64,000 nucleotides of DNA from positions 127,738-191,737 of the forward strand of contig MFYT01000008.1 of NCBI GenBank assembly GCA_001789205.1, written 5' to 3'. Position numbers and translations under genes: made by a program. The notes under the pieces were generated by a model. The model ran no database searches. It was not told where the DNA came from and saw only the letters and a program-made list of their open reading frames with translations. The DNA comes from Candidatus Raymondbacteria bacterium RIFOXYA2_FULL_49_16. GTDB taxonomy: Bacteria; Fibrobacterota; OXYB2-FULL-49-7; XYB2-FULL-49-35. Shown one piece after another: positions 1 to 64,000 of this stretch (its first letter is position 1; each line of letters starts with the position of its first letter).

Positions 1-188
1 GTGCCATAGGGAATGTAATATGTCCCTGGTTTTTTTACATTCCCCTCGATTTTTACCGCGATTTCACGTACCGTGGATTTTTTCGGCAGAATATTTTTAA
101 TAATAATAATACCTGCGGCGCCCACGGCAATGAAAAGCACCGCATAAATAAAGATTTTTTCAAGATTTGTAGAGTGGTTTTGAGCCAT
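1..188 (-). CDS. SLBB-domain membrane protein, partial (C-terminus off the window)
   Basis: The reading frame starts at an ATG ending at 188 and runs off the left edge, giving 62 codons. Residues 11-30 form one hydrophobic membrane helix with a short polar N-terminus. The next part reads VKIEGNVKKPGTYYIPYG, which is the start of an SLBB (soluble-ligand-binding beta-grasp) domain as found in Wza-like exporters, ComEA and some LCP-type proteins. It follows the tyrosine autokinase gene by 32 bases on the same strand, so it is probably the next gene of the polysaccharide operon. What lies beyond the SLBB domain cannot be seen, so no enzymatic role is claimed. Confidence 0.6.
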   Translation of the reverse strand, partial: MAQNHSTNLEKIFIYAVLFIAVGAAGIIIIKNILPKKSTVREIAVKIEGNVKKPGTYYIPYG

Positions 189-220
189 GATTTGTCCTTT
201 TCTAATAGAATTGGACCCGC

Positions 221-2767
221 TCACCGCTGCTTTTCGTAGCGAAAATTACCGGGCAAGAAGGAATCTCCTGAAACATATTTAATATATAGGTATTTCCCGA
301 ACATTATGGCCAGAAGTATCGCCACAACCAAGGCAAAAGCAAAAATAATATGGCGTCGCGATATTTTTAACCGTTCCCGCAACAGTTTTATTGAGCGCAA
401 AAAACGGTGGGTTTTTGATTTCAGTTCAATGAATGTCTCTTTTACCGCGAAAACAAGGAATTCCTGGAAATTTTTCGGGAGCTTCTCCTGCTGGTTGTCT
501 TCTTCGTAATAATACTTACTTTTATAGTAATGGTAATAACTGTAATATGAATAATAGTAGGGATAGTATCCTTTACGCTGGGCCATGCCATTGAAGATTA
601 TGCCGATAATATTCGCTCCGGACCTTTCGAGGGAATCCTTGGTGTAGTGCATGGCTTTCATGGGTGTTTTGAGCGCACGCCCAACCAGGATAGTTGAATC
701 AACGTGCGGTGTTAGAAGCAGGGCGTCGGATACGGGTACAATTGCCGGTGAATCTATGATAACAACATCTACGAAGGTAAAAGCCTCGTCAATGAGGTCT
801 TTTATCCGGCCATTACCCAATAATTCCGCGGGATTTGGCGGACGCTTGCCTGCCGGGACCACGATGATACGATCGTCGTAGAGCTTTTTACCGATTTCAG
901 CCAGGGACGCCTGGCCGGTCAAATATTCGGAGAGCCCTTTTTCCCTTTCAATATTGAATATTTTATGCACATTTGAACGCCTGAGATCCGCATCGATAAT
1001 CATAACTTTCTTGTTTTCCATTGCAAAGGAGATGGCAAGATTGCACACTTTGGTCGTTTTCCCATCTCCCTGAATAGCGCTTGTTATAAGTATCGAACGT
1101 TTCCCTGTGCCAACGTCAGTATAGCGAATATTGGTGCGTAAAGATCTATAGGGTTCCAGAATACCCGATTTGCTGTCTATGGTAATGGTTTTTGTTTCTT
1201 CATCGAGAAGGGGTATTATGCCCAGAAGCGGAAGCTGCAATTCGTCTTCCATTTCCTGGGGGGTCTTGATCGACTGATCTAGTTGTTCGATCAGGAAGGC
1301 CAGTGCTGAACCTACTACAAGGCCCACAAAGACCAAGATCAGGAAACCAAAACGCTGTCCATGCGGCAAAGGCCCTTTTGGAATGGTCGCTTCTTCCCAC
1401 TGTACAATATCGGATGATTGCATTTCGTAACGGATGCGCTGCTCCTGGTATTTTTCCTGCAGCAGCCCATAGATTTTCTCAATATTTTCCTTGTCGCGTT
1501 TTAAACGCATGTATTTTAGCTGCATATCGGGGATCTGGCTTATTGACTTATCCAATTCCTCAATCACCCGTTCGTATGCTTGTTTTTTGGCTATGAGTGA
1601 GTAGTTTTCAACCTTTCTGGTGTTGTATTCCTGGAGCATGTTGAGCCTGGTCTGATTCAGGCTTTTCGTGGATGATATCTTCTGATTTGACTCAGCGTTC
1701 TTTTTGAGCATTTCCTGGATTTGCCTGATATTTTCCTTGAGGAGTTTTACCCGCGTATGCTGTTCACCCACATCGGCGCGGGCCTTTGCAAGTTCCACAT
1801 TCAGCTGGATAAGTTTGGCTTCAAGCGTATTGTCAAACGTAAACGATTCTTCAACGTACACTTTTTCTTTTTTCAGAAGACGCTCGAGCTGATTGAGCTT
1901 CACGTCATTTTCAACCATTTCAACTATCGTGGTTTGCAAAGATAGTTCCATGCTCGACAACTTCTGGACCTGCATGTCGTTGTCTGAAGATATTTCGACA
2001 AATTTATTGACTTCCTGGTATAATTTTAGCGTCTCCTCCTTTTCCTTGAGTTCCGCGGAAGTCTTTTTCGTCTGGTTTTCGATATACATTATAGCGTCTG
2101 AAATGTCTTTGCGATTGATCTCGTTGTTGTAGCCAATAAACTGCCGTGCAACGCAATTGGCAATTTGGGCGGCTTTATTCGGGTCGGGGGAGGTTGCACT
2201 AACAACAATAAGATTGGTCTCATTGACCCGTGATATGTTGATGGCAGAGGTAAGAGCGGAGACCGACATATGCAGGTTCATGGAGTCGAGAACGCGCTGC
2301 ATTACCTCGCGTGAGGTAATGGTATTGAGCATGGTGTTGATTTTCGTTTGACGGTCCCAGAAATAGCCAGGGTCGAACTGGCCAATGGGATTCTGTTTCT
2401 GGAGCTGGACAAGGAGTTTCGTCTCCGACTTGTACATGTCGATGATGCCAAGGTCTTTGACAAGGCTGAGAAAAATAAAAGCCAACATGGTGACGCCAAT
2501 GAGCTTTTTGCGCCTGAGCAAAACGGAAAGGTATTTCAGGATATCGATTTCATCTGATTTTTTCTGCGCTAACCTGTTTTTACCCTTAGCGTTCTTTGGA
2601 TCACGATTTCTTTGCTTTTCCCTGGGACCCTGGGCAATTCCAGGGTCGATTATCCGCTCTTTTTCAGGCTGACTGGAAGCATAGGTGAATTCGTCGTGAA
2701 TGGCTTCGGGGCCTGCGCCTTCGCCAAGATTGGGTTGTTGCGGCAGTCCCTGGTTGTTATTCTCCAT
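221..2767 (-). CDS. Wzz/BY-kinase: polysaccharide co-polymerase with tyrosine autokinase domain
   Basis: This 848-residue protein is a fused chain-length regulator and bacterial tyrosine kinase for exopolysaccharide export. I chose the ATG at 2767 (MENNNQ), which has AGGA about 8 bases upstream and overlaps the previous gene by 11 bases. A longer in-frame start exists at 2839. Order: polar N-terminus, Wzz domain with first membrane helix near residues 88-108, long coiled coil, second helix near 475-498, then the kinase with Walker A (SAIQGDGKTT), Walker A' (VMIIDADLRR) and Walker B (VVIIDSPA). The tyrosine cluster near 733-757 holds 14 Tyr. Unusually the chain does not end there. About 90 more residues follow, basic and with a third hydrophobic helix near 806-826. 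The partner exporter is two genes upstream. Confidence 0.93.
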   Translation of the reverse strand: MENNNQGLPQQPNLGEGAGPEAIHDEFTYASSQPEKERIIDPGIAQGPREKQRNRDPKNAKGKNRLAQKKSDEIDILKYLSVLLRRKKLIGVTMLAFIFLSLVKDLGIIDMYKSETKLLVQLQKQNPIGQFDPGYFWDRQTKINTMLNTITSREVMQRVLDSMNLHMSVSALTSAINISRVNETNLIVVSATSPDPNKAAQIANCVARQFIGYNNEINRKDISDAIMYIENQTKKTSAELKEKEETLKLYQEVNKFVEISSDNDMQVQKLSSMELSLQTTIVEMVENDVKLNQLERLLKKEKVYVEESFTFDNTLEAKLIQLNVELAKARADVGEQHTRVKLLKENIRQIQEMLKKNAESNQKISSTKSLNQTRLNMLQEYNTRKVENYSLIAKKQAYERVIEELDKSISQIPDMQLKYMRLKRDKENIEKIYGLLQEKYQEQRIRYEMQSSDIVQWEEATIPKGPLPHGQRFGFLILVFVGLVVGSALAFLIEQLDQSIKTPQEMEDELQLPLLGIIPLLDEETKTITIDSKSGILEPYRSLRTNIRYTDVGTGKRSILITSAIQGDGKTTKVCNLAISFAMENKKVMIIDADLRRSNVHKIFNIEREKGLSEYLTGQASLAEIGKKLYDDRIIVVPAGKRPPNPAELLGNGRIKDLIDEAFTFVDVVIIDSPAIVPVSDALLLTPHVDSTILVGRALKTPMKAMHYTKDSLERSGANIIGIIFNGMAQRKGYYPYYYSYYSYYHYYKSKYYYEEDNQQEKLPKNFQEFLVFAVKETFIELKSKTHRFLRSIKLLRERLKISRRHIIFAFALVVAILLAIMFGKYLYIKYVSGDSFLPGNFRYEKQR

Positions 2768-3698
2768 TATGTTCCTGCGTTTCAAGTACTGAAATGTTCT
2801 TTGCGATGGCCCGCAAGCATGCGTAGGCGTCTGATTCACGATAATGGGAAATAGGCTGGATGTTTTTTATGCATTTTTCGACCGCGTGATCGTAGACCAC
2901 ATAGCCGACATACACCATGTCTATATTCAGGTATTTTTTCGCTATTTTCTTAAAGCTGGCCTCGACGCCAACATCATCAGCATTTTTAACCATATTTACC
3001 ACAAGGCGGGGATGGTATCTGAGATGGATTTCATCGGCCATTTTTCCATAGCGCGGATTGACCGCGCGTACTTTTTCAATAAGATGCTCTATTCGGTTAA
3101 AGCCGCTTTTTTTTGGGTTTGAAAAATTTTTTATTATACCGCACACAGTTTGATCAGCGGTAAAAAGGCGGACCAGCTTTCTCAGAAGGCTGTTTTTCAG
3201 GAAGCCATAGGCATTTTCGATTGATGTGGGTTCGTTGGTAACCACAATGATGCCATTTTCGGCAAGAGAAAAGAAATCAATATTGTTTTCATCGGATCCC
3301 GCGCCAACATCAACGATGATATAATCGGCGTTCAGTTTTTTAAACCCGCTTAACATGTTGTGCTTGTGGCTGAAGCTTGGATTGGTAAGACCGTAGATTC
3401 CGCTTGCGCCTGAGATGAGCCTGACAAGTGGAACCGGTGTGTTTATAACGACATTGTGAATATCGGGAATGGCGCCTGATATGAAATCGCTGAGGCTGCG
3501 TTCGGGGTATCTGATGCCCATGCAGAGATGGAGATTCGCACCCCCAAGATCGGCATCGACAAGTATGACCTGTTTTTTGAGTTCAGCGAGTTGTATGGCG
3601 ATTCCGGCTGCAACAGTGCTTTTTCCCACACCGCCTTTGCCGCCGCCGATTGTGATGATCCTGGATGAAGGGAAAAAGGCTGATAAACCATGTTCCAT
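2757..3698 (-). CDS. MinD/ParA-family ATPase, FlhG-like
   Basis: A 313-residue deviant-Walker P-loop ATPase. The N-terminus reads IITIGGGKGGVGKST (Walker A with the signature second Lys), then VILVDADLGGANLH (switch I region) and ADYIIVDVGAGSD (Walker B). The DLGGANLH stretch is typical of FlhG/MinD2-type proteins that position flagella or other polar structures. No flagellar gene is adjacent. It lies between the Wza-like exporter, whose stop is 6 bases upstream, and the BY-kinase it overlaps by 11 bases. A role in positioning or timing the export machine is an inference from context only. A soluble BY-kinase partner is less likely because the next gene already carries its own ATPase domain. 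Confidence 0.82.
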   Translation of the reverse strand: MEHGLSAFFPSSRIITIGGGKGGVGKSTVAAGIAIQLAELKKQVILVDADLGGANLHLCMGIRYPERSLSDFISGAIPDIHNVVINTPVPLVRLISGASGIYGLTNPSFSHKHNMLSGFKKLNADYIIVDVGAGSDENNIDFFSLAENGIIVVTNEPTSIENAYGFLKNSLLRKLVRLFTADQTVCGIIKNFSNPKKSGFNRIEHLIEKVRAVNPRYGKMADEIHLRYHPRLVVNMVKNADDVGVEASFKKIAKKYLNIDMVYVGYVVYDHAVEKCIKNIQPISHYRESDAYACLRAIAKNISVLETQEHNGE

Positions 3699-3704
3699 TT
3701 TTCA

Positions 3705-4358
3705 TCAGGTGCTAAGATTGATGATTAAAAGCGTAAGTCCGATGGTAGATGAGACGAGTCCAATAATCATGCTGATAAAACCCCAGGGAATTGTAGGGTT
3801 TTCAGGTACAAACATTGTATCGCCAGGATACAGAAGGTAGGTTTCCTCGGTTGTGGCGCCTTTTTTGTCCAGCATTACCCGAAGGTCAATATTGGTTATA
3901 TCGCCATTTGAACGGATAATTTTTATGTTTTTTGTCTTTGGATTTCTCAGCCCGCCCGAAGCTGCCAGGGCTTTCAGAACATCGATTGGCTCGTATATTT
4001 GGACTTCACCTGAACGCGCAACATCGCCAAGAATGAAAATTTTATTTGAAAAATATTGGTCAATGGTTATGGAAACCACGACATTATTAACATAAGGTGC
4101 GAGTTTTTCCTCCATGATTTTGACCAATTGCTCGGTAGTAAGACCGCCAACCTCGACTTCACCGATAACAGGGTAGTTTATCATGCCATCGGGACGGATA
4201 CGGGTTTTTTGGGAAAATTCATCGTGGTCAACAACTTTGATTTCAATAACATCGCCGGCCCGAAGGATATATTCACTTTTGCGCGCCCCAAAGGCCAGCG
4301 TTGAAAGAACGCCTACAAGAAAGATAGTTAAGTATAATACAATTAAATCATTTCGCAT
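3705..4358 (-). CDS. Wza-like polysaccharide export protein
   Basis: 217 residues. A signal-peptide-like hydrophobic segment at 6-23 is followed by the Poly_export motif (YILRAGDVIEIKVVDHDEF) and one SLBB domain around residues 100-180 (IFILGDVARSGEVQIYEP). The C-terminus is a second hydrophobic helix (FISMIIGLVSSTIGLTLLII), which could be the membrane anchor of the export channel. No lipobox cysteine is visible, so it is probably not a lipoprotein. It is the first gene of the minus-strand export group. The 76-base AT-rich gap upstream (4359-4434) is the only room for the promoter. I see AT-rich -10-like words there but no convincing -35. Confidence 0.87.
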   Translation of the reverse strand: MRNDLIVLYLTIFLVGVLSTLAFGARKSEYILRAGDVIEIKVVDHDEFSQKTRIRPDGMINYPVIGEVEVGGLTTEQLVKIMEEKLAPYVNNVVVSITIDQYFSNKIFILGDVARSGEVQIYEPIDVLKALAASGGLRNPKTKNIKIIRSNGDITNIDLRVMLDKKGATTEETYLLYPGDTMFVPENPTIPWGFISMIIGLVSSTIGLTLLIINLST

Positions 4359-4434
4359 GTTTTAGCAATTTAGATCATAATATATAAAATATTGTAATTA
4401 AGAACCAAATAATATTTATACAAGATATTAATAA

Positions 4435-4800
4435 TTACACAATTATATCGTCCATTTCTTTTTTTAACTTAAGCAGATCTTGCCTGATGGCTGAAATTTT
4501 TTCTTGTATATCAATATTATCAAAAAACGTTGGCTGAACCTCCGAATCGTGCTCTTCCCTTTTTGAAGCGAGCTTTTTCCGAGCGCCTTGAATGGTATAC
4601 TGTTCATCATAGAGGAGTTGTTTTATGGTTTTAATCAGGCTTATATCTTTGTCTCGGTAGGCCCGGTTACCGGCCCGGTTCTTTTTGGGCCGCAGCCCGG
4701 GAAATTCAGTTTCCCAATAGCGCAGGACATGCTGTTCGAGACCGGTTTCATCACAAACCTCCCGAATTGAAAAATATCTCTTTCCTGCTGCCATGCTCAT
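4435..4800 (-). CDS. MerR-family transcriptional regulator
   Basis: A 121-residue protein with an N-terminal winged helix-turn-helix of MerR type: [44 protein letters not shown], in which the RYWE and NRxYR signatures are clear. A helical tail follows, with no cysteine effector site. That resembles the small MlrA-like regulators often found in housekeeping operons. The first ATG overlaps the gpsA stop by 4 bases (ATGA). A second ATG two codons on is possible. It is the last gene of the der-plsY-gpsA operon and its target is unknown. The AT-rich gap between its stop and the polysaccharide exporter start could be one. Confidence 0.85.
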
Positions 4801-5810
4801 ATTCCCTCCGATTTTAAATCGCGCTCCATCAGATTCTTAACGGCTGTTTTTGCCTCTTTCTCTTCGAAGAGGATTTTAAACATCTCTTCAGTAATTGGCA
4901 TTTGGATGCCCTGTTTGAGCGCCAGGTGATAGGCTGACTGTGTTGTTGGGACTCCTTCGGCAACCATGCCAAGGTTTTGCAGGATATGGCTGAGCTTTTC
5001 ACCCTTTCCCAACAACTCACCCACACGCCTGTTTCTGCTATGCTTGCTTGTGCAGGTAGTGATAAGATCGCCCATGCCCGATAGTCCGAAAAAGGTCTCG
5101 CGTAAAGCGCCAAGCGAAAGGCCCAAACGGGTGATTTCAACCATTCCACGTGTCAATAGTGCGCCCTTGGTATTGTCTCCAAAACCGAGCCCATCGCAGA
5201 CACCTGCTGCCAAAGCAATAATGTTTTTCAAGGCGCCGGCCAATTCAACACCTATTACGTCACTGTTGGTATATACCCTGACAGTGCCGCAGCTGAAGAG
5301 CGCCTGTACGTTTTCGGCAGCCTCCTGGTTCTCTGAGGCTGCTACCAAAGTGGTGGGAATATTCCGGCTAACCTCTTCAGCATGGCTGGGGCCGGAAAGA
5401 ACCACATAATTGTTCCCTGAAATTGAGCTGTTTTCCTCATTTAAAATCTGTGAAACCCGATTAAGACTTTTATTTTCAATGCCTTTTGCAACATTAACAA
5501 TAATTGTCTCTGAAAAATCCATTCCAAAGGTCATTTTTACCGAGGAACGAACCACCTGCACAGGGACTGCAAATACAACCAGGGACGCGTTTTTTAGCGC
5601 ATGCGAAAGGGTGTTAGTAATTTCAATAGTTTCCGGGATTTTTATGCCAGGAAGCTTAATCGGTTCTTCGCGCAGTTGTGTGAGTTTTGCGCACGCAATG
5701 GAATCAAATTCCCACAAACAGACAGGACATCCGTTTGCGTTGAGCAGCTTAGAAAGCGCTATTCCCCACCCTCCGGCGCCCAAAACAGCTGTTTTTATTA
5801 TCTTTTTCAT
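4797..5810 (-). CDS. gpsA: Glycerol-3-phosphate dehydrogenase [NAD(P)+]
   Basis: 337 residues, the normal length for GpsA, which reduces dihydroxyacetone phosphate to sn-glycerol-3-phosphate for phospholipid synthesis. The N-terminal Rossmann motif reads [12 protein letters not shown]. The catalytic region has [11 protein letters not shown] and [25 protein letters not shown] with the conserved Lys, followed by [14 protein letters not shown]. The start codon shares one base with the plsY stop, and the two enzymes act in sequence: GpsA makes the substrate PlsY acylates. This is an ordinary, complete copy. Confidence 0.97.
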
Positions 5811-6451
5811 TACACAGAGTCCTTCTTTTTCCCAAAGGAGATTTTATTCTCGTGGCCGTTGAGCAGTCTCCGGATGTTTGACCGGTGGGTGAAAAAAATA
5901 AGCGCAACCATAAATAAAGCTAAATAGACAAGCGTATTGTTGCTTTGCCAGTGCATTGCGCAGGTAATCCCTGCCATTACAATTACCGCGGACAGAGAGG
6001 CAAGTGATACAATGCGTGCAAAGGCGACAACCACGATCCATGCGGTCAAACCAGCAAGGGCGGGAAGTGGGTTGATGGCAAGCAGAAATCCCAAGGCGGT
6101 ACCCACGCCTTTCCCTCCTTTAAAACCCGCAAAAACAGTCCAGATATGGCCACCGATGGCCATAAGGCCGCCACAGGCCATAAATAACGTACGATATTCC
6201 TGGAATTGGGGCATGTTGGAGAGAAAGAAAACAGGCACATATACTCCAAAAGTTCCTTTGAGCGCATCAATTGCAAGAACAAGCAGGGCGATCCTCCAAC
6301 CGCAGGCCCTGTACACGTTAGTTGCGCCTGGGTTTCCTGAACCAATTTTACGGATATCGATGCCTTTTAAAAGCCTGCAAAAGACAATACTTGTTGGAAA
6401 AGAGCCGACAAGATACGCGAGCAGAGCGGATAGTAAAACCATTGATATCAT
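5810..6451 (-). CDS. plsY: Glycerol-3-phosphate acyltransferase PlsY
   Basis: A 213-residue polytopic membrane protein. It transfers acyl groups from acyl-phosphate to glycerol-3-phosphate, the first step of phosphatidic acid synthesis. Motifs: IGSGNPGATNV (motif 1, catalytic Ser/Arg region) and GHIWTVFAGFKGGKGVGT (motif 2, glycerol-phosphate binding). About five hydrophobic segments are visible. The ATG overlaps the der stop by 4 bases (ATGA). A downstream ATG at codon 4 is an alternative. The PlsX partner is not in the window. Confidence 0.95.
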   Translation of the reverse strand: MISMVLLSALLAYLVGSFPTSIVFCRLLKGIDIRKIGSGNPGATNVYRACGWRIALLVLAIDALKGTFGVYVPVFFLSNMPQFQEYRTLFMACGGLMAIGGHIWTVFAGFKGGKGVGTALGFLLAINPLPALAGLTAWIVVVAFARIVSLASLSAVIVMAGITCAMHWQSNNTLVYLALFMVALIFFTHRSNIRRLLNGHENKISFGKKKDSV

Positions 6452-7797
6452 AAGACGTATTCCCTTGGTTTCCGTCTCAGTTTTTTGGCAAACTCAAACT
6501 TGATCGGGCATCCGCTGCATTCAAAGTGTTCGTAGAATTTGTTATACAAATATGATATATAGGATTCCCTTACCAAGCGGGGCGCGTTTGTCAGAATTTC
6601 AAAAACAGGGGGTTTGAGGCTTTTTTGGGCCATGCGGTAGAAAATCACGAATTTTTTTCCAGCTGGATGAGGATGGCTGTCTGTTGCAGTGAAAAGAAAG
6701 GAGGAAAGTTCTTCCCGGGAATATTTACGGTTTAGCAGGAGCCAGACCTTATGAGCGGTTTCAAGCAATCGGTCGACGCGTTGCCCGGAACGCGCTGACA
6801 TTGAAATAATAGGCACATATTTAAGGATTTGCACGGATGATGAAAGGTCGCGTACCAGGGCGTCAAAGGTTTTGGAATCTTTTTCAACCAGATCCCATTT
6901 ATTTAGTACCGCGATAACTCCCTTGCCCTCGTCGCGTGCATCCGCGATAATTTTCAGGTCTTGTTCTTGGAGTCCCTGGCTTATATCGACCAGAACCGCG
7001 GCAATATCACAGCGTTCTATACTTTCCCTGGTTCGCAGGGCGGACATTTTTTCAATATCATCGGAAATATGGGTTGTTTTGCGAAGTCCGGCAGTATCTA
7101 TAAGACAGTAAATTTGTCCGTTTGACGCGCTCAAATAGGAATCGATAGCATCTCTGGTGGTTCCGGGCATATTGTCGGTAATCATACGGTCTTGCCGGAG
7201 AAGAGAATTTACCAGCGTTGACTTGCCAACATTTGGCCTGCCGATCAACGCAATTTTTATTGCAGAATCAGATTGCAAAACAGCGGTTTCCAATGGAAGC
7301 AAATGAATGATTTTGTCCAGAAGGTCGCCGATGCCCTTGCCGTGCATGGCAGAGACTGGAACAGGTTCGCCAAAACCCAGGGACATGAAATCGTATATAT
7401 CAGCCTCATGGGCGGTTTCTTCCACTTTGTTTGCCACGAGAAGTACTGGAATGTTCTTTTTCTGAAGGTCGTGAGCGATAGCCTGATCAGTATCAGTTGG
7501 ACCTGCCTGACCATCTACTAAAAAAACCACAAGATGGGATGATCTGATGGCCTTCTTTACCTGTTCCCTGATTTTTGCTTCAATATTTCCCACTTGTTCG
7601 AAGACAATACCTCCGGTATCGATTAGTTGAAAGGACCGGCCATTCCAATCAGCTGCCTGCGTCTGACTGTCCCGCGTTGTACCGCTTTTTTCATCTGTAA
7701 CCGCACACGGTCTTTCAAGGATACGGTTGAAAAGCGTGGATTTGCCTACATTTGGCCTTCCAACAATGGCGATAATTTGTAACTGTTTGTCGTTCAT
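6448..7797 (-). CDS. der: Ribosome-associated GTPase Der (EngA)
   Basis: 449 residues with the two tandem GTPase domains that define Der, which is needed for 50S subunit assembly. The first G domain has GRPNVGKSTLF, DTGGIV and NKVE. The second has GRPNVGKSTLV, DTAGLRK and NKWDLVEKD. The C-terminal KH-like domain ends with a short basic tail (FAKKLRRKPREYVL). It is the first gene of the operon, 20 bases downstream of the predicted transcription start of the promoter at 7825-7853. Confidence 0.97.
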   Translation of the reverse strand: MNDKQLQIIAIVGRPNVGKSTLFNRILERPCAVTDEKSGTTRDSQTQAADWNGRSFQLIDTGGIVFEQVGNIEAKIREQVKKAIRSSHLVVFLVDGQAGPTDTDQAIAHDLQKKNIPVLLVANKVEETAHEADIYDFMSLGFGEPVPVSAMHGKGIGDLLDKIIHLLPLETAVLQSDSAIKIALIGRPNVGKSTLVNSLLRQDRMITDNMPGTTRDAIDSYLSASNGQIYCLIDTAGLRKTTHISDDIEKMSALRTRESIERCDIAAVLVDISQGLQEQDLKIIADARDEGKGVIAVLNKWDLVEKDSKTFDALVRDLSSSVQILKYVPIISMSARSGQRVDRLLETAHKVWLLLNRKYSREELSSFLFTATDSHPHPAGKKFVIFYRMAQKSLKPPVFEILTNAPRLVRESYISYLYNKFYEHFECSGCPIKFEFAKKLRRKPREYVL

Positions 7798-7824
7798 AAA
7801 AGTAATTAGGTTTATATAAAGTAA

Positions 7825-7853
7825 AATATAGTTGAAGGCATTGAAAATGTCAA
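7825..7853 (-). promoter_or_regulatory. Sigma70-type promoter for der-plsY-gpsA-merR
   Basis: Read on the minus strand, TTGACA at 7853-7848 (6/6 match) is followed after exactly 17 bases by TATATT at 7830-7825 (5/6 match). A transcription start would fall near 7817, about 20 bases before the der ATG. The palindrome at 7854-7866 abuts the upstream side of the -35 box. Confidence 0.78.
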
Positions 7854-7866
7854 CACTTAATAAGTG
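7854..7866. promoter_or_regulatory. 13-base palindrome abutting the der promoter -35 box
   Basis: CACTTAATAAGTG has perfect 6-base arms around one central base and lies immediately upstream of the -35 hexamer. It could be an operator or simply AT-rich sequence with dyad symmetry. No protein is assigned. Confidence 0.3.
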
Positions 7867-7894
7867 CTTGATTAGGCAAATAGCGCAACAGATA

Positions 7895-7926
7895 GAAAAT
7901 AAAACAGCTTAGAGCAATCTAAAGCT
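7895..7926 (-). terminator. Rho-independent terminator after queC
   Basis: On the minus strand the last codon and stop of queC form the 5' arm of a hairpin: AGCTTTAGA, loop TTGC, TCTAAGCT, with one bulged T. GTTTTATTTT follows. It separates queC from the der promoter. Confidence 0.65.
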
Positions 7927-8602
7927 TTGGATATACCATGTATTCCAAGGGATCGTAAAGCTTGGCTTTTTTAAAACCCTTGAGCCGTCGCATGCAGGCA
8001 TCGCATTCGCCACAAGCAATATCGTTGTTTTTGTAGCAGCTCCAGGTAAGGTGCAAGGGCAAACCCATGTCTTGAGCCTGTTTCACGATGTCGGACTTTT
8101 TTAATGAAATAAGGGGGGTTTCGAGGGATATTTTAACGTCGGGCCTTGTACCTTCGGATATGACTTTGTTCATGGCTGCAAAATAGTTTTTTGAGCAATC
8201 CGGATAGCTCAATTCGCCCCCTTCATTTGCACCAAAGAAGATTTTATCGACCCCGATTACTTCGGCCCATGAAACAGCAATTGCAATACAATGAGTGTTT
8301 AAAAATGCGACGTACGAGGTGGGTATTTTCTTGTTTTCCCCATTGGCCAGGGCAATATTAATATTTCTGTCCGTGAGGCTTGAGCCTCCAATCTCCTTAA
8401 GATATTTTATTGAAGCAACAAGGCGCTTTTTTACCTTAAAATATGACGCCAGATCTTTAAAAGCTTTTAGCTCACGCTTTTCGACTTTTTGGCCATAGCT
8501 TACATGAAGAAAAAGCGGGTTGTACTTTGCCGCAACCAATGCAGCGGTGAGGCAGCTGTTTATCCCTCCGCTGACAATGACCAACACGTTCTTTTTTTTC
8601 AT
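7919..8602 (-). CDS. queC: 7-cyano-7-deazaguanine synthase QueC
   Basis: 227 residues. QueC converts 7-carboxy-7-deazaguanine to preQ0 using ATP and ammonia, on the queuosine path. Supporting motifs: HVSYGQKVEKRE near the N-terminus, SYPDCSKNYFAAM in the middle, and the C-terminal zinc site CYKNND-ACGECDAC. The PP-loop reads SGGINS where the family has SGGxDS, so Asp is replaced by Asn (codon AAC). The gene follows the phosphohexomutase by 35 bases and ends in a terminator. No other queuosine gene is in view, and no preQ1 riboswitch is visible upstream. Confidence 0.92.
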   Translation of the reverse strand: MKKKNVLVIVSGGINSCLTAALVAAKYNPLFLHVSYGQKVEKRELKAFKDLASYFKVKKRLVASIKYLKEIGGSSLTDRNINIALANGENKKIPTSYVAFLNTHCIAIAVSWAEVIGVDKIFFGANEGGELSYPDCSKNYFAAMNKVISEGTRPDVKISLETPLISLKKSDIVKQAQDMGLPLHLTWSCYKNNDIACGECDACMRRLKGFKKAKLYDPLEYMVYPKL

Positions 8603-8637
8603 GCAAATCCTTTCATTTTATCTGCCCTGAAGCATTC

Positions 8638-10008
8638 TTATATTCTCACTGTGCCAAAATCCTTCAGTTTTTCGGTTACCAATGCCTTTATTTCAGCGAG
8701 TCGCTGCTGTGATTTTGCCTCGAACCTGAGTACTAGGATGGGTTGAGTATTGGAGGACCTGATGAGTCCCCATCCATCGCCAAACAGAATACGGACCCCA
8801 TCGGTGGTGATGGTTGTATAATGCGTTGAAAAATATTCAACCGCCTTCTTTGCAATGACGAATTTTTCGGCATCGTTTGCGCATTCGACCCTGATTTCTG
8901 GCGTGGAAAAATAAACCGGAAGGGCTTTTCTAATGGCGCTGAGCTTTTCATTCCTCTTGTCGATGATCTCCATGAGCCTCAGCGCGGCATAGATAGCGTC
9001 ATCGTATCCGAAATAGCGGTCGCTGAAAAACATGTGCCCGCTCATTTCACCGGCAATGAGTGCGCCGGTCTCGTGCATTTTGTCCTTGAGCAGGGAGTGC
9101 CCCGTCTTCCACATGATCGGAACACCGCCGAAGCGCTCGATCTCTTCAGTGAGGGCCTGAGAACATTTTACTTCGAAAATCACTTTTGCGCCAGGCCGTT
9201 CGCGCAGCAGATCGAGGGCGTAGATAAGCAGCAAATAGTCGCCATAGATCATTTTACCTTCGTCGTCTATAACGCCTATGCGGTCTGAATCGCCGTCAAG
9301 CCCCACCCCGAAATCAGCGTTTACCTCTTGAACCCGGGCAATAAGGTCCTGGACGTTTTTTTCGACCGTTGGATCGGGATGGTGGTTGGGGAAGCGGCCA
9401 TCAACAGTACAATAGAGTTCGTGCACTTCGTGGCCGAATTCCCTGAAAAGGCGGGCCGCGAAAAGCGCACCAGTGCCATTGCCGGCATCGATAACAATTT
9501 TCAATCTTTTTTTGAAAGAGAATTTTGAGCGTAAAAAAGAGCAATAGTCGGGTATAAGATCGTGACGTTCTATGCTCCCTTTTTTCCCAGTAATGAAATG
9601 GCCCGATTCTATGATCTTGTATATTTCCTGGATTTCTTTTCCGTATATGGTGGTTTTGCCAACACCGAGTTTGAATCCATTGAATTCAGCAGGATTGTGG
9701 CTCGCGGTGACCATGATCATGCCTCCCACATCAAGATGGAAGAGACTGAAATAGGAGACCGGGGTTGGGACCACGCCTATATTGACCACGTTAATTCCGG
9801 CATCGGCGACCGCATTGCACAGGATGTCGATGAAACGGTTTGTGGATAACCGGACATCACCTCCAATGGAAATTTTCCGCACGCCCTTGTCAATACAATA
9901 AACAGCAAAGGCCCTGCCGATATACTCGACAGTTTGGTTTGTCAGGTCTGTATCGACCAGTCCGCGTATGTCGTATTCGCGGAAAATATACGGATTTGTT
10001 GATGGCAT
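8638..10008 (-). CDS. Phosphomannomutase/phosphoglucomutase (AlgC-type)
   Basis: 456 residues of the alpha-D-phosphohexomutase superfamily, which interconverts hexose 1- and 6-phosphates for nucleotide-sugar synthesis. Motifs: N-terminal FREYDIRG, phosphoserine loop MVTASHNPAEFNG, metal loop GLDGDSDRIG, sugar loop GEMSGHMFF and C-terminal phosphate site RSSNTQPILVLRFEA. The GEMSGH and RxSNTxP signatures fit the PMM/PGM group rather than GlmM. A second, different phosphoglucomutase is at 51591. Its promoter must lie in the 91-base gap shared divergently with glcD. Confidence 0.93.
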   Translation of the reverse strand: MPSTNPYIFREYDIRGLVDTDLTNQTVEYIGRAFAVYCIDKGVRKISIGGDVRLSTNRFIDILCNAVADAGINVVNIGVVPTPVSYFSLFHLDVGGMIMVTASHNPAEFNGFKLGVGKTTIYGKEIQEIYKIIESGHFITGKKGSIERHDLIPDYCSFLRSKFSFKKRLKIVIDAGNGTGALFAARLFREFGHEVHELYCTVDGRFPNHHPDPTVEKNVQDLIARVQEVNADFGVGLDGDSDRIGVIDDEGKMIYGDYLLLIYALDLLRERPGAKVIFEVKCSQALTEEIERFGGVPIMWKTGHSLLKDKMHETGALIAGEMSGHMFFSDRYFGYDDAIYAALRLMEIIDKRNEKLSAIRKALPVYFSTPEIRVECANDAEKFVIAKKAVEYFSTHYTTITTDGVRILFGDGWGLIRSSNTQPILVLRFEAKSQQRLAEIKALVTEKLKDFGTVRI

Positions 10009-10099
10009 ACTTATTTAAGGGAACACTAAAAATACATATTTTTCTTGGTTATGGCAATTCATTGCTGTGTTTTCACATATATTAGTATTTTTTAAGATA

Positions 10100-11458
10100 A
10101 TGGAATTCATTGAAGCATTGAAGTCACGCCTTAGCCGGAATTCCGTGGACACATCCCTGGAAGGTCTCCACGCCTATTCATATGACGCCACACGAAAGTC
10201 CTCGTTACCCTGTGCTGTTGTCTATCCCTTGAGCACAAACGACGTGGTGTCTATTGTAAAAATAGCTCATAGGTTCGGCGTTCCCATTGTTCCTCGCGGG
10301 GCAGGGAGCGGCCTTACCGGAGGCGCGATTCCAGTACCCGGTTGTATACTTATGAGCTTGGAAAAGATGAACAACCTATTGCGCATTGACCAGGAGAACA
10401 CTACGGCGATTGTTGAACCGGGAATCGTAAATTCCGCTCTTCAGGCCCGCCTTGCTCCGGCAGGGTATTTTTTCCCCTGCGATCCGGGAAGCGCCGCATT
10501 TGCGTCTATTGGCGGAAACATTGTTGAAAACGCGTGCGGCATGCGCGGCAGGCACTTTGGTTCGTGTTACAGCCAGGTGAAGGGGCTTGAATATGTGGGC
10601 GCTGACGGGGCGGTCGTATCAACAGGATATTTTTCAAGCGGTACCGGAAGAATTTTGCAGGCCCTGTTATGCGGATCAGAGGGAACACTTGGTATTGTTG
10701 TCAAGGCCGCGCTCACTATTCTTCCTATTCCCCGCGATTTTACAACGGCGCTGCTTTTTTTCAGGGAAAAACGTGTCTGCTTTGACTATGCCCTTGGCGT
10801 ATACGAGAAAGGACTCCTTCCCTATTCCCTTGAATTTATCGATGGGGAACTTCTACGACTGCTGACCGTCTCAAACCCCGTGTTTCGGAAAGAGGGTTGT
10901 GAAGCGCTCCTGTTACTTGAAGCGGGCGGGGACGCGGAACCCTATCATGCGCTGGCCCGGGACCATGTTCCACAGGAAATCGTCATTGCAAAAGATAGTA
11001 AAGAACGCGCTGCGTTCTGGGAATTCAGGAATTCCGTGTCGCCGTGTCTTTATACTATTGCCCCGACAAAAATAAACGAGGACATTGCCGTACCTCTGGA
11101 AAAGGTGCCTGAGTTTGACGCTTTTCTTACGGATTTGGGGACAACATCGTCCCGGGTAAGAATTCTAACTTTTGGGCACATCGGCATTGGCTGTTTTCAC
11201 TCTAATTTCATGTTCGACGGGACTGACCCTTTGGCTGTAGTGGAGGCAGAGGACCTTGTACGCAGGGCCATTCAAAAAGCCGTTGCCCTTGAAGGAACCA
11301 TATCGTGCGAACACGGCATAGGGTTGAGCAAGCGGGAATTTCTACCCATTGAACTGCCTCCGGAATCGATCAGGTTCCATGCCGCGATCAAGCGGGCGTT
11401 CGATCCCAGCGCTATATTCAATCCAGGCAAGATATTCTTGCCAACGGAGTCCTCATGA
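10100..11458 (+). CDS. glcD: FAD-linked 2-hydroxyacid oxidase subunit (GlcD-like)
   Basis: 452 residues from the ATG at 10100 (MEFIEALK). The open frame extends 11 codons further up without a better ribosome site. It has the PCMH-type FAD domain (VPRGAGSGLTGGAIP, DPGSAAFASIGGNIVENACGMRG) and the GlcD C-terminal domain ending SCEHGIGLSKREF, with the conserved His. The family oxidises glycolate or D-lactate to the 2-oxoacid, passing electrons to GlcE/GlcF. The stop overlaps the obg start by 4 bases. The glcE and glcF genes lie directly beyond obg, so the complex is complete in this operon. Confidence 0.9.
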   Translation: MEFIEALKSRLSRNSVDTSLEGLHAYSYDATRKSSLPCAVVYPLSTNDVVSIVKIAHRFGVPIVPRGAGSGLTGGAIPVPGCILMSLEKMNNLLRIDQENTTAIVEPGIVNSALQARLAPAGYFFPCDPGSAAFASIGGNIVENACGMRGRHFGSCYSQVKGLEYVGADGAVVSTGYFSSGTGRILQALLCGSEGTLGIVVKAALTILPIPRDFTTALLFFREKRVCFDYALGVYEKGLLPYSLEFIDGELLRLLTVSNPVFRKEGCEALLLLEAGGDAEPYHALARDHVPQEIVIAKDSKERAAFWEFRNSVSPCLYTIAPTKINEDIAVPLEKVPEFDAFLTDLGTTSSRVRILTFGHIGIGCFHSNFMFDGTDPLAVVEAEDLVRRAIQKAVALEGTISCEHGIGLSKREFLPIELPPESIRFHAAIKRAFDPSAIFNPGKIFLPTESS

Positions 11459-12426
11459 TCGACCGGGCGACCATAACAGTAACGGCCGGCAATGGCGGCA
11501 ACGGGTGCGTGGCTTTCAGGCGGGAAAAGTATATTCCAAAAGGCGGCCCTTCGGGAGGCGATGGTGGAGACGGCGGTAATGTTTTTGCCGTTGGACACAA
11601 GGACGTGAATACGCTTATTAATTTCAGGTATAACCAGCTTTTTGAGGCAGGCAAGGGAGAACATGGCAAGGGATCGAATATGTATGGAAAAGACGGCCAG
11701 GATGTTTTCATTCCCCTGCCCCTTGGCACTGTCATTATGGACCAGGAGCGCAGAATCATATGCGACATGCAGAACCATGGTCAGACACTGCTGCTTGCCG
11801 AAGGAGGCAAAGGCGGCAAGGGAAACACACACTTCAAGTCATCGATACGGCAGGCGCCGCGTTTTGCCACACCGGGCAAACCGGGTATTGAACGAAAGAT
11901 CATCCTTGAATTGAAGCTGATCGCTGATGTTGGTCTTGTCGGCGAGCCAAATGCAGGAAAATCAACACTTCTGTCCAAGATTTCCAATGCCCATCCCAAA
12001 ATTGCGGATTATCCCTTTACGACCCTTGAGCCGCACCTGGGAATTGTGAAGGCCGGGGATGATTTCAGTTTTGTAGTGGCCGATATACCAGGGCTCATCG
12101 AAGGCGCGCATGACGGAAAAGGGCTCGGCCATGAATTTCTGCGCCACATTGAGCGGACCAAGGTGCTAGTGTATCTTCTGGATTTGGGTGCAGCACAGCC
12201 CCCTTCAGTGGTATTGCGCAAGCTCCGGAACGAATTAAAGCTATACAATCCGGCCCTTCTTTCCAAGCCCAGCCTAATTGTCTTGAACAAAACAGACATT
12301 AAAAAGGGCGCTGGAGGCATCCGCGCTTCAAAAAAACGCCCGGTCCTTGCGATTTCAGCCCTCAAAGGCATTGGTCTCCAGAAACTTATATTTGCCATCA
12401 AGGACACACTCAATGTATCAGCATAG
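11455..12426 (+). CDS. obg: Obg-family GTPase
   Basis: 323 residues. The N-terminal Obg fold is rich in glycine (NGGNGCVAFRREKYIPKGG, GGDGGDGGN) and is followed by a G domain with GEPNAGKST, the switch region DYPFTTLEPHLG, DIPGLIEGA and NKTD. It ends shortly after the G domain, so the C-terminal OCT domain of some homologues is absent. Its job is late 50S assembly and the stringent response. Position is odd: it sits between glcD and glcE with an ATGA overlap upstream and a 14-base overlap downstream. Confidence 0.96.
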   Translation: MIDRATITVTAGNGGNGCVAFRREKYIPKGGPSGGDGGDGGNVFAVGHKDVNTLINFRYNQLFEAGKGEHGKGSNMYGKDGQDVFIPLPLGTVIMDQERRIICDMQNHGQTLLLAEGGKGGKGNTHFKSSIRQAPRFATPGKPGIERKIILELKLIADVGLVGEPNAGKSTLLSKISNAHPKIADYPFTTLEPHLGIVKAGDDFSFVVADIPGLIEGAHDGKGLGHEFLRHIERTKVLVYLLDLGAAQPPSVVLRKLRNELKLYNPALLSKPSLIVLNKTDIKKGAGGIRASKKRPVLAISALKGIGLQKLIFAIKDTLNVSA

Positions 12427-13066
12427 CACCACATTGCTCCATACGTATACTCCGGCAACCATTGAGGAGCTTTCCGCTGTTTTTTTAGAACAATTCAACA
12501 AGAAGCAGCGGTTTATCACAACATACGAACCTCTGGGCGGGCAACACGGAAACGCCAACGCTGTTTCGCTAGAAAGCCTTTCCGCCATTTCTTTGGTCGA
12601 TCGCGTGAACAGCTCGCTTACCTTTTTTTGCGGAACGCCTGTCGCGGACATACTTCACGAATTGGAACATACTCCGTATTATACTACGCCCTTTGATGTA
12701 TTTGAACCCAACCTTCGCGCGGGGTATCTTTTTTCACACAAACAGGTATTCAGCAGCGATATGGTGTACAATATGCTTGTGGTTATGCCCGATGGCAAGC
12801 AGATTTCGCTTGGCAGCCGCGCCTATACAAGCGTCGCGGGTTACAATGCAATGGATGTTTTTATCGGGACAAAAAACACGGTCGGCGTACCAGTTCGATT
12901 TACCTTGAAACTTTTTCCCCGAAGCCACGCACCAAACCATATGATAAACCTTTTTTCAGCCGGAGCGGATGACGGAAAACCACTGACCGATGCGGAACGG
13001 AAAATCATATTGAACCTGAAAAACATCTACGATCCGCTCAATCTCCTTAATACGCGAGACACCTGA
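12413..13066 (+). CDS. glcE: Short GlcE-like FAD-binding subunit
   Basis: 217 residues from the ATG at 12413 (MYQHST), inside the obg 3' end. It shows a reduced PCMH-type fold: EPLGGQHGNANAV in the place of the phosphate-binding loop, FFCGTPVADILHELE, and YTSVAGYNAMDVFIGTKNTVGVPVRFTLKLFP, the end of the FAD domain. The C-terminal NIYDPLNLLNTRD matches the ending of glycolate oxidase subunits. The protein is much shorter than the roughly 350 residues usual for GlcE. The call rests strongly on its place between glcD and glcF. The stop and the glcF start share a base (TGATG). Confidence 0.72.
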   Translation: MYQHSTTLLHTYTPATIEELSAVFLEQFNKKQRFITTYEPLGGQHGNANAVSLESLSAISLVDRVNSSLTFFCGTPVADILHELEHTPYYTTPFDVFEPNLRAGYLFSHKQVFSSDMVYNMLVVMPDGKQISLGSRAYTSVAGYNAMDVFIGTKNTVGVPVRFTLKLFPRSHAPNHMINLFSAGADDGKPLTDAERKIILNLKNIYDPLNLLNTRDT

Positions 13067-14289
13067 TGCGCGAATCCTTAATCAAGCAGACTAACGTCTG
13101 CTCAAAATGCGGAAAGTGCAGAAGCGTGTGTCCCACGTTTGCCGAGGAGAACAATGAACTCGCGGTGGCGCGTGGACGCATCCATCTTGCCTGCGCGAGC
13201 GCCATGGGCGACCTCCCTGTTTCTGCGCGCCTGAAAACACAGATTACCAGCTGCCTGGTCTGCATGAGATGCAAGGAGCATTGTCCCAACAACATTGACA
13301 TTGAAGACATCATCGTGGAAGCGCGGCGAAAGATCAAAGACTCACTCGACGATTCGTATATTGAATCGTTTATCATGAAATTCCTGGTAAGCAAGCGCCG
13401 ACCGCTTTTTTTAGCCGCAAAAATGATGGGGCTATCGACCAAGGCGATACGCGTTTCCGGCCTGGAAGGGCTTTACCGCAATGCCTTGGCGCTTATCAGC
13501 GTGGATAAAAAAAGGAAACTTCCCTCTTTCCAGTCAAAGAACTTCCAGACGCTGTTCGGCGGGGAGCATACCGCGCCCGGAAACACGCGGAAGGTACTCT
13601 ATTTTCCCGGCTGTTCGGTCACTTTGAGCCTGCTGCATCTGGGCAGCGCTACGATAAAAGCGCTTATGCGGAACAATACCACTGTGACTGTCCCGGAAAT
13701 TGGGTGCTGTGGAATGCCCGTCTATATCTCCGGCAATATTGAATTGGCGCAAAAAATCGCACTTGAAAACATCGCAATTCTGAAAGAAAGAGGGTGCGAT
13801 ACCATTGTGACCTCGTGCGGATCGTGCGGGCACATGCTGAAAAACGTATATAAAAAACTTCTTGGCGATACGGTCCATTCATTCAGGGTCCTCGATATTT
13901 CAGAATATCTAGCCGAGACCGGATTTGTTCCCGGTCCTGCTGCCGTGGAAAAAACAGTGACGTATCACGATCCGTGCCATCTTCGACGAGCCATGAAGGT
14001 GTATGAACAGCCACGCATGCTTTTAAAGAGCATCCCCGGCATCAATTATGTTGAAATGGAGTCGCCTGACACCTGTTGCGGTTCGGGAGGCTCTTTTTCC
14101 CTCAAATATTATGATCTATCTCAGAAAATCAGAGAACACAAACTGCATATGTTCCTGCGCACAAAGGCCGGTACGCTTGCCACGGGCTGTCCCGCGTGCA
14201 TTATGCACCTCGATGACGGTTTTTACGGGCAAAAAATATCCGCTAGCATAGTCCATCCCATTGAACTGCTTGCAAAAACATACGAGTAA
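13066..14289 (+). CDS. glcF: Glycolate/lactate oxidase iron-sulfur subunit GlcF
   Basis: 407 residues. Two 4Fe-4S motifs lie near the N-terminus (CSKCGKCRSVCP and CLVCMRCKEHCP). Two CCG domains follow (EIGCCGMPVY with CGSCGHML, and SPDTCCGSGGSF with CPACIMHL), the layout of GlcF, LldE/HdrB-like electron carriers. It would take electrons from the GlcD/GlcE flavins to the quinone pool or, given the next genes, towards ferredoxin/Rnf. That last link is an inference from position. Confidence 0.92.
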   Translation: MRESLIKQTNVCSKCGKCRSVCPTFAEENNELAVARGRIHLACASAMGDLPVSARLKTQITSCLVCMRCKEHCPNNIDIEDIIVEARRKIKDSLDDSYIESFIMKFLVSKRRPLFLAAKMMGLSTKAIRVSGLEGLYRNALALISVDKKRKLPSFQSKNFQTLFGGEHTAPGNTRKVLYFPGCSVTLSLLHLGSATIKALMRNNTTVTVPEIGCCGMPVYISGNIELAQKIALENIAILKERGCDTIVTSCGSCGHMLKNVYKKLLGDTVHSFRVLDISEYLAETGFVPGPAAVEKTVTYHDPCHLRRAMKVYEQPRMLLKSIPGINYVEMESPDTCCGSGGSFSLKYYDLSQKIREHKLHMFLRTKAGTLATGCPACIMHLDDGFYGQKISASIVHPIELLAKTYE

Positions 14290-14307
14290 TTTGTATCTTA
14301 GTTGGTC

Positions 14308-14640
14308 ATGTTTGATGATCACGACAGGTTTCTCAGCAAAAACAACGCGCTTGCCCGCGGTTACGCACTTGCCGGAACTCAAGACAAACTGCAGAAAAAG
14401 TTCGGCGCCGAGGCAGACGTCCCCCAGAGCATGTCCTGCTTCAACTGCAAAAAAAAACACAAATGCCTTGAGTTTAAGGCAAAGAGCACGGGCGGCAGCG
14501 CCGGAGCGGTTTCCATCTCAAGCGACATGAGTTTTATCTGTGACCGTTACGAACCGGTCCCCATTTCAAAAAAAGAAAAGTCCCTCTCGTCCCAAGAGGT
14601 CAAAAGTATCATGAAAGCCGCAAAGAAGGGTCGGCTATAG
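14308..14640 (+). CDS. Small cysteine-motif protein between glcF and rnfC
   Basis: 110 residues from the ATG at 14308 (MFDDHDRF); the open frame goes two codons further. I do not recognise a family. It is basic and soluble, with four cysteines arranged CFNCKKKHKC and then ICDRY about 30 residues later, a pattern that could bind zinc or an Fe-S cluster. It sits 18 bases after glcF and 4 bases before rnfC, so it is surely co-transcribed. A role with the redox complexes is possible but not shown. Confidence 0.6.
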   Translation: MFDDHDRFLSKNNALARGYALAGTQDKLQKKFGAEADVPQSMSCFNCKKKHKCLEFKAKSTGGSAGAVSISSDMSFICDRYEPVPISKKEKSLSSQEVKSIMKAAKKGRL

Positions 14641-14644
14641 ACAT

Positions 14645-15982
14645 ATGGCCCATCTGGTCCGCAGCTCAAAAACGTTTTATGGCGGCGTACATCCAGCGGA
14701 ATACAAAGGCGCTTCCGAACATCTTCCCATTGAAATTCTCCCTCTGCCACATAAAGTGGTGTTACCGCTTTCACAGCATCTTGGCGCTCCTTCGGCTCCC
14801 TGCGTAAAAGTCTCCGATACGGTAAAAACAGGACAAAAGATAGCGGACGCGGCGGGTTTTATTTCAGTGCCCCTGCATGCAAGCATCACGGGAACAGTTA
14901 CCGCAATAGGCGCATTTCCCCACCCAAACGGACGACGCATGGAAGCCATCGTCATTGAAGGAAACGGCACGGACGAAAAGGAACCGGCAATGTCCATGCA
15001 TGATCCTTTGTCACTGGATAACTCGCCCCTCAAACAAGCGGTTATTGCGGCTGGTATCGTAGGACTTGGCGGCGCCGCTTTCCCCACTCATGTAAAACTC
15101 TCGCCTCCAAAGGAAAAGACGCTTGATCTTCTTATCATCAATGGATGCGAATGCGAACCTTATCTCACGTGCGACAACCGGATCATGATTGAGCAGGCGG
15201 ACCGGATTGTCGAAGGCATCAGGCTTCTTAAAAAGATACTATGCCTCAAAAAAGCGGTGGTGGGCATTGAAAACAACAAGCCGGAGGCAGCGCAATCACT
15301 GGCTAAAGCCAGCGCCGCTGATCCGGAAATATCTGTTATCGTCATAAAAACAAAATACCCGCAGGGAGGGGAAAAACAACTCATCAAATCGCTGACCGGC
15401 AGAGAAGTCCCTCCCCCCCCCGCCCTTCCAATGGACGCTGGCGTGGTCGTTCATAATGTTGCCACCTGTATCGCTGTCCGCGACGCTGTTGTTGACGGGA
15501 CCCCCTGCTACCAAAGGGTGCTGACCGTGAGCGGCGATGCTATTGCAACGCCAAAAAACCTACTGGTGAGAAATGGAACGTTGCTTTCAGACATTATTGC
15601 ATTTTGCGGCGGAACCGCCCCAAATCTGAAGAAAGTCGTTATCGGCGGTCCCATGATGGGTATTGCCGCTGTCACTATCGACGTTCCCGTACTGAAAGCC
15701 ACATCGGGGCTGCTTTTCCTGTCTGAAAAATGCGCCATATCCTACGCGGAAAGCAGTTGCATACGTTGCGGAAGTTGTGTCCGCGCCTGTCCCATGGGAC
15801 TGGCGCCAAGCACACTCTGCGGCTTGGTCAAGAAACGGCGATGGGATTCGTTAAAGGAAGAGGGGGCGCTCGAATGCATTGAATGCGGGTCGTGCGCTTA
15901 CAGCTGTCCAGCGCGTATTCCGCTGGTTCAATACATTAAAATCGGGAAAGCGGAACTGAATGCCAGAGCCAGAAAAAAGTGA
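14645..15982 (+). CDS. rnfC: Rnf complex subunit RnfC
   Basis: 445 residues. RnfC is the NADH- and FMN-binding peripheral subunit of the ion-pumping ferredoxin:NAD+ oxidoreductase. Seen: N-terminal barrel-sandwich region (VKVSDTVKTGQKIADAAGF), the flavin/NADH fold (GLGGAAFPTHVKL, INGCECEPYLTCDNR), and two 4Fe-4S motifs near the end (CIRCGSCVRACP and CIECGSCAYSCP). The tail overlaps rnfD by 23 bases. Gene order C-D-G-E-A-B is the common one for anaerobes. Confidence 0.96.
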   Translation: MAHLVRSSKTFYGGVHPAEYKGASEHLPIEILPLPHKVVLPLSQHLGAPSAPCVKVSDTVKTGQKIADAAGFISVPLHASITGTVTAIGAFPHPNGRRMEAIVIEGNGTDEKEPAMSMHDPLSLDNSPLKQAVIAAGIVGLGGAAFPTHVKLSPPKEKTLDLLIINGCECEPYLTCDNRIMIEQADRIVEGIRLLKKILCLKKAVVGIENNKPEAAQSLAKASAADPEISVIVIKTKYPQGGEKQLIKSLTGREVPPPPALPMDAGVVVHNVATCIAVRDAVVDGTPCYQRVLTVSGDAIATPKNLLVRNGTLLSDIIAFCGGTAPNLKKVVIGGPMMGIAAVTIDVPVLKATSGLLFLSEKCAISYAESSCIRCGSCVRACPMGLAPSTLCGLVKKRRWDSLKEEGALECIECGSCAYSCPARIPLVQYIKIGKAELNARARKK

Positions 15983-16961
15983 ACCAATAGCATTGCTTGC
16001 CGTGGGGCCCTCACCCCATCTGGCGCGTAGCGATGATACACAGCGCATCATGCTGTCCGTTGTTATTGCGCTTGTCCCGGCAATAGCGGCAAGCATCGTG
16101 TTCTTCGGTTTTGATTCGATTCGTGTATTGGCGCTTACCATTGCCGCCTGCGTTGTCTTTGAGAAGGTATTCCTCAAACTGTTTAAAAACGAGGGGCGTA
16201 TAGACGATTGGTCCGCGGTGGTAACGGGCATTCTTTTAGCGTTCAATCTTCCTGCGTCATCACCATGGTGGCTTATTCTTACAGGATCCCTAGTCGCCAT
16301 GCTTCTGGGAAAGCATATTTACGGCGGCCTTGGCCACAATCCCTTCAACCCAGCTTTGATAGCGCGCATTTTCCTTCTTATATCCTGGCCAACTTGCATG
16401 ACTTCATTTCCGAAGACACGATTTATGGCCGATGGCATCTCTTCGGCAACGCCGCTTGGTATTCTGAAGACAGACGGGCTTGCCAAACTCCAGGCTTCGC
16501 TTGGAGGCAGTCCTTTTAACCTGGCTTTGGGCAATGTCCCCGGTTCTCTTGGTGAAATTTCAGCGCTGGCAATTTTTATAGGCGCACTCTATTTGTTCTA
16601 CAAAGGATATATCCGCTGGCATATACCCGCGGCATTTATTGGCACGGTCTTCGCCTTCACGGGAATTTTTTATCTTGCCCAGCCGGAAACATACGCATCA
16701 CCGGTTTTCCATGTTTTTGCAGGTGGACTTTTTCTGGGCGCTTTTTTCATGGCAACTGACATGGTTACCACCCCCATTACCTCAGCAGGCATGCTGCTTT
16801 TTGGTTTTGGGTGCGGACTCATCACATCGGTTATCCGGCTCTGGGGCGGATATCCTGAAGGCGTCGCGTTTTCAATTCTTATTATGAATGCGTTTACACC
16901 GCTCATAGATAGATATGTCAAACCTGCACGATTCGGGAAAATAAAAAGCAGAAAACCATGA
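15960..16961 (+). CDS. rnfD: Rnf complex subunit RnfD
   Basis: 333 residues with about nine to ten hydrophobic helices. RnfD is a membrane subunit carrying a covalently bound FMN. The likely attachment threonine lies in SSATPLGIL, near residue 161. The motif GGLGHNPFNPALIARIFLL and the end region TPLIDRYVKP are conserved. Its first 23 bases overlap rnfC and its stop overlaps rnfG by 4 bases. No ApbE flavin transferase gene is in the window. Confidence 0.95.
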   Translation: MPEPEKSEPIALLAVGPSPHLARSDDTQRIMLSVVIALVPAIAASIVFFGFDSIRVLALTIAACVVFEKVFLKLFKNEGRIDDWSAVVTGILLAFNLPASSPWWLILTGSLVAMLLGKHIYGGLGHNPFNPALIARIFLLISWPTCMTSFPKTRFMADGISSATPLGILKTDGLAKLQASLGGSPFNLALGNVPGSLGEISALAIFIGALYLFYKGYIRWHIPAAFIGTVFAFTGIFYLAQPETYASPVFHVFAGGLFLGAFFMATDMVTTPITSAGMLLFGFGCGLITSVIRLWGGYPEGVAFSILIMNAFTPLIDRYVKPARFGKIKSRKP

Positions 16962-17563
16962 AAGATACTGTCCGTTATATAACTGTTCTTGCGGTGATCT
17001 GCGCCACAGCGGCGGGTTTGCTGGCATATGTTAACCAGAAGACCCTAGGTCCCATTGCAGCGGTCAACAACCTGATAAAAGTTAATGCCATACGCGAAGT
17101 GCTTGCCTCGGCCATTCCCGACCTTCAGCTTGCAGCCAATCCCGACTCTGACCGTGTTATTTTTCACATACCAGACAGTGAAACCGGAAAAGACAAGGAG
17201 ATATCTTTCTATCGGGCGCGAAACGCAAGCGGTTCCTGCGCGGGCTATGCGGTTAAAACCGCGTCCCTGGTAGGATATGCGGGCGCCATTAGCCTCATGG
17301 TCGGTCTTTCACTTGAAGGGAAGATTACCGGAACCTGTGTGCTGGAACAGAAAGAGACCCCCGGACTTGGAACAAAAATTAAAGATGTCCTTTTTTCGGG
17401 GCAATTTATCGGACTTGTACGGGCAGGCAGCGACATCAAGATAAAGAAATTCGGCGGTTCCATTGAATCGGTCACCGGCGCTTCGATCTCAAGCCATGCA
17501 TACACAGCAGCGGTCAATGAAGCACTGAAATTATACGAAAAAAAACTTAAAGGACAACAGTAA
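16958..17563 (+). CDS. rnfG: Rnf complex subunit RnfG
   Basis: 201 residues with one N-terminal membrane helix (residues 8-24) and a periplasmic FMN-binding domain. The conserved stretch is LEQKETPGLGTKI. The flavinylation site is seen as ESVTGASISSHA near residue 168, where the usual SGAT ends in Ser instead of Thr. It is followed by the conserved HAYTAAVNEAL helix. It overlaps rnfD by 4 bases. Confidence 0.94.
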   Translation: MKDTVRYITVLAVICATAAGLLAYVNQKTLGPIAAVNNLIKVNAIREVLASAIPDLQLAANPDSDRVIFHIPDSETGKDKEISFYRARNASGSCAGYAVKTASLVGYAGAISLMVGLSLEGKITGTCVLEQKETPGLGTKIKDVLFSGQFIGLVRAGSDIKIKKFGGSIESVTGASISSHAYTAAVNEALKLYEKKLKGQQ

Positions 17564-17568
17564 TACCC

Positions 17569-18156
17569 ATGTCACGCATACGGACGCTTACGAACGGCAT
17601 TGTACGTGAAAACCCGCTTTTTGTCATTGTGCTGGGCTTATGTCCGTCGCTTGCGGTAACCACTTCAGCCCAAAATGCGCTGGGTATGGGGCTTGCGTTT
17701 ACCTTTGTTCTTCTTGGTTCCAATATTGTGATAGCGTCGATAAAAAATGCGATCCCCAACCAGATACGGATTCCTTGTTTTATAACGGTGATTGCCACCT
17801 TTGTGACCATCGTAGACCTGGTCATGAAGGGATACTTTTATGAACTATACAAGAGCCTGGGCATTTTTATCCCGCTTATCGTCGTCAACTGCATTGTTCT
17901 TGCGCGGGCCGAGGCGTTTGCCAGCAAAAAAAGTATTTTTGATTCACTTTTAGACGCAATCGGCATGGGCATTGGATTTACCTTGGCAATCCTTATAATT
18001 GGTTCAATCAGAGAGATACTAGGCGACGGCTCAATTTTCGGCTTCAAGATATTTAAAAACTTCAGCCCGGCGCTTATTTTCATTCTACCGCCAGGAGCGT
18101 TTATTACACTTGGATTTATAGTGGCTTTTTTCACCAAATACCTGAAAAAAAAATGA
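17569..18156 (+). CDS. rnfE: Rnf complex subunit RnfE
   Basis: 195 residues, six hydrophobic helices. The first helices carry NPLFVIVLGLCPSLAVTTSA, the RnfA/RnfE/NqrD/NqrE family hallmark with the cysteine that helps bind a membrane-embedded Fe-S cluster in the pair RnfA/RnfE. IPLIVVNCIVLARAEAFA holds the second conserved cysteine. Starts 5 bases after rnfG. Confidence 0.95.
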   Translation: MSRIRTLTNGIVRENPLFVIVLGLCPSLAVTTSAQNALGMGLAFTFVLLGSNIVIASIKNAIPNQIRIPCFITVIATFVTIVDLVMKGYFYELYKSLGIFIPLIVVNCIVLARAEAFASKKSIFDSLLDAIGMGIGFTLAILIIGSIREILGDGSIFGFKIFKNFSPALIFILPPGAFITLGFIVAFFTKYLKKK

Positions 18157-18174
18157 TTAAGGCAGGATATGTGA

Positions 18175-18753
18175 ATGACTGAAATACTTCTGATTGTTGT
18201 AAGCGCGGTACTGGTTAACAATTTTGTCCTCATGCAATTCCTGGGAATATGCCCGTTTATGGGCGTTTCCCAGAAAATTGAGACTTCGATTGGCATGGGG
18301 CTGGCGGTCATGTTCGTCATGACTGTCGCAAACGCGTTGACCTGGAACGTACAGCACTTTATTCTGACTCCATTTGGTCTTCAATATTTAGGCACGGTAA
18401 GCTTTATCCTGCTTATCGCCGCTCTTGTACAGCTGGTTGAGATAATATTGAAAAAGACGACCCCCGCCTTGTACCAGGCACTGGGCATCTACCTTCCGCT
18501 GATAACCACCAACTGCGCAGTGCTTGGATGCGTTCTGCTTTTTATTAAAAAAGATTATGGATTTGTCGGATCGGTCATATTCGGGCTCAGTTCAGCGTCA
18601 GGGTTTACCCTTGCACTGCTTATTTTCTCTGGAATCAGAGAACGGCTGGAATACGCCAAGATACCCGCGCTATTAAAGGGTCTGCCTATAACTTTTTTAA
18701 CCGCGGGGCTTTTATCAATGGCTTTTATGGGATTTTCAGGTTTGGTGAAATAA
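18175..18753 (+). CDS. rnfA: Rnf complex subunit RnfA
   Basis: 192 residues, six helices, the inverted partner of RnfE. Conserved parts: NNFVLMQFLGICPFMGVS, containing the intramembrane cysteine, and LPLITTNCAVLGCVL with the second. ATG at 18175 is the first start after an 18-base gap, with GGCAGGA upstream. Confidence 0.95.
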   Translation: MTEILLIVVSAVLVNNFVLMQFLGICPFMGVSQKIETSIGMGLAVMFVMTVANALTWNVQHFILTPFGLQYLGTVSFILLIAALVQLVEIILKKTTPALYQALGIYLPLITTNCAVLGCVLLFIKKDYGFVGSVIFGLSSASGFTLALLIFSGIRERLEYAKIPALLKGLPITFLTAGLLSMAFMGFSGLVK

Positions 18754-18772
18754 AATTATCTATTTTTTAGCT

Positions 18773-19606
18773 ATGGAACAACCACTCATAACAGCTATTT
18801 TCGCGCTCGCTTCGCTCGGTATACTTTCCGCTGCGGGATTAGGTATTGCCGCGCGATATTTTTCCGTTGTTGAAGACCCTTTGCTGTCAAAAATCGCTGA
18901 AGCGCTTCCTGGCGCGAATTGCGGTGCGTGCGGGTTTCCCGGATGCGTCAATTACGCTCACGCCATACTCGGTAATAAATCCGACATAAATTTATGCGCA
19001 CCCGGCGGAAACGCGACGGTTGAGAAGATTGCCGCCCTGCTTGGAAAAGAAGCCTCTGTGAAAGAGCGTGAGGTGGCCCGGGTCCGCTGTTTTGGACATT
19101 GTTCCGCTGTCGTGTCCCGGAGCGCTTATACCGGCGTCCAGACATGCAAGGCCGCGGACCTGCTCAATGGCGGTCAGAAGGAGTGTTCCTACGGCTGCCT
19201 GGGATTAGGTGATTGCGTAAAGGCCTGTCCTTTTGGCGCCATGATAATGGGTGAAAACGGGCTGCCGTCCATTGATGAGGAAAAATGCACTGGATGCGGC
19301 ATTTGCGCGCTGGAATGCCCCAAGCGCATCATTACACTTGAAAAAAAGAAGAACCGTGTTATTCTCAAATGTTCCTCGCCCGAAAACGCGCGGGTTGTCC
19401 GTAAGGCATGCGCCGTAGGATGCACTGCGTGCGGATTGTGCGCCAAATCGTGTCCTCATAAAGCGCTTTCCATGCAAAACAATCTTCCCGTGTGGGATTG
19501 GAGCATGTGTGAAAATTGCACCACCTGTTCGGAAGTGTGTCCGCGCGACATCATTTTCTTTGACGGGGCGCCCATTCCAAAAGCTAAAAAAAAGTCTGAA
19601 AGCTGA
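18773..19606 (+). CDS. rnfB: Rnf complex subunit RnfB, multi-ferredoxin form
   Basis: 277 residues. A membrane helix at the N-terminus leads into the Fe-S domain GANCGACGFPGC...C. Two ferredoxin modules follow: one with CVKACPFG and CTGCGICALECP, another with CTACGLCAKSCP and CENCTTCSEVCP. By motif count it could hold one cluster in the first domain plus four 4Fe-4S clusters. RnfB accepts electrons from reduced ferredoxin. It is last in the rnf set and rseC follows after 3 bases. Confidence 0.95.
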   Translation: MEQPLITAIFALASLGILSAAGLGIAARYFSVVEDPLLSKIAEALPGANCGACGFPGCVNYAHAILGNKSDINLCAPGGNATVEKIAALLGKEASVKEREVARVRCFGHCSAVVSRSAYTGVQTCKAADLLNGGQKECSYGCLGLGDCVKACPFGAMIMGENGLPSIDEEKCTGCGICALECPKRIITLEKKKNRVILKCSSPENARVVRKACAVGCTACGLCAKSCPHKALSMQNNLPVWDWSMCENCTTCSEVCPRDIIFFDGAPIPKAKKKSES

Positions 19607-19609
19607 TCC

Positions 19610-20056
19610 ATGTCAATGGTGCAGCGGGGTGTTGTCTCTGAAATCCATCCAGACCATTATGTGATTACTGTTATACGTCATTCAGCATGTTCTACCTGCA
19701 GCACAAAAGGCGCCTGTGCGGAATCAGAACAAAAACCTCTCCAGGTGCACGTGGGCCGCTCTGGCAGCGACAGGTATGAAAAGGGTGAGTGCGTGGACAT
19801 GCACATGGGGGCTTCCAAGCTTATTTCAGCGACGTTTCTTGCGTATATACTGCCTTTGATGCTTATGCTTTTGGCTTTGTTCCTCTCGGGTATTTTTATT
19901 TCAGGCGTTTCAGACGGCGTACGTTCGGTCTGGGCTTTTTTGGGTCTTGCGGCGGGTTTTGTTTTGTTGCGCATACTGCATCCCCTTATGCGGAAACGCA
20001 GAAGTTTTGAAATCACTCTCTCGAAGGCAGTGGAACAGTTTCAATCCACTGTTTGA
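19610..20056 (+). CDS. rseC: RseC/MucC-family positive regulator
   Basis: 148 residues. The N-terminal region carries four cysteines (HSACSTCSTKGACAES), a site typical of RseC-family proteins. Two transmembrane helices follow (about 64-86 and 96-114). The family modulates sigma-E signalling in E. coli and reduces SoxR together with Rnf/Rsx. Location directly after rnfB fits the second role or an Rnf assembly role. The last 44 bases overlap, tail to tail, with the response regulator on the other strand. Confidence 0.85.
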   Translation: MSMVQRGVVSEIHPDHYVITVIRHSACSTCSTKGACAESEQKPLQVHVGRSGSDRYEKGECVDMHMGASKLISATFLAYILPLMLMLLALFLSGIFISGVSDGVRSVWAFLGLAAGFVLLRILHPLMRKRRSFEITLSKAVEQFQSTV

Positions 20057-20387
20057 ACTTCGGCATCTCCAGGGGTTTGGAAAATACCGCATCAGCATCA
20101 ATACCCTGAACTTTTTCTCCCACATATAGCTGATTAAAAGTTCCGGAAATAACAACAAGTACCATATTCTTCAATTTGGGGTCTTCTTTGATTTTACGTA
20201 TCATTTCATGGCCATTCATCCGGGGAAGATTCAGGTCAATGATAACAATATCCGGGATCTTTATTTTGGCTATTTTTAATCCATAAATGCCATCAACTGC
20301 TACAGTTACGTCACATTCATTTAGTATTTCAGACATAAGCTCGCACAAGTTCTTGTTGTCTTCAACTATGAGAATATTCCGTTTCAT
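20013..20387 (-). CDS. Single-domain response regulator (CheY-like)
   Basis: 124 residues from the ATG at 20387 (MKRNILIVEDN). Receiver signatures are intact: VEDNKN (acidic pair), phosphoacceptor Asp in IVIIDLNLPRMNG, the Ser of VVISGTF, and Lys in FSKPLE. There is no output domain. No kinase is adjacent, so the partner is unknown. Its 3' end lies under the rseC 3' end, a convergent overlap of 44 bases. Confidence 0.88.
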   Translation of the reverse strand: MKRNILIVEDNKNLCELMSEILNECDVTVAVDGIYGLKIAKIKIPDIVIIDLNLPRMNGHEMIRKIKEDPKLKNMVLVVISGTFNQLYVGEKVQGIDADAVFSKPLEMPKFKQWIETVPLPSRE

Positions 20388-20488
20388 ATTATTAAAACAT
20401 AGGTCAATTACCAAACCCGATGCAAGTGTTTAGTAAAAAGACATATCATATTTAAAACAGGCCTATTAGATGGTTTTTGGCACAGAAC

Positions 20489-21478
20489 CTAATCATGATC
20501 GATGTATAAGCGGACATTTTCCATGAATTCTTGGAATGTATTGCTGCGTAGCGCCTGGGTCCTTAAATGGGAGCAGCCGGCTTTGCCACGGAGAAACCTG
20601 ACCGCCATCTGCTTGCCTTTTCCAAGGATTGCCTGTGCGTGGAGGCCTTCGTTCCTGAGCAATTCAGCATAACGCGGAAACATCGCGTATTTAAAATCCA
20701 GAATGGAAGCCTCTGGCTTTCCAGCCCTGTGTGCAATGATTTTTCTGAATATCCATGGATCAGAAAGCATGCCGCGGCCTATCATTACAGCTGGTACGCC
20801 GGAAGAACCGACGCGGTCATCATAATCCTCAGGGGTTTTTATATCGCCATTCCCGACAACGGGTATGGTCAACCTCTCCCGTACCCTGCCGATCAATTCC
20901 CAATCAGCCAGTCCTTGGAACCCTTGTTCTTTTGTCCTGCCGTGCACAGTGAGCAGATCCGCCCCGGCCTGTTGGACAATATCAGCGACTTCGAAGCAGT
21001 TGATTGTATCCTGGCTCCATCCCAGCCTGATTTTCACCGCCACAGGGATAAATACCGCCGCCTTGACAGCTGCTATTATCTCTCCAATTTGTTCGGGCTT
21101 TTTCAGGAGCTCGGCACCGCCGCCTTTTTTAACAATCCGCGGCGCAGGACACCCGCAATTGATATCAACGACATTCGCCCCATGCTCTTGCGCCATGCGC
21201 GCGCCTATTGCCATTCGTGAGGGGTTTGCCCCGAAAATTTGAATGGCGTAGAGCGTTTGCGAATCTTCCGGAGATTTTTCCATGAGTCTGAGCGTGGGTC
21301 TGTTAAAACGCGTCATTCCTTCGACACTAACGAACTCTGAATAGTACAAGCCAACACAGCCAGGATTCAATTCCCTGATGAATTGCCTGAAGGCCCTTCC
21401 CGTAATGCCGGACATGGGGGCCTGAATGAGCGGAGGGTCAATCACGACGCCATCGCGTATTTTAAGCGGCGTACACAT
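20489..21478 (-). CDS. dusB: tRNA-dihydrouridine synthase (DusB-like)
   Basis: 329 residues. FMN TIM-barrel enzyme that reduces uridine in tRNA. Motifs: QAPMSGITGRAFR, the catalytic-cysteine region NCGCPAPRIVKKGGGAELLKK, VKIRLGW, LTVHGRTKEQGFQG, VVGNGDIKTPED and GVPAVMIGRGMLSDPWIF. The DusB assignment is by overall similarity of motifs. The gene diverges from the radical-SAM gene with only 38 bases between the start codons. Confidence 0.9.
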   Translation of the reverse strand: MCTPLKIRDGVVIDPPLIQAPMSGITGRAFRQFIRELNPGCVGLYYSEFVSVEGMTRFNRPTLRLMEKSPEDSQTLYAIQIFGANPSRMAIGARMAQEHGANVVDINCGCPAPRIVKKGGGAELLKKPEQIGEIIAAVKAAVFIPVAVKIRLGWSQDTINCFEVADIVQQAGADLLTVHGRTKEQGFQGLADWELIGRVRERLTIPVVGNGDIKTPEDYDDRVGSSGVPAVMIGRGMLSDPWIFRKIIAHRAGKPEASILDFKYAMFPRYAELLRNEGLHAQAILGKGKQMAVRFLRGKAGCSHLRTQALRSNTFQEFMENVRLYIDHD

Positions 21479-21516
21479 GCCATTAAATATAATTAATAGT
21501 TATATTCTAATTGAGA

Positions 21517-22620
21517 ATGGAAAAGGTATTTAACGCGTTGCGCGGCCCCAAGGAAGCGCTGGGAATCACCACCAACGATTTCAGGATACGAAGATGTAAC
21601 AACCGGTGCATTTTCTGCTTTGTCGACCAGATGCCTCCAGGGTTGCGAAGGACCCTCTACATCAAAGACGACGATTTCAGGCTCTCTTTTCTGCATGGGG
21701 CCTATATAACCGCGACAAATTTATCGCGGAAGGACATTGACAGGATTTTTACCTATAAAATTTCACCGCTCTATTTTTCCGTGCACGCAACAGACCGCGC
21801 TATCCGGAATGCATTATTACGCAATCCCCGGGCGCCCGACATCATGGGACTGCTGATAAAATGCGCTGAGAAAAGGATTGGATTCCATACTCAGATAGTC
21901 TGTTGTCCGGGAATAAACGACGGCCCCGTTCTTCGCAAGACCATTCAGGACCTTGCGCTTCTTTATCCTTCGCTGCTTTCAATCGCCGTGGTGCCGGTTG
22001 GTCTCACACGTTTCAGGAAAAACAACGATCCGGTGCAGCCGGTCACCGCGTACCATGCCCGGCGGATTCTCGCCATTGTACATGCGGCACAAAACAAGAT
22101 ACGAAGCGCGCATGTTCCCAATTTTCTTTTTGCGGCCGACGAACTTTATATCGCCGCCCATCACACGCTGCCGCCTTTTCGCCACTACCGGGATTTTCCC
22201 CAGTTTGAGAATGGCGTTGGCATGATGCGCTCATTTATCACTGAACTTACCAGGCATATCAAGACTATTCACCGAAGATCATCTCCGCAAAGTCGGATCG
22301 GCATTATTACGGGGACATCCGCGGCTCCGTTTCTTGTCCCGCTTTTTTCCCGTTTTGGCCGCAAGACCGGACATGTTTTCCGGATAATTCCGGTGCAAAA
22401 CAGGCTCTTCGGCCCTTCAGTGACAGTGACAGGGCTCTTGACCGGCGTGGATATGCTCGCTGCCGCATGTACGCTTCGCCACGAACTAGACCTTGTCTAT
22501 ATTCCTCCTAATTGCCTGAACCAGGACAATCTGACCGTTGATGGATACACGGTAAAACGCATGTCCGGAATCCTTGGCTGCCCGGTACGGTCCCTTTCTG
22601 ACTTCGGGGAACTATCATGA
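21517..22620 (+). CDS. DUF512 / radical-SAM-like iron-sulfur protein without its PDZ domain
   Basis: 367 residues from the ATG at 21517 (a TTG two codons earlier is also open). The core is CNNRCIFCFVDQMPPGLRRTLY then KDDDFRLSFLHGAYITATNL, a near-exact family signature with a CxxxCxxC radical-SAM cluster site. The DUF512 C-terminal domain follows. Homologues I know of start with a PDZ-like domain of about 70 residues. Here the chain begins almost at the cluster. Function of the family is unknown. It overlaps rluB by 4 bases. Confidence 0.8.
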   Translation: MEKVFNALRGPKEALGITTNDFRIRRCNNRCIFCFVDQMPPGLRRTLYIKDDDFRLSFLHGAYITATNLSRKDIDRIFTYKISPLYFSVHATDRAIRNALLRNPRAPDIMGLLIKCAEKRIGFHTQIVCCPGINDGPVLRKTIQDLALLYPSLLSIAVVPVGLTRFRKNNDPVQPVTAYHARRILAIVHAAQNKIRSAHVPNFLFAADELYIAAHHTLPPFRHYRDFPQFENGVGMMRSFITELTRHIKTIHRRSSPQSRIGIITGTSAAPFLVPLFSRFGRKTGHVFRIIPVQNRLFGPSVTVTGLLTGVDMLAAACTLRHELDLVYIPPNCLNQDNLTVDGYTVKRMSGILGCPVRSLSDFGELS

Positions 22621-23342
22621 AGGAAGTACGTCTCAACCGATTTCTGGCATCGTGCGGGCTTGGTGCACGCCGTCAGTGCGAACGGTTCATCGTACATGGT
22701 CTGGTTCAAATCAACGGCCAGACAGTTACGGAGCTCGCGACTAAAGTTGATCCTGAGACAGACAGTGTCACTCTGCGCGGAAAGGACCTGAAACCAATTA
22801 CTTCAAGCATACACCTGATCCTTAACAAACCTGCCGGATATGTTGTTTCGTGTAAAGGGTTTGGTGAAAAAACAGTCTTTGACCTTCTGAAAGGCATGCC
22901 AGCGACCCTCAGATATGCTGGACGTCTGGATAAGGAAAGCGAAGGGCTGCTTTTTTTCTCAACAAACGGGGAGCTTGTAAACATGCTTACGCATCCCCGG
23001 TATAATATGGGCAAAATATACTTAGTCACCCTTGATCGGACCCTCAACAGGAAAGAACTCGACATATTCCGCAAAGGAGTGCCTCTGGACGATGAATTGA
23101 CCATGCCCGCCCAGATTGACCCCCTTTCGGACACGCAACAATGCTACCGGGTCATTATTCATGAAGGGAAAAACAGACAGATCCGGCGGATGATGCAATA
23201 TATTGGTTCTCAGGTACTTAGGCTCCAACGTGTCGCTTTTGGGCCACTGCATCTTGGCAATTTGCCAACCGGAGCATTCCGAAAGTTAAACAAAAATGAA
23301 ATCTACAAGTTGAAGCGAAATTTAAACCTTGCTTGTTTGTAA
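22617..23342 (+). CDS. rluB: 23S rRNA pseudouridine synthase (RluB/RsuA family)
   Basis: 241 residues. N-terminal S4 RNA-binding domain (VRLNRFLASCGLGARRQCERFIVHG) and catalytic domain with the Asp in YAGRLDKESEGLL, then HEGKNRQIRRM near the C-terminus. RluB and RsuA modify 23S and 16S rRNA respectively. The length and the S4 spacing fit RluB better, but I cannot exclude RluE/F-type specificity. Confidence 0.88.
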   Translation: MKEVRLNRFLASCGLGARRQCERFIVHGLVQINGQTVTELATKVDPETDSVTLRGKDLKPITSSIHLILNKPAGYVVSCKGFGEKTVFDLLKGMPATLRYAGRLDKESEGLLFFSTNGELVNMLTHPRYNMGKIYLVTLDRTLNRKELDIFRKGVPLDDELTMPAQIDPLSDTQQCYRVIIHEGKNRQIRRMMQYIGSQVLRLQRVAFGPLHLGNLPTGAFRKLNKNEIYKLKRNLNLACL

Positions 23343-23378
23343 AGTTTTACCCATTAACTACCGATATCTTCTATTGTC

Positions 23379-24941
23379 ATGAGAACAAGAATGCGCGCCT
23401 TTGCGGTATTATTTTTCTGCGTCCTGGTTTTTGTCACAGGGGCCAAGCTGCGCCTTCCTACGGCATTGAATATTCCGACAAGCGATATTCTGTACAATCG
23501 CCAATATTCATTGGCGATAAAGTCCAATTTATTTTCCTACAGCCAGACTGACGACCCTGCGAACATGAAGATCTGGTACATGCCGTCCATTGAAGCCAGC
23601 GCGGGCATTAAGAACCGCGTTGAGTTCGGCGCCGGCTATGCGGGCGGTCCCACGCTCAATTTCAAGGCCCTGCTTCTTGATGAAGGAAAAATAGAATACC
23701 TTCCTTCTTTTGCCATTGGCGCAAAGGACATTATGACCTCGGCCGAGGCCCATATGTTCGGACTGGAGCAGGCGGATACGCTTAAAGCCATGGCAAATTG
23801 CGCTTTTATCGCCATGGGAAAAAGTTTCGAACAGTTCGGCACGCGCTTGCATCTTGGAACCATGACCAATTTTGGTTTTGATACGGAGCGTTTTTCCATT
23901 TTTGCGGGCGCAGAAGTGTATCTTGGCGGAGGATTCTACGTGACATACGAAGGCTTTCAACGTTTTGGATCATTCCACCAGTTTTTTACCGTCTCATGGA
24001 TATATGATAAAAAATTTCTGGTAAGCGCTGGAATTTCTGAACTACGGCAGGCTTTTCTGGGCGATGGCAAATTCGGTCTTTTCTCGGACAAGTTTGCCCA
24101 AAGCAACGGGTATGGAGTTCCCGGTATCCGTTTCTCTCTTGTCTATTGCGGTTCCCCTTCGGGCGCGGATGCGTCGGGCATACGCGGCCTTGAGGACGAG
24201 GTAAACGACCTGAAAAAGAGTATTGACGCGATCAGAAAAAAGAGCGCTGACAACGATATAAAAGTGGACAATATCGAGAAACAACTTGGCGGGCTCGAAG
24301 AGGATTTTATCGCCCTGACATCACGCGGATCGTCCGATCGTCAAAAAGACTATAAAGTGGTCATTTCCGAACAGTTGAAATCCATAGGCGATCTGGTTGA
24401 AACCGGTCAGGGCGCATACGATGCAGAGGAAGTTTCCTCGCACACGAAAAAGATTGTCGAATACAAGGAATTCGCCCTTCCCTCCCTTAGCGCAATAATC
24501 CGGAACCCGAAGGCGAACCCGGTCATGGTTTCGCTGGCCATCCAAATGGTAGGTGAAATCGGGAACAAAAAATCGCGCCAGATGCTTCTGCGGCTCCTCG
24601 ACTACAAAGAATCAGCGTTAAAAATTGATGCGCTCATTGCCTTGGGAAAGTTACGGGACAAAGCGGTTGTGAAAGACATTGAAGCGCTTTTACAGGACAC
24701 GGACGAAGCGGTTGTTCTTACGGCACAGGAAGTTATCTATAAATTAACCGGCGTCAAACGCGCCGCGGGAACCAAGTCGGAGCAGAAGATAACGACCGAT
24801 TCCATACCTGAACTTGACCAGGAAATCCCGGGAAACGAAGACACTGAAGCCCCTCTGGAAGCGGATACCGCCAAAACCAATATACCTGAAGCCAAACCAG
24901 CGAAAAAACCGGCGCCATCCCCTGGTCCGGCCAAGAAGTAG
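23379..24941 (+). CDS. Envelope protein: predicted beta-barrel, coiled coil and HEAT-repeat tail
   Basis: 520 residues. An N-terminal signal peptide (FAVLFFCVLVFVTGA) is followed by about 230 residues of alternating aromatic/hydrophobic strands (MKIWYMPSIEASAGIKNRVEFGAGY, FYVTYEGFQRFGS) that look like an outer-membrane barrel. Residues 268-310 form a coiled coil (GLEDEVNDLKKSIDAI). From about 355 to 455 there are HEAT-like repeats (SRQMLLRLLDYKESALKIDA, AVVKDIEALLQDTDEAV). The tail is Pro/Ala/Lys rich. No named family is recognised. A HEAT module in the periplasm attached to a barrel suggests a scaffold. Converges with the beta-propeller gene, 9 bases away. Confidence 0.72.
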   Translation: MRTRMRAFAVLFFCVLVFVTGAKLRLPTALNIPTSDILYNRQYSLAIKSNLFSYSQTDDPANMKIWYMPSIEASAGIKNRVEFGAGYAGGPTLNFKALLLDEGKIEYLPSFAIGAKDIMTSAEAHMFGLEQADTLKAMANCAFIAMGKSFEQFGTRLHLGTMTNFGFDTERFSIFAGAEVYLGGGFYVTYEGFQRFGSFHQFFTVSWIYDKKFLVSAGISELRQAFLGDGKFGLFSDKFAQSNGYGVPGIRFSLVYCGSPSGADASGIRGLEDEVNDLKKSIDAIRKKSADNDIKVDNIEKQLGGLEEDFIALTSRGSSDRQKDYKVVISEQLKSIGDLVETGQGAYDAEEVSSHTKKIVEYKEFALPSLSAIIRNPKANPVMVSLAIQMVGEIGNKKSRQMLLRLLDYKESALKIDALIALGKLRDKAVVKDIEALLQDTDEAVVLTAQEVIYKLTGVKRAAGTKSEQKITTDSIPELDQEIPGNEDTEAPLEADTAKTNIPEAKPAKKPAPSPGPAKK

Positions 24942-24950
24942 TAACTGCAT

Positions 24951-27398
24951 TCAATCGCGGTTCACAGCATACCTGCACACCAGCCCGTTTTCCATGGTGC
25001 AATAGGCAATTCCCTGATTCACCACAAGTGAGATGATACGTCCGATCGTCCGGATACTTTTCCGGTAGTCGCCGGTCGCGGCCGCATAGATGCTGAGCGA
25101 TCTGCCGCTTGCAAGGATAAGATTTCCCTGGTCGTACACAATCTGGTCTGATGCACCCGCCTCATTTTTCCGCACCCACTGTTTGTCGCCGGTTTCGAGG
25201 GAAAAAGCGGCAAAAAAGGAATTGGAAAAATCGACAAAAAGCAGCTGGCCGTCTGATGCAAAAGAGGATGGCTGTGCGCCGCTTCTCATTTCCCAGGCAG
25301 GCGTTCCATTGCTGGCAAAAAGCGCTTTCACCGCTCCCGACGCTGTAGGCAGCACAAGCACTTTGCCAAAAAGCGAGGGTGAATAGGTTATTTTATCCGC
25401 AATAATCCGCTTGTAGGCCACGAACGGACCGCGTGCGGAGATAACGATACCTTCGAGCCCAACAAAGAGAGGAAGACCGGTTGCGGGAACCACTGGAAAA
25501 ACCGCCTTTATGCTCTCAAAGAGCTTTTCACGCACCGTTCCAGTCATATAATCAATAAGGTAGCAGCCGTTGTTCCAGGTTCCCGCGAAGAGCGCATCAC
25601 CATTTCCCGCAAGAACAGTCACCATTCCTTTGATTTCAGTCCGCCAACGTTCCTGGCGCTTCTCAAGATCAAGACAAAAGACAGACTGGCCGGTTGTGCA
25701 GAAAAGCTTTCCGTCATAGACATAAGCGGATTGCGCCACATCGTCGTTAGAACGAAGCCGGTATTTCCAGAGAAGCCGGCCTGTTTGTTCATCGAGGAAA
25801 TTGACTTCGCCCTGGCACAGCGCTACGATGGCCGGTGGTACCCTATAGAGCGGAGAAAACTTGCCGACCGATCGTACCAAGGCAACCCAGTCCGCGCCGG
25901 TAAGCGCGCTTATTTTCTGGAACACACCCGCACGTTCCACGGTATCGGCGACCTGCAGAAAACGTTCCCAGGCATCCAAGGCCTCGGTCTTTTTTCCTTC
26001 ATCCTGAAGTAACGAGGCGTATTGCATGATAAGCCGTTCATCTCCTGGCGATACGTTTTTCAGCGCCTGTTTTATACGCTCTTTTGCCATGCCCAGCATT
26101 TGATTCTTCACAAGAAAGTCTATTTCAACCCTACTTCGGGCCAACCGCTCATCCTCTTTTTTACTGTATCGCGCATTGAGTAAAAAAAGACCTTCGTTGT
26201 CGGCTGAAAGTGCGATATTTTCTCCAACGGCCTGAATGATCATGTTTTCATGTTCGCCTGAAGCAAAATGCCATTGTTCGCGACCGTCACGATTAAAGCA
26301 GGTGATTTTGCCGCGTTGGTCAGAGATAGCCATGTAGTCCTCGGCGACAATTAAACTTCCCGGCATTGCCTGGATTGAATAGAGGCTATTGCCGGTTGAT
26401 GCCTGCATGACGCGTAATTCGCCGGCCTGGTCAAGAATGAAGACTTGGTCGTGCTGGACCCGCATACCAATGGCGGAAGCGGCCAATGTAGCATTCCAGA
26501 TCATATTTCCTGAAGACATATCAAGGGCATAGACTGACATACCTGCCGCCAGAATGATGAAATTCTGCCACACTAAGGGCGGGCAGGTCGCCTGGAAGGA
26601 ATTGCGCCATAGCGGTTCGCCTGTGCTTGCTTTTACCATGACAGTTCCAGCCCCGGGAAAGGAATAAACAACATTCCGCTGACAGACCACGGGCTGCTGA
26701 AACATGCCCTCTGCCCCTTCAAAAGAGCGCTCCCATCGCGTTTTTCCCGTGGAGATTTGGATGGCAACGGCATTTCTGCCTGAAACAGTAAATACAATGT
26801 CTCCAACAGGTTCAGAAAGAGGGCCGGTAATCTGCATGTCCGGAGAAAGGGCGCGTGCAACGCCGTTTTCTTCGCTAAAGAACGTCAGAAGGCCCCGCTC
26901 GTTGACCGCAAGGAACCCATTGCCTGAATAGACCGGGCGGATACGATCGTTTATGCCTCGTTTTGCCCAGACCACCCTGCCATTATTTCGCGGGTCAATC
27001 AGGACCAAAAAACCATCGGTCAGCGTCGCCGCCAGGCGGGAACCTGCAGCAATCAGGCCATTGATGCTTCCGGTACCAAAGACCCTGCGCCAGAGCAGCA
27101 GAGGTGCGGAATCGGAAACAATCGCTTGGGCCTGGGCAATTTCTATGGGATAGGTTTTACTCCCGGTTATCGCCACACAAAAACGGAGCTGGGTGCGGGC
27201 CATTTCAATGGCCCACGCATCGTCAGTGAATCCGGAAATAATCTTCTCATACAGTTGCGCTGCTTTGTCGGGCCGTCCGTGTACCTGGAGCTGAAACAGG
27301 GCCTCCTCGAGCAGGGAATCAGCGGACTCAACCGGTTCGGCGGAGGACCTTTCCTGCGCAAGAACAAGAACAAAAACGAGGGCCGCGGTTTTTATCAT
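24951..27398 (-). CDS. PQQ-type beta-propeller protein with TPR-like segments, secreted
   Basis: 815 residues from the ATG at 27398 (MIKTAALVF), whose ATGA overlaps the response-regulator stop. After a signal peptide comes a TPR-like piece (AAQLYEKIISGF), then repeated W-rich propeller blades (RVVWAKRG, KTRWERSF, EPLWRNSF, NMIWNATL, REQWHFAS). A helical linker near 400-480 is followed by a second run of blades (RLLWKYRL, QERWRTEI, TPAWEMRS, DKQWVRKN). The blades resemble BamB/PQQ dehydrogenase folds, but no PQQ ligands or catalytic residues are claimed. It is the last gene of the two-component operon, so it may be its sensor accessory or target. Confidence 0.78.
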   Translation of the reverse strand: MIKTAALVFVLVLAQERSSAEPVESADSLLEEALFQLQVHGRPDKAAQLYEKIISGFTDDAWAIEMARTQLRFCVAITGSKTYPIEIAQAQAIVSDSAPLLLWRRVFGTGSINGLIAAGSRLAATLTDGFLVLIDPRNNGRVVWAKRGINDRIRPVYSGNGFLAVNERGLLTFFSEENGVARALSPDMQITGPLSEPVGDIVFTVSGRNAVAIQISTGKTRWERSFEGAEGMFQQPVVCQRNVVYSFPGAGTVMVKASTGEPLWRNSFQATCPPLVWQNFIILAAGMSVYALDMSSGNMIWNATLAASAIGMRVQHDQVFILDQAGELRVMQASTGNSLYSIQAMPGSLIVAEDYMAISDQRGKITCFNRDGREQWHFASGEHENMIIQAVGENIALSADNEGLFLLNARYSKKEDERLARSRVEIDFLVKNQMLGMAKERIKQALKNVSPGDERLIMQYASLLQDEGKKTEALDAWERFLQVADTVERAGVFQKISALTGADWVALVRSVGKFSPLYRVPPAIVALCQGEVNFLDEQTGRLLWKYRLRSNDDVAQSAYVYDGKLFCTTGQSVFCLDLEKRQERWRTEIKGMVTVLAGNGDALFAGTWNNGCYLIDYMTGTVREKLFESIKAVFPVVPATGLPLFVGLEGIVISARGPFVAYKRIIADKITYSPSLFGKVLVLPTASGAVKALFASNGTPAWEMRSGAQPSSFASDGQLLFVDFSNSFFAAFSLETGDKQWVRKNEAGASDQIVYDQGNLILASGRSLSIYAAATGDYRKSIRTIGRIISLVVNQGIAYCTMENGLVCRYAVNRD

Positions 27399-28087
27399 AG
27401 GGCTTCGGGACAAAATTTGTATCCAGCTCCCCGGATGCTTATAAATACCTGGGGATTTTCAGGGTTGTTCTCAATTTTCTGGCGTATGCGTACGATAAAA
27501 TTATCGACAGTCCGGGTAGTTGGATAGACATCGTATCCCCAGACCGCGTTGAGCAGATCGTCGCGGGAAACTACCTCGCCGGCATGGCTGGTGAAGTACC
27601 GGAGAATCTCGAATTCCTTTGCGGACAATTCGATGGTCTCATCGTTTTTTTGCGCCTCGTATTTCTTGAAATCAACGTAGAGAGCGCCTTTGCGAAAAAT
27701 ATCGTTTTTCTCTTCATCTTTCCGTAACCTTTTAAAGACCGCCTTTATTTTTGCCAACAACTCCATGAGACTGAAAGGTTTGACCATGTAGTCATCAGCG
27801 CCGGCATTGAAACCCATAATTTTGTCCATTTCCTCCTTTTTGGCCGTCAGCATTATTATGTAAGCGCTGACGCCTTTTTGACGCACCTCGCGGCACACCT
27901 GGTATCCATCCTTGACAGGAAGCATAAGATCAAGAACCACCAGATCGGGCAGTGTCCGGACAATGCTTTCCACCGCATCCTGGCCATTGGCGACATGCTG
28001 GACAGCGTATCCCTCGATTTCGAGGCTGTCCTTGAGGCCAAGCGCGATTGATTCTTCATCTTCTACAACGACAATGGTTCCTGACAT
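27395..28087 (-). CDS. OmpR/PhoB-family response regulator
   Basis: 230 residues. The ATG at 28087 has AGGAG 9 bases upstream; a GTG two codons earlier is too close to it. The receiver has VEDEES, phosphoacceptor in LVVLDLMLPVKDG, MLTAKK and VKPFSLMEL. The C-terminal winged helix reads IELSAKEFEILRYFTSHAGEVVSRDDLLNAVWGYD and TVDNFIVRIRQKIE, closest to PhoB/DrrA types. It sits 15 bases after the kinase gene, which is its obvious partner. Confidence 0.93.
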   Translation of the reverse strand: MSGTIVVVEDEESIALGLKDSLEIEGYAVQHVANGQDAVESIVRTLPDLVVLDLMLPVKDGYQVCREVRQKGVSAYIIMLTAKKEEMDKIMGFNAGADDYMVKPFSLMELLAKIKAVFKRLRKDEEKNDIFRKGALYVDFKKYEAQKNDETIELSAKEFEILRYFTSHAGEVVSRDDLLNAVWGYDVYPTTRTVDNFIVRIRQKIENNPENPQVFISIRGAGYKFCPEAL

Positions 28088-28102
28088 AATCACTTTCTCC
28101 TG

Positions 28103-30082
28103 TTATTTTTCCAAAGGAAAACCGACGACGACCCTCAAACCGCCGTCAGACGGGGACTCGGCCCTTGCAAAGCCGCCATGGTCAGCGGTAATCTTCCGTA
28201 CAATTGCCAGCCCAAGGCCAGTACCTTTTACGTCCCGCACATGCATATGATCTGATCGATAGAATTCATCAAATATTTTCGATTTTTCGCCGGCCTGTAT
28301 GCCAATACCCCAATCGCGCACCGCGACAAAACCCCAGCGTCCTTCCCTCCCCGTTTCTATCTCGATGTCTTTTTTTGTGGGCGAATATTTGATCGCGTTA
28401 TCAATGAGATTGACCATTACCTGGACCACCATGCGCGAGTCGCACCTGACAACGGGATCGTCAGCGGAGGTTTTTCGCTGTACTGCCACATGTTTCTCCT
28501 CGATAATAAGCGTAAGGGCGGCAAGCGCCTCCGCCACAAGCGTTTCCAACCCATGCTCGCCGAAATCGTACTTGATGCGGCCGTCTTCAAGGCGCGAAAA
28601 ATCGAGTATTTTATCAATGAGTATTGACAGACGCTCGCTTTCACGTGAAATAAGGCCATAGTAGGCGGTCTTTTTTTTCTCATCAGTGATTTTACCGCTC
28701 TGCAACATGTCGCCGAACATGCGGATGGAGGTAAGGGGGGTTTTCAGTTCGTGCGACACACTGGACATAAAAGAGGAGCGCAGCCGCGTTAAGGCCATTT
28801 CCTTGCGGATCGCGAAATAGGCGAAACCAGCGCCGATAAGTATGCTGGTAAGCAACAACGCAAGAAGCGAAAGATACAACAAGCGCTGGTGACGGATGAT
28901 ATCGGTGAACTCGGCCGGGTCGCTGTCAAAGAACGTGATATTGATGAAGGGGAGCCGCTCACTCAGACTCGTCGTGACCGCTATCTGACGCGTGGCATAT
29001 GAAGAAGGGGGTTTGTTCGTAAAGATACTTCTGCCATCAAAAAAGCTGACATCCATAGCAACGTTTTTTTTCGCGGCAATCCATTGATTCACAAGGCTGA
29101 TAAGCCAGGAGAGATCGACAACGGCCACTATGGATTTATTGGGTCCATATCCATGCACATACAGTATGGTCGAATCACGGTAGAAGTATCCTGAATCGGG
29201 CAGGAGCCGGTTACGGGCATAGGATTCGACAAGTGCTTTTAATTCCAATTCCTTGACAAGGGCGGCTTTCCGCTGTTTGAAACGCGCCAACGTCTCCGCG
29301 CTTCCGGGATACGCCGGTAATTCACGTTCGATCTTGCCGGTATAGAAAGTGAATTCCTCAGAAAATATTTCCGCTGAATCCGAGAGCAAGTATTCATAAC
29401 ATTCCAGGAATGCATTACCCGCGGCGTCCGCCTGTCCCTGTTCGGCAAAACCGCGCGCTTTGAAAAAAAAGGCGGCGATCTTGGGCGATAGTGAAACAGG
29501 CAAGAAAAAACTGGTTGTGTCGCGCAATACACGGTCGGCCGTTTCCATACACGCTGAAACGCGTCCAGACTTCAAAGCGCTTCGCATAAGACCATTTTTT
29601 GCCGTAAGCCGGTTTTCGCCGGACTCAGCTTCAGCGCTGCTGAGAAATTCGGCATACTTGGAATAACTGTCCGTCTTGGCATCATTCTCTCCGGCAAAGA
29701 GGATCGCGAGTTGCGGGGAAGGATCGCGAGCAAACGCAAGGGGAAAAAATCTGCGGCTAGGCAATCGGGAAGGATATATGATGTTCTGCTGACGTCCAAG
29801 ATAATACAGCGCCTGCACTGAAAGATGGTTCGTTTTGCCAAAGTCATCCCTGTCTGCGATTGAGTCCAGGCGCCGCTCAAACTCGTCAAGACGGGTATCG
29901 GCGTATTGGACGCAGGAAGAGGCCATTTCACGGTAGTTGACCATCATCTTGTGCTCAAAAACATATCGTTCGTTACGAACAGCGCGTAAACCCAGTATTA
30001 AAAGGATAAAACTGGGAAGCGCGATTGCAAGTAATACGGCGGCGACAAGACGCCGGTTCTTATTAAAAACGATCTTTTTCAT
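28103..30082 (-). CDS. Membrane sensor histidine kinase
   Basis: 659 residues. Two helices (14-33 and about 391-413) bracket a large periplasmic sensor domain of roughly 350 residues with a helical part and a possible Cache-like part near the second helix (SWLISLVNQWIAAKKN, DVSFFDGRSIF). The cytoplasmic side has HisKA (SSVSHELKTPLTSIRMFGDML) and HATPase_c with N box NLIDNAIKYSPTKK, G1 RDWGIGI, F box IFDEFYR and G2 GTGLGLAI. The start overlaps the upstream gene by 4 bases. The signal sensed is unknown. Confidence 0.92.
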   Translation of the reverse strand: MKKIVFNKNRRLVAAVLLAIALPSFILLILGLRAVRNERYVFEHKMMVNYREMASSCVQYADTRLDEFERRLDSIADRDDFGKTNHLSVQALYYLGRQQNIIYPSRLPSRRFFPLAFARDPSPQLAILFAGENDAKTDSYSKYAEFLSSAEAESGENRLTAKNGLMRSALKSGRVSACMETADRVLRDTTSFFLPVSLSPKIAAFFFKARGFAEQGQADAAGNAFLECYEYLLSDSAEIFSEEFTFYTGKIERELPAYPGSAETLARFKQRKAALVKELELKALVESYARNRLLPDSGYFYRDSTILYVHGYGPNKSIVAVVDLSWLISLVNQWIAAKKNVAMDVSFFDGRSIFTNKPPSSYATRQIAVTTSLSERLPFINITFFDSDPAEFTDIIRHQRLLYLSLLALLLTSILIGAGFAYFAIRKEMALTRLRSSFMSSVSHELKTPLTSIRMFGDMLQSGKITDEKKKTAYYGLISRESERLSILIDKILDFSRLEDGRIKYDFGEHGLETLVAEALAALTLIIEEKHVAVQRKTSADDPVVRCDSRMVVQVMVNLIDNAIKYSPTKKDIEIETGREGRWGFVAVRDWGIGIQAGEKSKIFDEFYRSDHMHVRDVKGTGLGLAIVRKITADHGGFARAESPSDGGLRVVVGFPLEK

Positions 30083-30993
30083 TGTAAAAAGGGCATCAGA
30101 AAAAGGATAGCGATGTATGTCCTGCTCAGATCAAAGAGGTCGAACCCTGCGCTACAGGAGACCACATCATAGAAATTCAGGTCAAGTCCAACGAGAGGCA
30201 GAATGGATTTTCCCAAAAGCGGTACTTCAAAGTTGCGTTCACCCTCACCGCCATATTTGATCAGGCTGGATTGGCTAAGGGCCAGTCCAGCGTAGATGCC
30301 GGGAGAAAGCAGCCAGTTGTTCTTGCAAAAAACATACTTTGCCGAGAGCGCGTGCATAATCGCCAGCTCATCTACGGCAAGTGTAGAGTCGTTCCGGGAG
30401 AATATCTCTCTGCCATAGACAAACTCGATGACCAGGGTACCTACCTGTTTTCTGAGATTGCGCCGCATTTGCAGGGCAAGGCAGCGCATATCAAAGGGCT
30501 CGCCTGCATAGGAAAATCCGTATGTGCCAAGACTCGATATAGATGCGGGCCGAATATGGGTGCCGAAAAAATAGCCGAAACCGACGCTTCCCCATCGCGC
30601 AGGCGCATTGAAAAACAGGTTCTGGTCTCGTACATCCCTGGCGGAATCAGCATTGTCGAGACGGGCCTGTTCGAAAACGTCCTGGGTGAACAGCTTTTTG
30701 CGGACCGCGGCCGCGTTTTTTATTTCACCCGGGGTCACCTTGAAACGTGTGTTATAGACAGACCCGCGAAGCTGGAACTCATCGAATGAAACCTGCTGGC
30801 CATTGTAGACAATATAGTTGATTTTATCCGCTTCAATGACAATGGCACGATTAAATTCCTTGGAAAATATTTTCAGAATGACATCTGATTTGCTGATTAT
30901 TTCGCCTTCGACCGTGGATCCTGTAATGAGCACAACAGTATCAGCGTGCAAGCACAAGACAAACGCCAGGATTGCCAGAATGGCCATATACAT
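30079..30993 (-). CDS. Secreted/outer-membrane protein of unknown function leading the two-component operon
   Basis: 304 residues. A short signal peptide (MAILAILAFVLCLHA) precedes a beta-rich domain (DTVVLITGSTVEGEIISKSD) like the small OB/SH3-type modules found before envelope barrels. The second half (WGSVGFGYFFGTHIRPASI to the end, ending in LFLMPFLQ) has alternating hydrophobic strands and could be a small barrel. No family is recognised. It is the first gene of the operon with the kinase, so it may be part of the sensing path. Confidence 0.6.
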   Translation of the reverse strand: MYMAILAILAFVLCLHADTVVLITGSTVEGEIISKSDVILKIFSKEFNRAIVIEADKINYIVYNGQQVSFDEFQLRGSVYNTRFKVTPGEIKNAAAVRKKLFTQDVFEQARLDNADSARDVRDQNLFFNAPARWGSVGFGYFFGTHIRPASISSLGTYGFSYAGEPFDMRCLALQMRRNLRKQVGTLVIEFVYGREIFSRNDSTLAVDELAIMHALSAKYVFCKNNWLLSPGIYAGLALSQSSLIKYGGEGERNFEVPLLGKSILPLVGLDLNFYDVVSCSAGFDLFDLSRTYIAILFLMPFLQ

Positions 30994-31080
30994 GAAAAAT
31001 ACAAAATAAGGACTTGGAGTAGATACTCTATAAATGGCCTATCTTATTAAATTATATTACACTATCAGGTTTTGAAAAAG

Positions 31081-31154
31081 GCCCGGATAGCTCAGGTGGA
31101 TAGAGCGCTAGTTTCCTAAACTGGAGGCCACAGGTTCGAGTCCTGTTCCGGGTA
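31081..31154 (+). tRNA. tRNA-Arg (anticodon CCT)
   Basis: A 74-base cloverleaf. Acceptor GCCCGGA/TCCGGGT has a G-U closing pair. The D arm is GCTC/GAGC, the anticodon stem CTAGT/ACTGG with loop TTCCTAA (anticodon CCT, reads AGG), and the T arm ACAGG/CCTGT with loop TTCGAGT. CCA is not encoded. A strong hairpin follows at 31161. Confidence 0.95.
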
Positions 31155-31160
31155 TTAAAT

Positions 31161-31198
31161 AATCCCGGCCTTGCATGATGTTTTGCAGGGCCGGGATT
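31161..31198 (+). terminator. Strong hairpin 3' of tRNA-Arg
   Basis: A 15-base-pair stem (one G-U) with an 8-base loop, AATCCCGGCC...GGCCGGGATT at its base. It starts 7 bases after the tRNA. No T-run follows, so it may act in tRNA 3' processing or as a weak terminator. The next gene begins 22 bases later. Confidence 0.5.
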
Positions 31199-31219
31199 TG
31201 CATGCGAAACCATAGAATC

Positions 31220-31717
31220 ATGAAGCTTTTTATTCCATACACGTTTCTTTTTTTTCTTGCGAGCGTTGGCTTTTGCGCCAACATGACCATTAAAGAGGTT
31301 GTTGCGGGCGATCTCTGTATAAACAATTTTGGCGACTATGTCAAACTCCTGGGCGTGGTCTGTCCCGCCCTTGGAGAATCATACGGCAACGAGTCAAAAG
31401 AATTCACCACTGCGACGCTTAAAAACAGGCGGATACAGCTTGAATACGACGAGAAAGCCAGAAAAATGGACGCAGAGGGCACCTTCATAGCATATGTATA
31501 TCTTTTTTGCGACACCTGCGTTTCAGCTTCGTTCGAAGACACCCTCACAAAAGGACAGACCGTCATCTCATACCAAGCGCCGCTTATCAATATTTGCGCT
31601 GAATTGCTTGAGCGCGGTCTTGCACGCGCGGACACTGTTTCGCAGTATGCAAGCAAACCCTATTTCAAACATCTTGAGAAGACCGCACGGACAAAAAAGA
31701 TCGGTATGTGGCGATAG
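31220..31717 (+). CDS. SNase-like (thermonuclease-fold) exported protein, catalytic residues lost
   Basis: 165 residues from ATG 31220 (MKLFIPYTF), with a signal peptide to about FCA. Longer starts at 31175/31202 run into the tRNA hairpin. The staphylococcal-nuclease core is visible: YVKLLGVVCPALGESYGNESKEF, LKNRRIQLEYDEKARKMDAEGTFIAYVYLF, LLERGLARA and LEKTARTKKIGMW. At positions where active enzymes have VRLLGIDTPE and YGR, this protein has VKLLGVVCPA and EGT. So the catalytic Arg, Asp, Glu and second Arg all seem replaced. It is probably a binding protein on the SNase fold. Converges with the PEGA-like gene. Confidence 0.72.
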   Translation: MKLFIPYTFLFFLASVGFCANMTIKEVVAGDLCINNFGDYVKLLGVVCPALGESYGNESKEFTTATLKNRRIQLEYDEKARKMDAEGTFIAYVYLFCDTCVSASFEDTLTKGQTVISYQAPLINICAELLERGLARADTVSQYASKPYFKHLEKTARTKKIGMWR

Positions 31718-31720
31718 GGA

Positions 31721-32245
31721 CTAAAAAGCGGCTACCTGCACAAAAATAAAAACGACAATGCCGATGGCGCCCGCTGCCAGGAGGGCATATTTTACTTTTC
31801 CAGACGAGATTTCTGATTCAAGCGCATGACTGAACCCAGCCGCCTCAAAAGTGACTTGTTCATTTTTCCCATTTTGGACAATGATGGCATAGTTAGAATA
31901 GCGCGCAAGCAATGGCACGCCTTTTTTCAGGTTCTTTTGTATAAGCGATACCATGCCTGGAGGCAATGAGGCCAGCACAGGATGGTCTAATGGCACTCTG
32001 TATGTTTCGTTCGCGAGTATGCTATCGCGTACCTGGGGATCGATGAAACTGATATTGTAGTTTCCCACTGGAACATCGTTGAGTACAAGGGGGGTCTCCC
32101 CTTTTTTCTCGCCATTTACCCATACCTGCAGCGTAATCGCGGTATCGGCGCCGACCGACAAGGTCCCGGTAAAATCAGCCGTAAAGGCAGTGCAGAAAAT
32201 CCCGAAAAGGGCCAAGCATGACAAGAGCTGTTTTATTGTTTTCAT
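31721..32245 (-). CDS. PEGA-like envelope protein
   Basis: 174 residues from ATG 32245 (MKTIKQLLSC). Signal peptide, then a beta domain with VWVNGEKKGETPLVLNDVPVG, the layout of a PEGA domain. A middle region (PGMVSLIQKNLKKGVPLLARY) and a C-terminal membrane helix (YALLAAGAIGIVVFIFVQVA) follow. PEGA domains bind surfaces or envelope sugars; the exact role is unknown. Divergent from the DUF4416 gene, with 38 bases between start codons. Confidence 0.62.
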   Translation of the reverse strand: MKTIKQLLSCLALFGIFCTAFTADFTGTLSVGADTAITLQVWVNGEKKGETPLVLNDVPVGNYNISFIDPQVRDSILANETYRVPLDHPVLASLPPGMVSLIQKNLKKGVPLLARYSNYAIIVQNGKNEQVTFEAAGFSHALESEISSGKVKYALLAAGAIGIVVFIFVQVAAF

Positions 32246-32283
32246 TCGCGTATATAAAAATAATATTTTCTCAACCAATAAAC

Positions 32284-32808
32284 ATGGAGAATACAGCACC
32301 AGTCAAATTCTTCGCGGCACTCCTGTTCAACGACCAGGATGTTGCGGCACAAACACTCCCTTGCCTGGAGACTGTCTTTGGTCCGCTGGATTTCACCAGT
32401 TCTGACACGCCCTTTGACGTCACAGACTATTATACGCCCGAGATGGGATCCCCGCTTTTCCGGAGACTCGTTTCATTTTACCCGCTAAAACTCCCGGACT
32501 TTCTTGTTGAGGCAAAACATGCTGGCATGGCTATTGAACGGGAATTTTCAACTTCTGAAGGGAAAAGAACAGTCAATATCGATGCGGGGTACATGGATTT
32601 TGACAAGGTTGTTTTGGCATCGACAAAAAAAGGGCCGTATAAAATATATATGACCAAAGGCATCTGGGCGGACATGACCCTGCATTATGAAAAAGGAGCG
32701 TTCCTGCCTTTTTCCTGGAGCTTTGCTGATTTTAAAGACGGACGATATGAAAAGGCGCTGCTCAGAGTCAGAGAATTATATAAGAAATCAAAGAGTACGG
32801 TCAGGTGA
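32284..32808 (+). CDS. DUF4416 family protein
   Basis: 174 residues from ATG 32284 (MENTAPVKFFAALLF). The family signature is clear: AALLFNDQDV at the start, FTSSDTPFDVTDYYTPEMGSPLFRRLVSF, then NIDAGYMDFDKVVLASTKKGPYKIY. It is a soluble protein known from Gram-negative anaerobes, of unknown function. Its last 8 bases overlap tail to tail with the FlgM-like gene. The conserved Asp/Tyr-rich core looks enzymatic, but no reaction is established. Confidence 0.88.
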   Translation: MENTAPVKFFAALLFNDQDVAAQTLPCLETVFGPLDFTSSDTPFDVTDYYTPEMGSPLFRRLVSFYPLKLPDFLVEAKHAGMAIEREFSTSEGKRTVNIDAGYMDFDKVVLASTKKGPYKIYMTKGIWADMTLHYEKGAFLPFSWSFADFKDGRYEKALLRVRELYKKSKSTVR

Positions 32809-32974
32809 AACGCCCTACCTCATCGGCAAAACATGAGGCGATCTTTTCAACAATACCTTCCGTAACCTTTTCTGAATTGAAATAGCCAAGGCGTATTCTC
32901 TGCTTTAAATTATTAAGATAGTGTTGCTTTTCAGTTTCCTCAAGGCCCAGGAATTTACTTTTTTTACCTTCCAT
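32801..32974 (-). CDS. 57-residue FlgM-like microprotein (putative anti-sigma28 factor)
   Basis: A short open frame starting ATG 32974 with AGTAGGA upstream. The sequence is charged and helical. The key stretch KQHYLNNLKQRIRLGYFNSE then VTEGIVEKIASCF matches the pattern of the FlgM C-terminal domain (short helix, rI..G.Y.s, then a helix of ia..i). FlgM proteins bind FliA and are usually 85-100 residues, so this is short and the call is tentative. A sigma28-type promoter lies just upstream at 32998-33025, which strengthens it. No flagellar genes are near. Confidence 0.5.
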   Translation of the reverse strand: MEGKKSKFLGLEETEKQHYLNNLKQRIRLGYFNSEKVTEGIVEKIASCFADEVGRFT

Positions 32975-32997
32975 GGTATTCCTACTTCCTATTCTTT

Positions 32998-33025
32998 TTA
33001 TCGGAAAATAATTGGAAAATCTTTA
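32998..33025 (-). promoter_or_regulatory. Sigma28 (FliA)-like promoter of the FlgM-like gene
   Basis: On the minus strand TAAAGATT (33025-33018) is followed by TCCGATAA (33005-32998). The E. coli consensus is TAAA-N15-GCCGATAA. Here TAAA and CCGATAA match and the gap is 16. A start near 32990 leaves just enough room for the ribosome site before the ATG at 32974. Confidence 0.5.
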
Positions 33026-33083
33026 TCTGATTAATACAGGTAACGAAAAGCAGCTTTAACTGGATTGCGTATCTTTTATAATA

Positions 33084-34952
33084 TCAAATGGTTATTGTAT
33101 TTATTACTTTTTCAGCAATATTGTTGTCTGTAAGTTTTAGTTCCTGATAGATTCTTTCTTTTTCACCATGTTGGATAAATCCATCAGGAAAACCGATCAT
33201 TTCGAACTTCCTGGTTTCTGACAAACATCCATGTATTGCCTCAAGCACCGCGGTCCCAAACCCTCCCCGTACTGTCCCGGTTTCCAGGGTGAAGATATGG
33301 GAATGGGCCTGGGTCAGACTGAGAATGTCGCTATGTGCAATTGGTTTAATAAACCGGCTGTTGACTACTGTCGGGGTTATCCCCTGTTTTTTAAGTATTG
33401 CCGCGACAGAAAGCGCCTTCTGTACCATTTCTCCAACCGCTAAAAGAAGCACATCCTTGCCTTTAAGCACAATTTCAGGCATGGGGACAGGTATTTCTTC
33501 GTATGGCTCAGTCTGCTCAACGCCCAGGGCCTCGCCTTTTGGGTATCGTATGGCAACAGGTCCTTCAATGCGCAAAGCGGTCCACATCATATGGCGTAAT
33601 TCATTTTCATCTTTTGGTGACATGATGACCATGTTCGGGATGCACCGAAGATAGGCAAGGTCAAAAGCGCCATGGTGCGTTGGACCATCGTCAGGGGTAA
33701 GACCGCCTCTGTCGATGCAAAAAACAACATTCAGTTTTTGAATTGCCACATCGTGAATAATCTGATCAAATGCCCGCTGGAGAAAGGTTGAATAGAGCGC
33801 CACCACTGGCCGCAATCCCTGGCTGGCAAAGCCTGCGGCAAAAGTGACAGCATGGGACTCGGCAATACCCACGTCGAAGAACCGGTCGGGAAAAAGTTCC
33901 GCAAATTTCTCCAAGCCTGTACCGGCCGGCATTGCCGCGGTGATACCGACAATCGCCTTGTTTTTTTCAGCCAAAGCACAGAGGGTTTTGCCGAAGACCG
34001 CCGAATAGGTGGGAATATCGCGTTTTCCCTTTATTTTTCCCGTCTGGGTTTCAAAGGACCCAATGCCATGGAATTTGGGCGCATTTTCCTCAGCCGGCTT
34101 GTACCCCTTGCCTTTCTTGGTAATGACATGAATGAGTACAGGACCGCTGATATTCTGGCGGATATTCCTGAATAACGGCACCATTTCCTCGAAATTGTGA
34201 CCGTCAATGGGTCCAAAATACCTGAACCCCAGGTCTTCGAAAAGTTTACCGGGAAGCACCAGGTGCTTAAGCGATTCATCGAGCCTGCCAACCACATTCC
34301 TGATCCCCGAGCCAACGCCTTTGAGTTTTCCCGTAAGTTCCCAGATGTCACTTTTCAGTTTGTTGTATCGCGGATCGGTGAGTATGCGGTTGAGGTACGA
34401 TGAAAGCGCGCCTACATTGGGAGAGATGCTCATTTTATTATCATTGAGAACAACGGCCAGGTTGGTCTTTAATGCGCCTGCATTGTTGAGCCCTTCGAAG
34501 GCAAGACCGCCAGTCATGGATCCATCGCCAATAACCGACACCACATGGAATTTCTCGCCCAAAGTATCCCGCGCTTTTGCAATGCCGAGCGCAACTGAAA
34601 TGGACGTACTCGCATGTCCCACGTCAAAAACATCGAACGGGCTTTCGCAGGTGCGGGGAAAACCGGACAAACCATTGTGCTGCCGTATAGTGGGAAACTG
34701 GCCGTTCCTGCCGGTGATTATTTTATGCGTGTAACACTGATGGCCAACATCCCAGACCAGTTTATCGATGGGCGTTTGATAGACATAATGAAGCGCTATG
34801 GTGAGTTCAACCGCGCCCAGGCTTGAGGCAAGGTGACCGCCTGTCTCGGAGATGACGCTGAGAATGCGGTCGCGCACCTCGTTTGACAGCTGGGCAAGCT
34901 GGGCAAAGGTGAAGTTCCTGAAATCTTCCGGTGTCTGTATATTTTCGAGCAT
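33084..34952 (-). CDS. dxs: 1-deoxy-D-xylulose-5-phosphate synthase
   Basis: 622 residues from ATG 34952 (MLENIQTPED); a TTG at 34961 overlapping the ispA stop is also open. It condenses pyruvate and glyceraldehyde 3-phosphate to DXP, the first MEP-pathway step and a thiamine precursor. Motifs: HLASSLGAVELTIALHYV, ThDP-binding GDGSMTGGLAFEGLNNAG with LNDNKMSISPNVG, and DRGGLTPDDGPTHHGAFDL. Last of the ymdB-folD-xseAB-ispA run. With ispA it covers the start and end of isoprenoid chain synthesis. Confidence 0.97.
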   Translation of the reverse strand: MLENIQTPEDFRNFTFAQLAQLSNEVRDRILSVISETGGHLASSLGAVELTIALHYVYQTPIDKLVWDVGHQCYTHKIITGRNGQFPTIRQHNGLSGFPRTCESPFDVFDVGHASTSISVALGIAKARDTLGEKFHVVSVIGDGSMTGGLAFEGLNNAGALKTNLAVVLNDNKMSISPNVGALSSYLNRILTDPRYNKLKSDIWELTGKLKGVGSGIRNVVGRLDESLKHLVLPGKLFEDLGFRYFGPIDGHNFEEMVPLFRNIRQNISGPVLIHVITKKGKGYKPAEENAPKFHGIGSFETQTGKIKGKRDIPTYSAVFGKTLCALAEKNKAIVGITAAMPAGTGLEKFAELFPDRFFDVGIAESHAVTFAAGFASQGLRPVVALYSTFLQRAFDQIIHDVAIQKLNVVFCIDRGGLTPDDGPTHHGAFDLAYLRCIPNMVIMSPKDENELRHMMWTALRIEGPVAIRYPKGEALGVEQTEPYEEIPVPMPEIVLKGKDVLLLAVGEMVQKALSVAAILKKQGITPTVVNSRFIKPIAHSDILSLTQAHSHIFTLETGTVRGGFGTAVLEAIHGCLSETRKFEMIGFPDGFIQHGEKERIYQELKLTDNNIAEKVINTITI

Positions 34953-34957
34953 ATGGT

Positions 34958-35830
34958 TCAATTGATTCGATCAACAATAAAATCGGCCAATTCCTTGAAC
35001 AGAGAGCCTCGCGCGCCAAGCGGCTGGACGGTTTTTTTCGCCTGCGCAATAAGAAGCCGGGCCTTGCGGTTTGATTTCTCAAGGCCAAAGAGCGCCGGAT
35101 AGGTGGCTTTGCCCTTTTCAATATCGCTTCCAGCGTCCTTGCCAATCTGTTCGGTGGTGCTGACTATATCGAGGATGTCGTCGATGATTTGGAAGGCAAG
35201 ACCGATCGCCCTCCCGTAGCGCGTGATGATTGCCATGTCTTTAGCCTTTGCCCCAGCGATAACCGCGCCCATTCTGAGGGACGCGGTGATAAACGCCTCG
35301 GTTTTGCGCGTATGGATGAATCGGAGGGTCTTTTCCGTGATGTTTTTTTTCCCCTCTGATTCAATGTCGACCACCTGTCCGCCGATCATGCCCGCTGTTC
35401 CCAGGGCGCTGCCGATCTCTTGTACAACAGGAAGCGCCGCATAGCGTCCTAATATCCCAAAGGCATGGATGCACAAGGCATCGCCGGCAAGCACGGCAAT
35501 GGCCTCGCCAAAGACCTTGTGGCTTGTGGGTTTGCCCCTGCGGAAATCATCGTTGTCCATACAGGGGAGGTCATCGTGGATAAGGGAAAAGGTATGAAGC
35601 ATTTCAAGGGCGCAGGCAGCGGGATATATGCGTTCTCCCCTGCCGCCAAAGGCCTCAAAAGCGGCTATGGAAAGCGCGGGCCTGATCCGTTTCCCTCCTG
35701 CAAAGAGGCTGTAGCGCATGGCCTTGTGGATGGAAACAGGGTATTGCGTAGAAACAGGCAGAAGCCTGTTGAGCCAGGCATCGACCCTCGATGACTTTTC
35801 CCGCAGATATTGTTCAAGCGTTTTCTTCAT
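34958..35830 (-). CDS. ispA: Polyprenyl (farnesyl/geranylgeranyl) diphosphate synthase
   Basis: 290 residues from ATG 35830 (MKKTLEQYLRE). First aspartate-rich motif LIHDDLPCMDNDDFRRGKPTSH, of the DDxxxxD bacterial FPP type. Second motif FQIIDDILDIV. GGKRIRPAL carries the IPP-binding Lys and Arg. These point to a short-chain (C15, perhaps C20) product. The start lies 17 bases inside xseB, the frequent xseA-xseB-ispA-dxs order. Confidence 0.95.
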   Translation of the reverse strand: MKKTLEQYLREKSSRVDAWLNRLLPVSTQYPVSIHKAMRYSLFAGGKRIRPALSIAAFEAFGGRGERIYPAACALEMLHTFSLIHDDLPCMDNDDFRRGKPTSHKVFGEAIAVLAGDALCIHAFGILGRYAALPVVQEIGSALGTAGMIGGQVVDIESEGKKNITEKTLRFIHTRKTEAFITASLRMGAVIAGAKAKDMAIITRYGRAIGLAFQIIDDILDIVSTTEQIGKDAGSDIEKGKATYPALFGLEKSNRKARLLIAQAKKTVQPLGARGSLFKELADFIVDRIN

Positions 35831-36068
35831 TTTCAAACATATCCAGGGGTTGAGTCTCGTATTCGTCAGGGGCATGCGCTCCCTTTTTTTTGACCAGTTT
35901 CTCTATTTTTTTCTCCGCTTCTTCAAGTTTCTTGTAGCAAGCCCGCATGAGGGTGATGCCTTCTTCGTAATATTTGAGAGCGTCGTCGAGGCCCAGGCTC
36001 CCGGACTCCATCTCATCGACGATTTTTTCGAGACGCTCGACCATGTCTTCAAATTTTTTCTGCGCCAT
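35814..36068 (-). CDS. xseB: Exodeoxyribonuclease VII small subunit
   Basis: 84 residues, mostly helical. FEDMVERLEKIVDEMESGSLGLDDALKYYEEGITL is the XseB signature. It binds the large subunit encoded 21 bases upstream. The charged C-terminal tail (KKKGAHAPDEYE) is typical variable sequence. Confidence 0.95.
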   Translation of the reverse strand: MAQKKFEDMVERLEKIVDEMESGSLGLDDALKYYEEGITLMRACYKKLEEAEKKIEKLVKKKGAHAPDEYETQPLDMFENEENA

Positions 36069-36089
36069 ATGGTGAGTAAATAAATAAAT

Positions 36090-37280
36090 TCAGGACTTCA
36101 GTTCAACCCTGCTTACCAGCCGTCCTGTTTTGAGCTGCGTTTCAATGCGACCGCCGATCGCGACCATCGCGGCATCGGAAAGGATACGACCGTCCGCACG
36201 CGTTATTGAGTATCCCCGGGTAAGAACGCCCGTGGGGTTTAGAATCTCCAGTTTTTCAACCGCATGGCTGAAGCGTGCACGCGCGGTGTCAAAAAGGCCG
36301 CGGAACTGCAGCCCGAGTATTTTCGCCAGATCGTCTATTTTCTGCGAATGTTGTTGGACCAGTTCGAGCGGACGCTGCACCATCGGGCTTTTTGCCGCGT
36401 GGTCGATGCGCAGCCGGTAGGCGCTGGCGCAGGCGTGCAGACCCGCGACAATACGGTCGACCCGCGATTTTATCCGCAATACCAGGTCGTCCCTGTTTTG
36501 AACAGCGATTTCAGCGGCATTGGAGGGCGTTGAGGCGCGCATATCGGCGACAAAATCGGCGATTGTGTAGTCCACTTCGTGGCCAACGGCTGAAATAACA
36601 GGAATTGATGAGGCCGCAATGGCGCGTGCGACACTTTCCTCGTTGAAGGCCCAAAGATCCTCGATAGAACCGCCTCCTCTACCCACAATGAGGACATCGA
36701 CGTTGCCGTATTCGTTGAATTCCCGGATGCCCCGTGCAATATCGCCAGCAGCGCCATCGCCCTGCACCTGTACCGGATTGACCACAATACCCACGGACGG
36801 CATGCGGCGTCTCAGGATTTTGACGATATCGCACAGCGCGGCGCCTGTGCCTGATGTGACAATGCCAATGCGATCGGGAAATTTCGGCAAGGGACGTTTG
36901 CGTCCCTGTTCAAAAAGACCTTCATCAGCGAGCTTTTGTTTGAGTTGTTCGAAGGCCACCTGCAACGCTCCTTTTCCAGCAGGCTCCACGGCAATAACAT
37001 TAAGCTGATAGTTGCCGCCTTTTTCGTATACCCTGACATTACCGAGCACGACCACCGCCATGCCGTCGAGTGGCGCGAATTTGAGGTACTGACGCTGCCG
37101 TTTCCAGAGTGTGCAGCGTATCTGGCTGTCCGCGTCCTTCAGGGTGAAATAGACATGGCTGGAAGCCGCGTTGGCCGCAAGGTTTGAAATCTCGCCGGTC
37201 ACCAGGACCTCGGGAAAGGCGGGTTCTAGCTGTTCCTTGATGCGCCGGGTAAGCTCGGTGACCGTGATTGGCTTAAGCAA
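36090..37280 (-). CDS. xseA: Exodeoxyribonuclease VII large subunit
   Basis: 396 residues, degrading single-stranded DNA to acid-soluble oligomers. N-terminal OB-fold (VTGEISNLAANAASSHVYFTLKDADSQIRC) and catalytic core (IGIVTSGTGAALCDI, VDVLIVGRGGGSIEDLWAFNEE, SAVGHEVDYTIADFVADMRASTPSNAAE). The reading frame opens with TTG at 37280, 8 bases before the folD stop ends, with GGAG 9 bases upstream. I see no ATG that keeps the OB domain. Confidence 0.96.
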   Translation of the reverse strand: MLKPITVTELTRRIKEQLEPAFPEVLVTGEISNLAANAASSHVYFTLKDADSQIRCTLWKRQRQYLKFAPLDGMAVVVLGNVRVYEKGGNYQLNVIAVEPAGKGALQVAFEQLKQKLADEGLFEQGRKRPLPKFPDRIGIVTSGTGAALCDIVKILRRRMPSVGIVVNPVQVQGDGAAGDIARGIREFNEYGNVDVLIVGRGGGSIEDLWAFNEESVARAIAASSIPVISAVGHEVDYTIADFVADMRASTPSNAAEIAVQNRDDLVLRIKSRVDRIVAGLHACASAYRLRIDHAAKSPMVQRPLELVQQHSQKIDDLAKILGLQFRGLFDTARARFSHAVEKLEILNPTGVLTRGYSITRADGRILSDAAMVAIGGRIETQLKTGRLVSRVELKS

Positions 37281-38151
37281 ATCTCCGCTCCGCTGAAAGC
37301 AATGTGTTGTGCAGCAGCATAGTGATGGTCATGGGGCCAACACCGCCAGGAACCGGCGTTATATAGGAAGCTTTTTTTTCACACGATTCAAAATGAACAT
37401 CGCCCACAAGCCGGTGTCCTGATTTTTTTGAAGCATCGGGCACCCTGTTTGTGCCAACATCGATAATGACCACACCCTCTTTGACCGCATTGCCGGTGAT
37501 ATATTCGGGAACACCCGCTGCCGCAATGATAATATCGGCTGATTTTGTATGCATGAAAGGATCGCGCGTGCCTGTATGCACAACAGTGACCACCGCATTG
37601 CACCCTGCTTTTTTCTGGACCAGCATATTTGCCAGCGGTTTGCCGACAATATTTGAGCGTCCCACTATGACGACATGCTTTCCCTTTGGGTCTATTGCAT
37701 ACCGTTTTAGGAGTTCAATGACGCCGGCAGGCGTACAAGGAAAAAGATAGGCGCTTCCCAGCACTAACTTTCCCACGTTTATTGCGTTGAAACAGTCAAC
37801 ATCTTTTTCAGGGCTGATGCGGTTGAATATGACATTTTCATCCTTCATATTCTGAATCGGGTGCTGTACCAGGATGCCATCGATCGCATTGTTTGCATTG
37901 AGACCATCGATGATTGCGATGAGCTGCTCTTCGGTGGTTTCCCTGGGAAGCCTGATGGTTTCAGAATAGAGTCCCGTCTCTTCACAGGCCTTTCCCTTCA
38001 TCCGGACATAGGTATCAGAAGCCGGATCGTCGCCAACAAGCACCACAGCCAGACCAGGAATATGGCCCCGCGCCTTGAGTTGTACGACCCGTTCCTTGAA
38101 TTCCTGCCGCATATCAGCCGCGACCTTTTTGCCATCAATCAGGTTCGCCAT
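37273..38151 (-). CDS. folD: Bifunctional methylene-THF dehydrogenase/cyclohydrolase FolD
   Basis: 292 residues from ATG 38151 (MANLIDGKKV). Motifs: YVRMKGKACEETG with the catalytic Lys, ILVQHPIQNMKDENVIFNRISPEKDVDCF, NADP-loop VVIVGRSNIVGKPLANML and the C-terminal TPVPGGVGPMTITMLL. In the usual ILVQLPLP motif, LPLP is HPIQ here, a mild deviation. Overlaps the 3' end of the ymdB-like gene by 17 bases. Confidence 0.96.
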   Translation of the reverse strand: MANLIDGKKVAADMRQEFKERVVQLKARGHIPGLAVVLVGDDPASDTYVRMKGKACEETGLYSETIRLPRETTEEQLIAIIDGLNANNAIDGILVQHPIQNMKDENVIFNRISPEKDVDCFNAINVGKLVLGSAYLFPCTPAGVIELLKRYAIDPKGKHVVIVGRSNIVGKPLANMLVQKKAGCNAVVTVVHTGTRDPFMHTKSADIIIAAAGVPEYITGNAVKEGVVIIDVGTNRVPDASKKSGHRLVGDVHFESCEKKASYITPVPGGVGPMTITMLLHNTLLSAERRFA

Positions 38152-38950
38152 TTGTAGTGCCTCCCGAAGTTTCGAATTTCCGTATGATACGCTGGATGGC
38201 CGTGGCCTTGCCCGTAGCATCGTCGGCAGTGACCACCACGCCATTGAACATGAGCCCGTCCTCTGATGGTTCGAAACGGACAGGAGTCTCGTATAAAAAT
38301 TTCCTGATGACCCCTTCGCGCTTCATGCCGATGACAGAATCGTGGGCGCCGGTCATTCCCGCGTCCGTGATATAGGCAGTCCCCTGGTCCAGAATGCGTT
38401 CGTCCGCTGTCTGTACATGGGTGTGCGTACCCATGAGGGCGGTAATTTTACCATTGAAGTACCAGGCAGCGGCCAGTTTCTCAGATGTTGCCTCAGCATG
38501 AAAATCGACCAGGACAATGTCCGTTCTTTCCCTGAGCTTGTTGATTTCAACCAGACCGGTTTTGAGCGGACATTCTATGGGATACATGAACACCCGTCCC
38601 TGGAGATTGATGACACCGATGGTACGTCCGTCTTCAAGCGTGTACATGCACGAACCGCATCCGGGATTACCCGCAGGATAGTTGAGCGGCCTCAGTAGAA
38701 AGGGTTCGGTTGCAAAGGCCTCGACACCGTCCTTGTTGTCCCATATATGATTGCCGCTGGTTACCACATTGACGCCGAAACGCCTGAGCTTGGTAATCAG
38801 GTTTTTGGTGATTCCCCTGCCGCCAGAGCAGTTTTCACCATTCGCAACGCAGACATCAATCGCGTATTCGGCACGAATGCCTTTGAGCATTTCAGCCAGG
38901 ACCCGTTTGCCGCCGCTACCGAAGATATCGCCGATAAAAAGGATATTCAT
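38135..38950 (-). CDS. ymdB: YmdB-family metallophosphoesterase (2',3'-cyclic-nucleotide phosphodiesterase type)
   Basis: 271 residues. Dinuclear metal motifs in order: FIGDIFGSGGKR, VANGENCSGGRGITKN, SGNHIWDNKD, VDFHAEATSEK, MGTHTHVQTADERIL and GAHDSVIGM. In Bacillus, YmdB is encoded next to RNase Y and controls motility and biofilm decisions. Here too it is 3 bases from rny. The putative FlgM further down the strand makes that link attractive but unproven. Confidence 0.93.
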   Translation of the reverse strand: MNILFIGDIFGSGGKRVLAEMLKGIRAEYAIDVCVANGENCSGGRGITKNLITKLRRFGVNVVTSGNHIWDNKDGVEAFATEPFLLRPLNYPAGNPGCGSCMYTLEDGRTIGVINLQGRVFMYPIECPLKTGLVEINKLRERTDIVLVDFHAEATSEKLAAAWYFNGKITALMGTHTHVQTADERILDQGTAYITDAGMTGAHDSVIGMKREGVIRKFLYETPVRFEPSEDGLMFNGVVVTADDATGKATAIQRIIRKFETSGGTTNGEPD

Positions 38951-38953
38951 GTG

Positions 38954-40513
38954 TTATTTCGCGTAGTCTATTATACGTTTTTCCCTGATGACCGTGACTT
39001 TGATTTGCCCAGGGTAGTCCATGTCGGCCTCGACCTTTTTTGCGATCTGAGAGGCGACTTCCTCGGCCTCGGCATCGGAGATATCGACCGGATTGACCAT
39101 GACGCGTATCTCGCGTCCAGCCTGGAGCGCATAGGCGGTATCAACGCCTTTGAACGATTCCGCGATCTCCTCGAGCTGTTCGAGCCGCTTAACATAGGTT
39201 GAGAAGGTCTCCATGCGCGCACCAGGACGCGTCGCGGAAATGGCGTCAGCCGCCTGGATGAGTATGGGATAGGGTGACAGGGGCTCGACATCCTCATGGT
39301 GACCGGCAATGGCATTGGTTATAATTTCATTTTCACCAAATTTTTTCGCCACCTCAGCGCCCAATTGGGCGTGAGTTCCTTCGGATTCACGATCAATGGC
39401 CTTGCCAATATCGTGAAGGATGCCGGCACGTGTCGCAATACGCGGGTCGAGGCCAAGTTCCGAGGCCATGTGCGCGGAGAGCACGGCCACTTCCTTGCTA
39501 TGCCTCAAAACATTCTGGCCAAAGCTGGTGCGGTAGTTGAGACGTCCCAGATATTCGACAAGCTGCGGATGAAGGCTGGGCAAATTCAGGTCGAAGACGA
39601 CCTGTTCGCCTGTTTCCTTGATCTTTTTCTCTATTTCCTTGACCGTCTTTCCCACGATTTCCTCAATACGCGTGGGATGTATGCGGCCATCGGCGATAAG
39701 TTTTTCCATGGCCACGCGGGCGATCTCCCGTTTTACCGGGTCGTAGCCAGAAAGGACGATGTTTTCAGGGGTATCGTCGACAATGACATCGATGCCTGTG
39801 GCCTCTTCAAAAGCCCTGATATTGCGGCCTTCGCGTCCAATGATACGGCCCTTGATCTCTTCACTGGGCAGGGTGATGGTAGAGACCGTGGATTCGATGG
39901 TATGCTCGGCAGCGCATCTCTGGATAGCGATGGTGATAATACGCTGGGCCTCGATTTCACCGGTTTCTTTAGCTTCGTCCTTGATTTTTTTGATCATTTG
40001 CGCGGCTTCGTGCCGCACTTCCACTTCAAGGTTTTGTTTGAGCGTCTCCTTGGCCTGTGTTTGGGTAAGTCCGGCAATGCTTTCGAGCCTCTGGTTTTGC
40101 TCGGAAAGAACGCGGGACAACTCGATATCCTTGGTACGCAGCGCTTTTTCCTTGGAGGTAAGAAACCCCTCCTTGTTCTTTATCTCCTGTTCCTTCTCCT
40201 TGAGCAGATTGACCTTTTTGTTCAAATCGCCTTCGCGGCTCTTTATGGCGTTATCGCGCTTATCGGATTCGGACTGGCGTTTGCCCATTTCCTTCTCAAA
40301 TTCAGATTTGACTTTAAACCATTCGTCTTTTGCTTTTAACAGGGACTGTTTTTTCTCGAGTTCAGCCTCTTTTTTCGCCTTCTCAACTATCATATCCGCG
40401 GTTTCCTTGGCATGTTTGATCTTGTTGACCTGGAGGATTTTCCAGATGATCAACTGGACCACGACACCCGCGATAAAGGCGCCCGCGATACACATGATTG
40501 TAGTGATACTCAT
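38954..40513 (-). CDS. rny: Ribonuclease Y
   Basis: 519 residues, the endonuclease that starts mRNA decay at the membrane. N-terminal helix (CIAGAFIAGVVVQLIIWKIL), a long coiled coil to about residue 200, KH domain (IKGRIIGREGRNIRAFEEATGIDVIVDDTP), HD domain (LRHSKEVAVLSAHMASELG, ILHDIGKAID) and the conserved end VTVIREKRIIDYAK. 6S RNA and zapA lie directly upstream on the same strand. Confidence 0.97.
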   Translation of the reverse strand: MSITTIMCIAGAFIAGVVVQLIIWKILQVNKIKHAKETADMIVEKAKKEAELEKKQSLLKAKDEWFKVKSEFEKEMGKRQSESDKRDNAIKSREGDLNKKVNLLKEKEQEIKNKEGFLTSKEKALRTKDIELSRVLSEQNQRLESIAGLTQTQAKETLKQNLEVEVRHEAAQMIKKIKDEAKETGEIEAQRIITIAIQRCAAEHTIESTVSTITLPSEEIKGRIIGREGRNIRAFEEATGIDVIVDDTPENIVLSGYDPVKREIARVAMEKLIADGRIHPTRIEEIVGKTVKEIEKKIKETGEQVVFDLNLPSLHPQLVEYLGRLNYRTSFGQNVLRHSKEVAVLSAHMASELGLDPRIATRAGILHDIGKAIDRESEGTHAQLGAEVAKKFGENEIITNAIAGHHEDVEPLSPYPILIQAADAISATRPGARMETFSTYVKRLEQLEEIAESFKGVDTAYALQAGREIRVMVNPVDISDAEAEEVASQIAKKVEADMDYPGQIKVTVIREKRIIDYAK

Positions 40514-40547
40514 CGTCGTTCTCCTTTATATATAATAAAAATAAAAA

Positions 40548-40713
40548 GCCCCAAACCCGCTTTTGAAATTTTTTGAACTTCACTCTCTTTAACAGTTGGT
40601 GCCGTCTCCGATGGTTCATTGATCCCGCCAAAGGCGGGCGTGAATTAGACAACGGAAAACCGGCTCCAAATAACGGCCAAAAGTCAAAAAATTTACGGCT
40701 GCGAGTCCGGGGC
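40548..40713 (-). ncRNA. ssrS: 6S RNA (SsrS-like)
   Basis: About 166 bases between zapA and rny fold into one long hairpin. The ends pair perfectly over 13 bases (GCCCCGGACTCGC with GCGGGTTTGGGGC, including G-U pairs). Inside, AAATTTTTTGA pairs with TCAAAAAATTT, with CTT/AAG beyond. An unpaired central bubble follows, then a terminal stem TTGGAGCCG/CGGCACCAA (one A-A) continuing into TTTTCCG/CGGAGA, and a large loop with a small hairpin CCCGCC-TTT-GGCGGG. Closing stem, central bubble and apical stem are the 6S RNA plan, and 6S is often next to zapA. It starts about 8 bases after the zapA stop. GGGGCTTTTTATTTTTATT follows the 3' end. Confidence 0.75.
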
Positions 40714-40721
40714 CTGTTTTT

Positions 40722-41030
40722 TCAGGTTAGGGTTGACTCTAATTTTTCTGACAACTCCTTTGCTTTAAACAATATCTGATCCATTTTATCCGAGTTATCG
40801 AGCAGTTCGCGACGGGCATCAAAAAGTTCGCCGGCAATGTTTACCGCGGTGAGGATGGCAATTTTGTACCGCTCCTTGCTGGAAACACCCGAGCCTACTT
40901 CAAGTATTTTTTCGTTTACATATTCCGCGATCCGAGCGATGGTTTCGCTGTTGGTATCGCCTTTGATAATATATTCCTCGCCTGCGATAACTACCCGGGC
41001 ACTATTGGAATTTGTACTGGTATCGTTCAT
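40722..41030 (-). CDS. zapA: Cell division protein ZapA
   Basis: 102 residues. The N-terminal globular part (ARVVIAGEEYIIKGDTNSETIARIAEYVNEKI, then YKIAILTAVNIAGELFDARREL) is the ZapA domain. A coiled coil closes the chain (SDKMDQILFKAKELSEKLES). ZapA cross-links FtsZ filaments. The ssrS RNA begins 8 bases after its stop. Confidence 0.9.
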   Translation of the reverse strand: MNDTSTNSNSARVVIAGEEYIIKGDTNSETIARIAEYVNEKILEVGSGVSSKERYKIAILTAVNIAGELFDARRELLDNSDKMDQILFKAKELSEKLESTLT

Positions 41031-41143
41031 ATGTTTAAAGCACCAATGGCTTGCATCCGTACCGGCTCTACCGGTTGAGGAAATCCTTTCTATATTTTTG
41101 TTTTGTTACAGAATTGTTTTCCCTTAATTATAATATATATTAA

Positions 41144-41395
41144 TTAAATAAAATTATCCAATTTTTTTGCTATTTCGCCAATCTGCCCTGAGAAAGAGGA
41201 GATTTTGCCCCGCCAAAGCTCCTGCGCGCCAGCAGCCTCCTTTTGAAGTTCGGCTATTTTCTGTTCGAGAGACGAGACTTCCGCCGCGCATTTCTCCTTT
41301 TCGGCCTCGAGCGCATGGACCGTATCCTGCAGTCTCTGTATCTTTTCGACCGCTTTCTCTATTTTCCCCGTAAGATCGTTGAGAATGTCCTGCAT
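41144..41395 (-). CDS. Short coiled-coil protein, ZapB-like
   Basis: 83 residues, almost wholly coiled coil with heptad spacing (IEKAVEKIQRLQDTVHALEAEKEKCAAEVSSLEQKIAELQKEA). It resembles ZapB in size and layout, and a zapB next to zapA would make sense. Coiled coils are poor evidence of homology, so the name is tentative. It is 18 bases after pheT on the same strand. The 113-base gap to zapA holds a short inverted repeat (ACCGGCTCTACCGGT region near 41063) and AT-rich DNA. Confidence 0.6.
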   Translation of the reverse strand: MQDILNDLTGKIEKAVEKIQRLQDTVHALEAEKEKCAAEVSSLEQKIAELQKEAAGAQELWRGKISSFSGQIGEIAKKLDNFI

Positions 41396-41413
41396 ATGAC
41401 AACTCCTTGTATG

Positions 41414-43789
41414 TTATGAACGTAAAACAGCTTTGTATCGGGACTTCAGTTTTGCCACTATTTTCTGGAAGGTTGATTCGACCTGCCCGTCGGTAAGCGT
41501 GGCTTCGAAGGCGCGCATGCGTATGGAAAACGCGATGGATTTCTTTCCCGCGCCAAGTTCATCGCTTCTGAAAATATCGAACACCGTGACGCTTTCGATG
41601 AGACTAGATTCGCGCTGTATGTCTCCTGCCATGCCATCGACCGAAGCGGATTCATCGACCACAACGGCAATATCACGGTCAGAAGGCGGAAATTTTGAAA
41701 CAGGTCCGCAGATAATGGACTGCCTGCGCAGGGCAAAAAGCGCCGCGAAATTTATGGTACAGTACAACAGATCAGGTTTAAGGTCGTAGCGTTTCTTCAG
41801 TACCGCGGAAACCGGCGCCAGCACGCCCAGAGTCTCTTGTCCTACTTGCATGGAAAGGCCGGGCGCGCCACATACCTGAACCTGGGAAAATGACGGCCGT
41901 TTACCTGTAACATATTCAATGAAGGAGTCTGCCAATCCCTTGAGGTGGTATATGCTCCACTCTTCGCTCTTGTTGTCCCACCGTCTTCCTGCCACCAGTC
42001 CGGAAACCAGGATGGCGATCTCCTCGCTTTCGCGCGGCAGGACCGCGGGCCCTATTGATTCAAACGTTTTCCCGATCTCAAATATGCGCACGTCCGTATT
42101 GTTCCTGCTAAAATTCGCCTTTGCAACAGTCAGAAGACTGGGAAGCATTGCGGTACGCATGACAGACATATCGGGGTTGAGCGGATTTAAAAGAACAACC
42201 GGCTGCGCCGAGGCGCCAAGCCACTCAAGTTCGCGGGGATTAATAAGGCTGTTTGTCACCACCTCAGTGAGTCCATACCCCTTCATGGTTCCGCGCACGC
42301 CTGATCGGAAATCATCGAGCTGATTTTCATTTTTTACCAGGCTGATGGACGCGTGGGCGGCCGCCTGTATCCGGTTGAACCCAATGAGCCGGGCCACTTC
42401 TTCTACAATATCAACCTCTCGCGTAAGATCGGGCCTGTTTGTAGGCGCCTCAGCATCAAAGTCCTGCCCATTGCCGCAGATAATCCCGATTTTCCCAAGA
42501 ACGTCCTTTATTTCACCGGCCTGGAGCGATGTTCCCAGAAGGGCGTTTACCCGTGAGGTACGCACCGGGATTTTGACTGGCATTATTTTCCCTGGATTTT
42601 CATCGACTATGCCGTCGGAAACAATACCGCCCGCCAATTCGCAGATAAGGGCCGCGGCCCTGTCCAAAGCCTTTACTGTTCCTTCGGGGTCTGCGCCACG
42701 CTCAAACCTATATGATGATTCGGACGAAATACCTAGTTTCCGGGCTGTTTTTCTGATGCAGATAGGATTGAAATAGGCTGATTCAAGAAGGACTTCCGTG
42801 GTCGCTGATGAAATCTCGGAGTTAAGGCCACCCATGATTCCCGCGAGCGCGACAGACCTCTTTTCATCGCAGATGAGCAGTTCGTTGCCGGCAAGAACAT
42901 GTTCCTTGGCGTCGAGCGTGGTAAAGTGTTCGCCTGAGGCGGCCCGCCGGACTATAATAGCGCCCCCCTCAATTTTATCATAGTCAAAAGCGTGGAGTGG
43001 ATGGCCGGTTTCCATGAGAACAAAATTCGTCACATCGACCACGTTGTTTATTGAACGCATGCCCACGGAAGCAAGTCTGTTTACAAGCCAGGCAGGAGAA
43101 GGACCAATGCTGACCCTGGCAATATGCCGGGCCGTGTACCTGGGGCAGTCCTCCGGGTCTTCAATTTTTACGCGAATTTTGTCCGCGGTCTTGTCCCCGC
43201 CTTCCACAAGGACCGCAGAGGGCAGTGTGAGTCCGCTGTGTGTGCGTACCTGGAGTTCGCGAGCGAGTCCGATAAGGGAAAGACAGTCGGGCCTGTTTGA
43301 AAGGACCGCTATTTCAAAAACCGGATCAATGTTGAGATGGCCGGTAGTGATCGTCTCTCCGGCCTTGTATGCGTCGCTGAGCTCCAGAATGCCCGCGGCG
43401 TCTTCGCTTATGCCCAGTTCGCGGCCGGAGCAGATCATGCCTTCGGACAGTTCGCCGCGGATATTCGCTTTTTTTATTTCAAAGCCGTTGGGCAGCTTGT
43501 TTCCCGCGCATATAAGCGCGACGGTAAGCCCAGTCTTGACATTGGGCGCTCCACAGACGATGTCGAGCGGCCGTTCCTGGCCGATATCGACCTTGTTTAC
43601 TGTAAGTTTGCCGGCATTCGGATGCCGGGCGCTGTGCAGCACCTTTCCCACGACAATGCCGGGCATGGGCACGTATTGTCCTGCCACGCCCTCGACTTCA
43701 AGTCCCAGATTGGTAAAGGCCTCCGAGATTTCATTGACAGTGGCGGTAACTTCGGTGTATTCCTTAAGCCATGACAAGGGCGCTTTCAT
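41414..43789 (-). CDS. pheT: Phenylalanyl-tRNA synthetase beta subunit
   Basis: 791 residues, normal size. Domains in order: EMAP/tRNA-binding domain (VVGKVLHSARHPNAGKLTVNKVD), B3/4 editing domain (LDAKEHVLAGNELLICDEKRSVALAGIMGG), B5, catalytic-like core (NPLNPDMSVMRTAMLPSLL) and C-terminal anticodon-binding FDX-ACB (FPPSDRDIAVVVDES). Start overlaps the pheS stop by 4 bases. Confidence 0.97.
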   Translation of the reverse strand: MKAPLSWLKEYTEVTATVNEISEAFTNLGLEVEGVAGQYVPMPGIVVGKVLHSARHPNAGKLTVNKVDIGQERPLDIVCGAPNVKTGLTVALICAGNKLPNGFEIKKANIRGELSEGMICSGRELGISEDAAGILELSDAYKAGETITTGHLNIDPVFEIAVLSNRPDCLSLIGLARELQVRTHSGLTLPSAVLVEGGDKTADKIRVKIEDPEDCPRYTARHIARVSIGPSPAWLVNRLASVGMRSINNVVDVTNFVLMETGHPLHAFDYDKIEGGAIIVRRAASGEHFTTLDAKEHVLAGNELLICDEKRSVALAGIMGGLNSEISSATTEVLLESAYFNPICIRKTARKLGISSESSYRFERGADPEGTVKALDRAAALICELAGGIVSDGIVDENPGKIMPVKIPVRTSRVNALLGTSLQAGEIKDVLGKIGIICGNGQDFDAEAPTNRPDLTREVDIVEEVARLIGFNRIQAAAHASISLVKNENQLDDFRSGVRGTMKGYGLTEVVTNSLINPRELEWLGASAQPVVLLNPLNPDMSVMRTAMLPSLLTVAKANFSRNNTDVRIFEIGKTFESIGPAVLPRESEEIAILVSGLVAGRRWDNKSEEWSIYHLKGLADSFIEYVTGKRPSFSQVQVCGAPGLSMQVGQETLGVLAPVSAVLKKRYDLKPDLLYCTINFAALFALRRQSIICGPVSKFPPSDRDIAVVVDESASVDGMAGDIQRESSLIESVTVFDIFRSDELGAGKKSIAFSIRMRAFEATLTDGQVESTFQKIVAKLKSRYKAVLRS

Positions 43790-44811
43790 ACGTGTTTGAA
43801 CTGCTCCAAAAAACGAAGGTCGTTTTCGAAAAAGAGACGGATATCGGTCACATCATATTTAAGCATGGCAATTCGTTCGATTCCCATGCCAAAGGCAAAG
43901 CCTGACCATTCATCGGGATTTATTCCAACGGCGTTGAACACATTGGGGTCGACCATGCCGCAGCCCATGATCTCGAGCCATCCGGTCCGTTTGCATACAG
44001 GACATCCCTTGCTATTGCAGAGGAAGCACTGGATATCAACTTCGGCCGAGGGCTCGGTGAAAGGGAAAAAACTGGGCCTGAACTTGGACTTTACACTGTT
44101 GCCGAAATAGTTGCGCACAAAGGCGTCGATGGTGCCTTTGAGGTCGGCGAAGGTGACATGCGCGTCAATGTAGAGCCCTTCCATCTGATGAAAGAGACAA
44201 TAGCTCCGCGCGCTGATCTCCTCGTTGCGATAGACCCTTCCAGGCATAATGGCCCTGATGGGAGGTTTCTGCTTTTCCATGAGCCGCACCTGGACAGGCG
44301 ACGTATGGGTGCGCAGGAGAACTTCATCGCTGACATAAAAGGTGTCCTGCATGTCGCGGGCAGGATGGTGCTTGGGCGTGTTAAGCGCCTCAAAATTGTA
44401 ATAGTCAGTTTCCACTTCAGGGCCTTCGGCAACGGCAAAACCCATTTTGCCAAACACGTCCTTTAACTCGTCCAGTACCATGGTAAGCGGGTGCTGACTG
44501 CCAACCACACAAGGGATCCCCGGGGCGGTCGCGTCGAACGAGGCCGCGGCTGTCGACTGGACTACCTGGGACAAACGGTCTTCGATTGCCTGGAGCACAT
44601 CGGTTTTAACCGTGTTTGCCAGGCCGCCGATTTGGCGTTTTTCGTCTATGGAAAGCGCGCCCAGATCGGCAAGCACGGCCGAGAGGTCGCTCTTTTTTCC
44701 CGTGTAGCGGGACTTTAACTGGTAAAGCTGGCCTTCGGCGCTGGCAGCCGCTATTTCAGCAAGCGCCTGTTGCCGCACAGTCTCAAGTTTTTCGGATATT
44801 GATTGCGTCAT
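43786..44811 (-). CDS. pheS: Phenylalanyl-tRNA synthetase alpha subunit
   Basis: 341 residues from ATG 44811 (MTQSISEKLETV); the frame stays open upstream but matches nothing. N-terminal coiled coil, then class II motifs: GPEVETDYYNFEALNTPKHHPARDMQDTFY, HTSPVQVRLM, YRNEEISARSYCLFHQMEG and GFAFGMGIERIAMLKY. CxxxxCxxC zinc-like cysteines appear in CFLCNSKGCPVCKRTGW. The 102-base gap from rplT shows no clear attenuator. Confidence 0.97.
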   Translation of the reverse strand: MTQSISEKLETVRQQALAEIAAASAEGQLYQLKSRYTGKKSDLSAVLADLGALSIDEKRQIGGLANTVKTDVLQAIEDRLSQVVQSTAAASFDATAPGIPCVVGSQHPLTMVLDELKDVFGKMGFAVAEGPEVETDYYNFEALNTPKHHPARDMQDTFYVSDEVLLRTHTSPVQVRLMEKQKPPIRAIMPGRVYRNEEISARSYCLFHQMEGLYIDAHVTFADLKGTIDAFVRNYFGNSVKSKFRPSFFPFTEPSAEVDIQCFLCNSKGCPVCKRTGWLEIMGCGMVDPNVFNAVGINPDEWSGFAFGMGIERIAMLKYDVTDIRLFFENDLRFLEQFKHV

Positions 44812-44913
44812 GAGAGCCGCCTGGATTGGCGCCGGAACGCATATGCGCTTGCAGGAAATCGTTTGTCCCCGCAATGCCGCACACACACCCAAATTCCGGC
44901 GCAACGCCTTGGA

Positions 44914-45267
44914 TTAACCGTTCTGCTTGACGAGCGCGGCGAGTTGTTCAAAGGCCTTTTTGTCTGACACAGCAAGGTCGGCCAGCACCTTCCGGTTAAG
45001 GCTGATGCCTGCCTTTTGCAGGCCGCTGATAAACCGGCTGTATGACAGGCCAAAAAGCTTTGCCGCAGCGTTTATACGGACAATCCACAACGAACGGAAG
45101 TCGCGTTTACGGCGCCGCCTGTCGCGGTATGAATAACGCATTGCACGTTCAACCGCCTCTTTGGCCAGCTTGAAAGTGTTTTTGCGCATGCCATAATAGC
45201 CTTTGGCCTTTTTGATGATTTTTTTCCGGCGGGCGCGTGATGGAACGCTCTTTTTTACTCGGGGCAT
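44914..45267 (-). CDS. rplT: 50S ribosomal protein L20
   Basis: 117 residues, highly basic. [20 protein letters not shown] followed by [46 protein letters not shown] is typical L20. In E. coli, L20 represses the infC-rpmI-rplT mRNA. The same order holds here, so autoregulation is plausible though no operator hairpin was worked out. Confidence 0.98.
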
Positions 45268-45288
45268 GGGACAGTCTCCTTACATTAG

Positions 45289-45483
45289 TCAGCAGGCGAG
45301 CAGTTTTTTGATCCGGCCCTCGTCGCTCGGGTGCACCAGGGCCGCATGGCGCAGGGCGCGCTTGCGTTTTTTTGACTTTGACGTGAGAATGTGGCTTTTA
45401 AAAGCGTGACTTCTCTTTATCTTTCCGGAACCGGTCCGTTTGAACCTTTTCACCGCGCTCCGGTTTGACTTCATTTTCGGCAT
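45289..45483 (-). CDS. rpmI: 50S ribosomal protein L35
   Basis: 64 residues. [31 protein letters not shown] is the L35 signature. It sits 21 bases before rplT and 59 after infC, the usual order. Confidence 0.97.
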
Positions 45484-45542
45484 AGTATCTCCTTATCGAA
45501 AAAGCATTTAAATATATTAATTTGCACGCACCGGATGAAATG

Positions 45543-46172
45543 CTATTCTTGTGAAACCGCCACAGGCGCATCTTGGGCCGCCAATGCCGTTTCCTGCTCG
45601 CGCAATTTCTGCTCCCGCTCCTTTTCAGCCCGGTGTTTTTTTATAACTTCGCTCTTTCCGTAAAAGACGGACATCATGTTCCGGCCTTCGAGTTTCTGGT
45701 GCACCTCGACATTGGCGATGTCCTGCAGATCGGCCTCGGCTTTTTCAAGTATTTTCCTGCCAAAGTCGAGATAGGCCATTTCACGGCCCTTGAAGACAAC
45801 GGTGACGCGTACCCGGTCGCCTTCGGCAAGGAATTCGCGCGCATGCTTGATACGATACGCGTAATCGTGCTCCTCTGTCTTGGGGTGCATCTTGATTTCC
45901 TTGAGGTGCACAATGTGCTGTTTTTTCTTCGCGTCCTTCTGCTTTTTCGCCAATTCGTATTTGTATTTCCCGAAATCGCTGATTTTGCAGACCGGCGGTT
46001 TCGCGGTGGGTGATATCTCAATGAGGTCGAGACCTTCGCTTTCAGCGGTCGCGAGCGCTTCCTGTGTCGCGACAACGCCGACCTGCTTGCCATCGGAACC
46101 AATGAGCCGGACCTGGGGAACGCGGATCATTCTGTTGATCCGGACATCCTTAAAATCGTCTTTTGCGTTAAT
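45543..46172 (-). CDS. infC: Translation initiation factor IF-3, starting at an AUU codon
   Basis: 209 residues if started at ATT 46172. AGGAGG stands 7 bases before it, and the extra 14 codons (INAKDDFKDVRINR) restore the conserved IF-3 N-terminus VRINRMIRVPQVRLIG. The first ATG (46130) would cut into that motif and has no good ribosome site. IF-3 prevents non-cognate initiation. In E. coli its own gene starts with AUU, so that excess IF-3 represses it. Same logic is likely here. Remaining motifs: PPVCKISDFGKYKYE, HLKEIKMHPKTEEHDY. The C-terminus ends in an Ala/Gln-rich tail (ALAAQDAPVAVSQE). Confidence 0.95.
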   Translation of the reverse strand: MNAKDDFKDVRINRMIRVPQVRLIGSDGKQVGVVATQEALATAESEGLDLIEISPTAKPPVCKISDFGKYKYELAKKQKDAKKKQHIVHLKEIKMHPKTEEHDYAYRIKHAREFLAEGDRVRVTVVFKGREMAYLDFGRKILEKAEADLQDIANVEVHQKLEGRNMMSVFYGKSEVIKKHRAEKEREQKLREQETALAAQDAPVAVSQE

Positions 46173-46212
46173 AGCGTTTCCTCCTCTTGTTTAGTTATTA
46201 TTAAGTAAATCT

Positions 46213-48132
46213 CTAGGGAATTGCTTTTTCCCTTATTTCCTTTTGCATGTCCTCAATGACGCTGCTGAGCGCGCATGCGCCCGCATCGCCTTTTTTGCGT
46301 TTGCGCAGCGACACGGTGTTCGCCACGCATTCCTTCTCACCTACTATGAGCATATAGGGAATTTTATTGTTTTCCGCTTCGCGGATTTTGTATCCGATCT
46401 TTTCGTCGCGGTAGTCGACCGAGGCGCGTAGGTCTGCCGCGACCAGCACCTGGTGCACGGACTCGGCATACGCGACGAATTTCTGGGACACTGGTATCAC
46501 CATCGCCTGCTGGGGCGCGAGCCACAACGGCAGGTCGCCCGCATAGTGTTCGATAAGCACGCCCATGAACCGCTCCATGGAGCCTAATAGAGCCCGATGG
46601 ATCATGTAGGGACGCTGCTTGTCGTTGTTTGAGCCGGCGTAGGTCATGTCGAAGCGCTCGGGAAGATTAAAATCGAACTGAATGGTGGAACACTGCCACT
46701 CGCGATTGAGCGCGTCCTTGATTTTGATGTCTATCTTGGGGCCGTAAAAAGCGCCGCCGCCTTCGTCGATGGCGCAGACAAGCCCCTCATCTTTGACCGC
46801 CTGCGCCAAGGCGGCCGTTGCGTCGTCCCACATGGCCTGGTCGCCCACGGACTTCTCTTTCGGCTTTGTCGCAAGGTATATCGCAAAGGTCTCAAACCCA
46901 AAGGCTTTGAGTATGTGCAGACAGAACCGCAACACCTTTCTGATCTCTTCGGGCATTTGATCGGGTCTGCAGATGATATGCGCATCGTCCTGGGTGAAAC
47001 CACGGACACGTAATAAACCATGCAGCACGCCGCTTTTTTCGTACCGGTAGACGGTGCCCAACTCAGCCCAGCGCAACGGCAAATCACGATATGATCGCAG
47101 CGCGCTTTTGTACATGACGATATGAAAGGGGCAATTCATGGGCTTGACGTAATATTCCTGTTCGTCAATTTCCATTGCCGCGTACATGTTTTCCTTGTAA
47201 AAATCGAGGTGGCCGCTTGTCTCCCACAGCGTGGCGCGTCCAATGTGGGGTGAATACACTATTTCATACCCGTTTTTGTAATGTTCCTGCCGCCAGTAAT
47301 CCTCAATAAGCGTGCGCAAACGGCCGCCGTTGGGATGCCAGAGAACCAGGCCCGGACCAACCTGTTCTGACTGCGAAAAAAGATCAAGGGTCCGGCCTAC
47401 ATTACGATGGTCACGTTTTTTCGCTTCTTCGAGAAACAGAAGGTATTCGTCAAGCTGCTTTTGGGCGGGAAACGCGATGCCGTAAATTCGCTGGAGCATG
47501 GCGTTCTTTTCGCTGCCGCGCCAATAGGCGCCCGCGATGCTGAGCAGTTTCACGCTTTTCACCAGGCCGGTGTGCGGCAGATGGGGCCCGCGGCAGAGAT
47601 CCGTGAATTCTCCCTGGCTGTAGACCGAGATGGTTTCGCCATCGGGAAGGTCCCGGATGAGTTCGTCCTTGTATGTTTCGCCCAGGTTTGAAAAATAAGC
47701 GCGCGCCTCTTCTTTTGAAAGTTCGCGCCGGGAAAGCGGGAGATTTTGCGCGATGATCTCCTTCATTTTCGCTTCGATCCGGGGAAAATCATCGTTTGAA
47801 ATAGGGGTTTGCGTATCAAAATCGTAATAAAACCCAGCGTCGATGGATGGGCCAATGGCGATTTTCACATTGGGCCACAATGATTTTACCGCCTGCGCCA
47901 TGATGTGCGAGGCCGTATGCCAGAAAACCTGTTTTCCACCATCAGAATCAAATTTGACCAGTTCGACAGCGGCGCCTTCGCTCAAGGGAGCGGAAAGATC
48001 GCGCATGCTTCCGTTTACCCTCGCGGCCACGCTTGCACGCGCAAGGCCCTCGGAAATGGAAAGGGCAAGATCCATTGCGGTGGCGTGGTCGGCCAGTACT
48101 CTGGTTGAGCCGTCGGGAAGTTTTACATTCAT
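46213..48132 (-). CDS. thrS: Threonyl-tRNA synthetase
   Basis: 639 residues. TGS domain (residues 1-62), editing domain with HTASHIMAQAVK and SIAGAYWRGSEKNAMLQRIYG, class II core (MNCPFHIVMYKSALRSYRDLPLRWAELGTVYRYEKSGVLHGLLRVRGFTQDDAH), GGGAFYGPKIDI, HRALLGSMERFMGVLIEHY, and an anticodon-binding C-terminal domain. The operon thrS-infC-rpmI-rplT-pheST is the classical arrangement. tRNA-Val is 38 bases upstream on the same strand. Confidence 0.98.
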   Translation of the reverse strand: MNVKLPDGSTRVLADHATAMDLALSISEGLARASVAARVNGSMRDLSAPLSEGAAVELVKFDSDGGKQVFWHTASHIMAQAVKSLWPNVKIAIGPSIDAGFYYDFDTQTPISNDDFPRIEAKMKEIIAQNLPLSRRELSKEEARAYFSNLGETYKDELIRDLPDGETISVYSQGEFTDLCRGPHLPHTGLVKSVKLLSIAGAYWRGSEKNAMLQRIYGIAFPAQKQLDEYLLFLEEAKKRDHRNVGRTLDLFSQSEQVGPGLVLWHPNGGRLRTLIEDYWRQEHYKNGYEIVYSPHIGRATLWETSGHLDFYKENMYAAMEIDEQEYYVKPMNCPFHIVMYKSALRSYRDLPLRWAELGTVYRYEKSGVLHGLLRVRGFTQDDAHIICRPDQMPEEIRKVLRFCLHILKAFGFETFAIYLATKPKEKSVGDQAMWDDATAALAQAVKDEGLVCAIDEGGGAFYGPKIDIKIKDALNREWQCSTIQFDFNLPERFDMTYAGSNNDKQRPYMIHRALLGSMERFMGVLIEHYAGDLPLWLAPQQAMVIPVSQKFVAYAESVHQVLVAADLRASVDYRDEKIGYKIREAENNKIPYMLIVGEKECVANTVSLRKRKKGDAGACALSSVIEDMQKEIREKAIP

Positions 48133-48170
48133 CTAACAAAAACCCTCAAATAAAAAAATGAATTTTAAAT

Positions 48171-48243
48171 GGGCGGTACTGGGATCGAACCAGTGACCCC
48201 TACCATGTCAAGGTAGTACTCTAACCAACTGAGCTAACCGCCC
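48171..48243 (-). tRNA. tRNA-Val (anticodon GAC)
   Basis: 73 bases on the minus strand. Acceptor GGGCGGT/ACCGCCC, D arm GCTC/GAGT, anticodon stem CTACC/GGTAG with loop TTGACAT (anticodon GAC, reads GTC), T arm ACTGG/CCAGT with TTCGATC. No CCA is encoded. It precedes thrS and may be co-transcribed with it. Confidence 0.96.
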
Positions 48244-48265
48244 GTTTAAAATCCAAAGCCATATA

Positions 48266-48294
48266 AACTAACCAAATATCTCATTTGAAGTCAA
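48266..48294 (-). promoter_or_regulatory. Possible sigma70 promoter for tRNA-Val and thrS
   Basis: On the minus strand, TTGACT (5/6 to the -35 consensus) at 48294-48289 lies 17 bases before TTAGTT at 48271-48266, a weak -10. The -35 box is good but the -10 is poor. Confidence 0.35.
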
Positions 48295-48298
48295 GGAT

Positions 48299-50095
48299 TT
48301 ATCCCATTTGGACCGCATCGGGTCGCTTCTCGGAAAGAGGAGCCGCCTGCGGAACAACAAATCTGTTTATGAAGGAATCAATATTGCGCAGATCGATCCG
48401 CTTGGGGAGCACCTTGATGTTTGTATCAGATTCTATTTTTGAGCATTCAGTGTTTTCGTCGCAGAAAAGCACCACGGGAATGTTCTTTATCTTTGCCGGA
48501 TCGGACACTTCCCCCTGCCCTCTTTTCGCCACTTTGAAAAAAGGCTTTATCTGGTCCATGGGTGTTTCGGAGGAGGTGTTGACCACCAAAACATCGGGCG
48601 ATCGTTCGAGCGCATCGAGCTCGGCAGGCGCCTGCACCGTGACCAATTTGTATCCCTGCGATTTCAGGTACCTGAGATGGGGTTCGAAAACACGTTTTGA
48701 CAGGTCAACGACCCCAAGCGTGGTGGCGTGTTCGCCGTTTTCCCCGGTCATGGGGCCCTCTTCGGGGAATTTCTTTTCCTCCAAATTCAAAAACCTGGTG
48801 TAGATATTGATATTGTGGTATACATCGTCAAAAAAAGTCTCCTGGATGCCATATGGAAGCTTGAGCTGCATAAGAAGATCGTCGGGTATGGCATGCACAA
48901 ACTGGTCGCATTCACGGCCGATATTGTACGTCTTTGCAAGAATCTGGGCAAGACCGGTGATGATCGCCATTTCACGCGCGGGCTTTTCGGCGTGTTCGTC
49001 GAGCACCAGGAAGTTGAGGTTGTTTTTGATGCCGAATATGATATGCGACGGTATGTTCCACTTGGCAAAAAGGCTTTCGACAAGGTCGTTCTGGTTTATG
49101 CCCATCAGTTCCTGGGCCGTTTGGAGGAAGGGGGTGCCATTTTCCGTGGTTTTGCCGATGATTTGTTCGAATATTTCGCTGAAAAATTCGTCGAGCAGGA
49201 GGATGCCGAAGTCGTGGAGCAGGCCCGCGACAAAGGCCTCCTCGGGGTATTTCTGGCCTGTGACCTTGGCGATTTTCTCGGCAATGACACCGCAGGCGAG
49301 TGAATGGTACCAAAAATCGATGCGGCTGTATCCCATGCTCTTTTCCTCGGGCGAGAACATCTTCATGACTGACATGGAAAGCGCGATGTTCTTGGTCTCG
49401 TTGAACCCGAGCCGGACAATGGCCTCCTTGATGTCTGAAATCTTGCGGTCGCGGCTGGCAAAAAGCACCGAGTTGGAGACCTTGAGTATGGTCGTGGTGA
49501 TGGCCGAATCGGCCTTGATGGCCCGCGAGAGCTCAAAAGCGCCGCTCTTCATGTCCTTGGTGATTGAGAGAATCTTGGAGATGGTGAACGGAAACGCCAT
49601 GAGCTTTCCCACATATTGGACCATGACCTCGATTTTCTCGGTGGCAAGTTTTTCCTTGTCGAGGATGAACAGAAAGTCCTGTTCGCGCTTTTTCACGACC
49701 TCGGCCTGGTCGACCGTCGCGGTGGTAAACTTGCTTTTGAGAAATACTTCAAAATCGTGCAGAATAACGCTGAACCTGAGTGGCCGGACATAGTATTTGT
49801 TGATTCCATTGAGGTATAGTTCGCGCATGAATCCTTCGTCGCCAGTGTTGCCATAGGAAATGATGGGGATTTTCCGCGTCTTCTTGTTTTTTCGCAGGAG
49901 CCGGATGAAATACATGTGGTCCATATATGCTGCGGGCATTTCCATGATGATAATATCGGGTTTGTACTGCAGGCTGCGAACATAGTTGGCAAAATTGGGC
50001 TCGGACGATATGACCTTCATTGACTTTTGCTTGAGCGCAAGCGCCAGGATATCGTTTTCCTTCTTGTTCTGGATAACAGTGAGTACCACGACCAT
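48299..50095 (-). CDS. HDOD-domain signalling protein flanked by receiver-like domains
   Basis: 598 residues. Residues 1-125 look like a receiver fold, but the phosphoacceptor region reads DIIIMEMP, with Glu where Asp is expected, so it is likely a pseudo-receiver. The HDOD domain covers about 160-400 (FPFTISKILSITKDMKSGAFELSRAIKADSAITTTILKVSNS, VRLGFNETKNIALSM, FVAGLLHDFGILLLDEFF). The C-terminal 150 residues read like another degenerate receiver (YKLVTVQAPAELDALERSPDVLVVNTS, VVLFCDENTE, KVLPKRIDL). HDOD proteins bind partners rather than hydrolyse. The HD-GYP protein 11 bases upstream is the probable partner. Confidence 0.8.
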   Translation of the reverse strand: MVVVLTVIQNKKENDILALALKQKSMKVISSEPNFANYVRSLQYKPDIIIMEMPAAYMDHMYFIRLLRKNKKTRKIPIISYGNTGDEGFMRELYLNGINKYYVRPLRFSVILHDFEVFLKSKFTTATVDQAEVVKKREQDFLFILDKEKLATEKIEVMVQYVGKLMAFPFTISKILSITKDMKSGAFELSRAIKADSAITTTILKVSNSVLFASRDRKISDIKEAIVRLGFNETKNIALSMSVMKMFSPEEKSMGYSRIDFWYHSLACGVIAEKIAKVTGQKYPEEAFVAGLLHDFGILLLDEFFSEIFEQIIGKTTENGTPFLQTAQELMGINQNDLVESLFAKWNIPSHIIFGIKNNLNFLVLDEHAEKPAREMAIITGLAQILAKTYNIGRECDQFVHAIPDDLLMQLKLPYGIQETFFDDVYHNINIYTRFLNLEEKKFPEEGPMTGENGEHATTLGVVDLSKRVFEPHLRYLKSQGYKLVTVQAPAELDALERSPDVLVVNTSSETPMDQIKPFFKVAKRGQGEVSDPAKIKNIPVVLFCDENTECSKIESDTNIKVLPKRIDLRNIDSFINRFVVPQAAPLSEKRPDAVQMG

Positions 50096-50106
50096 GGGAG
50101 GCTACC

Positions 50107-51537
50107 TTAGAATCCCTTCATGACGCCGATATTGAGCTTGGTGTTGTCTATGGGCATGACAATGCGGACGCTGGACTGCGTGTTCAGATCAACGGTGCGG
50201 ATGTCTTTTTCGTCAATGGGTTGATTGTACGCGTCGACCAGGACCGACACAACGGGCCGCGCATAGTGCTCGTGGTTTGACCTGATGACTTTTGCGATCT
50301 CGCCGGTGTTGAGCTTGACCAGGCTGCCCACGGGAAAAAGGGAGGCGAATTCAAGAAAGGCCTTTACGATACCGGAGTCGAAAAATAAATTCTTGGTTGC
50401 ACGCAATATAAATTCCATGGCCTTGTAGGGTACCAGGCCCTTCCGGTAGGGACGGTCGGCGGTAAGCGATTCGTAGACATCGGCGATGGAGACGATCTTG
50501 GCGAAATTGTGGATGAGCCGTCCGCCGCGCTGCTTGGGATAGCCTTGCCGGTTTTCGCGTTCGTGGCTCTGGTAACAAACAAACGCGGCCGTGGCCGGAA
50601 GGTTTTTTATCCGTTCTATAGCGTGAACGCCCACCATGGGGTGTTTCTTTACCTCGTACAGTTCGTCGGCGGAGAGCGGCCCTGCCTTGAACCGGATTTC
50701 TTCGGGGATGAACAAGGCGCCCACGTCGTGAAGAAAGGCGCCAATGCCGATATCGAGCACCTGCTCCTTGTTGAAACCCTGGGAGGCGGCTATGGAGATG
50801 GCCATGAGGCAGACATTGAGGCTGTGCGAGAAGACATAGTCCTGTTCAGGAGAGCGGGCGTTTGACAGATTGATGAGCATGTGCTTGTCGTTGAGATAGG
50901 TATCTATGAAACTTTTGACTATGTGCTTTATAGAATCGCCCGATATGTGCTGACCCGCCCTGATGCGCATGAGCAGTTCCTTGGTGTCGGTGACGGACGC
51001 GCTGTATTGGTCGACCACGCTGGCCTTATAGGTTTCGGTACGCTGGCCAAAGGACAATTCCTTGGCAACGCCCTTGATAGCTGTGCCTTCGGGCACCACG
51101 GCAAGCGTGATCCGGTTTTTCTCAATCGCGTCTTCGACATTTTTTACCGGAGCGGTGTTCAGAATCTGCTTAATACCCTCTTCGCCTTTTTCGATGCGGC
51201 CAAGTTCGGGAATTACCTGCTCAACCGGGATGCTGATATGGATAGGCTGGAACTGGCGGGGTTTTTTAGCTTGGCCGGCTTCTTCTTCTGTGGGCGCCTC
51301 AACCACCACCTCCTCCTCAATCTCAAAAGTGTCGAGTTCTTTTAGGGAAAGGAGTTTTTTTATATCTTCGCCCTCTTCTTGCACAAAAAGGGAAAAGACA
51401 TTTCGGCGAGACAGCGCGTTAAGAAGAGTATCAGTGATACTGACGCCTTTTTTAAGCAATATTTTTCCGTTTTGACCGAAATAATCCATTTCAGCCACAG
51501 CGCCAGCCTGAAGATCACGTACCTTTATTTCTTTCAT
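50107..51537 (-). CDS. HD-GYP-domain protein (putative c-di-GMP phosphodiesterase)
   Basis: 476 residues. N-terminal region (1-80, VRDLQAGAVAEMDYFGQNGKILLKKGVSI) resembles the DUF3391-type lead-in. HD-GYP motifs: FLHDVGALFIPEEI (HD), KKHPMVGVHAIERI, QSHERENRQGYP and IVSIADVYESLTADRPYRKGL. Typical enzymes have HHExxxGxGYP, so the first His of that pair is Ser here, a possible missing metal ligand. A PilZ-like domain could form the C-terminus (SLVKLNTGEIAKVIRSN, PVVSVLVDAYNQP). Cleavage of cyclic di-GMP is likely but activity is uncertain. It is 11 bases before the HDOD gene. Confidence 0.82.
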   Translation of the reverse strand: MKEIKVRDLQAGAVAEMDYFGQNGKILLKKGVSITDTLLNALSRRNVFSLFVQEEGEDIKKLLSLKELDTFEIEEEVVVEAPTEEEAGQAKKPRQFQPIHISIPVEQVIPELGRIEKGEEGIKQILNTAPVKNVEDAIEKNRITLAVVPEGTAIKGVAKELSFGQRTETYKASVVDQYSASVTDTKELLMRIRAGQHISGDSIKHIVKSFIDTYLNDKHMLINLSNARSPEQDYVFSHSLNVCLMAISIAASQGFNKEQVLDIGIGAFLHDVGALFIPEEIRFKAGPLSADELYEVKKHPMVGVHAIERIKNLPATAAFVCYQSHERENRQGYPKQRGGRLIHNFAKIVSIADVYESLTADRPYRKGLVPYKAMEFILRATKNLFFDSGIVKAFLEFASLFPVGSLVKLNTGEIAKVIRSNHEHYARPVVSVLVDAYNQPIDEKDIRTVDLNTQSSVRIVMPIDNTKLNIGVMKGF

Positions 51538-51547
51538 TTCTATTATT

Positions 51548-51567
51548 GGTAATATAATATATTTACC
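51548..51567. promoter_or_regulatory. AT-rich dyad in the pgm / HD-GYP divergent gap
   Basis: GGTAATATAATATATTTACC has exact 5-base arms (GGTAA/TTACC) and a symmetric AT core. It sits in the middle of the 53-base gap between two divergent starts and contains TATAAT words for both directions. No good -35 was seen. Confidence 0.3.
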
Positions 51568-51590
51568 ACATTTGGAAAAGGAGGCTTTTT

Positions 51591-53240
51591 ATGTCACTTG
51601 ATCCCTCTGCTGGAAAACCCGCGCCGCGCCATATGCTTGCTGACATTCCCCGGCTGGTTTCTGCCTATTTTACCATGAAGCCCGACCCATCTGAAACAAG
51701 TCACCGGGTGCTCTTTGGCACCTCTGGCCACAGAGGGTCGTCATTGAAAGGATCGTTTAACGAGGACCATATTCTTGCCATATGCCAGGCCATTTGCCAG
51801 GTCCGCGCTGAAAACAAGGTTAAGGGCCCGCTCTTCCTGGGCATGGATACCCATGCGCTCTCGTATCCCGCATTTTGCACAGCGCTTGAAGTTTTTGGAG
51901 GCAATGGCATTACCATCCGTATCCAGACTACCGGTCAGGGTTTTACACCAACGCCTGTGGTATCGCACGCTATCCTGGTCGCAAACAAGGGCAAAAAAGA
52001 GGCCTTTGCTGACGGCGTCATCATTACGCCTTCGCACAATCCTCCTGAAGATGGCGGGATAAAATATAACCCTCCAAACGGAGGACCAGCAGATACAAGC
52101 ATTACTAAAAAAATCCAGAACAAGGCAAATGAACTTTTACAATCTGGCCTGAAATCCGTCAAAAGGATTCCGTTTAAAAAAGTGCTTGGCCTAGCAACAA
52201 CACAACAGTATGATTATATAAATAGTTATATCGACGATTTAAAGAATATAGTTAATGTTGATGCAATTGCAAAAAGTGGCATTAAAATGGGTGTTGATCC
52301 TCTTGGCGGCTCGGGCATTGCCTTCTGGGCGCCAATGGCGGAAAAATATAAACTAAACCTTGAGATTGTTAACAAAATTATTGATCCGACTTTCTCGTTC
52401 ATGACCGTGGACAAGGATGGGAAGATCCGCATGGATTGCTCTTCACCTTGGTCCATGGCAGGCCTCATTGGACTCAAAGACCGGTTTGATATTGCGTTTG
52501 GCAATGACCCTGATTATGACAGGCATGGCATTGTAACGCGCTCCAAAGGGCTTTTGAACCCAAATCACTATTTGTCCGTGGCAATAAGGTACCTTTTTAA
52601 AAATCGGCCTTTGTGGGCAGCAAGCGCCGCGATTGGAAAGACCCTTGTTTCAAGCGCCATGATTGACCGGATCGCTGCTGATATTGGCCGGCAACTAGTC
52701 GAGGTGCCGGTTGGCTTCAAGTGGTTTGTAGACGGCCTGATCGATGGTTCCTTTGGATTTGGCGGCGAGGAGAGCGCTGGTGCTTCGTTCCTGCGGACCA
52801 ACGGCGCTGTGTGGACAACGGACAAAGACGGCTTTATCATGGACCTGCTTGCGGCTGAGATCCTTGCCACAACAGGCAAAGACCCGGGCGAACATTACAC
52901 TGAGCTGGAAAAGAGATTCGGCTCTGCCCTGTACGAACGCATGGACGCGCCTGCCAATGCGGCCCAAAAGCAGGCGCTCTCGAATTTATCGCCGGATATG
53001 GTCACTGCGGACACACTTGCCAATGAAAAAATCCTGGCCAAGCTTACAAAAGCTCCGGGCAATAACGAGCCCATTGGCGGGCTCAAGGTTGTTACTGAAA
53101 ACGGCTGGTTTGCGGCCAGGCCATCGGGAACCGAGGATATGTACAAAATTTACGCTGAAAGTTTTAAAGGCCAGGAGCATCTGAAGAAAATACAGGATGA
53201 GGCGAGGGAGATTGTTGGGGAGACGCTGGGGAAGATATAA
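51591..53240 (+). CDS. pgm: Phosphoglucomutase (alpha-D-glucose-phosphate specific)
   Basis: 549 residues, the long bacterial Pgm type. Motifs: [19 protein letters not shown] at the start, the phosphoserine loop [20 protein letters not shown], metal loop [13 protein letters not shown], sugar loop [12 protein letters not shown], and the phosphate site [17 protein letters not shown]. Interconverts glucose 1- and 6-phosphate, feeding glycogen and UDP-glucose. Good ribosome site AAAAGGAGG 7 bases before the ATG. It converges on the glycan fusion gene. Confidence 0.97.
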
Positions 53241-53245
53241 AAGGC

Positions 53246-53280
53246 ACTAGGAGCGAGGAACGAGGAACGAGGCAGGAGAC
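53246..53280. repeat. ACTAGG / AACGAGG simple repeat, copy 1
   Basis: ACTAGGAGCGAGGAACGAGGAACGAGGCAGG, the same degenerate words as in the tracts at 55842, 59005 and 61696. It directly follows the pgm stop codon. Confidence 0.7.
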
Positions 53281-53343
53281 AAATGCCTTAAATAAAGACT
53301 GTATCCAAGTCTCGATCCTCAAGCCTTGATCCTTTGTCTCCTT
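53275..53343. terminator. Inverted repeat between convergent genes (possible bidirectional terminator)
   Basis: AGGAGACAAA at 53275-53284 and TTTGTCTCCT at 53334-53343 are perfect inverted copies spaced 49 bases. A smaller pair, GACT...AGTC, lies inside. The left arm belongs to the AACGAGG repeat tract. Plausible as a terminator for both pgm and the fusion gene, or a repeat product. Confidence 0.4.
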
Positions 53344-53351
53344 CTGTTCTT

Positions 53352-55814
53352 TTATACCGCCTCCGTCTCTTTCTGCGGGGCATAGTCGGGAACCAGGTCT
53401 TTCAGATAATACCTGATCTGCGCATTTGACAGGTCGAACAGGTTGTCCCTGATTCTCAACGCTTTTTCCAGAAATTGCGCATCGCGGTCTTCCGCCTTGT
53501 TGATCACCATGATCTTCTCATGATTTGTCGTGACCGCGCCTTCGAGGTCTGTCAGCAATTCCTCGTATAATTTTTCACCAGGCCTCAGGCCCGTATACTG
53601 CACATCAATATCAACTTCCGGAATATATCCATTAAACTCAATGAGCCTGTATGCCAGGTTTTTTATTTTGACTGGTTCTCCCATTTTGAGAATAAAAATC
53701 TCCCCGCCCCTGCTCATGGCGCCCGCTTGCAATACCAGCTGTGCAGCCTCGGGTATGGACATGAAAAATCGCCTGATTTCCGGGTCTGTGATGTAGACCG
53801 GGCCTCCTCTGTCGATTTGACGCTGAAATAGGGGTATGACCGAGCCTCGCGATCCCAATACATTGCCAAAACGGACCGCCATGCACTTCATGGCACCCTG
53901 ATCAAAGGCCTTGAACATGATCATTTCGGCCAGCCGTTTTGTGGCGCCCATGATATTCGTGGATTTGACCGCTTTGTCCGTTGATATCATGACAAAGCGC
54001 TCTACACCGTTGTTCTGCGCGGCAGTAAGCACATTCATTGTGCCAAAGACATTGTTCTGCACCGCCTCGTGCGGATGGACCTCCATGAGCGGCACATGCT
54101 TGTAGGCGGCCGAATGCAGCACTACTTGCGGCCTGAATTTGCTGAAAAAAATGTCCATTCTGTCGCTGTTTCTGATATCGCCGATAAGCACTTGGAGTGG
54201 GACCGTGACCCCTGTTTCGCGTAAATCGGTCTCAATTTCGTAGAGCAGGGTCTCGTCTTTATCGAGCAGGAGCAATTCCTCGGGGTTGAAACGCACTATC
54301 TGGCGCACCAGTTCTGATCCAATGGATCCGCCCGCGCCAGTAATCATGATCCTTTTGCCTGAAAATTGGGCCTCGATTTTTTTATGATCGAGTTCCACGG
54401 TCTCACGGCCCAGCAGATCGACAATGCTTATCTCTTTTATCCGCTTTGTGGAAATCTTGCCCGTAATATAGTCGGCGGCGCTGGGAACGTTCCGTATGCT
54501 GCATTTGAACTGGGCGCGCATTTTTGTAAGTATGGCGGTCTGGTTCTGGTCGAGTTTATCATAGGTATTTATAAGGACCGTGACTCCCTTGCTTTCAATA
54601 AGGCCAGGCAGTTCGGTAAATGTGCCCAACACCTTTTTCGCATGTATGCGCACGCCTATCTTCCGCGCATCAGAATCGATAAATCCCAGAAGGTCGTAGG
54701 CAAGATCGGGATTTTGCCTGAGTTCGCGATAGAGGCGTTCCGCTTTATCGCCCGCGCCCAGAATAAGCGCCCGCTCCCTGCTTTTTGGCACAATGGGCGC
54801 ATAAATTTCGCGCAAAAGCCGGAGCGAAAGGCGCTGGCCCGACAAGAGCATGAGTGAGATGACAAAATCGATGCCCACCACGCTTGTGGGGAATGAATTG
54901 TCGAGAAAAAAGTATTCCATGAGCACCATGGTGAGTGCAGACAAAAAGAGGGCCTTGAAAATGCCGACCACGTCCCTGATACTGACATAGCGCAGATATC
55001 CTTCGAGCTGGCCAAAATAGGCGAGAGAGACCAGCTTTATCATGATTACCAGGGGTATGGTGCGCTTGAGTTTTCCTATGTAAAAAATCGGGATATCCCA
55101 GGCAAACCTGAGCAGATAGGCAAGAATATAGGCAATGACCAGTAAAATAATAATGGCGGCAATAATAATGGCCCGCCGGTTTTTAACGGCTTTTTCGCGC
55201 ACATAGCCGCTTTCGTTTGTTATCACCGACAGCAGCGTGAGCAGTATAATACGCAGGTCGTAGGTGAATGACCTGCGCTGCATATAGGCCAGATCGTACG
55301 ATGCTTTTTTGGGAATAAGCACTGTGCGGTGGTATTCCTCTATCTCTTCCGCAGTGCCCGCGATTTCTTCCTCGTCGCGGTGGTAGATGGTTGCGGGACT
55401 GGTGATGCCGGGCTTTAGTATCAGCAGTTCTTTTTGCTCTTCAGTATAAAATTTCACCAGGTCTGGAATCTCGGGCCGCGGGCCCACAAAGGACATTGTT
55501 CCCCAGAAAACATTGAAAAGCTGAGGGACTTCATCGAGTTTTGTCTGGCGCAATATAAGGCCAATTGAGGTGATCCTGGAATCGTCCTTTGCCGTGACCA
55601 TTGGACCGCTTGCCGCAGTGCTGACCATTGTCCGAAACTTGAAAATCCTGAAAAATACCCCCTCTTTTCCCACCCTTTTCTGACGAAAAAAGACAGGTCC
55701 AGAAGAGGTGAGTTTTATTAATCCGGCAATGATAATAATGACTGGAGAAAGGATGACAATACCCAGAAGGGAAAAAAAAAGGTCGAACAGGCGTTTTAAA
55801 AAGGCGTAGAACAT
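53352..55814 (-). CDS. Fusion: monotopic phosphoglycosyl transferase + FlaA1/PglF-type dehydratase
   Basis: 820 residues. Residues 1-200 are a PglC/WcaJ-core phosphoglycosyl transferase: re-entrant hydrophobic helix, FFRQKRVGKEGVFFRIFKFRTM, LRQTKLDEVPQLFNV, SFVGPRPEIPDLV. Residues 205-330 hold about four membrane helices. From about 350 to the end is a CapD/FlaA1/PglF-type enzyme: regulatory Rossmann domain (ALILGAGDKAERLYRELR), NAD motif TGAGGSIGSELVRQI, catalytic region ISTDKAVKSTNIMGATKRLAE. One chain would thus make UDP-4-keto-6-deoxy-HexNAc and also move a HexNAc-phosphate to undecaprenyl phosphate. The intermediate amination comes from the next gene. The ATG at 55814 has only a weak ribosome site. 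Confidence 0.9.
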   Translation of the reverse strand: MFYAFLKRLFDLFFSLLGIVILSPVIIIIAGLIKLTSSGPVFFRQKRVGKEGVFFRIFKFRTMVSTAASGPMVTAKDDSRITSIGLILRQTKLDEVPQLFNVFWGTMSFVGPRPEIPDLVKFYTEEQKELLILKPGITSPATIYHRDEEEIAGTAEEIEEYHRTVLIPKKASYDLAYMQRRSFTYDLRIILLTLLSVITNESGYVREKAVKNRRAIIIAAIIILLVIAYILAYLLRFAWDIPIFYIGKLKRTIPLVIMIKLVSLAYFGQLEGYLRYVSIRDVVGIFKALFLSALTMVLMEYFFLDNSFPTSVVGIDFVISLMLLSGQRLSLRLLREIYAPIVPKSRERALILGAGDKAERLYRELRQNPDLAYDLLGFIDSDARKIGVRIHAKKVLGTFTELPGLIESKGVTVLINTYDKLDQNQTAILTKMRAQFKCSIRNVPSAADYITGKISTKRIKEISIVDLLGRETVELDHKKIEAQFSGKRIMITGAGGSIGSELVRQIVRFNPEELLLLDKDETLLYEIETDLRETGVTVPLQVLIGDIRNSDRMDIFFSKFRPQVVLHSAAYKHVPLMEVHPHEAVQNNVFGTMNVLTAAQNNGVERFVMISTDKAVKSTNIMGATKRLAEMIMFKAFDQGAMKCMAVRFGNVLGSRGSVIPLFQRQIDRGGPVYITDPEIRRFFMSIPEAAQLVLQAGAMSRGGEIFILKMGEPVKIKNLAYRLIEFNGYIPEVDIDVQYTGLRPGEKLYEELLTDLEGAVTTNHEKIMVINKAEDRDAQFLEKALRIRDNLFDLSNAQIRYYLKDLVPDYAPQKETEAV

Positions 55815-55841
55815 GCTTCACGTAATATAATAAAGACCAGG

Positions 55842-55922
55842 GACTAGGGACTAGGGACTAGGGACTGAAAGGCAAAACAGGAGCGAGGATCGAGACTAAA
55901 GGCAGGAATGAGGAAAGAGGAG
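55842..55922. repeat. ACTAGG / AACGAGG simple repeat, copy 2
   Basis: Starts with four CAGGGACTAG-type units (GGGACTA repeated) and continues GAGCGAGGATCGAGACTAAAGG. It fills most of the 144-base gap. A further ACTAGG at about 55955 supplies the TAG stop of the next gene. Confidence 0.75.
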
Positions 55923-55958
55923 CAGCAAAGAAAGAGAAAAACAATGCCAAAGAAGGGA

Positions 55959-57857
55959 CTAGGCAGCGGGAAGAGCGAATTTTTTCAGGAATTCCAGATG
56001 ACGAGAGGCCTCACGCTCATTGATCCTTCCATGCGTGGGCAGATTAATCACCTCCCTGCAGGCCCTTTCTGATTCAGGGCACATGCCGATCTTGTACCCA
56101 AAACGTTCCATATCTATGCCTTTGGGATGCAAGGGAATTTCGAACCATGAGCCGATTTCATAGCCTTTGCGCAATGCGCGCTGAAGCACCTGGTCCTTGT
56201 TTGCCACACGCACCGGATACCTGAGAATAACATTATCAGCATGAGGCTGCTTTTTGAGAGGCTTGAAACCAGCCAAAAGCAGTTCCTTATCGTAAAAAGC
56301 TGTGATCTTTTTTCTATGCGCCAGAAGCGCGCCTAGTGCCCGGGTATTCTTTTCACCCTCGGTAATCTGCGACTTGGCCATTTTTTTCAGATACTCCCGT
56401 GGCATTGTTCCTGCAAATTCCTCGTTGGACGAAGACCCAACCGCAAGGCCAAGTTTTGTAAGCGCACGATATGCCTGGGTAATAAGGGCATTGGTTTTGG
56501 GGTTTACCAGCAGATTGTAGGCCTTTATCTGCGCGGCAATGCGCAATTCTTCAGATAAAGATGGTATGGCAGCAGCGGCATGAATAGCAGAGACACGATC
56601 GAGTAGTGATCCCCCCTCTCCCCCTTTATTAAGGGGGGAATCATTAACCAGTAAAATCCCTCCGAGGCCAGTGGAAAACGGCTTGTTCCATTGACCTGAG
56701 AAGAATGATCCGAGGCCAAAGGTTCCACAGAGACGGCCTTTGTATGTTGAACCAAAGGCATGGCAGCAATCTTCGATAAGCGGCATATTGTTGGCCTGCG
56801 CCCATGCAAGAATTTGGTCCATGTCTTGCGCTATACCATAGGTGTGTTGGAGAATAAGGCACGAGGCACGAGGCACGAGGCGCAAGGCAAGTCTTGATGG
56901 ATCAATATTGTACGTCTCAGGGTCAATGTCAATATACTGGCACTTTGCTCCGAGGAACAGGGGAGCAGAGGGAACCATGACGCAGGTATAGCCGGACATG
57001 AGGATAGTACTACCAGGACCAATGCCCATGGCTTTGAGCAGCGCGTATAGGCCAATGCGGCCTTTGGACCAGAGAGTAACGCTGGCTGGTGAGACATTGA
57101 AAAATTGGGACAATGCGTCAATCATGACCTCACCCCCTTCCCCTGTGAGGAGAGGGGAGAAAGATTGACGAAGCAATTTCTTACGATATTCGTGCATAGA
57201 ATTGCCATGATACATAAATTCGTGGTGCAACATGAAGCCAGTGTGCGTATAAAAGGCGTTTGAGCGGGAATCGTTCGCAGCTGTTACAACCTTATATACG
57301 CCCTGATAGCCATGATCTTGAAAAAAACACTCAAGACGCTGTACAAGTTTTTTGCCAATGCCTTTGCCCTGGGCACTGTCTGAGACTGCAATGGAGAGGA
57401 GTTCGGACCTCACCCCCCTCCCCCTCTCCTGCGAGGAGAGGGGAGAAAAATCCCCCCTGCCCCTCTTCTCCTGCTTGATCCCCCCCTGCCCCCCCTTTTT
57501 AAGGGGGGCGTCCTTTGCATAGAATAAAGTTTCAAATACCTTACGAACTGTGCCTGAAGAGAAAAGGCTTGGGATAATAGCAATACCAAGAGAAAAACAA
57601 TGATGGGTTAGAACATGCATATAGCATTTTCGTATATCCAGGGTACCAGAGACAAAACCAATGACTTCGCCTTGTTCATTGCGCTCGATTAAAACACAGC
57701 TATTTGGCGCCGCTGCAATGCCTTTGTACAGGCGAGAAAGAAAACCCTGACCCAGAGAAGAGAGAAAGCCAGCGGGTATGCCCTGAATGTGCAGAACAGC
57801 TATGGCTTTAAAATCTTTGGATGATAACGTCAATTTCATTGGCAACACATGGTTCAC
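55959..57857 (-). CDS. Fusion: GNAT acetyltransferase + DegT/DnrJ aminotransferase, with in-frame repeat elements
   Basis: 632 residues from GTG 57857, overlapping the wecB stop by 4 bases; ATG 57839 is an alternative. Residues 1-230 are a GNAT domain (acetyl-CoA loop QGKGIGKKLVQ, then NAFYTHTGF). From about 245 on is a PLP aminotransferase: SGYTCVMVPSA, LIEDCCHAFGSTYKG with the PLP-binding Asp, and GQWNKPFSTGLGG with the PLP Lys. Together they could aminate a 4-keto sugar and N-acetylate it. Four palindromic elements lie inside the frame (see 56609, 57128, 57407, 57478). One pair sits just before a GNAT beta strand, adding about 35 residues. Whether the enzyme still folds is unknown. The stop codon lies in an ACTAGG repeat. 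Confidence 0.85.
   Translation of the reverse strand: MNHVLPMKLTLSSKDFKAIAVLHIQGIPAGFLSSLGQGFLSRLYKGIAAAPNSCVLIERNEQGEVIGFVSGTLDIRKCYMHVLTHHCFSLGIAIIPSLFSSGTVRKVFETLFYAKDAPLKKGGQGGIKQEKRGRGDFSPLSSQERGRGVRSELLSIAVSDSAQGKGIGKKLVQRLECFFQDHGYQGVYKVVTAANDSRSNAFYTHTGFMLHHEFMYHGNSMHEYRKKLLRQSFSPLLTGEGGEVMIDALSQFFNVSPASVTLWSKGRIGLYALLKAMGIGPGSTILMSGYTCVMVPSAPLFLGAKCQYIDIDPETYNIDPSRLALRLVPRASCLILQHTYGIAQDMDQILAWAQANNMPLIEDCCHAFGSTYKGRLCGTFGLGSFFSGQWNKPFSTGLGGILLVNDSPLNKGGEGGSLLDRVSAIHAAAAIPSLSEELRIAAQIKAYNLLVNPKTNALITQAYRALTKLGLAVGSSSNEEFAGTMPREYLKKMAKSQITEGEKNTRALGALLAHRKKITAFYDKELLLAGFKPLKKQPHADNVILRYPVRVANKDQVLQRALRKGYEIGSWFEIPLHPKGIDMERFGYKIGMCPESERACREVINLPTHGRINEREASRHLEFLKKFALPAA
56609..56643. 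repeat. GC-rich palindromic element, type 1 (copy A, inside the aminotransferase domain)
   Basis: Minus-strand reading gives DSPLNKGGEGGS with CCCCCCTT...AAGGGGG arms. It adds about a dozen codons in the loop after GGILLVN without breaking the frame. Confidence 0.8.
56855..56890. repeat. GCACGAGG repeat inside the aminotransferase coding region
   Basis: Four GCACGAGG/GCGCAAGG units, minus-strand product LALRLVPRASCLIL. The length agrees with the family, so the repeat has replaced or converted coding sequence rather than adding to it, or resembles it by chance. Confidence 0.5.
57128..57163. repeat. GC-rich palindromic element, type 2 (copy B, between GNAT and aminotransferase)
   Basis: CCTCACCCCC...GAGGAGAGGGGAGAAAG; minus-strand product SFSPLLTGEGGEV, forming the linker between the two domains. 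Confidence 0.78.
57407..57452. repeat. GC-rich palindromic element, type 2 (copy C, inside the GNAT domain)
   Basis: Nearly identical DNA to copy B but read one base out of phase: the minus-strand product is DFSPLSSQERGRGVR. The type 2 element is therefore open in two frames. Confidence 0.78.
57478..57512. repeat. GC-rich palindromic element, type 1 (copy D, inside the GNAT domain)
   Basis: Minus-strand product DAPLKKGGQGGI with GGGGGGATC at its end. A short remnant (CCCCCCTGCCCC) between copies D and C suggests repeated insertion at one spot. Confidence 0.8.
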
Positions 57858-58984
57858 TTCAATAAACTGTTAAAAATAGCCAAAATGCGCTGACTTGCCT
57901 TGCCATCGCCATACGGGTTTATGGCTGCGGCCATTCTATTATATTCGTCTTTGTTCTCAAGAAGCAATCTGACATTCGCGATAATTGTCTCCTTGTTTGC
58001 ACCAACAAGTTTTGCCGTGTTTGCTTGAACAGCCTCTGGACGCTCGGTTGTGGTGCGCATGACCAGGACCGGCTTTCCCAGACTAGGCGCTTCTTCCTGC
58101 ACGCCCCCTGAATCAGTGAGTATGAGATATGACTTTTCCATTAAAAAAACAAATTCAGGATATCCCAGGGGCGGCAGCAATTTTACGTTTGGCACATTGC
58201 CGATTATTTCGAACACGGGTTTTTGCACATTGGGATTCAGGTGCACAGGATACAAAAACAGACATTCAGGATGCAGGGCGGCAAGCTCGCGTATGGCCAG
58301 GCAGATTTCCCTAAAACCAGTCCCGAAATTCTCCCGCCTATGGCCAGTGATTAAAACCATTTTTGAAAGATCAGCGGGCAAACCCAGGCCGGTGAGTTTT
58401 TCCATGAGCTCTGGGCCATGCGTCTTGTTTTTTTCCCGCATATATAAAAGAGCGTCAATCGCCGTGTTGCCTGTTACGTGGATTTTTTCGGGCCCTACAT
58501 TTTCCCTGAGCAAATTTTGCCTGGCCCATTTGGTGGGCGCCAAATGCAGGTCTGCCACGCATGCAGCCACTCTCCTGTTTATCTCCTCGGGAAAGGGCGA
58601 ATACTTGTCCCCTGTGCGCAGGCCTGCCTCAATGTGCGCTACCTTTATATTATTATAATACGCGGCAAGCGAGGCTGCCATGACAGTCGTGGTATCGCCC
58701 TGCACAAAGATCCAGTCTGGCTTTTCCCTGGCCAATAGGTCGTTTACGCTGTTGATAATGCGGCCCGTAAGCGATGCCAGGGTCTGGTTTTCCTGCATAA
58801 GGTTGAGGTCAAAATCGGGCTTTATTGAAAAAATATTGAGCATTTGATCGAGAAGCTGCCTGTGCTGGCCAGTAACACAGACTTGCACGGAAAATGGGGC
58901 GCCATGGGCCCGGAAGGCAGCGATAACCGGCGCGAGCTTAATTACCTCGGGACGGGTGCCGAGAACAAAAAGGAGATTTGCCAT
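57854..58984 (-). CDS. wecB: UDP-N-acetylglucosamine 2-epimerase (non-hydrolysing)
   Basis: 376 residues, standard length. Makes UDP-ManNAc from UDP-GlcNAc. Motifs: LGTRPEVIKLAPVI, TGQHRQLLDQML, VQGDTTTVMAASLAA, HIEAGLRTGDKYSPFPEEINRR, ITGHRRENFG and DSGGVQEEAPSLGKPVLVMR. No element insertions are visible in it, unlike its neighbours. It might instead work on a different HexNAc in the same glycan. Confidence 0.96.
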   Translation of the reverse strand: MANLLFVLGTRPEVIKLAPVIAAFRAHGAPFSVQVCVTGQHRQLLDQMLNIFSIKPDFDLNLMQENQTLASLTGRIINSVNDLLAREKPDWIFVQGDTTTVMAASLAAYYNNIKVAHIEAGLRTGDKYSPFPEEINRRVAACVADLHLAPTKWARQNLLRENVGPEKIHVTGNTAIDALLYMREKNKTHGPELMEKLTGLGLPADLSKMVLITGHRRENFGTGFREICLAIRELAALHPECLFLYPVHLNPNVQKPVFEIIGNVPNVKLLPPLGYPEFVFLMEKSYLILTDSGGVQEEAPSLGKPVLVMRTTTERPEAVQANTAKLVGANKETIIANVRLLLENKDEYNRMAAAINPYGDGKASQRILAIFNSLLK

Positions 58985-59004
58985 TCGTTAAAGATAATAT
59001 ACAA

Positions 59005-59170
59005 AAGGGACTAGGGACTAGGTAAGAGGGACTAGGAAAGGCAAAAAAACAGGAACGAGGAACGAGACTAAAGGCAGGAAAAAGGATCGAGGCACGAGGA
59101 ACGAGACTGGAGGCAGGGACTAGGTGCAAGGAAGAGGAAGGCGAAACAAGAACGAGGAAAGGCAAAATTA
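59005..59170. repeat. ACTAGG / AACGAGG simple repeat, copy 3 (longest)
   Basis: About 165 bases mixing GGGACTAGG, AACGAGGAACGAGACTAAAGGCAGG and GGCACGAGG words. It occupies almost the whole 212-base gap between wecB and the glycosyltransferase, leaving no obvious promoter. Confidence 0.8.
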
Positions 59171-59196
59171 AGACCAGGCTGACCAGGCAATAAAAA

Positions 59197-60357
59197 TCAG
59201 GACTTGTTCGCGTATGTTTTGAGCCAGAGCTGGACGATTTTTGCATCGTCAAAATGGCTCGCAATGCGCTGATAGCCTGATTGGCCGAATTTTTGTTGCA
59301 AGGATTGGTCGAGGACCAGCTGCGCAAGGCGCTGGTTAAGCACATCCTGGTCTTCCAGTGGCACAAGAAAACCTGTTTCCTGATCAATGACCAACTCGTT
59401 TGTACCAAGAACATTTGTGGCAACCACAGGTTTTTTCAAAGCCATGGCTTCCATAAGACCCCGCGGAATGCCCTCTTTTTCAGAGGTCAGAACAACTATA
59501 TCAGCCTTGTTTATAAGCGCATGAACATGGGGGGTATAGATTATTGAAACGTGGCTGGCCAGACCTTTGGATTTGATTAGGCTATTGAGCTTTTCTTCAA
59601 GATAGCCTTTGCCAGCGATAATGCAGGTTGCATGGATGTTTTGTGAAATGAGATACTCCATGGCAGCAATGACCTTTTCCAGGCGCTTCACAGGTTCGAG
59701 ACGGGCAATGCAAAGAATGATCCCCCCCTGCCCCCCCTTAGAAAGGGGGGTATCTATGTCAAAGCACAGAGTTAACTCTGAGGTATAGTTTCTGGCATTT
59801 GATTCAATATCCTTGATGCTGACACCATTGCCTTCGAAGATAACCGGGCATTTGATGCTTTTTATGTTTTTCAGCTGTTCGTAATCGTATTTATTTTGAG
59901 AAAAAAGAATATGCCGGATTTTAGAAAACAATACTTCGATGCCCTTATATATCGCATAGCTCAGCGACTTTTGGCCTTTAAAAAAAGGCAAACCATGATA
60001 GGTATGGCAAATGAGCGGAACACCGGCCAGTTTTGCGGCAATGGCCCCTACTATGCCGGCTTTTGCCGTATGGGTATGCACAACATCAAAACGTTCTTTA
60101 CGTATAAAGCGATATAGTTTGACCACAGCAATGAGGTCTTTAATCGGCCGTATGGTCCGGGGAATGTCAATGTGGGTGAATGTACCTTTTGCTTTCCGCT
60201 GTTCGTCCGGATCTTCAAACGAGGATGCAACATGAAGGTCTATGCCTGGTGTTTGCGCCAATAGCGACAGTTTGGAATCAAGTATGGTAATTACACTCTG
60301 GTATGATGTGACGAGTTTAAGAAGCTTAATTTTGGACTGCTCCGGTGTTAGTTGCAT
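59197..60357 (-). CDS. Glycosyltransferase family 4 with an in-frame palindromic element
   Basis: 386 residues from ATG 60357 (MQLTPEQ), with AAGGAG 9 bases upstream. GT-B fold: HTHTAKAGIVGAIAAKLAGVPLICHTYHGL, FEGNGVSIKDIE, LCIARLEPVKRLEKVI, then the EX7E motif EKEGIPRGLMEAMALKKPVVATNVLGTNELV. It resembles the GT4 sugar transferases of O-antigen/Pgl pathways. A type 1 element inserts DTPLSKGGQGGI between residues just before the conserved LCIARLEP strand (59719-59755). Probably extends the lipid-linked sugar made by the two fusion enzymes, by context. Confidence 0.9.
   Translation of the reverse strand: MQLTPEQSKIKLLKLVTSYQSVITILDSKLSLLAQTPGIDLHVASSFEDPDEQRKAKGTFTHIDIPRTIRPIKDLIAVVKLYRFIRKERFDVVHTHTAKAGIVGAIAAKLAGVPLICHTYHGLPFFKGQKSLSYAIYKGIEVLFSKIRHILFSQNKYDYEQLKNIKSIKCPVIFEGNGVSIKDIESNARNYTSELTLCFDIDTPLSKGGQGGIILCIARLEPVKRLEKVIAAMEYLISQNIHATCIIAGKGYLEEKLNSLIKSKGLASHVSIIYTPHVHALINKADIVVLTSEKEGIPRGLMEAMALKKPVVATNVLGTNELVIDQETGFLVPLEDQDVLNQRLAQLVLDQSLQQKFGQSGYQRIASHFDDAKIVQLWLKTYANKS
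59719..59755. repeat. GC-rich palindromic element, type 1 (copy E, inside the GT4 gene)
   Basis: GATACCCCCC...AAGGGGGG on the minus strand, 36 bases = 12 codons, flanked by GATA/GATC. Same core as copies A and D, in a third location in the glycan genes. Confidence 0.8.
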
Positions 60358-60402
60358 GCATGACTTCTCCTTGTTATGGGAATGTAAGGCACGCATGCGT
60401 TG

Positions 60403-61610
60403 CTACCTGAGACTCAATAAAAATTTTCTGACATGCAGATGTTGAACGCCTTTGTATGTTCCGCCGACCGCCTCGTCCATAGAAACGACTATTTTCGGAA
60501 AATTGTCATCAATTTTCAGTAGATTGCCAAACTCACGATCACGGGTCGAATCGTCAGGTATCTGGTATGCCACCTGTATATATATGCGTTCACCGCCGCG
60601 AAGCGCAACGAAATCAATTTCATAATTTCTACCCTGTCCGACATATACATCATATCCGGCAATACAAAGGTGAAGATACACAATATTTTCCAGCACTTTT
60701 TCAATATCATTTGCATTGTACCCGACAAGTGAATGCCGCAATCCCAAATCTTCAAAGTAATATTTCTCATTCACCTCAAATATTTTTTTGCCTTTGATAT
60801 CTATTCGAGGCACCTTAAAAAGAAAAAAGGCGGAACAGAGGTAGGAAAGGTAATTCAATACTACAACGGGTGATATCCCTGTTTTCTGCGACTTCAGGAA
60901 ATCACTGATTTTTTTCGCAGATACGAGGTTGCCGATATTATCCGCAACATAGAGAACCAGCCGCTCAAGAAAAGCCACATCCCTGATCCTGTGCCTGGCC
61001 ACAATATCCTTAAAAAGGATTGTCGCGTACATGTTTTTTAAATAGTCGTATAGTACCCTTTCATCGTCCTTTGGAAGGTTGATAAGATATGGCAGGCCGC
61101 CATAGCGGACATACCGTATAAATGAATCATTCGAATCCTTCAAACCGTGGAATTGCAGATGCTCTGCATACGATAGCCCGAATATTTTCCGCTCAATATA
61201 CCGTCCGGAAAGATGATGGGCCACTTCGCTGGCGAACATCGCGGCATTGCTTCCTGTACAGTAAATATCATACTTGCCGGTTGCAGCAAAACTCCGCAAC
61301 GCGGATTCAAAACCTTTTATATCCTGGATCTCATCGATGAACAATGCTTGGCAGCCCTTGCCGCCCTTCTGGCTTTCCACATACTTAATGAGCAATGGCG
61401 CGCATCCGTGATAGGTCCGAATTGATGCTCTTCCTTGTTGATATAAATGACCTTTACCTTTGGATTTTGTTTGCGAATGTCGTCGATCAGCTGGTATACC
61501 ATATAGCTTTTACCAACGCGGCGTTGACCGACAATGACTTTAATAAGGTCTGTACCCTGGTACGGCCTAATGGCATTCAGGTACAGCGCCCTTGGTATAT
61601 ATTTGGTCAT
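60403..61610 (-). pseudogene. AAA_14/DUF4143-type ATPase, split by one frameshift
   Basis: The N-terminal frame (61610 to about 61396) has MTKYIPRALYLNAIRPYQG, Walker A GQRRVGKSYMV and VKVIYINKEE. The C-terminal frame (61395 to 60403) continues LLIKYVESQKGGKG, Walker B ALFIDEIQDI, SGRYIERKIFGLSYAEHLQFHG, and the nuclease-like DUF4143 domain (YVGQGRNYEIDFVALRGGERIYIQVAY). Adding one base after CA at 61396 joins the frames seamlessly, so a single-base deletion (real or a sequencing error) is responsible. Joined length would be about 402 residues. Family members are nearly ubiquitous stand-alone ATPases of unknown role. Confidence 0.85.
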
Positions 61611-61695
61611 ATCACATTTAAGTATAGGTAAAACATACAGCGCTAATCAATTTTATTTTAATCATAACTAAAACAGATCAAACCTTTAGAAGAAA

Positions 61696-61740
61696 AGGAA
61701 CGAGGCGCGAGGATCGAGACTAAACGAAGGGACTAGGGAT
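61696..61740. repeat. ACTAGG / AACGAGG simple repeat, copy 4
   Basis: AACGAGGCGCGAGGATCGAGACTAAACGAAGGGACTAGGGA, with words GATCGAGACTAAA shared exactly with copy 2. It supplies the stop codon of the 29-residue open frame. Confidence 0.72.
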
Positions 61741-61822
61741 CATCTTCCTCATCATCTGATTCTTCGACTTCCGCGGCCACAGGCCTTGAGAAAAGCATCA
61801 AAAACAAAAAGGGCAGAAGCAT
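61733..61822 (-). CDS. Putative 29-residue secreted acidic peptide or gene remnant
   Basis: ATG 61822 reads MLLPFLFLMLFSRPVAAEVE then ESDDEEDDP and stop. It looks like a clean signal peptide (AxA site at VAAE) followed by an acidic tail, ending in the repeat tract. It may be the surviving 5' end of a larger exported-protein gene, or a chance open frame. No ribosome site is strong. Confidence 0.3.
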   Translation of the reverse strand: MLLPFLFLMLFSRPVAAEVEESDDEEDDP

Positions 61823-61837
61823 GGTTTTTTACCGCAA

Positions 61838-61916
61838 CAGTGAGGTTAAGGCCAAGAAAAAGCGAAATTAAGGTCGAGTAAAGGCAAGGTCAAGATTGAT
61901 GTCAAGGAAAAACAAG
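61838..61916. repeat. Purine-rich AAGGTC/AAGGCC hexamer tract
   Basis: AAGGCCAAGAAAAAGCGAAATTAAGGTCGAG followed by AAGGCAAGGTCAAG. Similar hexamers recur at 62255-62280 and 63650-63735. This tract supplies the last codons and the stop of the broken nucleotidyltransferase. Confidence 0.5.
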
Positions 61917-62204
61917 GCATTAACGGTTTGAAATGTCCGCATAGGCATGAAAAAAACAGATGGCGGGATACCCTGGACCGCGATATCAATGTCTGATGAT
62001 TTGGAAAAAAGACCGTTTACTACAGAGCCAAAAGTCCAGATAGTTGTTGCGTGGTATTCCTGTTTTAATATTACTGCAATCCGGGAAACCAGGCCCTGTA
62101 TCTAAACCATCTGCAGAAATAATTGACAGGCCCCTGGCCTGCAACAGCCCGCTGTATCTCTTTTTTGCCGCCGTGTCTAATTCAAAAACCGTCCGTGAAT
62201 CCAT
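61868..62204 (-). pseudogene. MNT-type nucleotidyltransferase remnant, frameshifted
   Basis: The downstream frame reads RIAVILKQEYHATTIWTFGS then VVNGLFSKSSDIDIAVQGIP, the GS...DxD signature of minimal nucleotidyltransferases, ending LDINLDLAFTRP. The upstream frame (from ATG 62204, MDSRTVFELDTAAKKRYSG) is in another phase. The shift lies between about 62060 and 62105, and a TAG blocks the other frame. Such proteins are often antitoxins or toxins of HEPN/MNT pairs. No HEPN partner is visible, so this copy is probably dead. Confidence 0.65.
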
Positions 62205-62376
62205 ATGTTGAAATATTATTATCGTTAAGGACAAGTATCAAGTTCGCAGAGGTTCAGGGGAAAGAAGGTCAAGGAAGGGACACCTTAAAACAGATGTCTA
62301 TTGATTATAATCTACCAATAACATATATTTAAGGTATGTTATAATCTTATCATACGATAAGGCATTAAGGTTCATT

Positions 62377-63693
62377 ATGATACAAACTTTGACTGATTGG
62401 AATCCCTGGTGGACTGGCCAGAAGCCACCATCTTCAAAACCTCGTCCAACATACCTGGCTCGAATACAGAAATACATGACTTCGGGCGAGCTTCTCTTTC
62501 TCAATGGTGTAAGGCGTTCTGGAAAAACCACTTTAATGCTCCAGGCGATCGAAGGCCTGCTGAATAATGGAACAAACCCCAAACAAATATTTTCGGTTAA
62601 CTTTGATGACCCGGCATTCGGCGATGTAAAGAACCCGCTTGCAGCCGTACTGGACTGCTATCATAGCGAGGTGTATCCGGGTAAGGACTGTTATCTGTTC
62701 CTCGATGAAATACAGGCTGTTCCGGCATGGGAGCGCCAGATAAAAAAATATTATGATCTTGGACTTTACCGGATCGTGCTTTCCGGGTCAAGCGCGCATC
62801 TTCTGGGCACTACACTGGCAAATCTACTGTCAGGAAGATATTTCCAGATACAAGTTTTCCCTCTTGATTTTACCGAATACCTCGCCTTCAATAATGTGGC
62901 GTTTCAGGATGCGGTTTCTTTGTTTGCGCAGAAAGACCGGGTGTGCTTTTTTCTTAACGAATACCTCTCAAAAGGTGGTTTTCCCAGAGCTGCCATGGAA
63001 AAGGATGATTTATTGCGGCAAGACCTTCTCAAAAGCTATTATGATTCCATTATTTTCAAAGATATTGTATCCACGCATTCAGTAAGAAAAATCGACACAC
63101 TTAAAACTTTTATCCATTATTTATTCACCAATTTCGCTTCACTATATTCCATCAAAGGCCTCGCACGCCTGCTCCATCTTGACCATCAGACCGCAACGGA
63201 ATATATTCGATATCTCCATGACGCCCATCTGGTAACAAGCATCCCCTTGTTCGATTATTCCCTGAAAATACAGGAACGAAACAATCGGAAGGCGTATTGT
63301 GTTGATAACGGCCTTCGAAACTCCGTTTCATTCAAATTCTCAAGTGATTCGGGCCGTCTGGCTGAAAATGTTGCGTTCAACGCTCTGAACAGAGGGCATG
63401 ACCAGGTTTATTACTGGAAGGGCAAGGGTGAAGTGGATTTTGTAATAAAAAACAGCGATCAAACCTTATGGGCAATAAACATCTGCTTTTCGAATGACAT
63501 TCCGGAACGTGAGAGAGAATCTTTGTTCGAATTCAAGAAAGAATTTCCTGATAAGAGCGCACGGTTGGTTATTTTAACCAAAGATGTGGAGAAAATTGAG
63601 ATGGGCATCGAGTATATCCCCCTTTGGAAATGGCTGTGCATGCTCGAGGGGAAAGGACGAGGTCGAGGAGAAGAAGGCCAAGGCCGATGTTGA
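62377..63693 (+). CDS. AAA_14/DUF4143-type ATPase, intact
   Basis: 438 residues. Walker A NGVRRSGKTTLML, sensor/Walker B CYLFLDEIQAVPAWERQIKKYYD, SGSSAHLLGTTLANLLSGRYF, DIVSTHSVRKIDTLKTFIHYL and DUF4143 domain (NVAFNALNRGHDQVYYWKGKGEVDFVIKN). The family has AAA+ and PD-(D/E)XK-like halves. The end (GKGRGRGEEGQGRC) is low complexity from a purine repeat and is probably not ancestral. It is a second, divergent member beside the broken copy. Role unknown; defence or toxin-like functions have been suggested for some. Confidence 0.9.
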   Translation: MIQTLTDWNPWWTGQKPPSSKPRPTYLARIQKYMTSGELLFLNGVRRSGKTTLMLQAIEGLLNNGTNPKQIFSVNFDDPAFGDVKNPLAAVLDCYHSEVYPGKDCYLFLDEIQAVPAWERQIKKYYDLGLYRIVLSGSSAHLLGTTLANLLSGRYFQIQVFPLDFTEYLAFNNVAFQDAVSLFAQKDRVCFFLNEYLSKGGFPRAAMEKDDLLRQDLLKSYYDSIIFKDIVSTHSVRKIDTLKTFIHYLFTNFASLYSIKGLARLLHLDHQTATEYIRYLHDAHLVTSIPLFDYSLKIQERNNRKAYCVDNGLRNSVSFKFSSDSGRLAENVAFNALNRGHDQVYYWKGKGEVDFVIKNSDQTLWAINICFSNDIPERERESLFEFKKEFPDKSARLVILTKDVEKIEMGIEYIPLWKWLCMLEGKGRGRGEEGQGRC

Positions 63694-63735
63694 GGCTGAG
63701 AAAGAAGAGGCTAAGGTTGAGGTCAAGCAAGACTG
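63650..63735. repeat. Purine-rich hexamer tract at the 3' end of the ATPase
   Basis: GAGGTCGAGGAGAAGAAGGCC... and AAGGCTAAGGTTGAGGTCAAGCAAG, related to the tract at 61838. It has extended the C-terminus of the ATPase. Confidence 0.45.
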
Positions 63736-63850
63736 AACGCTTGGGCAGGCATTCTTACAGGCACCTATAACGTAAGCGTTCGGTGAACCCATATTGAATT
63801 TCTTCGCCTTTTTCGGGATATTATAGGCACACAATCGCGAAGGAGGTTCT

Positions 63851-63928
63851 ATGTCCACGAGTTTGAATCCCAAAGGGCGCCGCATGCTTGCTTTGGTAAG
63901 GGCGTATGACAGCAGCTCTGACGATTAG
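63851..63928 (+). CDS. 25-residue open frame with a consensus ribosome site
   Basis: AAGGAGGTTCT stands directly before ATG. The product MSTSLNPKGRRMLALVRAYD then SSSDD, basic then acidic. It may be the interrupted first frame of a transposon gene (an IS66 tnpA-like start) or a leader peptide for the downstream hairpin. Too short to classify. Confidence 0.35.
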   Translation: MSTSLNPKGRRMLALVRAYDSSSDD

Positions 63929-63957
63929 CTGATTTTTCGCACTCCCCCCCCTCGGAC

Positions 63958-63996
63958 AATCGCTAAATCCTTCGAAATTCCAAGGATTTAGCGATT
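63958..63996 (+). terminator. Hairpin with T-run after the 25-residue frame
   Basis: AATCGCTAAATCCTT pairs perfectly with AAGGATTTAGCGATT (15 base pairs, 9-base loop), followed by TTT at the window edge. It resembles a factor-independent terminator, though the stem is AT-rich. Confidence 0.5.
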
Positions 63997-64000
63997 TTTC

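Follow-up and report, generated by a model that had tools for sequence, protein, structure and literature searches.

Dispersed in-frame repeats in two glycan genes of a Candidatus Raymondbacteria genome follow an intrastrand-triplex motif rule

The window, by which we mean the whole 64-kb stretch of DNA that was analyzed, corresponds to contig positions 127738 to 191737 in a genome of 5.43 Mb and 112 contigs. Two of its open reading frames (ORFs), both on the minus strand, carry short GC-rich palindromes. The first (55959 to 57857; 632 amino acids) encodes a GNAT N-acetyltransferase (PF00583, E = 6.6e-11) and a DegT/DnrJ/EryC1 aminotransferase (PF01041, E = 4.7e-44), while the second (59197 to 60396; 399 amino acids) encodes a GT4-type glycosyltransferase (PF00534, E = 1.8e-33). 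A sequence-only reading had reported five palindromes of two types lying in frame within these genes. We found all five where it had placed them, four in the first ORF and one in the GT4 gene, and both frames stay open across the elements. The peptides that it had listed, including the two frames in which type 2 is read, were confirmed from the coding (minus) strand.

All of the elements were mapped on that strand. Type 1 copy a (56608 to 56642; 35 nt) encodes NDSPLNKGGEGGS in the aminotransferase, where it occupies the loop following 'GGILLVND' and has no counterpart in homologues. The other two type 1 copies are 36 nt each and were recognized by both the type 1 core and the triplex rule described below. 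Copy b (57477 to 57512) encodes KDAPLKKGGQGGI in the GNAT linker, and copy c (59719 to 59754) encodes DTPLSKGGQGGI at the site between the halves of the GT4 enzyme, immediately before 'IILCIARL'. Type 2 copy A (57126 to 57160), identified by its core and by comparison with homologues, has a degenerate hairpin and encodes SFSPLLTGEGGEV; it lies between the GNAT C terminus and an ATG that opens the aminotransferase domain. Type 2 copy B (57406 to 57446) encodes DFSPLSSQERGRGV in the GNAT linker, in a different frame from copy A. A partial sixth piece (ATCCCCCCTGCCCCTCTTCTCC; 57447 to 57476), visible in the sequence, bridges copies B and b. It had been proposed that each element is a whole number of codons. 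Because type 1 units measure 35 and 36 nt, the elements themselves have no such property, and the frame is instead kept through selection on the gene.

The description of the first gene as a fusion needs qualification. It is a single ORF, but copy A lies at the junction of the GNAT and aminotransferase domains, directly before an ATG, so that a gene fusion is not certain. The GNAT homologues found in genomes of the same phylum are not fused to an aminotransferase. At this copy (57126 to 57165), the coding strand reads GGGGGTGAGGTC-ATG. The junction copy may give the aminotransferase domain a ribosome-binding site, or it may have joined two genes that were once separate. Base composition gave no sign of a foreign island at 53 to 61 kb, where GC content is 48.0% versus 48.8% for the whole window.

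Two repeat families had been recognized in the glycan genes, and a third had been missed. Within the same ORF, sequence inspection, a genome search, and comparison with homologues revealed a heptad array, (AGGCACG)n, on the minus strand at 56857 to 56887, which encodes LVPRASC in the aminotransferase with no net change in length relative to homologues. Other arrays with 7-nt units (AGGGACT, AGGAACG, AGGCACG, and variants) lie at 53234 to 53280, 55830 to 55930, 58991 to 59170, and 61698 to 61744. Heptad arrays occur in dozens of places in the genome, sometimes as opposite-strand pairs about 100 nt apart.

Comparison of protein lengths, a check suggested by the earlier reading, supported insertion. 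In homologues of these proteins the inserts are absent, and GT4 copy c adds 7 residues between the enzyme halves relative to PDB 8dqd. The nearest genomes compared were from the same phylum, and a search of genome contigs with the aminotransferase protein turned up no relative. The copies in the GNAT portion fall in a linker that is variable across all homologues. The insertions are presumably neutral.

The five copies are real dispersed repeats, and chance is excluded as their origin. When the whole genome was searched with both consensus sequences, the type 1 core (CCCCCCTT-N4-AAGGGGGG; 1 mismatch allowed) was found at 9 places and that of type 2 (with up to 2 mismatches) at 6, compared with 0 for the reversed control of each pattern. 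Three of the 9 type 1 cores fall within 3.1 kb, which by our estimate would happen by chance with a probability of about 3e-5. Searching with a gapped pattern (GATCCCCC..CCCCTT..AAGGGG), again with clean controls, recovered further copies in the genome and revealed two layouts. In the compact layout, to which the window copies belong, the tag stands 2 to 4 nt off the hairpin and the second loop is 0 to 6 nt. The long layout is two-sided and measures roughly 100 bp overall, with a tag about 20 to 22 nt from the hairpin on each side; the sequence of these 20- to 22-nt stretches is not conserved. Type 2 has the same compact and long layouts as type 1, and two-sided long forms of the two types were found in this genome at loci L005, L007, L008, L100, L104, L235, L239, and L240. 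A TIR MITE with an autonomous partner would share its terminal inverted repeats with a full transposon and show a target duplication; the units of about 100 bp have GATCCCCCC at their ends and, by eye, no clear target duplication. The search for a transposon partner covered Y1 genes. None of the elements matched Rfam.

Outside the window, many copies look intergenic, and several lie just upstream of start codons. A PabB-like gene (L013) holds one further in-frame type 2 copy, beyond the conserved PabB domain. The copies near start codons could reflect a regulatory role, in which the folded strand slows the polymerase or ribosome in glycan genes, or the element provides a ribosome-binding site, as the GGGGGTGAGGTC-ATG sequence before the aminotransferase domain might. 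Local clustering, with type 1 present three times and type 2 twice within 3.1 kb, would fit this idea, as would the junction copy that leads straight into an ATG. We nevertheless regard regulation as improbable, since the genes that carry copies are unrelated, belong to many phyla, and read the element in different frames, and since Holder et al. saw no tie between the motif and gene function or position (PMC4666352).

The elements are indeed palindromic, as had been described, but none is a simple hairpin: each has a third C/G tract. Type 1 follows the design GATCCCCCC-N3-CCCCCCTT-N3/4-AAGGGGGG, and type 2 follows GACCTCACCCC-Nx-CCCCTCTCC-Nx-GGAGAGGGG. After the type 1 purine arm, AAGGGGGG, comes the tag GGGGGGAT, and after the type 2 arm, AGGAGAGGGG, comes GGGGTGAGGT, where T faces A. 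The tag thus mirrors the arm in both of these unrelated sequences, with T or A opposite A. Four of the five copies had weak hairpin energies when these were considered alone (z between -0.2 and -2.0).

We searched the window with the class II ITxF rule, which specifies three tracts no shorter than 8 nt, loops of 1 to 6 nt, C-G-G, T-A-A, or T-A-T triads, and no more than 1 mismatch. There were four matches in the 64 kb, all at the five-copy region, and 0 in 20 dinucleotide-preserving shuffles. The search yielded nothing in the first 53 kb, where the sequence-only reading had likewise seen no copies. Copies a and B matched with stems of 9 and 11, respectively, and 1 mismatch each, while the copy at 57126 to 57160 failed the strict rule and passed only with 2 mismatches (L012). 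Most other copies in the same genome fit the rule if the second loop is allowed to reach 26 nt (controls, 0 of 200). The tag is not arbitrary, and both types follow the rule that Holder et al. (2015) set out for class II (C-G-G) intrastrand triplex motifs. What had been taken for two separate new families thus obeys one rule that was already described.

Triplexes may form in the cell. For TM-ECO, oligonucleotides formed a triplex by NMR, with about 18 imino signals; an in vivo footprint was without protection, and the triplex in living cells was not proven (PMC4666352). It is also conceivable that the conserved tracts are kept for a G-quadruplex. Runs of the form G6-N2/3-G6 could make one, and competition between quadruplex and triplex is discussed by Holder et al. 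(PMC4666352). We consider this explanation a poor candidate, because a triplex, and not a quadruplex, predicts both a C-rich arm in the hairpin and the T-for-A changes in the type 2 mirror, and because the NMR of TM-ECO is that of a triplex (PMC4666352).

Exact type 1 elements recur in named genomes from many phyla, in at least 116 stretches, with hosts that include cyanobacteria, Geomonas/Geobacter, Nitrospirota, Thiobacillus, Methylomirabilota, and CPR; one type 1-rich genome is the sole member of its genus. In 10 of 10 proteins that were checked, type 1 was in frame in a sequence with strong Pfam matches (ArgS, BioA, TrpB, PurL, UvrA, RecG, and others). BioA has about 18 extra residues at the element relative to 3dod, and TrpB has two inserts, of 18 and 7 extra residues. 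The PurL of a Nitrospinota (L229) contains, inside its ORF, a type 1 insert as well as heptad-like repeat peptides, IRSQKSEVRSQN and SLVTHHSSLITH. The long-loop type 1 pattern occurred in 16 of 391 genomes, although tandem compact copies account for some of these matches. A single genome (G317) gave 44 to 50 long-loop matches, with a small hairpin inside the loop. Small GC-rich hairpins (e.g., GGCGCTGAAAGCGCC) were seen in the second loop, between the two G-tracts, in G317, L127, L199, G387, and G344. Searches of plasmid and viral sequences returned mostly cyanobacterial plasmids and just five viral contigs, which makes phage carriage unlikely as the main route.

The frames used differ between in-gene copies, so the encoded peptide is not what is conserved. 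Among 126 exact type 1 copies, 39 were free of stops in all six frames, compared with 11% of random 34-mers; an open reading in every frame helps, but it is not a rule. Another reading would have the proteins themselves evolve the additional residues as ordinary low-complexity linkers, for which the variable GNAT linker could be cited. We find this barely credible, given that one and the same DNA is translated in several frames and from either strand, occurs between genes as well, and is conserved at the DNA level across phyla. Repetition of the DNA in several frames refutes the protein-linker reading.

Sites in Geomonas, a genus other than that of the window, allowed closely related genomes to be compared. 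The recG gene of Geomonas sp. Red32 contains an in-frame copy, and seven relatives have no RecG insert. For two additional Geomonas anaerohicana sites, the congeners carry a type 1 repeat, a repeat resembling type 2, or neither of these, with a short gap instead. The pattern at these sites shows gain or loss, with both types using the same sites. Instability of loci between related genomes, which is a feature of ITxF, was therefore encountered among Geomonas congeners. Positions 660 to 1220 and 6230 to 6780 of L210 (Geomonas anaerohicana), when set against L284 to L301, hold different repeat families at the same sites, resembling insertion hot spots.

Elements of the REP or REPIN type are moved by a RAYT (Y1 tyrosine) transposase, for which a tag beside the hairpin serves as the guide sequence, and a mover of this kind might account for the present repeats. 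Their tag-plus-hairpin layout and inverted pairs are REPIN-like, REPs are known within ORFs, and the window's genome has four Y1_Tnp genes. However, no element was found within 1.5 kb of any of these four genes. Elsewhere, a Y1 gene was present in 2 of the 116 element loci listed, and the one at L180 has its own unrelated terminal repeats. At the hairpin foot there was no GTAG tag or constant CGTC tag; the tag is ATCCCCCC or CTCACCCC, and CGTC appears at copy b only. The RAYT-type gene that the earlier reading had proposed to look for was not tied to the elements: neither the four Y1 genes of the window's genome nor the 116 listed loci included a RAYT gene with the same repeat on its flanks. 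The data do not support a dedicated RAYT, and a REP/REPIN-type origin is unlikely.

We conclude that the five insertions are very probably small, dispersed, nonautonomous intrastrand-triplex-motif repeats that are tolerated in genes. The C/T-rich arm and its G/A-rich complement would make a hairpin, and the adjacent third tract, which mirrors the purine arm, would let one strand fold back twice into a C-G-G triplex. Types 1 and 2 would then be two sequence versions of one design. Such repeats would be mainly intergenic with fast turnover, and some would enter coding sequence, where copies that keep the frame in a linker or surface loop could be tolerated; the encoded Pro/Gly-rich peptide (SPLxKGGxGG, or that of other frames) would be a passenger. 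For copying, we favor either a single-strand (HUH/Y1-type) transposase acting in trans or template switching at the folded strand. The original suggestion of a protein-tolerated mobile repeat with no known mover holds in that the elements are tolerated, occur elsewhere in the genome, and are absent from homologues, with no mover identified; to this can be added that their presence varies in another genus. Because both sequence versions occur in compact and extended architectures, it is possible, if somewhat doubtful, that an unknown copying machinery recognizes geometry. Triplex geometry rather than sequence would then define one class of mobile DNA, which would spread independently in many phyla and routinely rewrite essential enzymes in frame.

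These results unite two literatures that have apparently been separate so far, one on triplex-forming repeats, reported as intergenic, and one on in-frame intragenic repeats (Geobacter, REPs, and RPEs). They also provide a simple rule for finding such inserts and point to enzymes (BioA, ArgS, TrpB, PurL, UvrA, and RecG) in which tolerance and copying are open to tests. For annotation, they serve as a warning that stretches of the PLxKGGxGG type are passengers of a DNA repeat and not a protein motif. In-frame repeats within genes are already known from Geobacter bemidjiensis (2010, PMC2996986), REPs (2013, PMC3733652), and RPEs. Their identity as triplex motifs, their occurrence in genes across many phyla, and the long-loop versions seem to be unreported in openly searchable papers; literature searches with the encoded peptide and with the type 1 hairpin sequence returned nothing relevant.

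Among these precedents, the account of Geobacter (Citrifermentans) bemidjiensis describes a multicopy family inserted in genes as in-frame repeats (PMC2996986). The related species Citrifermentans bremense has exact type 1 (L125), and the bemidjiensis family is likely type 1, although its sequence is not named in the main text. Heptanucleotide elements inside genes are described for Geobacter metallireducens (PMC2700814). REPs with GTAG/CGTC tags, known within ORFs since 2013, resemble the present elements as short palindromes with a one-sided tag that form monomers and inverted dimers and lie in frame in ORFs, including uvrA (PMC3733652); ours differ in having neither the GTAG/CGTC tag nor a linked RAYT. 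The analogy that had been drawn with Rickettsia palindromic elements (RPEs), which are on record with others as in-frame intragenic repeats (PMC2229807), is good in concept. RPEs are likewise palindromic repeats in frame in conserved genes, absent from homologues, and of unknown mover. Their units are 105 to 146 bp and specific to Rickettsia, whereas ours are about 35 to 41 nt with a third mirror tract and occur in many phyla. TM-ECO, an ITxF of class II (Holder et al. 2015, NAR, PMC4666352), is intergenic without exception in E. coli MG1655, while the present copies are in frame in genes. Type 1 also differs from it in sequence, and the forms with second loops of 20 to 22 nt lie outside the 1- to 6-nt loops that Holder et al. 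searched. TM-ECO nevertheless shares the C-stem, G-stem, mirror G-tract, and short loops, is common in cyanobacteria too, forms inverted pairs, and occupies sites that are unstable among related strains; type 2 matches its pattern, CCCTCNCCC..GGGNGAGGG..GGGNGAGGG, at all but a few positions (PMC4666352).
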